Shown here piece by piece: positions 1-64,000 of a DNA stretch of 64,000 bases. The DNA is from Mesaphorura yosii. Lineage: Eukaryota; Arthropoda; Collembola; Poduromorpha; Tullbergiidae. Every line of letters begins with the position of its first letter. Within the stretch, counting starts at the first letter, position 1. The notes beneath the pieces were generated by a model. The model was not told the origin of the DNA, ran no database searches, and saw nothing but the letters and a program-made list of their open reading frames with translations. The DNA lies in contig WIXG01000167.1 of the NCBI GenBank assembly GCA_009869945.1, positions 62,001 to 126,000 on the forward strand, read 5' to 3'. The position numbers were made by a program, and so were the translations under genes.

Positions 1-339
1 CGGATTGAGATCGAAGGGTACCAGGCTCGTGCTAAGCGTTTGGTTGATGCAATGAGAGTTCCTGACCTCACGTTCATTCCGACTAGGTAAATAAAAACGT
101 CATGAGATGTATTCGTATTCATAATAATTTCGAGTAAACAAGTTCTGAATTGTGTGCTTTGTAGATTCCGCCATGTGATGGCATTGGGCAGGAGACTGCT
201 TGTGGAGCAAGAAGCCAAGGTGGAACTTCGGAATTTGCTGCTGCGCCACAAAGATCAGCTTTTCTTGATCATGTGTCAGTTCAGCTATACTGGAATGGGT
301 CGCTTGAAAGAGTTAGTCCAGCATATCAGCGCGCTTTAA
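1..339 (+). CDS. C-terminal part of unknown helical protein (5' truncated by window)
   Basis: Two exons are visible: 1-86 and 165-339. The intron at 87-164 runs from gtaaat to tttgtag and joins in phase 2, restoring an Arg codon (ag|a). The spliced reading frame is open from the first base of the window to the TAA at 337-339 and gives about 86 residues rich in Arg, Leu, Glu and Gln, with the heptad-like spacing of a helical or coiled-coil C-terminus. I do not recognise the family. The next gene starts only 20 bp after this stop, and no AATAAA lies between, so the two may share a transcript. The start and most of the protein lie outside the window. Confidence 0.6.
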
Positions 340-359
340 CTCCGAACTGAACTTTCAAC

Positions 360-1016
360 ATGTCCACCAGATTTAAGACACGAGAAGAAGAGTTCCAAGC
401 TCTAGTCAAGGACGTTGAAGACGATCAAGACGAACTTCGAAAGCATATCAACTACTACGGGAATTTGATTGTTCAATTCCGAATGATTGCCATTGCACTC
501 CTGGATCGCCTGGACGAAGGAAGACGCCGCCACACTTTGAAACCGGAGTTCCCAGACACATTGCGACAAGTTGTCACTCGTGTAAAGCGTCTGGTGAAGG
601 AGCACAATACACTGAATGAGTTGTTCAAGAACCCTGCAGCACGGAATTACGGGCAGTACGTTAAGAACTCCATGATTCAGACGAGACTTGTAAAAGTTGG
701 AACTCCGGTCCAGTCTGAGGAATCAGACGGTAATACAAGCAAGCATTCTGTTCGGCAGTGCAAAGTTTGGCACTACCATTAAAATGCAATGCAAATTTTT
801 GTTGTAGATGAAGAATTCATCGACATGAAGATCCCGACACGAGCGGACATTAAAGCCAAGAGCGCACGTGTTATCCATCAGGGCATACTGAAAAGGGGCT
901 ATATTTACAGTCATAACCATAACAAGGGACACAGCCACAAGCTGTCAGTCGACCAAAATTGTGGTTGTCCTCCTAAAGATAAAGCAGCTAAAGCGCCAAA
1001 ATTATCAACGATGTAA
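360..1016 (+). CDS. Unknown helical protein, 192 aa, two exons
   Basis: Exons 360-729 and 808-1016; the intron (gtaata...gttgtag, 78 bp) joins in phase 1 to restore an Asp codon. The product has 192 residues. Residues 1 to about 100 are strongly charged and helix-forming (Glu/Asp/Lys/Arg/Leu, coiled-coil-like). The tail carries a His/Asn-rich stretch (Tyr-Ser-His-Asn-His-Asn, then His-Ser-His) and a Cys-Gly-Cys before a Lys/Ala-rich end. No signal peptide or membrane segment is seen. The start is the first ATG after the upstream stop. An AATAAA lies at 1031-1036, 15 bp past the stop. I recognise no family; a cytoskeletal or ciliary role would fit the composition but is only a guess. Confidence 0.6.
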
Positions 1017-1030
1017 TCATACGTGATGCT

Positions 1031-1036
1031 AATAAA
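1031..1036 (+). terminator. Polyadenylation signal AATAAA
   Basis: AATAAA lies 15 bp past the stop of the 360-1016 gene. It is the first such hexamer after either of the two leading genes. Confidence 0.5.
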
Positions 1037-1240
1037 CTGCAGTCACTGAACACAAAGGCACGAGGATGGACACGAACAAAAACTCTCCTGCTTTGTCTTT
1101 TTTTTCTTCTTGTGGTAAAATAACGGGAAGAGTAAACGGTGTGAGTAATTGCACCGAGATTAAAAGCAAAATACGAAGTCGATGGTCCAGTCCAGTAGAT
1201 CGCATCGAGAGTTTCGCGAGTAAATGTTGGATGGTGTTTG

Positions 1241-1338
1241 GAAACAATTCTCTTGGAACAATTTGCTAGAAACAATTCTTTGGGAACAATTTGTTGGAAA
1301 CAATATTCTAGGAACAGTTGTCTTGAGACAATTTTGCC
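1241..1338. repeat. 14-bp tandem repeat, seven copies
   Basis: Seven adjoining 14-bp units follow the pattern GRAACAATTYTNTK. The units alternate between two variants (gaaacaattctttg and ggaacaatttgttg), so the higher-order period is 28 bp. The last two units have decayed. The repeat is intergenic and AT-rich. Open frames across it on both strands are a by-product of the repeat. Confidence 0.85.
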
Positions 1339-1631
1339 CAATTTCTTGGTTTGTTGGTAGTGGTAGAAGAGGCTTCCTGTTTATGTTTTCTTCCTCAACA
1401 CCTCAATCAACTGTAGCCATGCGTAATTAACTTTTGGCGAATATTTCATCGCTTCCACAATAAACAAAGGGACACCTTGCTGGATGCAAAATGATGTATA
1501 TTTTGCAATTTATTATTGATATTTTGAGGTTCTCCATTCAGTATCCTAACAGCCTACATTACTAAGAAGAGGTTACAATTAGTAGCATGGAGGCACACCG
1601 TGCTGACTCTCAGTATTGACTTAGACTCTAG

Positions 1632-2537
1632 GAGGAGCTTCGCGATGACGACCTCCACCTGGATCAGGAGTCGCTCAGCGATTACGAGAGTGGCGACAGT
1701 GCGATTGTCCACATTCCCAATATCATTCTAGAATGGTCCGACGCTTCAAAACCGAAGCTTGGTCAGCTGCCAGTCAAAGTAAGCAAGAGTCCAGTCACAA
1801 AGCCTGTCTGACTTGAACGTACGCTGGTACGCTTCAACGGCTTGGATTCTGTCTTGAATTTAAACAGGCTCGACTTAAAATATGGCAGCATATTCCACAG
1901 AATCAGATGCCTCAATTGCGGCTGCTTTCGCGAGAGATTCGTGACGAAATCGATACGCAATTCGGAACACAGTTCATATACTGACGAATCACTACCAAGA
2001 GCAATTGAATGGGCGAAATCGGTAGCCATTTGCAAACTTGCAGTCAAGAACATGGTAGCCCCAGTCGTACAGGGCTTCTTAAAGAATCCCGAGGCGTTGC
2101 AAACCCTCGAAATTGATGGCCCAATAACTTCACACAATTTTCAGTACATTCAATCCGAGTGCTGCAAGATTCACCATTTAAGTATGCGGATGTCATTCTT
2201 CAAAATACAGAAAGAAATGCGTGAAATGTATCCGAACCCAATGAAGATGTCTTTCTCGTCGAATTTTGTGGAATTTATGTTGATCAGAAGAAATTATGAA
2301 AAATGCACGCTACTGGGCTGGAAGGAGTACGCGATGATCAGCTCAAGCTCGAAGGAATCTCCAAGAAAACAAACGACTGGAAAGCTGGAGAAGATGTTGT
2401 CTTGCTTCAACGATTTAGTTCACAAAGTAAAATCCTACATGAATGCTTCTGTCACGGTGGACAACTCCTTCGCGTATGGGATTCAACTTGTAGCAAAGCA
2501 TAACACCGGCCGCGACCTCCGACTCAGATTAGAATGA
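1632..2537 (+). pseudogene. F-box-like gene, frame-disrupted
   Basis: An acidic exon-like stretch (1632-1778, Glu/Asp/Ser-rich, ending in a gtaagc donor) joins in phase to 1868 (after ...tttaaacag). There the frame reads an F-box-like pattern: LP near the join, then KIWQHIPQNQMPQLRLLSRE, typical of the two F-box helices. That frame stops at about 1981. A different frame (from about 1974) continues with Leu-rich sequence ending near 2240, and a third frame takes over between 2303 and 2503. The alternating frames suggest at least two frameshifts, and no good start codon precedes 1632. F-box family is inferred from this one motif. An undetected complex intron pattern would be the alternative to a dead gene. 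An AATAAA follows at 2610. Confidence 0.45.
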
Positions 2538-2561
2538 ATTTATTTGTGTCAAGTATAAAAT

Positions 2562-2567
2562 TTTATT
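2562..2567 (-). terminator. Polyadenylation signal of the ABTB2-like gene
   Basis: AATAAA on the minus strand, 150 bp past the stop at 2717. A second copy lies at 2539-2544. The F-box pseudogene on the opposite strand ends here, so the two loci are convergent. Confidence 0.4.
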
Positions 2568-2716
2568 ACAAAATTATATAATTTTACACTTAAAACGTTC
2601 AATAAATGTGAACCTTGAGATTACTGATTGCACTTATGAAATGATTGATGATGTCGATATTTACAAAAATAGTGTTCAAAGATGTCATTATACAAAATGT
2701 CCGTAATACCAAAAAG

Positions 2717-5700
2717 CTAAGATTTTCTGCTAGTACTATTACTGCTGTTAGAATTAAGAATATTACTCCTACTCGCTTTATTGCATTTTAGTCTATCCTG
2801 AAGTGTTATTAGTAATCCTGCCAGGACATCGTGGTTCTGCAATTTCTTCCCGAAAATAAGCCTTCGTACGGAGTCGTCATGCATGAGAATTGCAACCATA
2901 TTTTGCAGGAGAAAACCTTGGCAGTATTCTAGAAGTTGGGTCGCGTTGTAAACCTGTGGAGCAATAAGACCACATTTAATTTAGTCATGAACTCACTCAA
3001 GCAAACGTTAGCTACGTTCATTTGGGAATGTTACCTTTGCGTGAATGTAAAGCGAAACCACGGACTCAACATTAACCATTTGTGAGCACTTCGATTCACA
3101 AAATCTTAGCAGTCCATCTAGCTGAAAGAAGTTAGCTGCGGCCATCAGCTCCAAGACGTCATCATTCTCTAGTGAAGAGTGTAATGTGTCACAGCCGCCG
3201 TTGTACAAATATTCCATTAGAAGCTAACACGTCAAATAAAAAATCTGAGTATAGATGCAGTATGAGCCTAGCCTGATATTTGTCGGGATTCTTACCTTGA
3301 AAATGGGGTATCTGATATCACTAATTTGTAGCAGTGGAGGATTGGACTCTGGAATGCCCTTCAGCATTTGCTTAAACCGCGCCGATGCAGTAACGAGCAC
3401 AATCTTATGCGCGTAAAATATTTTGCCCTCAACTCGGAATTGCACGTCGGATAACTCGGGATTGTTGACATACTTCGGGTCGATTCTGGTTCCACTGTTC
3501 GAGACGCACGTGTCTCGAATTTCTTTTATGGGATCTTTGCCGTAGCATGTTTGAAAGATGTCGGCGAGGAGTAACGTCGTTCCTTCATTCTGAAAATACG
3601 CAACCCACCCACAAATGAACAAAGTTATGGCACGGAGTTACAAGTCTTGTCGTTTTACCTTCCCGTTTCTAAAGATCGTCAGAAGCAGCGGAAGGCACTC
3701 GTCCACGAAATGACTTTGGGAAAAGTCCTCGTTTGGTAAAATCTGAAGGAAGTCATGGAGCAATTGATCCACGATCGTTTCGCATCTCAAGTCATGAGCA
3801 GTCTCTAAAGTATTGATCCACGTGCTGGAAGTGAAAATGCTAATTAATAATTTGCTGGTGTAATTTGGAATGCGTTCAAGTGAACATGAAAGTCTTACTG
3901 AAGTGTCAATGGTACGCCAAGATTTCTCAAATCAAGCGTAATTTCAAGGTATCCACTTTCAGCACTTTGATACATTGCCTCCTGCAAAACTTTCATCTGT
4001 GACTTTGTGAGTAATTTGTTGGCAGTTTCGTCGATTGAGCGTCCGTACTGCAGAAGTTGTTTTGTTGACGAATCTGCGGACTGTTGCTGTTGATGCTGTA
4101 TGCCCTCCGCCAGAATTTCTTCCAACGAAAGCACCTCTTTGGCAGCTTGCGTTGCGTTGAGGGGATGTGAAAGTAATTTATGAAGAATTGTACGCTGACC
4201 GTGGGACGTCGCAACGGAGATTGCGCTGAAACTTCCACGTTGAGCAGAGCCCATGTAACAGAGGGTATCACGAACCAAAGTAGAATGGAATGGATTTGCA
4301 CCGTAGTTGAGTAAGATTGTCACAATTTCCAAATGCCCAGTAGCTACTGCAAGCTGCAGTGGAGTCTGAGTGGGCTTATCGTCACTGGGTTTTGCTCCGC
4401 CCTCGACATTTGCTCCACGCTCAAGCAGAATCTGGAATGATAATTGTCAAGTTAGTATTCGTTGCCTTAATTTTGTCGAAGTCAAGCTTACCTTCACGAC
4501 GGTTGTGTGGCCCATGAGCGTCGCAAACGTCAACGCTGTCCATGATTGCGTTTCACTGTTTGCTTGCGGGTGCTTCGGCCCATTTGGAGGAGTCTCCAAA
4601 TCCACATCCGCTCCACCGTCAAGGAGCACGCGAACCATCAAGTCCTCACCACGAATGCACGCGAGTATCAATGGTGGGAAACCTAAAAGTGGTTACAGAG
4701 CTTCCTTAATGAAATATTCCACTTTCGAACACGAAATCAGATAAGAACATACCTGCTTCGTTAATAGTATTCGCTTTTGTCGGTGGCATTAGCAGCAGTG
4801 CTTGTGTGACCAAGTCAGATCTCCCGGAGTTCAACATTTTAAAGGCCAAGTCAACTTTCAATCGTCTGTTGCACTCAAATTCATCAATGATCCGTTTCGG
4901 CCATGCGAATTCATCGCTCCTGAATGTTCACGTATCGTAAAGGCGTTAGTTCTATCTGCTGTGGGAAGGTTAGTTTCATATTTGTAATTACCCGATCATT
5001 CTCACGGGGCAGTCAATTCCGGGTAGCAGCAACCTCGCTGCTTGCAGCACATCATCCTTATCGATGACCGCTGCATGTCGATAATCAGCGTGTGCTGTTG
5101 CAACACGAACCCATTCAATCAATGGAGGCAGCACAATGAACGGTCGCTCGTAAACTAATTCTTGAACAGGTGGACGATTTGATACATTTTGTTGAGATTT
5201 GTCGACGTTGTCTGATCTGAGCGTAGCGGTGGACGCATTTAGATTGGCGAGTTCATCAGCAGCTTCAAGCTGCGAACACCGCATGAAATAGAACAACGCT
5301 TGAATGGCGGATGGAGCCCACGTCGGTGGCAACGATTTTGTTCCGTTTGCATTTGTGAATGGGACCTTCTTGTGGTGGTACGTGGTGACTTTTGTCAGAA
5401 TGTCGGATAATTCACCTAAGTCATACCAATTGAACAATGAGATAAACTTCTGATATGAAGAAAACTTGGAAGTTTGTTAAGCTTTTACCGGTAGATCCGA
5501 CACAAGTAGTGAGGAGCGACTGTTCAAGGCTTTTATTGTGCTGATGAAGCCGGTGCGATAAGTCGTCATGAGTCCCGCCAATCGTCGTGCTACTGCTTTC
5601 AGATGAGTCTACACTGGCCACACTAGACCATCGTGGGATTGCTAAAGCACCTGTACGAGAAAATCAACATTGGCATCAAATTATATTCAAGTCTGTACTT

Positions 5701-8700
5701 CGTTTGATTTTGTTAACCATGCATCATTACCTGAAGCCATCCTCCCAGCATTCAAATGAGCAAATGGCTGAAGCAGTCCCCACAAATCAGCATTGAATGC
5801 AATTGCTTGCTCGAGTAACGCCGACGTCAAAATCCTTTGGCTATTATTGCCAGCATTCTGAACATTCAGGTTATTATTGAACTGATTCTCCATCGTGTCG
5901 CTGGTCGAAATGAATGCGATCGCTTGTGCGAATATTTCCTCAATCAGGTTTTCTATTCCAGCAGTAAAATGAATCGCGGCAAACTCATGAACAAAACGAC
6001 CTAGTCGCACTTCAACCATCCATCTCTGGAATCGACCGACGTGCAAATGCAGTCCGGCTCTTGCGGACTTTGATTGCCGGTGTAAAGGGTCCGTCGTCGA
6101 AACAGAGTACATTGCAGCTGCTCTTAAGCAAGCCTTGATGCAGGAATCCGCTAAAACAGGTGCGAGCACAATTCGAAAGGCCGAAGTGATTTCGTGCTTG
6201 CTGCAGAATCCAATCATTTTCGACAGCCTCTGCACTTCTCTCGCGATTCTGACAAGTGCGCGCTGAAGCAGGTAAGAAACCCTCGGTACACTTTCCATTG
6301 AAATTCTTTCCAAGTTGTCACGCAACCGACTACTCTTCTCAATCACTTTGAGAATGTCGACGTTGGACCAGGGAAATTGTTGCAATTCCACAAGACGGTT
6401 GTGCGAGTCGACCCATACAAATTCATCTGCTGAAGTCACCTGTAATGAAATGCGATGTTCAGCATTTAGCGAAGTACATTGACATTTGATACGTGCATGC
6501 GTGGACGACGGGGACAAGTGACGATGACGACGACGAGTACGATGTCATAAATCAATTCAACGTGATCTCGTCAATTCTTTCATGTCATGATCATCGTCAT
6601 TTTATTACATCAACATGTTCGGTGTGTAATTAATTTAATGCCTTCTCAGCTGACTGCATGCGATTGTGATTGCGAACTGAGATGCAATCAATCATGAGGT
6701 GAAGCACCAAATTCACGCAAACGTGATTCACAGCACGACGGATCAAGTTTTTGTCGTTCATTTAATTTAGCTACCAACTACTGTTGCAGATTCCTGACTG
6801 ATCAAGAAATCTTGTTTCGAAAGACGTGAAAGAAAGCGCGAGTGAAATAGTGATCCATTACCCGGCTCAATTACCTTCCCTTGAACATGTTTAATTAAAT
6901 GGCGAACCATTTAAGCTGAAATTTATGGTCTGGGCTGTGAAAATGGCTGTATTGCTAACCTGAGTGTTGATCGTCTCCATGCTCGAGTGCCGCATGAGGT
7001 TCGCACTGGTGTTATGATGACTGGTGCTGCTGCTGCCGTGATGATTCGAGGATTTACGGTGTCGATCACATTCACTCCCGCTCATCGACGAGTAGGTTGA
7101 TGTCGAGTACGACGACTGATGATCCGCGTTCGCCAAGAATCGATTCTGCGACTTGTCAAGAATCGTTGTTGCGTTGGTTGATGACTTGAGCGTTAATTGC
7201 TCAATCGCCTGCTTGATATCCTCGAGTCCATTGTTACCATTTCCGAGTAAGATTGAATCCTAACACAAACGAAAATGAAGTGGGCTTAGGATTATGAAAC
7301 GAGCGCAGAATCTTAATTATTTTCGCAATTCTCGGAACCTCTAATAAAGAGGAGATTGAACTGCTATATTAAATGAATTGCTCTTTGATTGAAATAGAGT
7401 CTCTGCTGCTCTCCGCTGCTGCATTCGCTTTCATCTTTTCCTTTTCGTAGCAGACTTCGCCAACGAGACGAGAATGATTCATTTAACAATTTAGCATGTT
7501 CCCTGGTATGAGAAAATGAACCCGTTGTTAAGTTTAGTCCATAAACGGTGAAAATGAATCAAGAAATTGATCGTTCACATTAATTCCTAGTGCTTTTGAT
7601 CTTAAGACAAAGTATCCGGATCAGATTGCAAGGCAAGAGAACAAATCAGTATTCTGTTTGGAAACTGCAGAGCCTACCACGGCTGTGAATACAATAATTC
7701 ATATTTTATGTGCAGTTCAATAACACAGACACGCCATAAATCAACTAGCTATTGGAGGGTGTCTACCAAATACGGCAACCTTCATTTATTTCATTGCAGC
7801 GCAGAGTTGTAACGTAAGGAGATGCGATCGCCGCATCTGCATCTGCATCTTTATCTTCATCGTCACAGTGCATCAACGTAAAGCAGTCACTTCAAAGTCA
7901 AAGTTAAAACCTTGTAATGTAAAGCAAAGTAATGGCAATTTCCATAAAATGAATTATGGACTGAATTAATGGCTTTGGAAAATTGCCGCGCAGTCTTCTT
8001 CAAAACAGTGCTCAATAATTCACTTGTGAGTTTATCTGTAGGCAACTTACTGGATCAAATTTCAGTCGCTTACCTTGTTACCGGCACGGTGTCTCGACTT
8101 TGAAGAAGAGGAACTCTTACGATGTCCTCCGCCCCTTGAATTACCGGAATTTCCACCTGGGCGACCACCGCCGCCGCTGCTTGTCGTCGTGTCATTTTTA
8201 TCAAAGCGAGGCGTGCTTGCACTGACGTTTGACGACTGCTCGTCTTCTGGGACTGAATTGAGCACTGATTTGTAATTATTCAGGTTTCCATCAGTTATCT
8301 TTCCATATTCGGCTGGCGCTGGTGGTGAGCCACTTGTCTGGCTGTCGGACATACTCGCGTGACCAGACGAACCGTCAGAAGAGGATGAACCGCCTGTTCC
8401 GGTGTTGTTGGCAGTTTTCTCCGCAATTGCAATTGCTGTGCTGTTGTTAGTGGTCGTCGTGTTGAGTAAGTTTGAACCATTCTTCAATTCCTGAAGTTCC
8501 TCTGCACTCAAATGCTGGAGAATGTTTCTTCGGTTCTTTGACTTCAGTTTCGAAGATGGAGTGGATGATGAACTGTTTTTCACTTTGCGATTGTTGTTGC
8601 TGCCTGTGCCGGGCTCATGTGTTGTCTTCTCTTGTTCAATTGCTTTCACGGTTGATGTCGACCCAACTGAACTGCTGAAATCGTAATCAGATGCTGAGCT

Positions 8701-11700
8701 TCGGCCAAGCGAACCACCGCCATCGGCTGATTCGGTTTTTGGCAGCTTCGTTTTGGGTTCCAGCTGAATCGTTGGAGAAATAATTGGACTGAATACCGTC
8801 GGACGATTGCTCTTGACCTCACTTTGCCTGCTTGGGTCTTCCCTCGGAGAAAGCGCCACCACGTCGTTCTTAATTGTAATAGTTTCGGGACTTCGAATTC
8901 GGTCATAAACTGGAGATTCAGGCTCTTCACACTGTAGGCTCTCCTGTCGTCTTCGATTGCTTGCAACTGGCTTGGGTATTTCGTATTCATTGCTCGCCCG
9001 GTTCCTATGAGCATTTTCGAAGGCCAGGCTTAAATTCTTGACGACAGAAGAATTTTGGAACGTCTTATTGTTCACGAATTCTTTGTGCTCTTGCTCCGGT
9101 CCCAAGATCAAGTTTGTTCTGCTCGACACTGGCGTACTATTACAATTCGCGACCTGCAAATGCTGTTGTACCAATTGCAAATTGTCGACACTTTTCCACT
9201 CGTGAACGGGTCGTACTTTAGCAAGGTTTGTGACCACATGCCGCTGAATTTGGTGCTGCTCCTTCGCCGGGCTACTGAATTTAGGAATCAAGTCGCAATA
9301 GTATGGAACGTTCGTGCCATTTTCTGCGTTACTGTTGTAAAATCTTGTTGGTGCACCATTCGCATTGTTAATTGGGCTGTGAAGATTACTCGCGCTTCCT
9401 GACGACAATGACACCGGTGACCCAATCGACGAGACAAGTGACCGGCTCGCATTGTTGCTGCTACCGCCGTTTATGAGGTATGCCTGCTGTTGCAATTGCC
9501 TGTCATGCTGTTGCTGTTGTGGCATTCTTGGCTGGGGAGAGAGAAAGCCACGTTGTTGCAAGTGGGCTCTGGCCGAGTTTGACGGAGGTGAAAACGACTG
9601 GCGAGTCTGAAGCGGTTGTGGTTGTCTTTGCTGGCCATGTTCGCTTTGCATTAGTTGGGGCAAACTGGGCACAGACCGCTGACTCATGTTTCCAGGATTT
9701 GGGCCAGCTGGGTACTGTTTCGGATGAAAATTCGTCACGAACGGTGGCTGACGATTACCAGCGCCATTCCCAAGCTGGCCATGTCCCCCATTACCGTCAA
9801 TGTTGCAAAATTGCGGGTGCTGCAGATAGTTGTCTGGGCTTACGAGGGATTGAAATTGCTGCTGATTAATGCAGGCTGTGGGCGAAAGCATTGGTGGATG
9901 AGCTGTGCTCATGCCTGCGTTGGTGGGTTTTGGTGGCAGTGGCTTTGCTGAATACGAAAAGTGCATCAACGGTCGTGCAGGTAGGAGAGGCGCACTTGAG
10001 TTATCGGACAGTGAGAATTCGACTCCTGGGTCAATTGCTGATCTTCGCATGTCAACCAATCTGCGAGAAACCGGAAACAGAAACAGGTGAATACTAATTT
10101 TTCATTAAAATATCAATGCAATTGATGCGGAGACATGGACTTGGACTCGGGCAACAATTAATTGTATCGCATGGCAGTAATTATTCATTGCTCGTCTCTC
10201 TCTTGAAATGAAACCGGTTGAAGTTGAACTGATCTCAGAATCGTCAGAATCGAGGAGCATTACTTGCATTAAAGAAATTGCACACTTTTCGCGTTCTCAA
10301 GTTCCAACGATTTAGGGATGCGTAGCAATGAACAAGGTAAAAAAGAATTCATTATTACATAATTACCACTTTATAAAAACAATAAATTATACAACGAAAC
10401 AAACGAAGGAGCCTAGCCTCGACTCGTCTTTCATGATTCATACAGGCTCTGGCCTGACTCAGATTGTCTAGACAAGGAAAACTGTACTGAAGTAAAACCC
10501 GTAAAGTTTCATGAAAAAGCCTCTGCTCGGATTTAACAATCGACAATCACACATGATTAATTTAATTACACAGAACGTTGTTGTGAAAAATCCGTACATA
10601 CGTATTTTGGAACACTTTTCATTGATTCAGTGTTCTTCTATTCACATGTCGTAATTAAACAGGGAACGGCACGGCCAGTTTCCTTATTGCCGGTCACACA
10701 TAAAATTAATATCATTTTACATGTTTCACGTTTCGGGTCGTGTTGGAAATTTTCTCACCTTTCTCATTTAACAACAGCGCACGTTTCATTAAACATGTAT
10801 TTCATGGGTAGGCGTGCGAGGATGAGGAAAATTTGGCGTGATAATATTTTAAAGACGTGTGAGTTCTAATTTTTATACCTGCAATTACACCTTCGTTGTT
10901 AATTAGCGCATTGTTTGCAACGTGTTACCGAAAATAAGGTTTATTGTACTTTCTACGCCTGCAATGATACTTCTTCGACTTGGTTCGTTAATTTCTTCAA
11001 CAAGAAACAACAAAGATAATTTCCTCCGGTTGCTTTCTAATTATAAGCCTACTGCGCTGGTCCATGAATAATATTTCCCTGAATTACAAGGCTCAAGGTT
11101 TCCTTAAAATTGAACGGATTCTTGCAGGATGACTCACTTTGAATTAAAATGCAGATCCTCCCACTGAAAATTGTAAATCAAGAGTTCAACTTCCTTTTGG
11201 TACTTTGTGGACTTTGCCTTAATAAATTCTGCACCTTTTGCCAGCGCAGCATTCCAACTTGAAAATGTTCAAGTTCGATTAAGGTAGTTTACATAATAAA
11301 TATTAAACTTGACAGATGGAATGCAAAAATGATGAGCCCTTCGAAAGTACACTTTACTTCAAAGTCCTCTTCTGGTCAGTGACTTTTATGGTTCTTCTGG
11401 CTCCTCATGGCTTTTCTCGTGGTTCTGCTAAATACTTCTTGCCCATGACCATTTCCTTCTTCACTACGTCGATATTTTATTTAAAGTATCATCAGCCGAT
11501 CAGTCACCGTGCCTGCTGGTGTCTCCCGCTAGTCGTGTACGAGTAATTTGTATGCATGAGGCGGCATTGCATTGTGATCACCGTGATTAATGCTCAGCAG
11601 TGGTGAATTGAATTCGTCTCATTTGGCTAAATATTTATACAATTCATTATTCATAATTCAGAAGTTCACAAGTTGGCACGCAGTTGTCAATACGCAGCGT

Positions 11701-13995
11701 ATGCACGCATGATTTGGTGTCAACCACCTCCAACAACGTTCTTTCTTGCCGGTGCGGTGCTTCATTTCCTTCTCCTCCGTCTCCTTCGACTGCTCAACTC
11801 GCTCGCCCAACTAAAATACTCTCATTATTATTTATTGCTGACAATCCCTGCGTTTGCGTTATGTTATCTTGCGCTGGCCCATTGTATACGTTGCAATTAT
11901 CTCTCATTATGCTCGCAGAAATATTAAACGCACTGGCAGCTTTTATTTATAATACCATTTGCGTATTATTATCCTGAATCAGGAACGACGCGTGGACACA
12001 CGCTGCGATTTGGCTTCACGGAGCTGCATTGGCTTAGAGGCATTTTAATTATATTTTTAAACTATCTCTCGCTCAATTGCTGTGTTCTGAGTTCTGTGCT
12101 GCGTGCTTAGTGGAACTGTACCTCGTGTTTGTGGGATCCGGATTCCTCAACCGATAAACCATAAATTCATCACAACAATGGCAAATCAGCCGCTCTGTAT
12201 TATTATTTTGCTTTCCCACTTCCTTATCCTTCTTTTACATTGCAATTCGCATGCTCGAAGGCTAAGGGCCGTGGCTAGCCGGCTCGCAGCCCACAATCGG
12301 AATTTGCCCACTCCGCCTGCGCCTGTCAACACTTAATTAGAAATCAAACTAAACTTGTGCGAAACAGCGAAACCCAATGGGCAACTTTGTGAAGGAACCA
12401 AATGGCATGGCCATGTTCTGTTTCAGGTGCGAAAGCCAGCTGACCGACTGCATGCTCATTATCACAACATCACTGTGCAAGTAGCTTTCATTATCTCGCA
12501 TTAAATCTGGATTCCGTGTCCTGTGTCGTGTTCTCTCTTAATCAATACACATTCCCTTAATTTATTACATCAACTTTTTGCACCTTGTGTTTGGCGTTTC
12601 GTGCAGTCGCTCCGTCGATGATGTCGTGCAATTTGATGGATATTGGCCAACGAGTCGAGCAGCGTGTCGCTGTCCTGTCCATTTACCAGTTGTTAGGAAG
12701 CGTAATTGCGAAAACCTCTTTTCCGACATGATACGAAAATAAAAGGGTTCTTGACCTCAGCGTGCGTGTGCATCCGTTCGTGTTTCTGATATTGATATTC
12801 GAGCTGTTGTGCTATTAATTGGCTCATTGATTAAGATATTAGACGACAAGGCCGATAATCTGTGATACCAATCGAGAATTAAATACTAGAATGTACGCCA
12901 TTCTGATTTTCTGCATCAAGGCTGTGTACATTTCATAAGTTGATGCTCCATGTGTTCAAAAAATTCGATTTTGTAACGGCCTCTAAGCTTTTGCCTTGCT
13001 GTTACCCAATTCGTTAACTTTGTGCAAAGATTTCCCTTGAAATCAATGAATAGGACACTAAAGGAATGTTAATTAATTAAGTCGAAAATTAATTATCCTA
13101 TTTTTGGTTTGCGTCGCAATCTTCCGCTTCGTTGACAGTTGATGAAATGTTTACTCAGTAGACACGCAGAAAGAAGCGGACGACCACGATTTGTAGTGGC
13201 AAGTAGTGGACCTTGTTTACATTTAAACAGTGGCTGACTTCTGGCCCGGTTCATTTAATTAAAATTAATATCCAATTTAAGATCCTCCAGTTATGAATTT
13301 AATTTATACTAATGCACACCGACCTCAATCTTTGTCCCCTCACCGCTTTCGGTAAATATTTTGCTAGCATCGTTCTGCGACCGCGTCACGCCGCGCCGTC
13401 ACCAGCCATTCCCCATTTAACAGCGATCTCATCATCATTCAAGAAACATAATTAGAAATTAGAAATAATTAAAAACCCATCCCACAGCCATTGGCCATTG
13501 TACTTTCAAGGAGTCAAGAGCGACAATGACGCTTTGAGTGATGAATGTGCTTTTTAAACTTCTTGGAATCTTTGCACGCACTACGCACGGATGCGTGCAC
13601 CTTGCCTTTATATTCGGTTGTAATCAACGATCAACTTTTCTCCTTGTAGTGCAACAGGTGCGATGCGAGAGAAGGTTTCGTGAATGTAAGTGCAAAAATC
13701 TTGAAGCACCGCGGAGCAGAGATTACGATCTCATCATCTTATAAATTGCAGCCACAACGCAGCGTGTATGCAAATACGACGCGCGGAGACAACGACAGCC
13801 GCGACAATGAATCTTGTGGAATGAATGAGATTCTTACCTCCGTGGCTTTGGACGAATAATGTCGTCGTTCCGGATGTAGTAGTCTGGAAATTCTGCAATC
13901 ATGTGCGGAGGCTGTGATTGTGAAGATAAGACTCCATTGCTGCTTTTACTCCTTTCCTTACTCTCAGTCACGTTTCCGCCGCTGTTCAAATGCAT
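2717..13995 (-). CDS. ABTB2/BTBD11-type ankyrin and BTB protein, 1838 aa
   Basis: Thirteen exons: 13995-13838, 10060-8074, 7259-6960, 6439-5731, 5650-5489, 5415-4992, 4919-4753, 4682-4492, 4431-3899, 3824-3659, 3589-3296, 3223-3035, 2953-2717. Every join is GT-AG and in phase; the sum is 5517 nt. Residues 1-780 are low-complexity (Ser, Gln, Asn, Pro, Gly). The conserved SMETINT motif falls near 808, a histone-fold-like segment with KSARAGLH at about 820-1050, EQSLLTTCVGS near 1095, then ankyrin repeats (about 1300-1430), LSLEEILAEG, and a BTB domain (about 1640-1755, NNPELSDVQF to YLYNGG). The order matches vertebrate ABTB2 and BTBD11 (ABTB3) throughout. Vertebrate homologues are about 1000-1100 aa, so the extra length is the disordered N-terminus. 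In vertebrates BTBD11 is a synaptic scaffold and ABTB2 binds a CUL3-type ligase; which role applies here is unknown. The start is the first ATG after an in-frame stop. Confidence 0.93.
10061..13837 (-). other. First intron of the ABTB2-like gene
   Basis: A 3.8-kb intron bounded by gtaaga (after a phase-2 CGG-AG) and ...tttctcgcag. It is AT-rich. I see no coding exon in it: the open frames on the + strand (for example 11316-11546, 12103-12336) are short, lack splice support and resemble no protein. Long first introns often hold enhancers, but nothing here shows one directly. Confidence 0.7.
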
Positions 13996-16900
13996 TGTCG
14001 AGCTTGCGTAAGACTTACTGCATCCAACGAAGTATTCGTTTTAGTGGTGCACTGCTGTTTGAAATATCACTTTTAGTCTCTTCACGTTCGCAGTTTGCAT
14101 GTTCTCACAGCCGAAGATGAAGTTCACTCATTGAAGACGTCGAGTCCCAGGCGTTTCTCGATTCTGAAGCAACAAAGATATCTAATTCATATCTCAGGTC
14201 TATTATGTATATCTTGTCTTATGATTAATTTCGACACACTATTTTAATTAACGAACAAGCTATTGAAGCCTGAACCCTAACCCGCCAAGCCACACCACGA
14301 GGCAAGAATGGTGAAAAGCAGGTGGAAAAGCTTTCGTGAGAAAGTGCTATTTTCAGTTTGCATTTTGGACAATTATGAAAACCCTTAAAAGGATGGACAC
14401 ACATTTAAAACACAATTAAGTCTAGTTAAGCCAAGGGGAACCTCATTATTAACTAATGCACCAGTCACAAAAGTAATCATATTTTTTACTCTAAATGGAC
14501 TCAAATCCAAATCCGGACGTATTTCATGTCATACCAGCTTCATTTTGCTCTCGTTTAATTACACGCTCTAAGATCCAAGTTCACAATGGCAGTGACAGTT
14601 AGTGTCGAAATTGATGAGGCTATAGCTCTGAGACCAAATGTTTCCGGGCTAGCATGACAATTGGTGCTAATATTATGCAACAAACCAGCCTCCGTCGTCA
14701 ATGTCTCGTCAAAACCTCTAACCTTGCGTTATTTTTCTTTAAAACAAAGCATAAAATTTTTAAAATGAAGAACACAAGATACACGGGACGAAGGACCGAA
14801 TGAATAGTCAAGTCAAAATATGGAGACGAACTAAAAACTGAGAAATTCTCAGGCAGACGCAAACGTTATAATAAGAAAGGGTAAGTGCCAAGTGCAAGTT
14901 GACGTCTGTCTCTGCCTGTCGTCTGCATTGCACAGAATTTTATTACTGTCGTCGTGTCAAATTGCCACATATGTCATCCTTCGTTTAGTTTTCATATTCC
15001 CAGATTTAGTCGAGTCAGCATGACATTATACTCAGACAAGCATCTTGTACGCAATTGTAATTGCTATCTTTGCCTTCGCTGTTGGCTGTTGCGTTATTGT
15101 CCTTTTGTTTTTGACTTGCGGGATGACATGTTCACAATCCGCTTGCGACTTGTCCCGTCTGTATTTATGAACTTCTTTAATAATTATAAAATGGCTCGTA
15201 ATTCTCTTTAAAATGTCAACATTTTGGAGATTTATCGCATTGTAACATGTAATACGTTTATGCGCAAATTAAATTCTTGGCTACGTATTAAATCTTAAAC
15301 TTGTTCCAAATTTCACACATGACTCTTTCGTGAGTTCAATTTTAAATATTTTGAAAACAAGTTTGGGCCACCGTCGCCGTTCTGTGAGATGTTCAATTTC
15401 TTTCGCACAACTAGCCTATGCTTTTAATTGTCAGTTTTAGACTAGAATCGCGCCTGCGTGCAGGGCACAGGATGTTTCAACATATTTTACAGCTTTTGTT
15501 CCTTATGAGCCAGGCGACGAAGATGACAAAGAAGAAGTACGTGATGGCATTTTTACTTATTCCACACAAAGAGCCGGCTAGTCTGCTTGCGAATGGAGGA
15601 TGTCGTTCATCATCGGCTGGGCCGATGAAGCCAGTGTCAGAGAAGCAGGAATTCTTTCCAGAATTTGTCGGGCCTCATTAAAGGCTCGGCTAGCCTTTAA
15701 GCATTTTACATGCAATTAAATTCAGGTCGACAGACTATAAATAATTCCAGATTCTGGAATTAACGGCATTGCTACAATTTAAGCTGAAATCAAACCCTAA
15801 TCAAGCTAGAGACTGAGAGTAAACGAGTACTAATAACAATTTACAATTCTGAGGCCGGCCAGCTACCATTTCTTGCCATCATCGACTGGAAGTATGCAAA
15901 GAAACAGGTTCTTTTATAGTATCTTTTATTGTCTTTTATAGTGTCTAAGACTGTGCATATGCGTAGCGACAGTTACTTTCCCGTGATATCAATAATCACA
16001 GTTTAATTCTGGAACTGTGAAACCGGTTTAAGGAAATGATTCGTTATCACCAGTAATTGCAATGGCATTGGCAATAACAGCTGTGCATCTTCCCAGGATG
16101 ATTGAAACAGCTCTTAATTGCACTGGATCTTGGCTGGAAGTGGCCAGTCGCATGTGGAATAGGTTTTTCTACAATTACGGTTTCCTCGAGTTTAATTTTC
16201 TGAGCTATGCTAAACATTGACAGTCGAACCAATTTGCATACTTCAAGTTGTGTACACTTTCGTGGCACCGTGACAGAGCAGTCAATGATCTCCCAAGAGT
16301 TAATCCTGTTTAATGCCTTAAATTAATTATCCTCGTGATGTGCCATTAAATTGAGTCTTGAGATATGCGTCTTGAGAATGCAAATTCAAGACTCACACAA
16401 ACGCAAGGTGTTATTGACACAACACGACACGACATGCCGATTAAAATACTAGACGATGGTCTGTTTTGAATACGTAATAAAATCCTTTGAGAATATCGTC
16501 GCAATCATTTCCTAGCTCATGAAGTCACATTTCCACTTTGACCACACAACGGTGCGTTTGTAAATTCATTTCTAGCCTTTACACGCTGCTGGCCCGGACA
16601 AAGAATGTCAAATTAATAAACTTGGCACACTAATCATATTATTTGTTGTACGAGTTTCGAAGTCAGCATGCGTGAGGAGTCAAACGTTGAATTTCACACT
16701 ACGACAGGACGAGAACAGGTGAAAGGTGCCTGTTGCACTTCGTATCAAGTTTTTTGCTTGCATTTATGCAAGTTCAACATTTATACGAGAAAATTAGATT
16801 TCAACTGACAGCGTAACGTTCGTAGCGTGTTTCACTCGCGATTATTGCCGGTGAAGCATAAAAAATAAGAATAACAAAAATGCAAATGCAAAACAGGACG

Positions 16901-19900
16901 AATAAAAAACAGGAAAATTGGATTTAATGAGCATCTTGGATTACTGGTCCGTTCGCCAGCCATACAGCTTTGGCTCGTTGTCATTATATATATACTCTGC
17001 AGGTCCGCAATTACGAGGACAAGACTTTGGCCTCACTCGCATAAAATTTAGTGCCCAAGCTCCAATATTAGCGGACGCCAAGATAAAGACAAACGATAAA
17101 CACAGAGCAATTAAAATGTTGGTAATAATCGTTAATCTCGTATTGTGTACTTGTAATTTGTATTATTGTAGGAGATTTTAATTGAATCTACAACTTACAA
17201 CCCGACTAGTCGCCGCTTCAGGTTTGGCACTGATTTTCCTGCTAACTAAATTCACCGTGCTTTTGTCGCGCTCTTATTGTCGCATGATAAAATGATAACG
17301 AACGCAAAGTGACAGAGGAATGTTGCATGTGTTTAAGCGAACTTGCCAAGTTAAGTCAAAGCCCGGGAACCAACGACCAGTCAATCTCATCGCGCACAAT
17401 ATGTATAAGCATAATACACAAGAAATCCAACGGATCCAAAAATTGAAAATTGCATTGTCGGCTAAAATGCTCATTTATGGGAGCCCAGCCAAACAAATCG
17501 TAGACCCACACAAAGAATGACGGAGCTGTGAACAAAATGACATGGTTGCGCAGTTTCTTGAAATTACACTTGGAGTTCAATGCAACAAGAAGCTAGAAGC
17601 ATATTAACGTCTGCATCTATTTGCAACTTATCCAAGAAAGTGTAATGCCTTGGCGTGTCTAATTTCCACGTGTAATGATAATGAACGGATTAAGTTAAAG
17701 TTCCAGCCTTAATTACAATTTATTGGTCTACCAGCACTCGTGGTGTGGCTTGCTTAATCCGTCGCTTCTGTGTGAAAGGAAAATCAGGCTTAAGTTATGA
17801 TCATAACAATGATAATTAATGTTACTCTTCTAACTCTTCTTTCTCGTGGCATGGTTGTATTCGTTTACTTGAGAAAACGGAAACGGACGCAGACGAGGTG
17901 CAAAATTAGCATAATCCATGTCTACACATTAGCTAATACGGGTAACCAACAACATGAGAAAGGTCGATACTTTCATGAACCATGCTGGACCGCAGGAAGG
18001 CGAAGAAAGTGGCCAACCAGTAGCCAAGTCAAGCCACTAACACGACCGCATGTGGTAAGTAGGCTCATATCTTATGAGATTAATGACAAACGGAAATACC
18101 TCCTTATGTAACCAACCACGAAATAATTCTTGGCCCGACTGTGACTGCGACTACAACAGGCAAAACTTTTAATGTTCTTATAATTTCATGGCATTGCATG
18201 CACTATAAAAGTGAGATTTCACATGTCTGGTCTTTATTTCTCAAAGTGAAACTCATTCTTTCCATTGCACTGCAGTTTCAGTAGTATTTCCTTTCTAAAC
18301 CACGCACGAAACTCGAGCACATAAAACTTGCATACTTGACACATTTCCTTCTTACCGCTTTCCACCCGACTTGACATGGCCTTACCTTGCCAGCCATTGT
18401 GTATGGGCTCACTGACTATAAAAACGCTGGAGATTATGAAGGATTAATTGTGATTTGCAGACACGATTATAATTTTGTTGAAATCATTGAACTCGTACGC
18501 GATCCCCGAAAGGTTAAAAATTTGTTCGTGTCATTTGAATTTTCACTTGCAGCAGAAGCTTTTAGCGAGTCGAAAGTCATAAATTCAACAGGAACGCACT
18601 GGAGATGACAACGTACAAAATTCTACACGTTTTTGAGCATCTGCACTGCGTGAAGGAATTAACACTGGTGAAACATGCAAACTTTAACCGAGTTCAAATT
18701 CAGGAAACACGAATTCACGAATATTGTAATCTTTTGCCATGCCGTGCATTTTTGTCTTGTGTCTGGCTTCAAGTTTTCGAAGATTTATAGCGAAAAAGCG
18801 TGTCGGTCTCGACTGCTTGCGAACTGGCATCAATGACGTCGGCTTCTGGATATGATTTATGCGAGAATAAGAAAGCTATTCCGTAAACCGTAACGCGAGA
18901 GTATTATTCCAGATTTAAAAATGAATTTAAGGAACCAAATGAAATACAAATTGTAACTTTCACTCACATGCTAGTGAATTATTGGTCGCACATTTTTGTG
19001 TCATGTTATGTCTATTTCGCACTTTTAACGTGTAAAATACGAAAATTGTTAGCTCAGAAAGTCATTTTTCTTAGTACCTTGACTTTAACCTTCATTTGGT
19101 CTAATGAATCTTTACTAACCATTGTCTTACATTCGCGGTTTTTGTGTTTTAGAAGTAGCTTATGGCATACTGATATGCCACCGATTTAGAAATTATCACA
19201 ACTCGCAAGTCGCTAACCTTATTATCATTCAACAAACTAATAGCTATTGGTTGAATACGATTCTTAATTCGATTAGAATACGGATTCTGCTTCTGTTGTC
19301 CTCGCAACTTGTCGAATAACGGAAGAGTAGTTAATATTGGACGCAAAGACGAGAGACCCCACACGAAAGGATAAGAATCGCATTCTAAAATTGTCCTCAT
19401 TCTCATAGGCATGGACTAGCCATAGTCCAAAAAAGCACACAACAGGTTGGAAAAAACTTCATTCATTCTGAAATTCCTGTGTGACTTATTCTCTGCTTGA
19501 CTGCTTCCGTCAAAGGAACCTATGCCCTGTGCCCGTTGTGGGCTCAATCCTTTGTGAATGATGCTGACCAATAAACATGCCTACCAGCGCCTAATCCTTA
19601 ATCCTTAGAGAGCTTTACATACTCACGAAGATGCTGTTGGGTGTTTGCGTTTGATCATTGTATTTGTCCTGTGTGCTTGGACGGTGAGGTCATACTAGTC
19701 CTGACTTGACTCGAGTCCCTGACAAACCAGCAGGGAAAAACTCGGGGCGGTGCCGTGTATAGCAATAAAAGTGTGCAGCATCTTCTCACCTGTTGCTGCA
19801 CGACCTCGTCTTGTAAAATTAAAAACGACACGAGGCGTCGTGTCTTCTTCGCACCGTGTTGCATGAAATATTGTATTGCAGCAACATAATTTACGTCCCT

Positions 19901-21650
19901 GGCTTGTGCTGTGGCTTAGTTGCTATTTATCCAGGCACTTAATCCAAAGCGTGAGAGTCCAATCACGACTGAAATCATGCACGATCTTGCTATCTTTCGT
20001 TTAGTTCTTGTCATCTTACAAAATAATGGCATGACGCACATTTACAAATGTACTAAGCGATTACGATTACGCGTAATTAAAATGAGGAACTGTTATTTGA
20101 TAAATCATGAAAGAGAGAGATAATCATGGACCGTGGCCCGTTGACCATGGAACAGGTACTTACTATTAAATTCATGAAATGAACATTCAAGTGCAGTAAC
20201 GAGTATCAGGTGGTTGGATACAATTCAGGCACATTCTTTCAATCTTACGCTTGAGAACAGTGAAAGAGCACAAAAAGATGAATTTTCAACGGTTTCGCCT
20301 TCATCAACAAGACAGGAGATAAGTGAATGAATAGCAGCATAATTTTTTACACGCTACCAAAAAAGATGGGTACTTTTTAATTCTTTTCGGGAAGAAGACG
20401 CCTGTCTCGCCACGCACGGGAACCAGAAACAGGAACGCGTACGTGTTGCCTTGTTTCTTCGTTGGATAATAACAGCACAAGCACAACAATGGTGTATTTA
20501 AGGTTTAAATATTGCTCCGAGGGATTCAACAAAGTCTAATCTGCGCTGATGCGGAGTCGTAATTACGAATAAGGACTTGGTTTGGACTTGGACTTCATGC
20601 AGGGTTTCTTTTCTTGACAGGGTGAATGAATTTTTCCCATTATCAATTATAACTCACTATGTGATCACGATAATTGTGAAAGGCAGTGCAACGTTCTCAA
20701 AAGGACTCGTTTTGATGGAAATGAAGGGTTCGAGCTAATAAATAAAACGAGTGGGTAGAGTCTGTACGCGTAACCCTTTGCGAAGAAAATATTAATATTT
20801 TATCTCCTAATTTAATAAGAAGTTGGGTAATCGTGAAGAATTTAGAGTCATCATCGTCTTTGTCCGTCAGTCATTTCAAAATGCAGGCTACAGACATGAA
20901 CCTCAGCAAAAGGAATTCAAGGAAATGTAAACGCAGAAGACTGGACCTGAACCTTTGTTATGATGGCCGTACTTTCAGGTTCGAGTTTCTGGTATTTCAG
21001 GAAGAAGAACGAAGATTCTCGACAAAGCAAGGTAAAGGTTGTTATTTCCAAGAAGGGTTGTATAGCAATGATGATGATTATTGAAGGAATTTAATTTGAA
21101 ACCCTGTCTTGAGAATAAAGCCTGTGAAGGGGCCCACTACGTTTGGTATTTCATATTTACTTGAAGAGCCCAGCGGCACAAAACGAAGACGCGAAGACCT
21201 TCAGGCCCTTGAAAGAATTTAAGATTCTTTTAAATATTACATGACCAAAACTTTCAAGAAATGCTTTGTAATGTAGATTTATGAGAAATCTTAACATGAT
21301 CCCTTTCCAGGCAGAAGGTAGGTAGTCAAAATGAAAGGCTCCTATCTTGGCTTCTTCAAATTGCAGAAATTCTAGATTCCTTCGCGTATCAGCTGGTCAT
21401 AAAAATTGGACTCTTTGTTGCAACAGCAAAAAAGTTTGAAGCTCGTCCACCTCCAGCTACTTATGCGTATGGGACAAATGGAGGAAACGGCTGAGGTAAA
21501 GTATTTACAACCACCTTAATCACTCGAAAAGGAGACAAGCCATCCGTACCATAAAACCATAGAGCACTCAACGCATGCATGCGGCGGTGGCTGAGTGCTG
21601 ACAGGCGACAAACTGGAACAAGTCAGTGAACAGAAGACGTGTTAAAAGAG
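13996..21650. other. Gene-free stretch upstream of the ABTB2-like gene
   Basis: About 7.6 kb, about 60% A+T, with only short open frames (none above 104 codons) that lack homology or convincing splice sites. One spot at 15,480-15,680 reads protein-like in several frames on both strands and cannot be resolved. The promoter of the ABTB2-like gene should lie near the left end, but no TATA box is evident. Confidence 0.5.
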
Positions 21651-21654
21651 TCAC

Positions 21655-21790
21655 AAGTCATTTATTGTTTTATTATCGGGCAATAAATACTGACAACTGA
21701 CAACATGCATTTAGTGCACTATGGCAGGCCCAGTCGAAGTTATTGGGAGCGGTCGCGACGCACCAACTAAAAACGCGAGCGATGTCTAGT
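21655..21790 (-). mobile_element. Possible LTR-retroelement remnant
   Basis: On the minus strand, TTGGTGCGTCGCGACC (21767-21751 plus one base) resembles a BEL/Pao-type primer-binding region. It is followed within 100 bp by closely spaced AATAAA-like hexamers around 21660-21690, as in an LTR. No gag or pol frame follows and no second LTR was found, so at best this is a fragment. Family and boundaries are uncertain. Confidence 0.2.
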
Positions 21791-21799
21791 CGGGCGAAC

Positions 21800-24700
21800 T
21801 TCTCTTGGAGAGACAGCCTGGGACATCGGTCGAGATAATTTGTCGTCAGGAACTGACGCCTTACAAGAAGTTAATTTATGGGTCCATTTTTTCATGGCAC
21901 AGCACTTAAATCATACTCAATACCATATAACTTCGCAAAATGTAATACTAATCTACCTTCTATCTTTGTATCCTGTTTATAAAAATTAAAAATTGAACTG
22001 GCGTCCACCGAAGTCACACTGTTACATTCAATAAAATTGTGATATTTACTTAACTGTATGAAAATAAGCTAACAAAATGCTGACTCTACAGATTCCACAG
22101 GAAACAGAGACAGAGGCAACCTCGCGATAAGGCCGGCACATGCCGGCGCGTGACGCTTGATAGAAGGAATAGAACTAAAGCTAGTCGTACGGCAAAGTCC
22201 TATTTTCTTAACATTCGTTTCGGCCGATGCTGTAGCTGCTGCATGTCTGCAAATTCTTTACACTATGAGTCATGCCCGCCTTGTGCTGTAAGTTTAAGTT
22301 TAACCTCGAACTCACATAATCGTACAATTACTTCGTTGTTGAATTATAACGAAGGACACGTACGTCCAACGAAAGAATTCAAGCTTATCATGGTCAATTT
22401 GGCAGGAAAAATTCGACAACACGTGAAAGCTCTGATCGAGAAATCACCGCAATATTTCACGGAAGAGCAAGCTCTGCCAATCTTGAAGCATTAATTGCCC
22501 AGTAATCAGTGCACAAGGGACAAATGACTTAATAGTACGTTTTCTCATGTAATTTTGCCTGCTATTCCTTTCCGTTCCAGGCTGGGACCCATGATAAGTC
22601 AAATCACATTAATTCACATAGCAGGATGATTCACAACCATCATGAGGTGATGTTATGATATTATCGTTGGTCACACGACATTTGAGGATAACTCATAAAT
22701 TACATGTCCATTAAGGAAGGATACTGCTATTACGATTCAAATGCAATGCGGTCTGAGTATGACTCTACCTTCCAAAACAAATTGTGATGTCTCGTTCCAA
22801 GTTCTATGAATCATAAACAAATTCTAGCTCGCCTGAGATGCGTGAAACAGCAAAATGCACAAAGTCAATGTGGATGTAATTTGGTGCATTCGTAATCACA
22901 TTATCATCTACCGGCCGTACCGGCACAGCGATAACAATGGTTCCCGTAATCATCTTGATGCACACCATGCACGGCCAACCGTCAATCTCCGAGCTGGTTG
23001 CCGAATTTGGGCAGCAACAATTAACTACACAAAACTGCACCCATTGTTACAGTTCACTAGTAGCCAGTGGAAAAAATTTACACAATGTTATACACATAAT
23101 AATTTACGCTGCTGCTTGCGGAGGAAAATGGAAAGTAAATCTTTCGATTAGACAGCAGGAGAGCACTTGTCAAAAAAGAATGCAAAAAGCTGTGCGCCAA
23201 CAATTTAAGCAAAAACTCGTACATGTACATTTCCCCGTACGCTTTTAACTTGAGATCAATTAAAATGTCTCCCCTCCAATGATATAATAACACGCATGAT
23301 TACATATTCAGCATGTAACAATTCAAAACACAAAAATTGAACTTAATTACTATTGAACAAATTCTTTGCATATTTATCAAAAAAGGAAATTTGCACTCGC
23401 TCGCGCAAATGATTAATGCTGCTATGCAGTTGCTGCAAATTGCACAGTGTTTGTTATTGGTTATGATTAGCGAGTTATTAGTGCAAATATATGCACGAGG
23501 ACCACATTCATCAAAAAGGAAAGCGAAGCTGTCATAATTTTATGAATTCTTGCTCGCTAATTGTTGGCTTGACCTTCCCGATTGTTGGCTTGTCTGGTAA
23601 TAAAAATGCATTCGGTTTCTTTCAAAACAAGAGAATTTAGACGCAAGTGGCAAGGGAAGCCATAAATTTTCTAGCAGCATCTGTACCAGGTTTGGCTTGA
23701 ACGGATTGAAAAGAAATGCCAAACAAGCACCAGAAAAGAAAAACTATTTAAAGAATCCAGGCAATGAAATGCGATGCCAAATGCCGACAAAGGAGTAGTA
23801 ATAAATTCGTCGGAGCACGGCGTGAGCACAGCAGCAGCTCTTGGAGTGAAGGGAAAAACAATAAATGCCTTTAAATAGAATTTGAGTTTCAGTTTCAGGC
23901 TAAATAATGCTCGTCTCAAGTTTATGATGACTTGGGCCATGGCATCGCTCATGGATGGTTACGGGTCGCAGACGGACCGCGGTCTAAACCTCAGCCGCAA
24001 TCCTTAGTCCTTACGCCTGTGCCTTAGCGTCCTCATTCCTCATTATGGTTGCACTAAATTATCCGGCACAAGAAAACTCAAAACAAACCTTAAAAAACGG
24101 AGAATGTCGAAAGCTCAAGCTGCTGCCACTGCAGACGCGGTTGTCCGTGCGTCAGCCGGTATAGAATACCACAAGGCTAAGGCACAGAAGTACTTCCTCG
24201 TCATTTGAAAGATTCCGTTTCTAAGGGAGCTGAACCAGACAACAATTTGAGAAACACTCACAAATGGGGTTCCTGTGCTTCAGCTGAATTGACTGGAATG
24301 CAAGGTTTGTTTTGAACCATGAAACTTTAACACTGGCAACTTGCTTCCAGGCCACTAATTTTTCATTATTAGTTACAAAATTTTCGTCAACTCCGGCATA
24401 TCACGGCGATGTCAAACAATCTAATTTATTACAACAACAAGCACGATGACACGTTGCAATGTAAATTGTAAATTACACGTGGAGTCAAAACGAATGTGCA
24501 GAATGTGAGTGCGTGTCGTATCGCTGAATGCTGTTTACTGGATGACGAACTTCACGCACCGCACGAAGGAAACAGTCGCATTTGACGTCTGATGTTGATG
24601 TTACTTTTGAACAAATCAGATTGTGACTAAACGCAAGTAAGAAAGTACAATTCATTTCCATAAAGTAAACAACAATACTTTGTTGCCGTTGCAGGGTTGA

Positions 24701-26180
24701 AGTCTGAACAGAAGTGAACGAAGCGCTTCATGAAGGTTGCTGCTGCATTGGCATTCATGATAGACACTAAATACTACACGCGTATAGACAACAATGCGAT
24801 GGACAAAGTTGCACTGAGGTACCTTAATAAGCAGTTCACGCACTGCATTTCACATTTCACTATCACCGGTCTTAAGAAAGCAAAGAGACAGTAGGCCAGG
24901 CATTTCGTTAGCAGTTAGCAAGTTAACACTGCCTGCCTGCCAGGGCAAAGAAAAGATGCTTTGAGTCCATCATAACAATGCACACTTTGTTTTCTTTCTA
25001 TCTCGTGCGGTGGAAATGGAAATCCAGCATACTTTCGTAAGGCTCCAGGCTCAATCCGTCGAGATTTATAAAGACGACCCACTAAAATCACTCGCACTGC
25101 ACTGCGTAAATGTAAACATGGCCCAAGCCTTAAAACTCATGCCTTCATGTTTGTGCATCATTCTTGTCATGCAGTTTTGTGAACTTTGCTTGCATGAAGT
25201 GGAATGTCAGCGGAGTGTAGCGTAGCAAACCAAGGGACAAATGAGACAAATTAATTGCCTGCCGGTCGTACGTTCCATTTTCGAATTATAAGTCCACATT
25301 TAATCAGAAGCTAACAATTGAACAATAATGAGAACGCGTATGAGTAAAAGTGCATCGTCATTCAGAATTGCATTTGCATTGCACTGCACTGCATTTCTAC
25401 GCCGAAGCACTGGAAATCTGAGCCCCGAAGAATTTTGCTTGCTTGTGACGCCTGGAGGGATTTTTCTCGTCTTATTAAAAGGCACCTCTTCTTAAAGTAA
25501 AAAGTGAATGTAATCGAACGAGGAATAGGTGTTCGGCTTACTGTTGAGACTGGAATGGTCATTCTTCTCCTTCTTCATATGCAACAAGCCTTGTGTGTCT
25601 CAAGCACAAAAATGAATTTGGTCTTATTAACTGCGAAACGAGACGAGAGTTCCCTTAAAGGAACCTGGGCCATCCAGAATGCTTAAGTAGAAACTTCCTC
25701 ATCAGACCATTGAAGGTGAAAGGTCCCACAACGCCGCAACCTGTTGGACTACTTCACAATGATGACAATGACGAGAAATCATGGCGTGCATAATTTAATC
25801 CATCATTTCCCCCTTTCACTGCGAAAACTCCGGCGAAGGTGAGGGCAGCAAAAATTGTAACCCCAAAAAACATTTCTGATAACTTCGTTTTTGCTTCAAA
25901 TCTCGAGAGAACCCGAGTCAGGAAATTATGAGATTGGCAGCGCGATAGCGTTTGCCTTTGCGTGGTTGACCTGTTCAATCTCTTGAATTGAGTAAATTAT
26001 TAGCGTAAACGGTATACATGACTGCTGCAGTGGTGATTGTTCCGTTTTACGAAGCAGAGTCGGGTAAGAAATAATATTCGCGTGAGATTACTCAATGTTG
26101 CGTTTTCAGTCTTTTCAGTCGCTTTCGCTTTTCTTCTTATCGATACCCAACACTTTAGCAGTTGATCGTGTGCCATGTAA
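21800..26180. other. Gene-free stretch
   Basis: No gene is supported. The longest frames (22150-22494 on +, 23671-23952 on -) have no recognisable domain, and their codon usage looks random. No tRNA-like structure or repeat stands out. Confidence 0.45.
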
Positions 26181-26186
26181 AAGAAT

Positions 26187-26830
26187 TCAAAATCGTCGCA
26201 TGGCATGGCACGGGTGATTAGGTGGGCGATTATTGCACTTAAGTCCATCTCGACTTTCAATTTGTGCCCAACACTTGAACATGAACTCGACGGCGACTCC
26301 GACTGCATTCTCAGTCAGGTGATTGGTCATTACCGTAATCATTTCGTCGGAACGAAAAATGGAGAATGAGAAATTGTTGCTTTCATCAAATGTAAAGTAA
26401 TGTTCGTTAACGAAGTTTGGCTGAAAAAACAAAACTTGCAACTTGGCACTTGACAATTCGGTTAGTCTAGTGCGAGTGTGAATGGCTTCATTAGGTGACA
26501 ACTTCCCAATACAATGCTTCAAGAGCTCGACACAACGCTGTTTGCCTGGCGTGCTATGCTATGAACTTACTGCTTATTGCATAATACAAGGAGAAAAATA
26601 ATCTGCAAAGTTTTCCCATTGAATGGAAATCGAAACCATTTCTTTCTCCTTGTTAGAATAGAACAGAACGTGAACCTCAATGGAAGCAGAAACAGACAAG
26701 ACTCCAGCTGGAATAATAACTTCAAAGTTATGATCGGACGAGAGGAAGCAAATGGCGAAAGTACTCATGATCTCACATTTTACTTTTACTCCTCTGAAGC
26801 TGCTTTGTGGGCACGCAGTTTCAAGGCTGA
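26187..26830 (-). CDS. Doubtful gene fragment, beta-rich frames
   Basis: Two minus-strand frames look protein-like. One runs from an acceptor-like tttcag near 26829 to the TAA at 26574-26576 (about 85 codons, with a patterned run FEVIIPAGVLSVSASIEVHV). The other starts after a strong ttttttcag acceptor (exon from 26420) and is open to 26187, with FTFDESNNFSFSIFR. A clean gtaagt donor sits at 26570, but its phase does not join the two frames without a stop. The opposite strand also has a 126-codon frame here. I cannot name a family; this may be a decayed gene or chance. Confidence 0.2.
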
Positions 26831-27278
26831 AAGTTTGTCAGTTTGGCACCCACGAATTCTCCTCCACGAGCTTGATTTATCCACTCTTCTTAATCTGACA
26901 CAATATTGCACTCGGTCACTGAAGGTTAAATGTGATTGGTTATTTTATTGCGCGTGATGATAGAAGCATGAAATGCGAAGACGTTTCGTAACATAGGGCA
27001 CGTCTGAGCATAAATGCTTCGAAGTTATGAATTACATTGAAAACACTGAAAACAAAATCCATCGTTTTTATCGTATTTTGTTGAAAGATTGGAATGTTTA
27101 TTGTGAAAGTTTACCTGCTCTGTTGTTACTCCCGCTTCAGAGATCCATTTCGATTTCAGTGGCTGGATTTCTTTGATTTGGCACCATTTTCTGCGCCGAG
27201 TTTTTCGAACACGTCGAGGAATCGAAACTACTATTACTTCATACAATACAAGAAGTAGTTTTTATTCTTTTATCTCTG

Positions 27279-28993
27279 TCACCTTACACCACAGTTATTT
27301 GTGCCATTATTCGCATAATTTGTAATAACTTCAACTGAATTTGGCTTGATTGGAGCTGCTTCCCTGAATAATGAATCATAAGACGGCAATCCGGAGACCT
27401 CAGGGTACTCCGGTGGAGGCGATGTCGCGGCGATGACTCTGTCAATTGTATCAATTGATGCGTTGGAGTTCTGCCGAGCCATTGGACTGCTCCTGTAAAT
27501 TATTATAATTTAAAGAAGCGGCTTCTCGTTACTCGTTGGACACTTGTGACGTACCTTGCATTGTCAAGTGGTTCATTTGTGTCGTAATTGCTGGACTGGA
27601 AGGTCAACTTGAGACACCCGAAGAATAGCGTCAGGAGCACAACGACACAAAATACGATGAACACAAACGTAGTTGTCAGGTAATTGGAACCTGCTGGAAA
27701 CGATGTGGTACCTTGTCTACTTTTTGAACTTTCTGTCTGCTTTCTTATGTCTCGGTACGTATACACAGGAATTCCATTATCGTCAACCGATACTGGCGTT
27801 GGTATCGTCTTGTAGAGGTGGGTTATGGAATTCATCGTTGTCTTTGCAGTTTGGGAAGGAATTGTGGTTGGAAGTGTGACGGGCACATCTCCCACGGGTA
27901 ATAATTCTGATGAATGCGCCGAATATACAGATACAGGATTTGGCGACAGAACTGAAGAACAATTAGTTTCATCCTGCCCTTCACTTTGGCTACTCTCGTC
28001 ATATTTACAATTTGTAACTCCATCACAGAACAAGGAGGAAGAAATGCATTGAGGACCAGAAGCGGACGGTGAGCAATTTTTATAGCCGAGTCGGTCCCAC
28101 GAATTTAACCTGGAGCAATCTACGAAAAGGTGCAGTCAAGGCAGTTATTTCGGGGTTTGATACAAAGCATTTTGATTCAGTACTCACCGAAATAGGAAGT
28201 GACTGATATTGCTCCGCCGATGTCTCCGTTCGTGTCCCACATATACGAGCCATCATCATGCGGGCTGTCGTAGCCACGAAACAAAGTCAGTCTCACATGG
28301 TCATTCACAGGAAAAAGGTATTGCGTAGATTCTCCAACGAAGTATGATAATGGCACTCGTGTAGTTGAACCGACGGCTCTTTGCTTTCTATCAAATCTCC
28401 CGCACAGTTTGGCACTCAAATCCTCCACTCCAGCCCCATACACTCTCAAATAGTCTCTGCATTGACACGAAGGTGTGTGCGGCGGCCATGACGCTGCTGT
28501 TGAGGGCAAAGTGCATACTTCTCCTAAAGCTGGCCTTATATTTAGCCTAATATTCAATCTCTGGACTAGAACTATAAGTCCATGGTTCTCTGGCGGTGTT
28601 AGGACGAGCGAACACGTTGTCGCTGGTGTCTTAATGCAAGGGAATTGAGTCGTGTTGCGTAGATTAATTGAGACAGCATAGTTTGGGTATTCTTTCAAGT
28701 GGAGAACGTATTTATTGATGCTTTGGAGGCTACTTCTCAAGGTGGGCACCGGGACTTGATCATAACCATGTTGAAATTGTCCTAAGAAGCGAAAAGCACA
28801 AAGTTAAGTTGAAGATTGTGAGACCACAATTGCTAAAATCAAAATGAATCAATAGATGCAGCTTCCTACCACTCGAGTGTTTCAGGCCGAAGTCCGAAGG
28901 GGCAATAATATCTTCCGGAGCAGCATCCACATTCACGAACTGCAAGTACTGACTGAAGATCCCGAATATTACAATCGTAATTAAACTAGACAT
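27279..28993 (-). CDS. CUB and LDLa domain single-pass membrane protein with PPxY tail, 498 aa
   Basis: Exons 28993-28870, 28781-28188, 28119-27555, 27492-27279, all in phase (1, 1, 2). A signal peptide covers about residues 1-25. A CUB-like domain follows at about 45-238, with CQCRDYLRVYG matching the CUB core and a late Gly-rich strand. Then comes one LDL-receptor class A module (about 255-293: CISSSLFCDG, then Asp/Glu-rich ending DETNC), a Ser/Thr/Pro-rich stalk, one membrane helix (about 385-408) and a cytoplasmic tail of about 90 residues. The tail holds a PPEY motif (about 454-457), which binds WW domains of NEDD4-type ligases, and a second Tyr motif (LPSYDSLF). CUB-LDLa layouts occur in NETO and LDLRAD2 proteins; orthology is not claimed. 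The ligand is unknown. Confidence 0.85.
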
Positions 28994-29902
28994 AGTTTAG
29001 CATGTAACACTATACACAGCTACAATTTAAAGTGTCACATTTTATTTGCGTTGAGCTAAGGTTCCAGCTCAGATTTGAAAGAGGCTACTTGACGATTGTG
29101 CTTGAAGGTAACCTAAATTAACGTCCGCCTCAGCTTTCGCTTTAACTGTGCATGAGGAATAATAATCCTATACAGCATCACATGATAATAATGATTTTAT
29201 TCGTCAGAAAAGAAACGCGATAAAAAATTCTCAGAACAGGTACATCTTACATAAACACATGCATAATACATGCTCCTTTGAATGTGCACCCAACAATTCA
29301 AGATTTTGTTGTTGACCATGATGATATATCATGTAACTGATGTAACGTGCGAGCTAAGTTGAGTAATGACGACTGATCTGACTGACGTCATTAAAAGAAA
29401 CTGGTCGTAGTCGCGATGTATTCGATTATTGTCCTCAGCCTGCTGCGTGCGCGTATTTGACACATGACTGCTAACTAACATTAACAATTCAGGTGTACGC
29501 AGTGCGCTCCAGCGTACTTAATGTTTTAATGCTGCGTTAGGCAATATTGAAATTACTGAAAGCTTAGTCATTAGCGCTACGGTCCTGTTGTTCATTTCCA
29601 ATTCTCTATGCATTGATTAATTGTTCAAACCCTTAGCCAAAGGTCAATTCACCAGAATCCGAATTTCGGACGAATCCAAAGCAACCTATCACACTCATGA
29701 GGTAACTAAATAATTCCTTCTTAGCTTTTCGACGAAAAATGATTTTTTTTTCAGCAAATGAAACTTTGAATTTCTCAATCGCGACTAGAAATGGCGCATG
29801 AATAAATTGTAGTGTCCTTTCAAAGATCGCATCAAGCCCAACGAAAAGTCGCAGAGTAGAAATATTTGAAATACGCCGTGGTAGATTGTAGTGTAAAGCA
29901 TC
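28994..29902. other. Intergenic, divergent promoters
   Basis: This 0.9-kb gap separates the CUB protein (minus) from the CFAP141-like gene (plus), which are divergently transcribed. No coding frame or TATA box is seen. Confidence 0.4.
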
Positions 29903-31215
29903 ATGGACCGTCTTGGATTACCAGCTTTGGATATCCATAAAGCAAAGCAACTCTAGTAAGTTCCTAGCCATAATAATTTTATACGAATGTAATTAACACA
30001 GGTCTTTTGACGATGTGATTTTCTTCGTCTGACGAACGAAAGGAGAAGTGCTTAGCATGGTCGGTCGTAGAGTCAAAGTGCCCTGGCTTTTATTAATGAT
30101 CAAGCGTCCCAAATTATTCTCATGTTGAGGCTTTAGCTATCTCAATCCATTTGTGGTCAGAAATATTCTCCAAGTCTTAAGAATCTTTCCAGCCAAACTT
30201 CGCCATACTTCGACCGCTCGCATCAGCAATGGTCATTACTCATCCATTATTCATTTATTAAATCTCCGGCTAGAATCGGATCAGCAAAGAAGACGAAGAA
30301 TCAGCCAGACGCAAAGAGTTGGTCGCTGTTTTCGCCAAGATCATAGCATTAATTATTTTATTGTTTTCTCTCGCAGTGCTCAATCTGTCCAGCTGGCTTG
30401 TTGCTCGCCACCAATCAATCAAGATCCGCGAACACATCTTAGTGGTTATTATGTCTCACTGAGAACAGTTCAAAAACATCAAGAATTGGCACGACTTCAA
30501 ACTCTGGAAGTAAGTCAGTGCACGAATCACGATAATAGCAGGAAGTTCTTACGTAATGGATAAGTTATTCCTGGAGCGAAGTCGGGAGTAGGTCAGGCAG
30601 GTCTCTAATGACATCTAGTATTATAGCATAGCCAAAGTCATTAAAATGAGCGTACACTGAGGACATTCGGCTACTCCGCATGAAATGAAAGACGGGAATT
30701 CGCGAATTTAAATGACGATGGTGAAGTATGTCAATTGACAAAGTCTTGTGTACAACTGACGACAATATTCTAATTCGATTAGGAGCATTGTACTTTGTAC
30801 ATACGTTCTTAACTTCTCCAGAAGTAAAAGTGTGGCATTCAGCAACCATTTTCATGTCCTAAGTAGTCTAGTAGTCACAGCCAATTAAGCACTTTCTAGT
30901 TTGCATTTCTCAAAAGAATTTCTAAACTACTACTCCAAAGTAAGAGGACCTTCAAAACAATTCTTTTGACTTTCTCTGAATTTTAAAGAGTCGCGGCAAA
31001 AGTGGGTCAGAAACTTGTCCACTTTCTTTATAATTGAACTCCAATCTTAAAGAAATCCATATATACTGGGATACAAATAACCAGTTCTAGGAAACTGATT
31101 ATTATTCTTTCTGCAGACTCATCGAGCCAAACTCCGCAAACTGATTGAATGTGATCGCCAAACATATCAGTGTGAATTACTGGCTCAAGGACTTACACTT
31201 TCCAAAAATGGTTAG
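29903..31215 (+). CDS. CFAP141-like small axonemal protein, 94 aa
   Basis: Exons 29903-29955, 30377-30509, 31117-31215. The donors are gtaagt in both introns, the acceptors are strong (tctctcgcag and tttctgcag), and the phases match (2, then 0), giving 285 nt. The product is short, basic and helical. Its C-terminal half, from LARLQTLETHRAKLRKLIE through a Tyr-Gln-Cys-Glu-Leu stretch, follows the pattern of CFAP141 (C1orf189, about 100 aa), a microtubule inner protein of motile cilia. Length and layout agree with that family. The similarity is weak and judged by eye, so a different small axonemal protein is possible. Long frames overlapping exon 2 (for example 30153-30563) are shadows. AATAAA lies at 31392-31397. 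Confidence 0.6.
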
Positions 31216-32131
31216 AGAAAAAAGAAGAAAGAAGTCTCCACAATATAAATCTGCATCGTGTTCTCGTGTAACTTTCCACTGTCTGCCGCATTCTCATTCA
31301 ATTTAACACCCATGACAAAATGTAGCCTTTATTCATGTGTACTTTAAACTAGAAATAACTTTGTCGACTTACTTTCTAAGGGACCTGCTGAAATAAAGTA
31401 CATTGTAAAGACTAAATATTGTGCTTATAAATAAGGGAATACTACTTCAATCCATGCTAACATGGATCAGATCAGCTTCTCCGGAAATGCAGCCTGCCTG
31501 AAGAAAACGGGCGTACGAAAAATAACACTAAATAACAATCTGTCATACCTTATTCAAAATCTAATAGAAAACGTAAACAGCCTAAATTTTTATAACAGTG
31601 GGAGGCCAACCAGGCCAACTTACCAAGTAGCGAACTTATCCGTAGTAGTTATGCTAAATGAAACCTTCCACGGTTACAGCTATTACTTTAAGGTCCTGAA
31701 GAGGTTCAAGTCACAGAGAAAGTCCTGCTTTAACCGAAACATGTTGAAACTCATAGAAATTCAATGTTTTCTTACTGAGTACAAAATCATTCCATTTTAG
31801 GAATATTTTCACACTCGTATGAGGAGAACAGGGAACGCATAAAACTGGAGAACAACCCAAAAGTGTGAAAATTCGAGGATGTGATTTCCATTGTAAGAAG
31901 CACAACAAAAACAGTATTAAAATATGAAATATATTGAAGTCGCACTTTACACATCAAATAAAAAACTATCGGGTAACTTCAACAAAGCTACAGTTAAATA
32001 CGACGCAAACATTTTGTCGTAAAATCCGCCCCAGTGTTCAAAGATATTATAATAAACGTAATAAATGTCTTTTCTTGTTAGGATTTCCCCGCGATTATGA
32101 TCGCTCATTTCATATGGGTCAAGTTGTTTTT

Positions 32132-33886
32132 TCACAGTAGATCTTCTGCAAAATTTTGCTCAGTCAAATCAGTAATTTCATAACCAAGTTTTTCCTGCTC
32201 TTGTGGCGGTCGTGCATCCTCGTCAATCTTCAAGTCAGTCTATTTAAACGGCAACTGCCATTAAACGCTTGTATTTTTCAGTAAGATTTGTAGTACTAAA
32301 GTGGGTACTCTGAACATAATTACTTAATTACCTCTGACTCGCTTCTTGATTCAGAACTCCTATACTTGGCATCAGAAAAAGTCGCTTGCACAATGTCCAA
32401 AGGGTTTAATCCATCAAATTCCTTGAAATAGTTCGGATGCACTGTTGGCGTTGGTTGACCTTTTCTGGTTAATTTCCTTGGCCTTGTTGCTTTCCTTCTC
32501 ACGACTTGAGCTTGCTGGCATGCTTCAGGAAGTATGGGTGTAAGAATTGAAACTAGCTTCGGAGACGATTTTTGGTTTGTTTCTTAACAGCCTTTCCAGC
32601 GCCTTTTAAAGTATGCGGCACAAAGTCAATGACCATCGCCAACACGGCTATCGTTAGTTTTTTAATTTTGCGAACCGAGTATACCTTTTGACGGAAGCAA
32701 ATGCAATGCCGGCTTCGCCATCGGAATTTGCCCACGACCCTCGGTAGTAGTATTAGTGCCAGGACCAGTAACTCCAGTCGAAATGGCGGACCACAATTTC
32801 GCAAAGTCTACGCAAGCTTGAGGCGAATCTTTGATAACTGACTTGATTCCAAGACGGTCCATCGCCACAAGCAGCTGTGGAAGCTGATGGGCCTGTATAT
32901 TGACTTCTCCGTTGTACATTAGTTCCAGACAACCCTTCAGTTCCGTCAGTCTCACACAGCTCAGGCAAATGACAGCGTTTGACATCTGCGGTTCTACCAG
33001 AACTTCTTCAAAATACATTGAGAAGCTAGCCAGAATTATTTTGTGACATTTGATCATGCTACCATCACACATGAGTGTGACGTCTGAAAATTGCCCAGTT
33101 AAGTAGTATCTTAAGAGGCTTTTACCGATCCCCATAGAGGGTTCCAAAGAAATCAAAACTTGCTTCTCGTTCTGATAGTTATTTGCTCCCAAACTGTGAA
33201 ATATCTCACCGGCATGGAAAGATGCATTTGAGGTTGCTGCGTCCAAAATTTGAATCTTGGGCAGAGACATGGCCGGTACGGGATTTCGCGATGATCTCTT
33301 TGATGACGCAGCAGTCGATACAACTTGTTGCAGTTTCTGGGAAACATTGGTTGCAACGGGAAATTGGCCAGCAATCTCCTTGTTGGTATTGTGTTTCTTG
33401 CTGGACAAATGTTCCTTGACGCGATCAGATCTTGGCGTAATTTTATGCTTGCAGAAACGACAAACCAGTACGTGTTCTACTCCGCCGACAGCATCAGATC
33501 TCTGAATTGTACTCACCACAAACTCGTCGCCATACCTTGAGGTCCAATCATCGGCACACTTCCTTCGTTTTTGTTGGCACTGACCGGGTTCAGCCTGAGA
33601 AATTTCGTTCAAATTCATGTGCACCACAAAAGGACTCAATGAGCAGGCTGCAGTTGGACCCGCCGCCATGATGCCACACGCGCTGCTGCTTGCACTGACA
33701 CTGACGACAGTCGTTGGCAATGCTTCGTTGGAAACGTCTAAAGAGTTGACGTGGACCCAGACAAGGACAGGAACAAGTGTTAATGCCATCGTACCAAACA
33801 TTAAACAATGACAAATTACTACAATTTATGTTTTGAACCTTACTTTGACTTGTTGACTCGTGGAACTCTTGGTGGACCGCTGCCAT
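32132..33886 (-). CDS. Zinc-finger and BTB domain protein, 464 aa
   Basis: Exons 33886-33844, 33737-32685, 32522-32332, 32239-32132, phases 1, 1, 0. The first exon encodes only 14 residues; its gtaagg donor and the ctctttag acceptor restore an Asn codon, which makes the in-frame ATG at 33801 intronic. A single zinc finger (Cys107, Cys110, His124, His130; C-x2-C-x13-H-x5-H) resembles the BED/CGGBP1-like, transposase-derived type. A BTB domain covers about residues 222-315 (FSDVTLMCDG, then CHKIILASFSMYF and MYNGEV). The C-terminal 100 residues are charged and probably unstructured. BTB proteins dimerise and act as transcription regulators or CUL3 adaptors; a nuclear DNA-binding role is inferred. 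The gaag acceptor of exon 3 is the weakest join; without it the frame stops at 32662. Confidence 0.75.
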
Positions 33887-35538
33887 GCTGTGATGCTACA
33901 CGCTACGCAAGCAAACCTTATCGGTTTTTACTTCCAGATGCGTCTCAAGTTCAGGTTGTGTGTCTCAGCTGGACGACTATTCTCCGCGTGCCCGTGTCCG
34001 CGTCCGCGTCCGAGTCCGGATAAAGCCCGAACTCGCGCCTGGCCTTTGTGTCGTCAAAACCTTTGAAGACCAAATTCTTCGGAGCACACCGAATGCAAAG
34101 CAAGCCAAGAGCGTTGAATCACTTCTAATCACCTCCTTGGTCTCTGCTGTCTCGCTTCGCCTGATCAGACACAATGACTGACCAGACCATATATAAATAA
34201 ATACGCCTGTCAATAGTACTGCGAAAATGGCAAGACTGAGTCATCTTGCAAGAATTGAAATCGGAATAAACACACCAGCTTCCTTAACTGCCAAGCCGTC
34301 TGAGGCTATAAAGTTTGCCAAGTTTGTGTTGAGGCTGGCTTGTCTCATGTTGGGTTGTATTAAGCAAGCGTACTTCTAAAATGAAGCGAGGCCGGCATCA
34401 GGCATCAATTCGGAGTCGGACGAGAGTCCAAATAGGTTAATGGTCGTACCAGGAAAAATTAAATAAAATAAAAAACTGATGATGTAATAAAAATGTTTTC
34501 GATGTCCCAAAGTTACTGAGCCACAACAATGCACATGCATACATATTATACAACGTCAGACATATGTAAATTAATTCCATCCCGATTGACGTAATCTGAA
34601 TCTTGTCCAAATAAGGTTAGCAATTCGAAGATGGCAGATTTGTCCCGGTGAGAATGTTCAACAATCTTTCTTGGCAATGATGGACAAGAAATGACAGTAT
34701 TTTTCAAAGTCAGACAATTCTTTTGGAACATTTTATGTGCCTGGGTTATTCATCTGATTTGAGAAATGAAGCAAGAGTATTCGAACTTCCAGCAACTATG
34801 GACAAACGCAACTTTTTGTAATAAATGTTTCGCAGATTTGGATTTACGTGGAACCTGAAAACTTGCAGACATTCTTATGACGAATTATTAGCGCCTAAAC
34901 ATTCCTAGGCTTCAGAAGATATTCCAGAATGAGACGCAAAAGGATGGGAAAATGCCACGGAATTCAGCTTCAGCGAGTGGTGATTGCAGTGTCAGCCTAT
35001 CTGACTTGGTCCTGATAATCTCGCTAGCGTCGTGTAGTCGCGCCGCTCGGGAATGAGAAAGAATTTTCCGCCTGCTGTGCAGCCACAGCATTTCGTGGAA
35101 TTGCAAGTTGCAGCTGCATACTCGGCCTGCTATTTGATCGTCTTTGCATTATGTGTAACTGAAATTACGTAATTACAACATTACTGATACCCTCTTTATT
35201 ACGCTTCCTGCTCTGTTCAAGTATTCCTGTTCTGTTTCTGCACCGGATGCACATTTTTGTTCTCACATTAGTTCCATAATTACATATTGGATAAATTCAA
35301 TTTGCTTGAATGGTAAAAAAAGAACGATGACATTGGAGGTGACAATGAAGTCATTGTAAACGTTTTTCAACATTATTTATATTGTACATCATCTTTGTTA
35401 TGGTTAGCGTACCATAATTACATGGTATACTGTTTTGCTTCTCTTGATTCTGCTCACGTTGAACCAAAGGTCATTCTTCATTCAAAAAACGACTGAAAAC
35501 TGTGAAGTACATCTATTTGACCTTCCTTGATAACTGTG
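33887..35538. other. Intergenic
   Basis: No gene supported. A short hexamer run (five units close to GCGTCC, 33988-34017) lies just upstream of the zinc-finger/BTB gene. Frames on both strands here are short and without likeness to known proteins. Confidence 0.45.
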
Positions 35539-35546
35539 TATAAAAG
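35539..35546 (+). promoter_or_regulatory. TATA box of the SLC22-like gene
   Basis: TATAAAAG lies 90 bp before the ATG at 35629, placing transcription start near 35,570. Confidence 0.55.
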
Positions 35547-35628
35547 TGCACAACTTTGTTGACCGAGACAGATGAGATGTTGATGACATCACATGTAAAA
35601 TTTCATTCAGGCACTAACAGTTCCAAAA

Positions 35629-37841
35629 ATGCAGTGTTTGTCGTGCACACGAACTCAGCAGAAGATCGAGATGAACGGGGCACCGCGGACGAAGGACAGT
35701 GACGAGACGATTGACGAATTTGACGAAATACTGGAAGTAATTGGTACGAAAGGCCCGTTTCAAAAGTTTTTACTCTATGCGGTCGTCAGCCCAATCATCG
35801 CAATTTTGCCGCTGGTCTCGTACAACACGATGTTCATGCACAGTGAAATGGATCACTGGTGCTACCACGAGGTCATGGAGTCCTTCAATTCAAGTGGTCA
35901 GTTGGACGAATGGAAAACTCTCAATTTACCTGTGTAAGTTAATTTAGCATAGTTACTTAGCAAACCCATTTTGGAGTTTAAGTGACAAGTGAATTTTTCA
36001 GAGAGAAGGGCGCGGACGGAGTTTTGAAGTACAGCAACTGTGAAATGTACGCCGATTCTGGCGGAGATTTCGCCAACTACTCGAGACCAACAATCACCTG
36101 TCCGAATGGCTGGGCCTACGACAAGTCCGAACTAACGTCCAGCATCAATTCGGATTTCGGCTGGGTTTGTGGCAAAGGACATTACTTGACAACAATGTAC
36201 ACCGCGTCCGGCGTTGGGATCTTTATTGGGGCGTTTGTGTTTGGATTATTGGCGGACAAGTGAGCCATATAATTTAGTACACCACAAAAGACTTGACGCG
36301 TCGTGTGAAAAATCTCAATGTTATTTCAGATATGGTCGCAAGCCAATATTTTTCATCACGTTGTTCATATTCTTGTTCTGTCGGATCGTGAGCCTCTTCG
36401 TACCATCTTACTTCGCACTTTTTGTAGCACTTGTAACAATAAGTTCTTCCGGGTTCCAACCTATCTACATGATACCGACGATGGTGATTGCCGAAATGTG
36501 TGATGACGGTAAAAGGCTGACGATTGAGCAAACGAATTCATTTATCAAGGCCTAAGAGGTTTCTCGCAATAATTTAAGTTCTCGCGCAGGCTTTCGTTCA
36601 TGGACTTACTCATTCACTGCCATCATCTGGGTGTCTGGAATGGCGGCCATTCCTTATGTGGCCTACGTATGCCAAACGTGGTTTCTGCTTGGTGCAATCA
36701 CGACAATACCCTGTTGTGCCTTGTTTGCCTACATTCTCGTCTTTCCTGAGTCGCCTCGATGGCTGATTTCGGTTGGGAGAACAGAAGAGGCTGCATCACT
36801 TGTTAAACAAATTGCATTCAAGAATGGGACTGCGGATTGTATATCAGACGAGAAACTTGAAAAATCCTTAAAACGGCTCATGGAAATCCAAATCGAACGG
36901 GATACAGCTAATGGAGATGGAAATATTGGAGTCTGGACACTGTTTAGCAAAGCGACACTTGCCAAACGGACTCTACTTCTTACATTGTCCATGCAAGTGC
37001 TTGCATTGTAATAAGCTGCCATCATACAATGAGGACATATTTCTATTCATTGCAGGACAATGAGCTCCTTTCTGTACGACGGCATCACTCTAAACACACC
37101 AAACCTTCCAGGGGACCAGTTCTTCAACTTCTTTTTGCTAGCAGTCATTGAAATTCCAAGCAATTATTTGGGTGGTTGGCTTGTCGAGAAGCTGGGACGA
37201 AGATGGACTCAGGTCATTTTCTTTGGAATTTCGGGAATCACGTGCATGGTTGCAATTTTTACTATTTCACACCCGGACTTGTCAGTGATCGTCACCGTTG
37301 CAGTATTGATCTCGAAGTAAGGCCTTTACAATGCTTGCCAGCTTGCTTTGTAATGCTAAAAATTATTTCTTGCGCAGGTTTGCCGTTACAATTACGTATT
37401 TAGTAATATCACTCCAATTGACTGAGTTGTTTCCGACACCGCTACGATCAACTGGAAACTCATTTGCTGGAACTATAACTGGGATAGTTGCTCTCGGAAG
37501 CCCAGCAATGGTTTACATGGTCAGAAACGCGCAGTTAAACAAACAGGCGAGGCATATAAATAAGCGTGTCGTTTGTGTCATTTGTACAGGGCCATTTTTA
37601 TGCACCGTCGCCATATATTATTATGGGCAGCATGGCATTGGCTGCCATGATTGGTTCGGCGTTCTTACCAGAAACATTAGGTCAGAATTTGCCGGAAACG
37701 ATAGACGCAGCAAATAATTTTGGCAAACACAATAAATTCTGGAGTATTCGTGGAGAAAAGAAGGTCCGAAAGCTCAAGTTCGAAAGTTTGTGGAAACGTC
37801 CATCCATGCGGGAAAAAAATGCTGAACCTCCTGTACAATGA
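35629..37841 (+). CDS. SLC22-type organic ion transporter (major facilitator), 604 aa
   Basis: Seven exons: 35629-35933, 36002-36259, 36330-36508, 36590-37007, 37056-37316, 37378-37519, 37590-37841; all phases agree (1815 nt). The N-terminus has the family start FDEILEVIG (31-39) and TM1 at about 47-69. A large extracellular loop with several cysteines follows, then CPNGWAYD, the loop motif DKYGRKP (about 187-193), PESPRWL (about 300-306), ELFPTPLRSTG and FLPETLGQNLPET (about 547-559). These are hallmark motifs of SLC22 organic cation/carnitine transporters and insect Orct/CarT relatives. It should be a plasma-membrane transporter with 12 helices; the substrate cannot be read from sequence. 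A second ATG (35671) could also serve as start. The exon 6 donor (gtcaga) is weak but gives the right protein. Confidence 0.93.
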
Positions 37842-37953
37842 ATCTCGTTGAATTATTTATATTATGTTCCATGGTTTCCACATAAGTTGATTTACTGGGA
37901 AATATGTCGCAATACATATTCACACATTTGACTTGCCAAGTTGTTTACTGCAT

Positions 37954-37959
37954 AATAAA
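37954..37959 (+). terminator. Polyadenylation signal of the SLC22-like gene
   Basis: AATAAA 113 bp past the stop codon, in an AT-rich 3' region. Confidence 0.5.
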
Positions 37960-38244
37960 TTCTTGAAAAATTCCATAATATGATTTCAGGGTCACCAGTA
38001 AATACTATTTAATATTTTAATTTATTCTTCATTTATTGGTTACGTCTACCCATGCTTGTATTTTGACAATACCCGTACCTGGTTTTGACACGGGCGACCG
38101 AAATTAATTCCATGACATGCGTTGGTACTATTAATTGACCTTGATTAGGGTTAAAAAGCGATGAAAAGGTAGGACAATTCGCAAAATATTGGTGAACCTG
38201 GTACTTAGAACAACCTTCGAAAATCCCGAATTTGGGCTGAAAAA

Positions 38245-38885
38245 ATGTCCAGCTTACTTTCTTATTCTCTTCTTATCACATCTTTGGCATTGCTGACAAT
38301 CAACTCTGCCCAGGTGAATGCAGCGACGTTCACGCGATGCAGTTTGGCGCAAAAGCTGAAGAGTCTTGGATTTTCTAACCTTGGTGACTGTAAGACCTTC
38401 ACTTTGTCTTTGTTGTATGGCAAGTTGTACGAATTGAGTTGAAATGACTGAATATTGAAGGGGTTTGTCTCGCTGAGGCGGAGAGCAGCTTGAACAGTTC
38501 AATTCGTGGACGACGCAATAGTAATGGAAGTTATGATTACGGAATTTTCCAGGTACATTTTCCTCAATGCGCTTGAAACTTTGTTCGTAAAAATCGTAAC
38601 TTTCAGATCAATGACGGGTACTGGTGCTCAACTTCATCCACACCTGGAAAGGATTGCCGTGTCACATGTGCAAGTAATAAATTCTAGCGTAGTGTTATAT
38701 TTTAGTTGGATTTCCGGGAATTAAGTTTATTTGTTTTGAAAGGTTTATTGGACGACGACATCACAAACGATGCGGCATGTGCGAAAATAATCTACAGGCG
38801 ACATGGCTTCAATGCTTGGTATGGCTGGAAAGCAAAATGCCAGGGAAAGGATGTTAGCTCCTACATTCGTGGCTGCGGTGTTTGA
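38245..38885 (+). CDS. C-type (chicken-type) lysozyme, secreted, 148 aa
   Basis: Exons 38245-38389, 38461-38552, 38607-38673, 38743-38885; phases 1, 0, 1. The four-exon layout is like animal lysozyme C genes. A signal peptide covers about residues 1-26. The mature protein begins near [16 protein letters not shown] and holds eight cysteines in lysozyme order: [39 protein letters not shown] and GCGV at the end. Both catalytic acids are kept: Glu in VCLAEAES (equivalent to Glu35) and Asp in YDYGIFQ (equivalent to Asp52). It should cleave beta-1,4 bonds in bacterial peptidoglycan, in hemolymph or gut. The SLC22-like gene lies upstream on the same strand, and the cysteine-rich peptide array lies 2.6 kb downstream on the other strand. 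AATAAA is at 38998-39003. Confidence 0.95.
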
Positions 38886-38997
38886 AACGGTGGTGCTGAT
38901 AAGTCTTGCAATCTTGCAAATGTGATCAGTAATGTGACTCAGAGATGAGAACGAGGTTAAATTGAGATTTAATTACTTCTTAGAAGTTAGTCATTTA

Positions 38998-39003
38998 AAT
39001 AAA
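38998..39003 (+). terminator. Polyadenylation signal of the lysozyme gene
   Basis: AATAAA 113 bp past the lysozyme stop. Confidence 0.5.
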
Positions 39004-41094
39004 TGCTAATTACCTGATTGAATCAAGTATAAGATAGGATCTCGTAATATCTTACATAATTTCACAAACCCGAAGGCCGACTTCGCGTGCACCGTCAAGT
39101 GAACTGCGAACGCTTAAAACCGCGGACACGACAGCGGAAGAACGTAAAATGCAATGTACTGCTAATTTCTCATGCACTCAATCGCTTACACGCTTGGAAA
39201 ATGAATTCTGGAAAGTCTTTTGTCAACAAAGTCGTAATGAGCATTTATGGTTCGGTTCGAGGAACATTCCACAAAGATGTTGTGATTCAGGCCATAAATT
39301 ATTCCCCTTAAAAAGTAATTTACGTGACTTTTAATTGAGTTCGCTGGTCCGGAAATTATCATTACAATTTCTCTGCATGCATGCATGCAACTTTATAGCT
39401 TTTAGTCTTTAATTTTAACTTCTCTACTCCTGCACGCTCCAACAGAATGAAGAAAAACGCGATAGTTATGCGTCTTCATGTTCCTGATCCCACGTTCACG
39501 GTTCAGATGTCCAGAATCAAAGCCACGCCAAATCAAATCGCTAAGTGGATGACAATGCTCAGGTTCGGGCCTGAAATGCTTGTTTGTATTGGAATTTCAT
39601 CTCTGCTGGATGAGTACTTATGCCAAAAATATTTGCTACTGGTTGTTGTACGTGCAGTGAGCATACAACATCCACGATCCACACCCATACAGCTAGCTAA
39701 TATGATGCGTGTGTCCAAGTCAGGGTTTAATTCTTTCTGGGCAAACATGCGTAAAAACATAGCGTACGCGTAAGAGTAAAAGAACAGAAGCCAAACTCAA
39801 TATTCCATTGTTCCATTGTAATCACGATCGCGTTTTGGACAGAGATCCTGCCTGCCGCCTGCCTGCCATGTGGACATGAATGGCAGTATGTCGTGCGTAT
39901 GTTCACCGAGTTAATGGAGTAGAAGTGAAAGGACAATGATACAAAGTGTGGATTATGTAGTTCAAAGTTCAAACACCCCAACCATTTTAGCAAATCAGTG
40001 CCTCAGCGTCAGCAGCACGGAGAGACTTTGATTCTGGCATCAGCCTGTATTTCATTGTGTATTATTGGACCCGACCCGACACATTTTGTTTCCCATCCAA
40101 GTCAATTCATTCATTAATACTAAAGCATTGCCAAAGCCAAAATGCCAGCCGGCAAAAATGCGATACGTAACTCGCTGAAAAAGCAAAAATCCAAAAGTAA
40201 AGACTGACGGGGAGAGTGTGCGTTGTATTATTTAATAATCATTACGCATTGTGTCTGAAAATACGGGTACATCGAGTGTCGGAAAATGAATTGAATGCAT
40301 TTATTCGATTAAATGTTGTATTTCACCCGAACGTTTTCTTTCATTCTTTTATCATTAAGTAACTTCTTGTCGTATTGTCACTACAACTTCGCCGTTCGCC
40401 AGCCAAAAGCCACTGGCACTTGGTGACCCTATCACTTACCACTTTTGAGTTTCTGTCACATCTGTCCTAATGACAGTGCGACGTTGCCTTCACGTCTTGT
40501 GTCTTGTCTTCTCCTACCCTGTGTGCATGCGAACTACTCTCATTTCTCAGTCTAATCTGTTCTGTCAGAAATCCATTCAACTGAATTAATCGTTTTTACA
40601 CAATCACTTATTCGCCAGGGTGTGCTGAATGCCTTTAGAAGAAAGAAAGTGGGCGCTACGCCTTGCCTTTACCGTCTGTTGGATAAGCTTCAAACTCCTA
40701 GCAAAGATTTAAGCTTCTAACTCTGATTGGAGTCGTTCGCCTTGGCTTTCAAAACTTTCCTTAAATAAACAAAAATCCATTCACCTTCGCAGAGTTAGTG
40801 CATTTTCTTTCAAAATTAACATTAGAAGACAAAGGCCCAATTGCTTTACTTTTAGAATTGTAAGTTTCATTGTGAATGGATGAATAGTGACAGAACAGCT
40901 TGTGTACATTAAAGGCAGCGAACGTGGGCAACAACTTTATTTGGCGTTGGCTGAATTATGAACAATGTTTTCTATTAATTGGCTCCGGTGTCCGGTCGAA
41001 TAATTTGACAATCATAGGCGCGGATGATGCCCAATATGGCCCCTTCGTCGATTTATGCAGAGATAGCGCTGCCAATAACAGTAGCAAATGAACG
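39004..41094. other. Intergenic between lysozyme and peptide array
   Basis: No gene supported. Frames at 39087-39334 on + contain several cysteines but have no signal peptide, splice support or likeness to the neighbouring families. A CATG-rich palindromic run (tgcatgcatgcatgca) sits near 39,375. Confidence 0.4.
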
Positions 41095-41313
41095 TCACTG
41101 GAAACAAAAAGTAAATGCAAATATATAGTATCTATTATAGATCAAAGGTTCTCGCCGGAATATCTTACACAAAAGTGCAATATATAAAATCAGGAGAGCA
41201 AAGAATCCAATTTCCCACCACCACTCCTCCCAGCGACAACCAGTTCCAGTGTTTCCTGTCTGGTCGGTAACAGATTTGTTCAAACCGATCATATCCAAAT
41301 CGGTCAGATCCAT
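41095..41313 (-). CDS. Possible single-pass membrane micropeptide, 72 aa
   Basis: An uninterrupted frame from ATG (41313) to TGA (41095) encodes 72 residues. An acidic N-terminus is followed by Trp-Glu-Glu-Trp-Trp-Trp, then a membrane helix of about 18 residues (FFALLILYIALLC) with positive residues (KIFRRE) just after it, the usual cytoplasmic flank. I know no homologue. It shares only a short GCRW with the peptide array next door, and not the rest of that motif. It may be a chance frame. Confidence 0.3.
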   Translation of the reverse strand: MDLTDLDMIGLNKSVTDQTGNTGTGCRWEEWWWEIGFFALLILYIALLCKIFRREPLIYNRYYIFAFTFCFQ

Positions 41314-41499
41314 TGTAAAAGGCAAACGCACGATGACGTTGACCAACTTCGTTGTGCTTCAAGTTGCATGAAATCTAAATCAGCGAACTGAATTTCCTTC
41401 TCTTCAAATTCGGGCACTTGTGGCTTGATGCCCGCCTGAATTAAAACTAATTAATGCGCAATCCCAGTATTGTATCCTCTGAGTTGGCAATCAACGGTC

Positions 41500-41505
41500 T
41501 TTATT
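41500..41505 (-). terminator. Polyadenylation signal, peptide gene 1
   Basis: AATAAA on the minus strand, 25 bp past the stop at 41530. Confidence 0.5.
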
Positions 41506-41529
41506 TAAGGAAGTGATAGAACATAGTGT

Positions 41530-41811
41530 TTAGCAGCACAGCACCTTCTTCCCAAGAAAGCATCGTTGTCCATCACCGTACTCATCTTCTCGTCGGAGCA
41601 TCCAGCCCAATGGGCAACGCCCTTTGCAGAAAGGAGCGGTTCCAACCCAGCGACATTCCCGATTAATTACTTGGGCAGCTAAAGTTAAATGGAGTATTTC
41701 TTTAAACGATGGCATTAACTAAAACCAAAACTTACGTGGTGGTGGAATGATTGATGAATACGAAAGGCTAATCGACAGCAGAACGAATGTCCAACAGACT
41801 ACTAATTTCAT
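41530..41811 (-). CDS. Secreted six-cysteine peptide of the WxGTAPFC family, copy 1 (74 aa)
   Basis: Exons 41811-41736 and 41678-41530; the phase-1 intron (gtaagt...aactttag, 57 bp) separates signal peptide from cysteine domain. Residues 1-21 are a signal peptide (hydrophobic VVCWTFVLLSISLSYSS), followed by a short Pro run. The domain reads CRWVGTAPFCKGRC, then Gly-Trp, Tyr-Gly-Asp-Gly, one Cys, Gly-Lys-Lys and a terminal Cys-Cys. Six cysteines in the pattern C-x8-C-x3-C-x17-C-x7-CC suggest three disulfide bonds. Mature size is about 50 residues. The function is unknown to me. A secreted disulfide-rich peptide beside a lysozyme could be antimicrobial, but a protease inhibitor or cuticle role is not excluded. 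Confidence 0.85.
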
Positions 41812-41930
41812 GTTAACTGTAATAAATTAGGAACGATTCGCTTAACACAGTCACCAATACGATTTTACGACCAAGTGAACCAAATGAGTTTCGCCAGTGC
41901 ATTAGTTACAAAAGTCGAGGCATGGAGTCG

Positions 41931-41936
41931 TTTATT
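41931..41936 (-). terminator. Polyadenylation signal, peptide gene 2
   Basis: AATAAA on the minus strand, about 49 bp past the stop at 41985. The spacing is repeated in copy 3 and in the decayed copy. Confidence 0.5.
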
Positions 41937-41984
41937 TAACTGAAGGTAATTGGCTTAATTGCATCAACGAAAAAACCGCAATCG

Positions 41985-42283
41985 TCAATCCTGGCAGCAA
42001 AATACTTTCCTTCCGCTTGCACATTTAAACCCGTCGCCTGCAATGTCCGACGCAAGCTGTCTCCAACCTCGACCGCAACGTCCATTGCAAAATGGTGCAG
42101 TTCCGACCCATTCACAACCTACACGCGAATAAGCACGTACTTCGTTATTGCGAACACTGGCTCCGGTATTTCATAAGTAATTTCGAACTTACGTAATGCT
42201 CCTGATGGTAAAAGGAAGATGCATATCACAATTCCAAGCAAAACCACCCGCAAAGCCAGAAGTTTGACAATGGAAGCCGACAT
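41985..42283 (-). CDS. Secreted six-cysteine peptide of the WxGTAPFC family, copy 2 (74 aa)
   Basis: Exons 42283-42193 and 42118-41985, phase-1 intron (gtaagt...gcgtgtag, 74 bp). A signal peptide of about 29 residues (LLGIVICIFLLPSGA) leads straight into the domain CEWVGTAPFCNGRC, then Gly-Trp, Gly-Asp-Gly, Cys, Gly-Arg-Lys, Cys-Cys, ending in Gln-Asp. Cysteine spacing is identical to copy 1 (8, 3, 17, 7, 0). It has no pro-segment, unlike copy 1. It sits 174 bp upstream of copy 1 in the same orientation, so the two are separate tandem genes rather than exons of one. Confidence 0.85.
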
Positions 42284-42474
42284 CTAAAATTCCTGAATCG
42301 AGTTTTCTAGTGGATGTGCAAGTCGCAATCACAAATTGAGAATTGAAATGAATATTTTCTCACTATTCATTCATAAGCTTCTGCGCAGATGCAACTCATT
42401 AAAATTACTTTAATTACTAAACATGATCGAATGTGATCCAATTAATTTGTCGAAAACAATCAACTTCTGAGATA

Positions 42475-42480
42475 TTTATT
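42475..42480 (-). terminator. Relic polyadenylation signal of the decayed copy
   Basis: AATAAA on the minus strand, 49 bp past the relic stop at 42529, as in copies 2 and 3. Confidence 0.4.
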
Positions 42481-42528
42481 CCAGTAATTAATTTCGAGTG
42501 AAGCTGGTTATTCGCAAATGATGGTCAA

Positions 42529-42855
42529 TTAACAACAAAGTCTCTTTTCGCGTTAGGTAGGTACGTCGATTGCTCGACTTGCCTCTGCTGAGTGTTCTGC
42601 TTCCAATGGCACAGACTCCAACGCAACAGAAAAGTGCAGTACCTGTCAAGCGACAGTTTAAAGTTTGCCAATCCACCGACCGAAAGTCAGCATTGCAAAA
42701 CTAGGGCAAGTAAATATGAATGCAATGTTCTGACAATTTACTCAAGTGATAATTTTTCAGGTTCGAAAAGCTCCTCCAGTCGACTCAGCCTGAGCCTGTC
42801 CTTTCTACCTGAATAACGCCAGCAAATGCGACACGCAGAACAAAAGCAGTAAAAG
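42529..42855 (-). pseudogene. Decayed copy of the WxGTAPFC peptide gene
   Basis: The region aligns by eye with copy 3. The cysteine exon reads CRLTGTALFCCVGVC: the Trp and Pro of the motif are lost and a Cys is gained. It then drifts out of frame, and the terminal Cys-Cys-stop survives only in another frame (TGT TGT TAA ending at 42529). The fourth cysteine is not visible. The signal-peptide exon is recognisable at about 42810-42855 (opposite strand gccagcaaatgcg), but its ATG is gone. The presumed intron is longer than in the live copies. Start loss plus frameshift make this a pseudogene. Confidence 0.7.
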
Positions 42856-42935
42856 AAAGATTTCGTTTTGTACCAAGTTAGCAAGAGCAGGATGTACGAT
42901 CAATGGCAATCAGTCGATCGCAATCAATTTGGACA

Positions 42936-42941
42936 TTTATT
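42936..42941 (-). terminator. Polyadenylation signal, peptide gene 3
   Basis: AATAAA on the minus strand, 48 bp past the stop at 42989. Confidence 0.5.
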
Positions 42942-42988
42942 TCAGCAATACTTGATTAGATTCCGGCTGGATTCACAAAAGTGGCTGA

Positions 42989-43269
42989 TTAGCAACATAG
43001 CACCTTTTCGCCGGTTATGCATCGACTTCCGCCACCAGCTTTGTCTCTGTATATAGCGACTCTTCCGCTGGGGCAGACTCCTTTGCAGAAGGGTGCAGTT
43101 CCAACCCAACTGCAACCTGTAAGTTGGTTAAGACTGGGTTGAAAGTGCAATGAATGAATTTATTGTCGATTTTAATCTCACCGAAAGCTTGCATGGCTCT
43201 GGCCTCGGCTACGTCCATCCCAATGACACCAGCAAATGCAACGACCAGAAAAATGGTAGCAAAACGCAT
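42989..43269 (-). CDS. Secreted six-cysteine peptide of the WxGTAPFC family, copy 3 (71 aa)
   Basis: Exons 43269-43182 and 43116-42989, phase-1 intron (gtgaga...aacttacag, 65 bp). A signal peptide covers about residues 1-23 (TIFLVVAFAGVIGMDVAEA), with a few linker residues, then CSWVGTAPFCKGVC, Gly-Gly-Gly in place of the Tyr-Gly-Asp-Gly of copy 1, one Cys, Gly-Glu-Lys and terminal Cys-Cys. Spacing is 8, 3, 17, 7, 0 as in copies 1 and 2. The unspliced frame runs 84 codons without cysteine pairing, so splicing is needed to make the peptide. It is the closest live relative of the decayed copy beside it. Confidence 0.85.
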
Positions 43270-43852
43270 TGTGATTTGTGAGAAGTTATGTCTTCAATTC
43301 CTTGTATCCTCGAAGCGTAAGCTCACTCTGACTCTGACGACCCACTGCCGCTGTCTACGCAAGATCATGACCCATGCGTCCGCGCCGTAATAAATCAGAC
43401 CCAATTACAGAATTTAATTAGTGGGCAGTGCTACTAATTAGTACAAGCATTTATTTGTACGTAAGGTGCATTAATTGCAATTACTAAATGAGGTTGAGCT
43501 ACTGTGAACTTCGAAGCTGCGGCTGGTGCTGTGCTGCGCTGGCTTGGCTAAAGTGCTGCTGGAATGTGCTACTGTAATTAGCACTCATCAGCTGACCCGA
43601 GTACTGCACCGTTTTAAAGATACGCCTTTGCTCATAAAATGGAGTCAGTTGAAGTATGTTTGTGGAGGTTATTACAATTACACAGGTTTATTCTCATCTT
43701 TTAACTACTATAATAAATAACAATAATAAATTAATCACATTAATACGGTTCACACACAATCACACAAATACGAATGCCAGTGTGGCCGGGTTGGGTCAAG
43801 ATGACGTAACGACGAGAATGGATGAAACCACGAATTAAAGGTAAATCGCGCG

Positions 43853-43858
43853 TTTATT
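43853..43858 (-). terminator. Polyadenylation signal overlapping the stop codon of peptide gene 4
   Basis: The AATAAA hexamer includes the TAA stop itself (CAA-TAA-A). If used, the 3' UTR would be only about 10-30 nt long. The other copies carry the signal 25-49 bp downstream. Confidence 0.4.
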
Positions 43859-44489
43859 GACAGCAGAGCGTCTTCCTTCCAGTCCAGCATTTTTTACCGT
43901 CTCCATACGACCCTGTCTCCTTCAACCACCAGCCGCTATCAGGACACTTCCCGTCACAAAACGGCGCTGTTCCAAACCATCTGCAATTATCTGGAATCAA
44001 ATATGCATGTAATAAAAAGAGGCCCGATATACTTTCGTTCGATGTGGTGTGAAAAAACATACCAAATTTAGTTGTTCGGCTGAAGGTGGTCCTTGCTCTT
44101 GCATTCGAAAACATCTGGGCATGGCTCTTCAGATTTCGCAGCCGTGTTTGCGGATCTTCGTCAGTCGAGCAAATCTGAACGTAGTCGTCCATAATCGTCA
44201 TGAATATTTTGTCACGCACAGCTTCGTGCTGCTTCTTTTCGGTGGGGCTGAGTTCGCTGTCCACGATTTCAGCAAATGCTTGCAGCAGTTCGCGCTTGAC
44301 CATTTCCAGCTCGGCCAACCGCGCCTGCCGGCTCGTGCTTTTTCCACACACTCGTTCGAACCTCAGCAGTGTACTCGAAGAAGCGCCAATTGCCAGGTCC
44401 AAAGCTGCGGCTTTTTCTTCTTCTGTCAAGGCGAGTACATTAAAAACTACTGATAACGTAATTACAAGGGCACAGTACACACGCTGCAT
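43854..44489 (-). CDS. Long WxGTAPFC protein with N-terminal helical domain, copy 4 (187 aa)
   Basis: Exons 44489-44063 and 43990-43854, phase-1 intron (gtatgt...gattccag, 72 bp). A signal peptide covers about residues 1-21 (VYCALVITLSVVFNVLA). Residues 22-142 are helical and charged, with two cysteines (VCGK and QICS) that could form one disulfide; I know no homologue. The C-terminal 44 residues are the family domain: CRWFGTAPFCDGKC, Gly-Trp-Trp, Tyr-Gly-Asp-Gly, Cys, Gly-Arg-Lys, Cys-Cys-Gln, with spacing 8, 3, 18, 7, 0. The intron is 24 codons and stop-free, so an unspliced message would encode 211 aa. The family intron sits at the same place before the cysteine domain. A TATA box lies at 44599-44606. 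Confidence 0.85.
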   Translation of the reverse strand: MQRVYCALVITLSVVFNVLALTEEEKAAALDLAIGASSSTLLRFERVCGKSTSRQARLAELEMVKRELLQAFAEIVDSELSPTEKKQHEAVRDKIFMTIMDDYVQICSTDEDPQTRLRNLKSHAQMFSNARARTTFSRTTKFGMFFHTTSNESISGLFLLHAYLIPDNCRWFGTAPFCDGKCPDSGWWLKETGSYGDGKKCWTGRKTLCCQ

Positions 44490-44598
44490 GATAAAGGGCT
44501 TAGATTATCTGGGCACGCCAACAGTCAACAGGACAATAAATTGACCAAAGCAAAAACTGTTGTATTTTATGACGGATGGAAGCTGCTAGCTGTTCCAG

Positions 44599-44606
44599 TA
44601 TTTATA
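44599..44606 (-). promoter_or_regulatory. TATA box of the long WxGTAPFC gene
   Basis: TATAAATA on the minus strand, 110 bp before the ATG at 44489. Confidence 0.5.
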
Positions 44607-45738
44607 CGTTTGGGTAAACCGCAAGAACTCGCTTCCCTACCATTTGTCCAGATCACCAAAAAAGGGAAACCGTTTTTTGTGATATTGCGCATGACCATTC
44701 AATGAATTAATTCTTCAATTTGTACTCGAATTAGTCGTTTTTCTTGTTCTTTCATTCATTACGTCTTCTTTAGCCTGTTCTTCAACATATCATATCATAT
44801 CATCATAGGCAGCAGCATAAGCCAGCAGAGATGTCACCTGTGTGGGTGGCTTTCGGTCGTGTGTGCTGGAAACAGTCGCAAACACGTCACATCGACTTAC
44901 CGTCAATGCGCATTACAATTTACAATACATTGTTACTCCGTGTATTTCCATTGTAGGTATTCTCAGGTTTTTTCGCATTTCGCACTAAAAATTTTACGCT
45001 GGTCCAAGTTCCAAGAACCCTGCCGTGCGAAAATTAACCACACACATACTTGTACTCGACCGCACTTACTTTCTTACACGTTTGCACTACTTCACTTAGC
45101 TTCATAGACGTATTAGTTGTACGTATGCACCCACATATAACAGCTATTCGCCAATTTGCATGTCTTTCAGCAGTAAATCATGGGTCATTTTTATTTACAG
45201 TATGTCCCTTTAAAGTATTTCCAGTTTCTCCTTTGTAATAATAATAACACTGAAATAACGAGCGTTTCCTGTTTCAAAGAAAGCACCGCAGCACAGCAGA
45301 AAGAGGCCTCTAATTTAATATCGTGCCGCATGCCGTTGCTGGAAATGAAACTACAGGCGCAATGACTCAACTATTTATAATACTAAACGCTCAGCTCGCA
45401 ACGTAAAGTAGTCCACTTGACTTTCATAAATGCTCTTGAATAATTTAAATTGTTATTTTCATTTATTATTTTGCGCATTCTATTTCCAGTCATTAAATCC
45501 CTTCCTTCTTGAGATCGACCCATTTCCTTTGTGCGTGGCTCACATTACTGTGCCAGAAATAACGTGGAACGAGAAGCGTAAGAATAGAAATGCCAATTTA
45601 TTGTTTACTTTCAGTTTTCCAATTCACAATTTAGATGTGCTTAAAGTGCGAAGGATTTGAAGCACCGGATGGATAAATTGGAGAGGAAAGGAACGGGAAG
45701 GGAAGGTCATTGACAATTTACGTAAAGCCTAGACGAGT
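44607..45738. other. Intergenic
   Basis: No gene supported; short AT-rich frames only. A small CATAT microsatellite-like run lies near 44,788-44,808. Confidence 0.45.
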
Positions 45739-46319
45739 TCAGTATGCAATCTTGTATCCATGTTGCTCAACTGGAGTGTAAACATGGGCGACCTTAACTC
45801 CAGTGGTGTAGGTGACTGGTGCTGGAATTGCGACGGCTGGTGCAGCGGCGGCGTACTGCAGATTAGAGAATCAAGATTATTTGTTAGGAACGGTCCGAAT
45901 CGAATGTGAATCCTGCACAACTCATTGACTTACAGTAACGGCTGGAGCAGCGGCGATGGCAACTGGAGCCGGGGCGGCAGCAAGAGGAATTGCTGGAGCT
46001 GGAGCAGCAGCAATCTAATGCATCACAAGCAAAGAGTCCTCCTCAGTATACTGTCCAATGAATATCGTCCTAATACATATTTCTTACGGTTTTTACAATT
46101 GGTGCTGGAGCAGCTGCGTAGGCAATCGGAGCAGGACCAGCGACCAAGGTGGTACCAGCCGGATTTCCGGGACCAGTTGCAGGGAAGAGGCCACCGGGCA
46201 CAGCTACGGTCACAGCCAGGAGAGTGGAGAGTAGAACCTGCCACAAATTAGGTGGATGAACTGCTTGTAGTCACATGCTTACGTGCAGAAATATGTGAAC
46301 TTACAATTTTGGAGAACAT
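45739..46319 (-). CDS. Ala/Pro-rich cuticle protein, secreted, 120 aa
   Basis: Exons 46319-46305, 46237-46088, 46014-45934, 45855-45739; all introns are phase 0. The first exon holds just five codons, splitting the signal peptide, as is common in arthropod cuticle genes. The mature chain is built of AAPA/AAAPAP repeats (about residues 45-90), followed by a Tyr/Val/Thr end with YTTGVKVAHVYTP. This is the composition of low-complexity cuticle proteins with AAPA/V repeats. It lacks the Rebers-Riddiford chitin-binding motif, so it probably acts as a matrix filler in exoskeleton or soft cuticle. A TATA box lies at 46421-46428. Confidence 0.85.
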
Positions 46320-46420
46320 TTTTGGTGCTGGAATTTCGAAGCACGACTTGCGAACCGGATTGAATGAGTGATCCAAGATTTGCGAATCGAATGTGATGGC
46401 CGAGTGTTCCTACCACTTCG

Positions 46421-46428
46421 TTTTTATA
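46421..46428 (-). promoter_or_regulatory. TATA box of the Ala/Pro-rich cuticle gene
   Basis: TATAAAAA on the minus strand, 102 bp before the ATG at 46319. The 120-codon + strand frame across this spot (46368-46730) is therefore probably chance. Confidence 0.6.
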
Positions 46429-49008
46429 CTGAAGATGTAATCAAAGTCTCCAGCAGAGTGGGCGCGAACGTGGACGTGAAGGGGACTGACGGACGCCAGC
46501 TTGAATTCATGCATGAACTCCAGTCTTGCTTTGCGCTCCTTGCGGAATCTGCAAAAAATGTTCAGGACTCAAGCGGCAAGATAATTGTTAGCTTTATTAG
46601 GCAAACAGACAGACGGTTGTATAAATTCCTCAATTATGCGCGTATAATTTCCGTGTTTGCTTTTTATAATGACAATAAAACGTTTATTTCTGATTTATTA
46701 TCCTTCTCTGTAGCAGCACTTGCCACTTGACTCGAGTCTTGAGGTGAATTGCAAAATTTTCATTAGTCATCTTCGGGAAGAGCAAAAAAGAACTGACGTT
46801 GATTAAGCCAGCCTGCTGCTTGTCTGTTGGGTATTTTAAGACAAAGAGCTACCACATTGTTGCCATTTACATTGCAGAGCCAAGCAAAGATCATCGAGTG
46901 AAGGTCAACAAGTGCCAGCTGAGAGAATTTTTAATTCTCTTCTCATCAACATCAATCAGCTGTTTGCTCGTCTCGAATTACTCGAATCTCTATCTCGTGT
47001 TAATCAGAAGCATTTGACGAATGTAAATTCCAAAACATGATGTCGCACACTAATTATCATTTGTACGTGTTCACGTGAAACAAAGCAAGACGCAAATTAA
47101 ATGATTTGCACATTTTTGAGCTAAAGTCAACAGGAATTCATTTTATCAAGTGAACGCTAAGAAATCCACTCGCTTGCAAACAAAATCAAGCGCCACGTGT
47201 TACAGTGCACGTAATTCATGCGTATGGAACTTGATTCCGTCTCCGACTCATGACCTTTGTTTCAGCCCAGCTGTAATTAATTGGATTTACTAGAATGCGT
47301 CGTCAAATAAAATCTCGCCATCACGAGCAGAGCAGAAAGCAGGCCGCCTGCAGTTTAGCAAATGTAATGCAGTCAATTTTTAGTGCATTATTGGCTTCCG
47401 CCCGCCCGCGGCTTCGTGCTCCCGTACAGACCACAGACCAGTTCCAGTTGTGAATTATGGTGTGAGAAGCGGTCATTTATTTTGCATACTAAATCAGGTT
47501 GTAATATTAATAAAAAGAAAATTATACTCGTATAGTTTTTTCAGTGATTGTGCCTGCATTTAGCAACTGAATAAATCTACACAATAGTAATGAAGTATTT
47601 ATAATCGGTAAAGCTACAAACGCAAATACAAAAGCAAGTCAAGTACAACGCAGTGGCTCGAGCAAAGCCAAAATTGTTCTCCACCTAAATCAAGTAACGA
47701 GTTTGATTCGAATCTATAAACACACTACGTTCTCGTTTCATTTACTCCACGGAGAACTTGGTACGTGTCGAATAAAGCTCGTGGTGGCACGGTCGTCGGG
47801 CATTAAGAGAAAATGTAAAGAAAGAACCGTTAAGATAAGAATCACATTAGTGAATATTGCACAATAATATACAAGTTTCTAACAATTGCTTGGCACGTTC
47901 TGTTTTGCTAGACGACTTCAGTGTTCCAAAGACTCACTGTTCAGTAAACTGGAGACTCACTCGTTGACGTACAGTGCAGGGCGACTAATGCTAATGACAC
48001 AGAAATTAAAATTCGAGCTGGACTTGGAAGTAATCATGGAAATAGCACGGCTCGGCTAGAATTTAATCGTAATTAAAAAGCTGATGACTTTCTGCACCAG
48101 CAGTCTTCGCAACTAGATTTTAGATGTCAGCCGAGCCACTTCAGAATTTGGACTTTAGCCTTGCACTTTTGATACCACGTGCAGAATCGGAACTTTAAAT
48201 TCACCATTTTCGATTCGCCAAGTCTAAAATTCAAGAAAGAGCCAAAGAAGGGGCTAACCAGCAGCGCAACCACCGCGGGTTATTATTTATTCAGGAACGT
48301 ACAAATTAAAAACGAATTCATGTTCCAGAGATTTCCCCTCACTTCAGTTTTAAGAACATTAGCCTTAAAATGAGGCGGCCTGGAAAGAATAAGCAGCGAG
48401 AAACGTGCCGCGGTCTGCGTATTGGGCATGCCATGCCACGCGCCACGCCAGCCATTCAAGAATTCTATTATGGCCAAAACCCAAGCGTCAAGCTCCAGCC
48501 AACTACTGGTTAAGCAAGCAAGGAGTATAAGTAGATACCATTTGTACTACTTAATTATTACTTAACGTTTTCCGTATCATAACTGCAGCATTTCAACACA
48601 ATTTCTTACGCTTGCTACGCGCGCCCTTGTTAGACGTGAGTACTCAAGCAAGATCAAATCTGACTACTAGTAAAACTTTGTAGTATGTATTTCGCCTCGC
48701 CTCGCCGCCCCAAGCCAGGCCAAGCCAGTATGGTACGAATGAGTCTAAAATGATGTTGCATGTCAAATTACTCACACACCCAAGAAAGCATAAATAAGTT
48801 TACATAATGCGCCTGGTTCGGACTGGAGAACTGTGAGAGCATGAAAAACTCATTTACTGATAACCTAGAAAAAATATAACCATTTTAATGTAATTTTACG
48901 CTAGATTGCATTTTCTTGGTTTATAATGTCCAATCCTTGTGATTATACTCGCATTTCGTATAGCATATGCCGTGCCAGGAATCAAATCTCGCTTGTGTGT
49001 GTAGGCAT
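46429..49008. other. Intergenic
   Basis: 2.6 kb without a supported gene; only short frames and AT-rich sequence. Confidence 0.45.
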
Positions 49009-49052
49009 GTTGAACCGAGTCATTTCATAAAATGAAATGACTCGGGTTCAAC
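49009..49052. repeat. Near-perfect hairpin palindrome
   Basis: The 20-base arm at 49009-49028 pairs with 49032-49052 around a 3-base AAA loop, with one bulged G in the right arm. The flanks do not continue the stem. Confidence 0.85.
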
Positions 49053-49632
49053 ACGGGAAAAACAGAAAAGAACGAAGCGAATTATAAATAAGTTTGATTT
49101 TCTCGTGGAGAAATGCCGAAATTAAAATTCTTGAAAATGCAGTCTAGCCTAGTCTGAGTAGATTTATCAATTTCTTTTGCTATTTCGCGTACAAAGAAGC
49201 TATTTGTATTGGATTTCACTGTCAGATGTTACAACTACACATGCCATATTATTACGGCAATTACGGCAAGGCACTGAATTCACTCATTATCTGACCCACA
49301 TTTGCAAACAAGCGTCAAATAATTGACAAGTCAAGATGCATGAATGTCAGTCAAGTCGGTTAAAGAAGCCAATATCCATGCATGAAATAATGGAACAACG
49401 AACATATGGAATATGAAATACGTGGTTGAGGTTCCAAATGCCTGTTCCCGTACGATTTTCTCATGCCAATCACTTCAGCAATAAATTCGACGAGCATGTC
49501 AGTCAACATCCGAATTTGTGTCAAGTGTGTTTTTTAATATTGCCCCTTCGCACAACAATCAACTCAGTGTACTCAAACTTGGACATGAACATGACTTAGT
49601 CAATCAGTCAATAAATAGCTTAACTATCCACC

Positions 49633-50329
49633 TTAATGCCTGTATCCCCGAAAGAAACGGCGTCGTGGCGGCTGCGGTCGCGGCCTGAGTCGGCGCGTGT
49701 GTGTCTGCGGTTGTGGCAATGGTTCTTGCCATTCTTGGGGCAAGATTAGCCTCCGTCTGTTGTCATAATCCATCGGGTGTTGAGGCTTTTGTGTTGGTGG
49801 AGCGTAAATTACTTCGAGCCCGTCTGCTGTTTCTCCGCTTGCCCCAAGAGAACCGGATTTGGCGGACGCTGGCACGGGTACAACGGCCGGTGAAGGTTCG
49901 GAGTAGCCGCCATGCCATCCGTGGTGCACAGGTTCATGATGTTGGTGCTGCTGATGGTGTCCATGACCGTGGCCATGATCGTGGTGCTTGTTCTTGTCAA
50001 TGTGGTTATAATCGAAGTAGTGTTCGCCGTACCCTCCCTTTTGGTCACCCCATCGGACCTTCGTCCTGAATTTCCAATCTTTTGATTGCTCATCTGAAAT
50101 ATGGCAAGGAGTGACGTTTGCATTTGCATGCTTTCAATGCTTAAATGTTAAACTTACATCGACTAATGTAATGATGTTGGTTCCCTCGATGGAATCCAAA
50201 CTCGTACTGGTGAGGACCTGGAACGTTGAGGTACTGAAAGTAGCCCTGATGCGAATGTCCAGCATCGGAGACTTCAATCACAATCACAAATATCGCCACG
50301 AGAATGGCGAGTCGATGCAGAGATCCCAT
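49633..50329 (-). CDS. R&R-like cuticle protein with His-rich and Arg/Pro-rich tail, 210 aa
   Basis: Exons 50329-50158 and 50093-49633, phase-1 intron (gtaagt...atttcag, 64 bp) restoring a Tyr codon. The ATG at 50329 gives a standard signal peptide (LAILVAIFVIVIEVSDAG); an in-frame ATG at 50353 would add eight residues. A region of about 50 residues (YEFGF near 42 to GGYGEHYFDYN near 88) has the aromatic and Gly spacing of a diverged Rebers-Riddiford chitin-binding motif. It is followed by a His-rich run (DHGHGHGHH), Pro/Ser linkers and an Arg/Pro-rich end with TRRLRPRPQPPRRRFF. An extracellular matrix or cuticle role is inferred. The His run may bind metal or act in tanning. No close family is recognised. 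Confidence 0.75.
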
Positions 50330-50353
50330 TGCACAAATATGAAATGCCTTCAT

Positions 50354-51662
50354 GATTGTAACGTCAATTTTTGATGTCTTAACTGACGGCTGTCTGGCAA
50401 TTAAATGAAAGTGAAAAGAGAGATCTTCTTCTATTTCTACAAAATTGTTCAGCTGGTCAATGAAAAAGGTTAATGCATCTGCCAACGTCATACGTTTTCT
50501 GCCAATTTCATGGTTCGTTACCGAGTTATAAAAATTAAATACGAACTGATAATTGGTCTGCGGCGCATCCTTCTGTTTATTTGTACTTATGAGGCTTTAA
50601 CAAAATGCAAGCAACAATCATCACGTTCACGTTACGGTCTCATTACATTGTTGCTTCGTTGCATTAATGCACGTCTTCACCCAATCTCGACCGACAACGA
50701 TTTTGTTCCGCTTGGAGACTTTTGACTTTGTATTCTATTTACTCACATGCGAGGTTTCACTTTCGACTGCTACTGCGACTACGTCCGAGTTGTAAGTGAA
50801 TGTCGATTTTCAAAATGCAATAGAAGAAAGGCTTTGCGAGAGCATGAGCCATTTTGTAAAGAAATAAACTAATCAATTTGTGAGTTGAACCTTCCTCCTG
50901 AGGAAGAGTTCTGCTGGCCTTCTCTACAAAGTTGTAGGCGACGGCGAGTTTCAAGACTCTTACCAAATGGTTGTGCGTTCCCAGTGTGACCTGTCCTCCA
51001 TTCCGTTCCTCTTTGTTCAGAGCGAGTAATTTATTATCCAGCACACTAGAAAATGAGAGCAATTAGAATTAGACTCGCATTCAGAGATCGAAGACGTTGC
51101 GCAAATAAAATTACTGTTAAACCGATTCATTAAAGACGTGTGAAGGAATTTCAAGAATGGGGCAAGGTTTAAGCTTTAATCTCAAACACTTTACGGACAC
51201 GGCCACAGAAAGAAGAAAGACCAAGACAGGACTTGTGCAGGAATGTTCCAATTCCAGTGGGATGGAAACTTCTCTCATTTGGACTCCACTCTTAAAATAC
51301 CTTTCCCTGCTCACTGTTCCATTGCTGGCTCTACTTGGCTTAGACATTGAGCTTTGGATTCCATGAAATCATTCACTAAATGGACTTTGTGCGACGAATG
51401 TTCTTGTAGCCTTTTGTCTGCTTGTCACTTTTGTCGCACTCTGGACTGTCTCTTTTGAAAAATAAGATTTATGATGACATCTTGGAAAATCTTGTGTTTC
51501 CAGCAGTGCGAACTGCAAGCTCTTATCTGTACAGTTCACGGCACAGCAATTTGGGTGCAGATTTCTGCTCAATTTGTTCAAATAAAAGTGTAATAGTAGG
51601 ACACTGCGAATCAGCTTGGTGCAGGGAATTAAATCGTATTATCATTGGCCCGCCGGTATCGC
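50354..51662. other. Intergenic or unresolved
   Basis: Two minus-strand frames (50757-51062 and 51117-51347) and one + frame (51157-51366) are open and partly protein-like. One acceptor (attttctag at about 51050) and one gtaaga donor (near 50965) lie inside, but I could not assemble a consistent gene or recognise a product. Confidence 0.3.
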
Positions 51663-52195
51663 CTTCGATTGTCGAAATTTCTTTTTTTCCATTTTTCCTC
51701 GATTTTTTTCGACAAAAATCATTACCATGACGATTGTCGAAACGTGACATGCTGATTGTCGAAATTCTATGCTTTGCAAGTATGCTACGCAAATTCATTT
51801 TTTTAAACATAATATTGTAAAACACACATTCTCGGTGGCCAGTTTGGCTTCGACCATGGAATCGGCAACTGGCATTAAGTACGTGAGCACAATATGAAGC
51901 CAATTTAGCATTTTTAGCATTCAACAGATTTTCTAACAAGGCAGGAAATACATCGTCGCTAACAAAAAACTTAAATATGCTTATTGCAACTCTCGTACTT
52001 CTACTACCAAAAAATACCTGCAAGCCATTTCCCACTACATTTGAACTTGTATTTTTACCATTAACTTGATTTCTGTTTTAATGTTGCTGAAAATAAAATT
52101 TCGACAATTGCCACTATCTACGTATAGCTATTTTCGACAATCGCACTGTTATTTTTCAAAGTTACTTTCGACAATCGCAGTTTCGACAATTGAAG
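51663..52195. mobile_element. MITE-like DNA element with inverted termini, 533 bp
   Basis: The left end (51663-51677, CTTCGATTGTCGAAA) is the inverse complement of the right end (52181-52195, TTTCGACAATTGAAG) with one mismatch. The core word TTGTCGAAA/TTTCGACAA recurs inside both ends (about 51735, 51760, 52100, 52130, 52165), pointing inwards, like the subterminal repeats of hAT- or P-type elements. No transposase domain is visible; a 170-codon minus frame (51523-52035) starts inside and runs past the left end, so it is probably incidental. Target-site duplications are not clear. A non-autonomous element is inferred. Confidence 0.65.
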
Positions 52196-52852
52196 TGTGA
52201 ATCTGCCCCGCCATGCGGACATGTTCTTGCTGCCTCTACACATAAGGTTGGAGGTTAAACTCCGTCGTCTTGGTCTTGTGAAAACAGCATTTGACAAAAT
52301 GATGATTTATGTTTTTCCTGATACGATACGCAAGGACTTGGCCACGGCAAAAGCTTCACACTTGGAAAGTCATGGGTTGTTCATAATGGTGAAGAATGTG
52401 TCGCGACGTGCGTGCAAATGTCACTTAATGCAATGCAATTGAGGATGTCCTCAGGAGCCAGGATTTTGCAAATGCAGCAAAATCCTGGATTGCTCCGAAG
52501 TGGATTCGACACAAACTCGGATATGGACTACATTTGACAATAATAGAAAGTAAAGAGTTGGGATTCTTGCGTGAGTCCGAAATCCAAGTCCAAGTGGAAG
52601 CCCGAGTTCGAAGAAAGTGATACATGAATGGAAAGCTGTAAAAGTAGTGAATTTATTGAGAAAATAAGCCTCTCGATTTCCAAGTCCAACTATTCTACTT
52701 CTACTCTTCCATGCTGCACCCAGAGAACCTGAGGAATTGAGAATGTATTTCAGAGTGAAAAGGAAAAGAGAGCAACGGCGAAAGAGTTGAAATGATTTAT
52801 GACTAAATATGAGAAATTACATTTCTTCCTTTTCTCTTTTAAAACTAAAACT

Positions 52853-53927
52853 CTAACGACTTAACAACAATCGAATCCTTTGACTATTGTGCGCACGATG
52901 GACGATGAGTATCAGGGGCAGTAAGAAATATTGCAGTTCGCACAAGTAAAGCAAAGTACTGGAATATGTAGGCCAAATAACTTTAGGCTTGGACTTTGCA
53001 ATTTCTGCTTGTGGCATTAGCCAAAATACATTAGCAGTAGGTGCTATTGATGCGAAATTCACTTCCATGGGCTTGATCTTGAGCGTAGATTCTGGACCTC
53101 GCTTCTCTATAATGAGGCATTCATGATTAAAGTAAAAGTCTTACCTCCATGGGAGTAATGGCAATGGGCAAGTTTCTGAGCGAACATTCATCGTCTTCCA
53201 AGTGCAACACAATTGGACAGCAATATGGAAATCGAAACTGTCTGGCGCAATGACAGTGACCGTGAATCGCGTATTCATTTCCTAGACAAAGGCTCAAGAT
53301 TTAATAACCAATCCAATCTCATTTCAAAATGCAACGCTCATTACGATTGTTGACAATTACGACTACCACGTTGAAAGTAAAAGCGAAATCGAATAATGTA
53401 AACACAAACGCAATAATTACCTTAATTACGGGTTTGTAAGTCTAAACTGAACTGGATATTTGCATAGTAATATTATAATTGCTTGGTTTTACTTCCTTAA
53501 ATCCGTTTTTGTGTTTAATTAATACAAACACCGCGTGAGTTCAGGAAATCGACCCGCAGCCGAGCAATTAAAAGTTATTGTAATTTCCCCCATAATTTGA
53601 AGTCGTCTGCAGATGGGCAGTGATCAAATTGTCAAACACCACGATCACAAATGGTAACTCTGTCACAGCTTTTGGCTCATAATGGAAGAATCGAGCGCAT
53701 CGTAACAAATCTCTCACCCTCACAATCATGCATTTCGACCAAAGAAGCTAAAATTGAGTGCCACTCGCATTGCAGCTTATTTTAAGCGAAGCGCGACGGA
53801 ATAATAAAAGAAAAAGGCAAATAACAAGCTGGCAATATTAGAAATGCGTTACTTTTACATTAATATGGTGGACGAAAACATACGGGAGCCATTTCATCTT
53901 TACAATTTCTTGCAAAGCCTACTTACG
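52853..53927 (-). CDS. Cysteine-rich protein with C-terminal membrane helix (3' exons; 5' end unresolved)
   Basis: The last exon 53104-52853 and an internal exon 53281-53145 (acceptor tttgtctag, donor gtaaga) join in phase 0. A candidate upstream exon ends at 53927 with a gtaagt donor in phase 1, as needed, but its acceptor and start are not clear. The combined frame has a cysteine cluster (CTTC, then GHCHCARQ, then FPYCCPIV, then DDEC), a Lys/Pro linker and one hydrophobic helix near the C-terminus (LQYFLLPLILIV) followed by Arg-rich residues. That is compatible with a small zinc-binding or disulfide-rich extracellular domain and a single membrane anchor. I recognise no family. Confidence 0.45.
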
Positions 53928-54662
53928 TCTTAAGAACTTAGTGCATGTTGTACAAAGCGGCAATGGTATTGCATTAGAGTTGACAGAAAGATAATTTATG
54001 CGGGGTTTATTATTGTTATTACAGCATATATTTTGTATACATTTCCACTTCCAGTTCCACTCTGTGTTCTGCTTTGCTCTAAGCTACGCTACGCTGCTCC
54101 ACGCGTCTTACAATTATTCTGTAAGCTTCTCTTCTTAAAAAAGAATCACATTAACTTTTGTACAATGTCGTTTCCACTTAATGGATTTTGTTGCTTTTTA
54201 TTCGCAAGTCTTTTCTCCGCGTAATTTATGCGCTCTCGCTACTTGTCTCCAGACGACGACAAAGATCATCATGGGCCGAATGGAGAAAGTGAAGATGAAG
54301 TCGACGTCGGTCCTGATTTCGGAATTTTGCACTCCATCCTGCAGAAAAGTCTTTGTAGAAACTTGTTTACAAATCAAAACATACATCACTGACGCTTGCT
54401 TTCATGAGAATCTTCATAAAAACATCAGTTTTGATTTGAATCTACGATTTAACTCTAAGACATTGGTCCCGTTGGCGATTCACGAAATTAGAAGAGTTTT
54501 ATGAGCAAAACTGAATCAAGGGAATGACATCGTGATGACCTATTTGTGGAGTAGTTCCGAAGCCCAAAGGAAAAGTGCAACGAATATCTACGCTAGATTC
54601 ACTCATGTAATATATTAATGTTATACATCACCATCCATATGAGCACAATGATAAGCTTCTGT

Positions 54663-55040
54663 TTACGAAGCAAGATTCGGAATGTTCCAGTGGTGCGCTG
54701 AGTTCAACCCTAAAAGTATGTAGACATAGCAAGTGTTGAGGCAAGTCGGTGGGTTAATTTTGTCGCCAAAACTAATTTCAGCCAGTTCTAACGTCATGTT
54801 GCTGTAAATTAGCCCTTGTACTAGTGTGTTAGTTTTAACTGAATCTGAGATAAATTCATTAATACTGATGACGATGGCGTAAATTAATTTGTGAACCTCG
54901 GGCATATTTGCCAACGAACTTCTAAGTAGTAAACATTTCTCGTTGTGATAGTCGTCCACAATCACATCTATGTTCTTCCCCAAGCCTCCTTCGTTCCTTG
55001 AATTGAAACCAAGAATTTTGTCGCCATTGCCCACTGCCAT
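54663..55040 (-). CDS. Unplaced open frame, 125 aa
   Basis: An uninterrupted ATG-to-TAA frame. The ATG context (gggaaaATGG) is good. The product has mixed composition, acidic, with no signal peptide, membrane segment or known domain. It could be the first exon of the cysteine-rich gene downstream on the same strand, since no in-phase link was found but the orientation fits, or a chance frame. Confidence 0.25.
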   Translation of the reverse strand: MAVGNGDKILGFNSRNEGGLGKNIDVIVDDYHNEKCLLLRSSLANMPEVHKLIYAIVISINEFISDSVKTNTLVQGLIYSNMTLELAEISFGDKINPPTCLNTCYVYILLGLNSAHHWNIPNLAS

Positions 55041-58000
55041 TTTCCCGGGTTCTGAGAGCTAGGCTTGTTGATGCCGTTCTCACAACTTGCCTTCATTCAG
55101 CGCACACTTCTCGATCTCGACGCTAGCTCTTGAGTATGCACGATTCACGAGAAATACAGCTGGCAGGATTTTATCGCAAAATTCTGGAAACTGCAAGCAG
55201 TTAAACTGTATTGGCTGAAAATGTGAAAGTGAAACAGAGCCAGCGATGGGATGACTTTCACTTCTTGATTTCCTCTTGGGATCACTTTTCTTCGCCTCTC
55301 TTCAATCTTGAAACCTAAAAGCAAGAGCCGTGAAGGTGAACCTTGTGTTTCTGCTTTCTACTACACGGTAATTCAGATTTTCCTGCAACGCCAAGACAAA
55401 ATAACGAAATAAGAAAAGAATTGTAGGCTTGAATTTCCGCCATTCGTTGCCAATCTAGATTGCACCTGGCCATTTGCGCTGGAGAAGATGTGACTGCATG
55501 TCGTTGTGTTACATGAGAAAACGCTCAGGCCTGTAAAAGTCTTGGGTGCAAAAGTCGCACCTTAATTAAGAGATCTCGGTCGAAACGCATTCTGAATTGT
55601 GTGTTATTAAGACACGAAAAGAAATGGATCCGGTTGACACTTTCACATAATAAAAAAGAAATATGATTTTACTACGAAAACTTTATTAAGATATTTTAAT
55701 AGGGGCGAAGGAGAGTGGCTCGGCTAGGTTTATGGTTTACTGCCCCAAAACAACTTGCCCTCGTCTTCGCGGATTCGAAAATAAACGGCAGAGAATTCTC
55801 TCAGGCACCTTTCACCTGGCGGTATAATTTAAGGTTGCGTGGCCGAGATTGGACCGGAGCATTATTATAAAAATGCTCACATAAATTAGCAGAATATAAA
55901 ATTCAAAATTTTTGGAACAAAAAGGTGGGAACTCTGTCTTCATTTCATTTCTCAGCTTTCAGGCCGCGGCCAGGTAGGAGGAAGAAAATAACAATACCAT
56001 GAAAGAAATCTCCCGAAATTACGCTGGCTTTTGTTGAGAAGGGGCAACACGAGTGCAGGCAAGAACGAGAATTGACTCAAGACTTGGGCTGATTACTCCC
56101 AAGGTGACCTTAAAAAGAAAATACATCGGGCAGTAGTGAAGTGCATTTTCGATTCCATAATATAATATACTTCCGCCTTCGTTCTGAGTTTAGTCTTGGC
56201 CTGTTCAGCGTTTCCAACTCTGAACAGCACCGCATGCAGTACGGCGTGGCCCGCGATTACGTAACACGGGTTGTCGAATTCTCGCTCAAGTGAGCACGTT
56301 GTTGAATCGCACACGAACACACGCACAAACGACTTTTAGCTTGCAAATTACGTAGGGCGTAATGCTCTCGAATCGTTGGCAGTCGTAGACGTAGTTGAGT
56401 AAGAAACATGAAAGTTTGCGCTTGAATTCCAAACACAAGGCACAAGACAATTTCCGTGTTGAAATTCTTTAAAATCGATTTTTAAATGCAATTAGGTCTC
56501 AGAAGACACATTTTCGTAGTTACAGTCAGAGTCGATGGGTGCGCGTGCTGCTGTCTTGCGTCCTCGTATGTTTGGAAAAATTGACTTTGAGCACTTTGAA
56601 GTTTAAGGACATTCTTTGGGTAGGTATCATGTCCGACATGGCATGGTGCAGGATGACTAAATTCATCTTGCGTGGTACACTCCATTTCACTTTGTGCTGT
56701 ACAAGAGTAAACATCCGCATGGTGCATATGTAAGAGACGTCCGTTGCGATTACGTTTCGGTCATAAAATGAATGATGATCGCAGTTAAATAATGTCCACT
56801 CAACCGTGCACGCACGCATGACGCATGAAGGAGCAGATTCGATGTTGGAAGACGAAGTCGCCTCTGCAACTCAAGAGCCCAGCGTCCCGTGTCGTCCTGT
56901 CCACATAAAATAATAATGTGAACTTAAGCTGAAAGGAGGGCCAAAGTAATATAAAACTCATGAGATCGAATTTGATGGACCTTTGTCGTCGGGTGTCTTG
57001 CGAAAGATGAAAGGATGTGGACTTTCTCCTCTGGTCTGTGAGGATGAGGGCGAATTTACGACTGGACAGGCTCGTCTTTAAAGTATTTTTAACGTATTTT
57101 GCGTTTCCTTCCGTCCGAATGACTCCTCAAAAGGCAGGGACCAGGAATAAATATTTAATGCTACTGAAATCATAATGAGAACATGAGCAGATTTTAATTC
57201 TATCAGAAATACCCGCAGTACCTAGCTTGTTCGTGACTTATTGAGCCGTTCTTACCTACAAAAAGTCAAACTAGTAAATTGTTTCGACTTTGATCCTTCA
57301 AATGGCGCTGTGTTGCTTTTTAATTGTTTTGATGCTGAAATGCGATCGTGCCACCTGTCACATCGAGAGACATGCTTGTAAAATTCATATTTCGCAATAT
57401 TAAAATCTGGAAACAGCTGCATTCGTTGTTCAGCAACTTCGGTTGACCAGCCGATTTAATAAAGAGATTTATTGAGTCACGGGATTCTCACGATTTATTT
57501 CTATTCATTCGTTCATCCAAGCAAGACACGGGAGGTCGAAATAGCAGCTTCCAAGTATGAATTCCCGTAGTTGCGTGGCGTCACCTTTTATTAATTTTAT
57601 TTTGCTCTCTGGATGGCGCCAAACCATATGCAGTTTGAGAGTAAATGGAAGATCTGACTTGGGGTCGCCAGTCTCACCACTACAAGCGACAGGCAGTTGC
57701 GCGTTGGGTTTCAAAAACTGGAAACTGGCAAATTGCGGTCTTCTTCATGACCCACTTTTTAAAAGATTACAGTGAAATGACGCATCGCATTTGCAATATT
57801 GTTCTCATCATTTTTGTTGCACGCCATTAGCACGGTAGCACTTTGCCGTTTGCGAAAAGAAAAGACTGCAATTTGTTGCTTGCATCATTATTATTAATAT
57901 TCAGGCTTGTTTTTCACTTGCACAGATTACGCTGACAATTTACGAAGAAGAGGAGCAAAGGAGCAGGCTCATTAGGCGGAAATGTCGGGCAATTCAAAGA

Positions 58001-59020
58001 AATCTTTGCGGAACTGGGAATAACAGGAACAAAAAGCTATGTCTTCCGCAGAAGTATATATGACCTTCAACTGCACTTCGCTAAGGCTGGTGGTGCTTAA
58101 TACGTCATGTCACGATTTGATGGGAAATGAAATGCCTTTTATGTGACCAACATTTGATGCCGTACTGTGTCACTGTGATTGGAGCAGCGGATGATCAATA
58201 ACCGCGTTGCATTAGAGTTATCGTCCACTCGTTCATCTGCACTGCGAGTCTGGTCAGTTTCCTCTGGAGAAGCGATTTCCCATGTATAATGCATTGTGAG
58301 CGAAGAAAACACTTTAAAGTCAAATAAACCATTTTTGAGTTTTATGATTGTCGCAGTCGCAACCTAGAAACCCAAATCAAATAGAAAACCTGTAAATGCA
58401 GAAGAATGCCAACCTGGCCACTGCCGCTGCGCTGCTTTGATCGAAATGGGCAGATCAAACGAAAATATGAACAAGGGCAAGCCTCGAATAAGAATTTTGT
58501 AGTAACTTTTGTGGAGCCATTTCGAGTACGTGATGAATTGCTGTTTCGACAACCCCAGCAATCCAACCAGTAACTCAGCTGCTCAGGCTGCTTCAGTGTT
58601 GCGGCTGCGGTGACGACGACGTGGCGTGGCGGTGGCACGGCACAGTGCGAAATGCGAAATGGAATTTTCTGAATAACGTAACCTACTTTAAATGCAAGCC
58701 TCCCTCGTCGTGGATTCTGGATCTGCTCACGATTCACGTTACGAACTGCATCTCTTAACAGGGCAATAGGCGGACATTTATCTTTCTCTGGACCCACTCG
58801 CCGTTCGCAGGAAGGAAGAGAGGCTGGGATGATGTGCTGTCAGATAGGTCATTGATCACTACCACAATAACACGTTTACGTACGCGCTCAAGATCTTCGC
58901 AATGATGATATCATGAAATACTACTTTCTTTCTTGGCACACTTTACGCTTCACTTTGAAGGTTGTGCACGTAATTCCAATTCACTGAACCACTTTCAACA
59001 CTGCTTATTCTAATGCGATG
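55041..59020. other. Gene-free stretch
   Basis: No supported gene. The longest frame, 58342-58797 on the minus strand (151 codons), has no domain, signal or splice support and lies in a locally GC-rich patch, so I leave it out. Confidence 0.4.
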
Positions 59021-59022
59021 CG

Positions 59023-59061
59023 GTGAGCAATGGTTAAGATGGGATGTCTAGTATTCGAACC
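59023..59061 (+). repeat. Possible tRNA-derived SINE relic
   Basis: gtgagcaatggttaagat resembles a tRNA A box with D-loop, and gtattcgaacc 28 bp on resembles a B box. The T stem does not pair and the spacing is too short for a working tRNA, so at best this is a degenerate tRNA-derived element. The opposite strand also shows a ggttcgaat B-box-like word here. Confidence 0.25.
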
Positions 59062-62000
59062 GTATTCGTAACCACCACGCTACCATACCTTCGGTTTCGC
59101 CCTATTTTGACAAAATTACACGCAAACTCTTACAGGCGTTCTTTTTTTCGTCTTGCGCCGTTGCCTGGTTTTATTTGTTTTCTGGCAAGGCAGGCAGTAA
59201 TAATAGATGTGTGGTGGTTCTGCAATCGAATACACACCCAAAACTCACCTCAAAACAATTATTGTTTGAGCTGAGTTCCAATTATTGGAAACTGTGAGAA
59301 GAAGTATAATTGCCCTGCAGTTCAATGTTCCTTTGTTTCTGCCCAATTCTAAATTGAAATAAGCGCATGACCACATTCAAGCATTGCAACTTTGCAATGC
59401 GAGACAAGAAGTGCTTGTTGAAAGAAGAGTGCTTGAAAAGCAGTAATTGTACTGCAATTTCTTCCAAACGATAGTAGATCGTGGTCAGTGGATGATGTAC
59501 TCTTGTATGTTTATTTTGCCATCATCGAAGATAAGTGCGGGCCATTGGTGGTCTCTGGTCTCATTGCTCGGCTGCTTTCTTTCCACAAACAGGAATTCGT
59601 TTCTCGTTTGAAGTTCAATAGCGGGAAGGCATTGTCCTTGAGCTAGGTCAATAGAGAGCACGAGGACGGGTCAACCAAATTCGTTGAGTGCTTGAATTCC
59701 TCTCCCAGTGTATTGTAGAATGTGACCTGTACAATGGAAATTGACAATACAAATTGTAGTACAATTAATTCGCTCTTTGTGCCCTGCCGAATGCACGATT
59801 AAAATCGAATATTCAATTTCTGACCGAATAAACTCGTTCCGTGAGCTGCAAAGTAGCGAAGTCCATAAATCGTGCTGGCTCGTGGTGGATTTTTACGACT
59901 TGAAATATTTAAACATTCAATGTAATTAATGACTTGGAAAGGCTTCCAAAAATCGATGGAAGACCGTCAAAGTATTGCGTTACAACTGACTGCAGTAACA
60001 GAACAGTATTTGCATAGTCAAGCCTGAAAAGCAGTCAAATATTTGTGGGATTCATTAGATCGTAAAGTAATGAACGAGGAAACTTTATTCATTTATTTCA
60101 GCGAGCGCATTATGCGTAATAAAACGCATTGCAGTCACTGTCCTAGTCGGTTGATTTTGAATTGTAAACTGGAGACAATTCGAATTCGCCAAACAGAACT
60201 TTCACTGCCACATTTTACAATCGTCCGCCTGGCTACTGGTTTTTGCCCTTCTTGGGCCAGAAAACGAAGCCAGAAACTATTGCATTGCATTGCATTTCGT
60301 GCGTAGGAGTGCATTCTGCATTGGAATTATTTCATGTTGCTTAATTATATTCCAATCGACAATCGTAAGCCGTAAAACTGTTGAACGTTTATACAAAAGA
60401 GAGAAGCATTACAGGTGCTGAATTCAAATATGCAGGTTAGCGTGCTTCCCTGCTTTCCCTTTGCCTTGCTGCTTCTCTGGTTGCTGTATTGCTAGTAATG
60501 ACAGGGTGGAAAATGGAAAGTAGAACTGGAACTGGCCAGCACATGGAAAGCAGGGTTTCAAAACGACAGGCAACGGCACGGCAGTCGTAGAGGAAGAAGC
60601 AGGCAAGAGGAACCTGTGAGATAAAACTCAAGCTCGAGAAACAAGTTTCAGTTTAGTTTGTATCTTGGTCTCAAGCCGAAATCACTCATTCGGGAAGCTG
60701 TTGGCTGTTTGACTTCCGTGCGTGTGCGTGTAGCGTGTGCGGTGCTTTCTCTCAGAGTTAAAAGATACCGAATATTAATTTGATAGTCGTCTCATCCTCA
60801 TCGTCATCTTGACCTGACCTTTCTTCTATCACAACTATTTAATAGCTCAGCCATCATCGGTGAGTCGTAGAAGTCAGTCGCATTATAATTTGTGAGTTGG
60901 AATTTTATGTATTTAACATCCCACGCAAGAATTCGTGACTCGCGACTCGTGATTCGCGTGTTGTAGACAATTGAAGTTATAAAACTCGAAATTCTCTTCT
61001 TGTCATCTCTGCTCTTTCGCTTTTATATTGCTCTCTTTTGTTCGTATCAACAAAAGACCGACTAAATTTATTGTTCTCATCTTGTACCTTAGCATAGCTA
61101 CGACTACGACGGTGTTGTTGGTGTTGGCGGAGTTAGCCATTTATGTTTTTATCACATCATCATTCTCCCAGTGCTCATGCTTGTGCTCTACTTGACTCTA
61201 CCTGTACTCTACCCTGCTTGGTACAATTTTAAAATTTTGTTCCTGAGTGTCTCTGAATCGTTCGACACCAGTACACAAAATCCATAAACAAACTATTATA
61301 ATTGGTGCAACAGCAGTTGCATTTGAGCAGTAAGGCGAATATCCACATTGTTTTCGTTTCACATTTACCTCAACCCAATTAACTGAGACTTGAAATTTGA
61401 AAGTGTCTGAGTTTAATTGCTAAACTTTCCCGAAAGACACGACGCTTCATTCGGAGAAAGTAACGACACTGCATCTGTGATCTGTGTGTAAGATGTTGTT
61501 GAACCTTTGAGTTGATGAACACGAAAGTATTTAGCACAGCGGCAATGCAGTGACTTGAAAAAAATGTGAGACGCGAAACTCGCGACGCAAAGACAGGCAA
61601 GAAATATTGCGCCTACCTTCTCTGCTGTTACTCTGAATTTTTTGTGTATTCGAGTTTTCCCGTTTGATCATCAAACTGGAAAGAAGCTCAAACATTCAGG
61701 GGTTGAAAAGATGCAATCTGCATATTCGCCGTCGTCATTCGTTGGAATTTCCTGAATGAAAAGTGAGCGTGAGTGTCTACAAAAAACGTCAACTTAAAAT
61801 AAATACACATGCGAAGGCAGAATAACTGGGAAAGTGAAAGCTCAGCATAAAAATTCATAAAGTCAGGCAGCCCAGACATTTTGGAGCAGTGAAGACGATT
61901 TGACTTGGAATATTTTAGCATATTGATCAAAGCCACACTGTACGAGAGACAGCAGCGAAGAATTTCATAGATAAAAACTTCTTCAAGAAAAATCTTCAGT

Positions 62001-64000
62001 GCTTAAGTACGAGTCAAAGTCAAACATCATTTTGTCTTTGACGAACGCTTCGTGTTCTTTTTCTTACTTTGTAACACGAGACGAGTTTGACTGAATTGTG
62101 CTAAGCGTGGAAAAAAATATTGACAAGAAAAGTTTAAACTCTGGTGCTGCTTTCTCTGACGTGTCTCGTGCCATGTAAGATAGTGAGACTGCCGCTGCTG
62201 AGGTTGGGATTGGATTGCAATGCCATGTCAGTCAGTCAAACTGTGAGATGTAATGCGAAACAGTCCAAAGTCAGTTTGGATGGGACCGTGGCTTGTTTGA
62301 AATAAAAGAGAAAGTAATACTTTGTGTTTTTCATGTCAAAACCTGCACTACACACTTCAAATCACGAAAAGTGTTTTTAATATGTTTGAGTTTCTTCTTC
62401 CGTCAGAGTTTGAATACGATTGAGGAAATTCAACTTCTGAATTACGAATTACCGATTCAGTGTGATTCTGACTTTGACTTGTGAGTTTTGTGAGTGATTT
62501 CGTTTAGTCCACACATAAGCACTCATATTTTATGTGAATCACAAACAAGTTACGTTGACGGATGACGTCTGAAGTGGCCGTACCGTGCAACCATTGATTG
62601 AGACTGGTTTTGAAAACGGAACCAGGTCGTCTGCTTCAGGATAAAAGATCTTACTGAGTTGGTAAGTGCATCACGGTACCAAATAATTGAGTCCGGAAGA
62701 TTTCTCTGATTCCTGTCTTCGGAGCCCATTAATTATTTGTTGTAACGTGGGCAGGGACAGGGCAAATATCGTTCCTGTGACCTTTTAAACCTGTCAATCT
62801 CAAGCACACAATGCTCGATTTGTGGTTGGCGAGCGGCATAGTCGCAGTCGCCTTAGTCGCCTGCCATTTGAGGTTTCTGAGATGCATATTCGTTAATGAA
62901 GAGTGACGTTGATGCATTACCACACTCTGCGTGATGTCTGGCCTGACGGGACGGGGAACTTAATTACTCTAAGTGCCGACGTTTGCCTGGCTTGCATGCA
63001 TTGCGGCTGAGCCAATTTTTTATTCACACCATGAAAATTAATCAATTTAATTATACACGGCGGATCCAACAGTTAACACGGATTACTTCTCCCTTCTGGT
63101 GTTACTTTCTGCTGATTGTTTTTGTTTCGTATTTTATCATTACGGTGAAATTAAAATTGTTGTTACAAGGCTTAAGAAAACCTTAATTTCTATATTTATG
63201 CTAGATATTCGTTATAATTGCTTCAGCTAAGATTATTTTCATTTGAAGTCAATGTCCGAAGAGTCCTGCTCAAACTGTCGCAATTCCATTCGAGAAGGCC
63301 TGAGTTTAGAGGAGGAAAGCGTGAATACAATCCCACAACAGTTACACATTGCGTAGTGTATCCTGTTATTCCTTAAATGACAACTTTCTTGCAAAGAAAG
63401 GTCTTCCCCTTCCTAGCTCAACTCTGACTTGGCTAGGGCTGGCTATTGCACGCTTTCTTATCTTATCTGCTGATGTCACTTTCTCCTCGAGCAAAGCTCT
63501 GACACACGCACGACGCACACACATTCGGGTCGCTGCTGTTGCCATCCCCTCCCCGGCGAAAGGTGGAGAACAACCGTTGTAAGACGAAGTTATGTCATTC
63601 GAGCTTATGCACAATCTGAATCTTAGGTTGTAGCTCGAAACACGAAAATCACCTCGTTAGCTTGTAATAATAGCGAAGCGACTCGGTACTTGCATGCATG
63701 AAATTCGAAACAGAAAATTTGAGTTGTTCGCATGTCGCATTGTCTTAACCATCACCTTCACAAGCCCACAAAGAGATTTGCATCCTATAATGGCAGCAGA
63801 AGTGGCAAGCAGCGGTAATAAGTGAAAAAGAAAGCAGGAATTCAAGTGTGTGATTTTCATTTTCCTTGCACAATTCGCAACTAATACGTGTATTTTTGAG
63901 GCGTGAAAATATTGAAGCAAAAAATCTTTTCTACTCTTTGCTCTGAATCCGAATTCTCTTTGCCTTTGCCTTGCTTGCTCGTCTGCACTCAATTTTTCTT
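59062..64000. other. Gene-free stretch to the window end
   Basis: About 5 kb with no supported gene; only short frames (none above 111 codons) without likeness to known proteins, and no repeat that stands out. Confidence 0.45.

What the first reader, a model, noticed from the sequence alone, without database searches (positions are those of the whole stretch)
41530..44489. Tandem array of secreted six-cysteine proteins sharing C-x-W-[VF]-G-T-A-P-F-C
Four intact genes and one relic lie head to tail on one strand within 3 kb. All intact copies have a signal peptide, one phase-1 intron just before the cysteine domain, and the pattern C-x8-C-x3-C-x(17,18)-C-x7-CC. Copies 1-3 differ in almost all of the signal peptide and in loops while the motif is fixed, which suggests selection on the scaffold. 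A c-type lysozyme lies 2.6 kb away. An undescribed defence-peptide family is plausible; the sequence alone does not show function.
Basis: partly seen in the sequence, partly recalled or inferred. Interest (0 to 1): 0.8.

Follow-up and report, generated by a model that had tools for sequence, protein, structure and literature searches.

The report
Cross-kingdom defensin-like secreted peptides, tandem array
A small animal genome carries a cluster of secreted six-cysteine peptides built on an unnamed protein domain that is also found in fungi and bacteria and looks like a defensin-type fold; in one genus of soil bacteria it sits in what looks like a bacteriocin gene cluster, but what the animal peptides do is untested.

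Summary
In detail: four intact minus-strand genes and one decayed copy within 3 kb, each intact copy with a signal-peptide-like start, a phase-1 intron and C-x8-C-x3-C-x17/18-C-x7-CC. I count seven members in the genome. The 45-residue domain is not an arthropod novelty: relatives occur in fungi, nematode, tardigrade, other arthropods and several bacterial phyla, with no Pfam or NCBIfam match above cut-off among those tried and no paper found by motif. AlphaFold gives a confident beta domain without a helix at C-x3-C, unlike CS-alpha-beta defensins. Natural cysteine loss pairs C1 with C6 firmly and C3 with C5 weakly, the alpha-defensin pairing; alpha-defensins are also the best structural rows, at low Z. 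In two Actinoallomurus species the domain is the core of a leader peptide beside an actinodefensin-B-like gene; two of ten other proteins scanned carry it with a ricin-type lectin. Best reading: an uncatalogued defensin-like secreted domain, probably a microbe-binding defence peptide in the animal. That function is inferred only.

The parts
41530..41811 (-). Copy 1 (74 aa): exon 1 41736-41811, exon 2 41530-41678 with the six-cysteine domain; net charge over the aligned domain +4
   Evidence: a second phase-1 acceptor 9 bases further on is possible
41985..42283 (-). Copy 2 (74 aa): exon 1 42193-42283, exon 2 41985-42118; net charge +2 (+3 if the residue made at the splice is counted)
   Evidence: an earlier phase-1 acceptor is possible
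42503..42854 (-). Relic: decayed copy collinear with copy 3, with a remnant of the CxWxGTAPFC motif
42989..43269 (-). Copy 3 (71 aa): exon 1 43182-43269, exon 2 42989-43116; net charge +4
43854..44489 (-). Copy 4 (187 aa): exon 1 44063-44489 (signal-peptide-like start plus about 120 extra residues), exon 2 43854-43990 with the domain; net charge +2
38448..38885 (+). c-type lysozyme exons (in frames 38448-38576 and 38706-38885), neighbour on the other strand; not part of the array

Best explanation
The array encodes secreted peptides whose mature part is one copy of an uncatalogued, cross-kingdom six-cysteine domain. Shown: sequence family, gene structure, distribution. Inferred with good support: a beta fold in which C1 pairs with C6. 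Inferred with moderate support: the other bonds are C2-C4 and C3-C5, so that the whole is the alpha-defensin arrangement. Inferred with weaker support: the near-invariant W-x-G-T-A-P-F stretch and the G-x-G..C-x-T-G-x-K hairpin form a site that binds a widespread surface ligand of microbes (cell-wall precursor or glycan), and the animal copies 1-3 are released as small basic defensin-like defence peptides, as the Actinoallomurus version is probably released as a bacteriocin after leader removal and export.
Confidence: 0.5

Rival explanations
1. The domain is a secreted binding module (glycan, cell-wall or matrix) without killing activity; the animal copies are soluble recognition or matrix proteins, and the Actinoallomurus cluster is a special recruitment.
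For: Of 10 proteins scanned (chosen from the 22 loci L009-L030), two carry Ricin_B_lectin (L020 and the viral contig L030) and two BTRD1 polyglycine-hydrolase repeats (L018, L024); several have the domain twice. Non-cysteine residues W, G, T, A, P, F, G and K are near-invariant across kingdoms, which suits a fixed ligand. Nearly half of the family is not cationic.
Against: The named fungal members and copies 1-3 are short stand-alone secreted forms (though the search was limited to short proteins); the Actinoallomurus precursor has a leader and no other domain.
Confidence: 0.3
2. A non-immune arthropod role such as cuticle, egg, saliva or venom component.
For: Ala/Pro-rich and His/Gly-rich, cuticle-like small secreted genes lie 1.3 to 6 kb away (45739-46319, 49633-50596; judged by eye, no Pfam match). 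No immune expression is known.
Against: Homologues in bacteria and fungi make a cuticle-specific origin unlikely.
Confidence: 0.13
3. A classical CS-alpha-beta (cis-)defensin, as automatic database names for two relatives suggest ('Invertebrate defen...' for a Galerina protein, 'LCN-type CS-alpha/beta' for a Strigamia protein).
For: Six cysteines with C-x3-C between C2 and C3; the names given by the sources.
Against: The C-terminal pair is CC, not CxC; no helix at C-x3-C in either model; co-loss pairs C1 with C6, not C1 with C4.
Confidence: 0.03

Closest known systems
alpha-defensins (trans-defensin superfamily)
   Same: Six cysteines ending in adjacent CC on the last strand; inferred pairing C1-C6, C2-C4, C3-C5 as given for alpha-defensins in PMC7203481 (passages seen); beta-sheet without helix; best structural rows in the second look.
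   Different: No defensin among sequence matches; longer C1-C2 and C3-C4 loops (alpha-defensin spacing recalled); near-invariant W-x-G-T-A-P-F; found in bacteria, fungi and invertebrates, while PMC7203481 states that trans-defensins arose only in animals and alpha-defensins only in a few mammals.
beta-defensins and big defensins
   Same: Six cysteines with an adjacent final pair (beta-defensin spacing recalled).
   Different: Their pairing is C1-C5, C2-C4, C3-C6 (PMC7203481, passages); co-loss here favours C1-C6. The hydrophobic N-terminal domain of big defensins was not searched for.
Actifensins / actinodefensins of Actinomyces (PMC6989792, section 9 and passages; PMC12284004, abstract and outline)
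   Same: 69-residue precursor with leader and six-cysteine core, ABC transporters, an alpha/beta hydrolase and a protease nearby; here an actinodefensin-associated-protein-B-like neighbour.
   Different: Actifensin belongs with arthropod-type defensins (PMC12284004 abstract); the Actinoallomurus core is this other domain. The B-like matches are below the curated cut-off.
Bacterial and fungal cis-defensins (PMC11561630, abstract and passages; PMC5234102, parts 1 and 2 of 4)
   Same: Small secreted six-cysteine peptides in microbes.
   Different: Those have the CS-alpha-beta framework, or in Zymoseptoria derivatives with two residues between C5 and C6; here C5 and C6 are adjacent and no helix is predicted at C-x3-C.

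Membership tests
CS-alpha-beta (cis-)defensins | C-x3-C on an alpha-helix | tested here: not met
   C-x3-C present in sequence, but no helix there in either model; the bacterial model has only a three-residue helical turn between C3 and C4 and a helix before the domain
CS-alpha-beta (cis-)defensins | C-x1-C at the C-terminal strand | tested here: not met
   Adjacent CC in all six aligned genomic members and in the C164 member as read from its frame
CS-alpha-beta (cis-)defensins | Pairing C1-C4, C2-C5, C3-C6 | tested here: not met
   Co-loss pairs C1 with C6; indirect test, no measured bonds
trans-defensins, alpha type | Adjacent C5-C6 on the last beta-strand | tested here: met
   Sequence and last strand 38-44 in the model, ending at C5
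trans-defensins, alpha type | Pairing C1-C6, C2-C4, C3-C5 | tested here: inconclusive
   C1-C6 strongly supported (94 both, 45 neither, 3 C1 only, 0 C6 only of 142); C3-C5 rests on 2 double losses, one in a degraded-looking bacterial gene, against 2 instances that keep C3 without C5; C2-C4 by elimination
trans-defensins, alpha type | Three-stranded antiparallel sheet, fold match | tested here: inconclusive
trans-defensins, alpha type | Sequence homology to a known defensin family | tested here: not met
   No defensin model among the Pfam matches of 53 members at E <= 10 (one member weakly matches Myticin-prepro, E 0.11); none among PDB sequences at E <= 10
Actinodefensin gene clusters (bacterial members only) | Actinodefensin-associated protein B next to a leader-peptide precursor | tested here: inconclusive
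   E 1.7e-9 and 2.9e-6 but 38.0 and 27.7 bits, cut-off 45; one hit in each genome
Cationic antimicrobial peptides | Direct antimicrobial activity | not testable with these tools
   Only charge computed: window copies +2 to +4, family mean +1.3

The most novel reading that the evidence does not exclude
A defensin-like domain with alpha-defensin-type disulfide pairing exists across bacteria, fungi and ecdysozoan animals. Either the alpha-defensin topology is far older than mammals, or this is a third, independent defensin superfamily, with an arthropod immune array at one end and an actinobacterial bacteriocin cluster at the other.
Probability: 0.4. Interest if true: 0.88.

Novelty: new variant of a known kind. 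Interest (0 to 1): 0.7.

Why it matters
Trans-defensins are held to be animal-only and the alpha-type pairing known only from a few mammals (PMC7203481, passages), and the bacterial defensins of PMC11561630 (abstract and passages) are cis-defensins. A domain with the trans/alpha-type framework in bacteria and fungi would change that picture and give a directly testable case: a bacterial gene cluster and an animal gene array encoding the same small fold. It would also give an uncatalogued domain a structure and a name.

Tried and rejected
CS-alpha-beta defensin: rejected on fold, CC ending and cysteine co-loss. Recent tandem expansion under positive selection: synonymous sites saturated, so not testable. 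NF-kB-like sites: two in the whole window and none between 40.5 and 46.5 kb with one simple consensus; uninformative. Rfam and tRNA: none in the window. Phage records: no match with copy 1. Viral contigs: 0 confirmed of 30 with A1 and 1 of 11 with A2. Bacterial genomes with the animal-based alignment: 0 confirmed of 31; with the bacterial-based alignment 21 of 25. PHROGs with five proteins: nothing better than E 0.098. The database search with copy 4, whole (170 candidates, none) and domain region only (no candidate), found nothing. I do not read these as negatives: P0001 (108 aa), within the stated length range, shares at least four 5-residue words with that domain; I cannot explain the miss. 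Copy 4's extra segment therefore remains untested outside its own genome. The structural second look only re-aligns chains that Foldseek ranked, so other folds are not excluded. The resistin rows of the bacterial model are meaningless (15 A rmsd). The organism was not identified; 'arthropod' rests on the lysozyme and cuticle-like genes and is my inference. Distribution counts depend on word-based candidate picking and on one degenerate pattern. Paper searches seen as listings only: (papers from 55 and 81 that I opened are named where used).

Full report
Observation. The minus strand at 41530-44489 holds four intact genes and a relic. Copies 1, 2 and 3 encode 74, 74 and 71 residues, copy 4 187 residues. 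Each has a hydrophobic start and a phase-1 intron; the second exon carries the domain C-x8-C-x3-C-x17/18-C-x7-CC. Searching the 93-Mb genome with copy 4's domain gave six places at E <= 1e-3: the four copies, C176 and C875; copy 3's domain gave the same six at E <= 10. Searching with the C875 member added two weak places. One, on C164 (E 0.109), reads C-E-W-F-G-E-G-P-I-C ... C-x7-CC and I count it as a seventh member; the other, on C225 (E 0.122), has a stop inside and I do not count it. Seven of seven have a possible phase-1 acceptor 2 to 29 bases before the first cysteine; for copies 1, 2 and C164 more than one is possible. The relic matches copy 3 in two collinear blocks.

Age and selection. 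Copies 1-4 pairwise share 21-25 of 41 residues; pS is 0.80-0.99 and pN 0.29-0.37. The duplicates are old and the domain is under purifying selection; dN/dS cannot be calculated.

Family. None of the four spliced proteins matches Pfam above cut-off; copy 4's one listed match (E 0.16) is below it. Three were tried against NCBIfam, none above a cut-off. A profile of six genomic members found 113 proteins of 367 candidates. Names given by the sources include Artemia franciscana, Strigamia maritima, Ramazzottius varieornatus and Pristionchus pacificus; the fungi Galerina, Gymnopilus, Phlegmacium, Beauveria, Cubamyces, Xanthoria, Polycauliona, Thamnidium and Pyronema; and the bacteria Cylindrospermum and a Pseudomonadota MAG. 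A bacterial-based alignment (A2) confirmed 21 of 25 pattern matches in one genome per prokaryote species, from Pseudomonadota, Actinomycetota (Actinoallomurus), a Terriglobia MAG and a deltaproteobacterial MAG. That is a sparse, patchy spread; descent and transfer cannot be told apart from 45 residues. Fifty-three members scanned against Pfam showed no family shared by more than three of them (best E 0.0094). Two full-text searches for the motif found nothing relevant.

Disulfides from natural variation. In 175 domain instances covering at least 60% of the model, 109 have all six cysteines and 54 lack exactly C1 and C6. One lacks C3 and C5 (L029), and one lacks C1, C3, C5 and C6 (P0113). Three lack only C6 and two have C4 displaced. 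Of the other five, three are truncated (P0055, P0080, P0107) and two keep C3 without C5 in its column: P0030's second domain, which lacks C1, C5 and C6, and P0101, which has a cysteine close by. 182 instances were found; seven with less coverage were dropped. An earlier direct count gave 80 with both, 36 with neither, 5 with C1 only and 0 with C6 only of 121 parsed among 141 found. On a FastTree of 142 sequences under 80% identity, made without the end columns, C1 and C6 each need 16 changes (a shuffled C1 label needs 39), and 139 of 142 sequences agree on both. Some members have an extra pair (x-C-G-[DN]-G-x-C) whose halves also co-occur: 15 both, 4 one only, 100 neither of 119, phi 0.87. So C1-C6 is well supported; C3-C5 rests on two double losses against two contrary cases; C2-C4 follows by elimination. 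Together they would be the pairing PMC7203481 gives for alpha-defensins (passages seen).

Bacterial context. In Actinoallomurus purpureus and A. spadix a 69-residue ORF ends in the domain. On the same strand lie an ORF matching 'actinodefensin-associated protein B' (38.0 and 27.7 bits, cut-off 45), an ORF with weak MauE and thioredoxin matches, one with a weak Transglut_core3 match and one that is a clear prolyl oligopeptidase; the large first ORF matches nothing. In A. spadix, the only one looked at further out, two ABC transporters lie upstream, one on each strand. The B-like family has one hit in each of the two genomes and none in 14 control genomes. The precursor occurs in 2 of 297 genomes sampled from the family, namely these two. 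The actifensin locus of PMC6989792 (section 9 read) also has a 69-residue propeptide, ABC transporters, a protease and an alpha/beta hydrolase. Elsewhere, of 10 proteins scanned out of 22 loci, two carry Ricin_B_lectin (one of them on a viral contig) and two carry BTRD1; the other six had no match above a cut-off.

Chemistry. Across 142 non-redundant domains net charge averages +1.3, 44% are +2 or more and 46% are 0 or less. W is present in 126, G in 142, T in 131, A in 133, P in 141 and F in 129 of the WxGTAPF motif, and K in 136 near the end. Conservation beyond the cysteines points to a fixed ligand; whether these residues are exposed was not measured. The window copies are +2 to +4.

Verdict. 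The array is real. Its novelty lies in the domain: an uncatalogued, cross-kingdom, probably trans/alpha-defensin-like fold. I do not file it as an alpha-defensin, because sequence homology was tested and not met and the pairing is indirect. That it works like a defensin is the best single reading (0.5), ahead of a non-killing binding module (0.3). Searches for bacterial or fungal trans-defensins by six phrases found one unrelated paper; 'actinodefensin' found none; Actinoallomurus with defensin found four, unrelated as judged from the listing. These cover only the open-access library at hand.

Noticed in passing
44063-44489 (-): Copy 4 carries about 120 extra charged, probably helical residues with two cysteines between the signal peptide and the domain; no second copy in the genome.
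   Followed up: partly
L041 (C164:28837-28977), L003 (C176), L006 (C875): Single dispersed members; the C176 one has a Pro/Thr-rich C-terminal tail, the C164 one is acidic (-4).
   Followed up: partly
45739-46319 (-), 49633-50596 (-): Small secreted Ala/Pro-rich and His/Gly-rich genes that look like cuticle proteins by eye; no Pfam match.
   Followed up: no
L014, L015, L019, L021, L022, L023: Bacterial proteins with the domain also bear repeats of the type Y-G-P-D-T-C-x2-G-[FY]-V-W-R-E-A...D-H-V-C-V-T-P; the three scanned (L014, L015, L022) have no Pfam match above cut-off.
   Followed up: no
L009-L015: A bacterial subfamily adds a second conserved cysteine-rich half (C-Y-G-[VI]-x-x-[VI]-C-[DE]-N-G ... 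C-x4-C-G-x-C) after the domain.
   Followed up: no
L011-L013: In Nitrosospira the open frame of the domain gene runs on from a transposase-like sequence (recalled resemblance), hinting at mobility.
   Followed up: no
L030: One viral-contig record carries the domain fused to a ricin-type lectin.
   Followed up: partly
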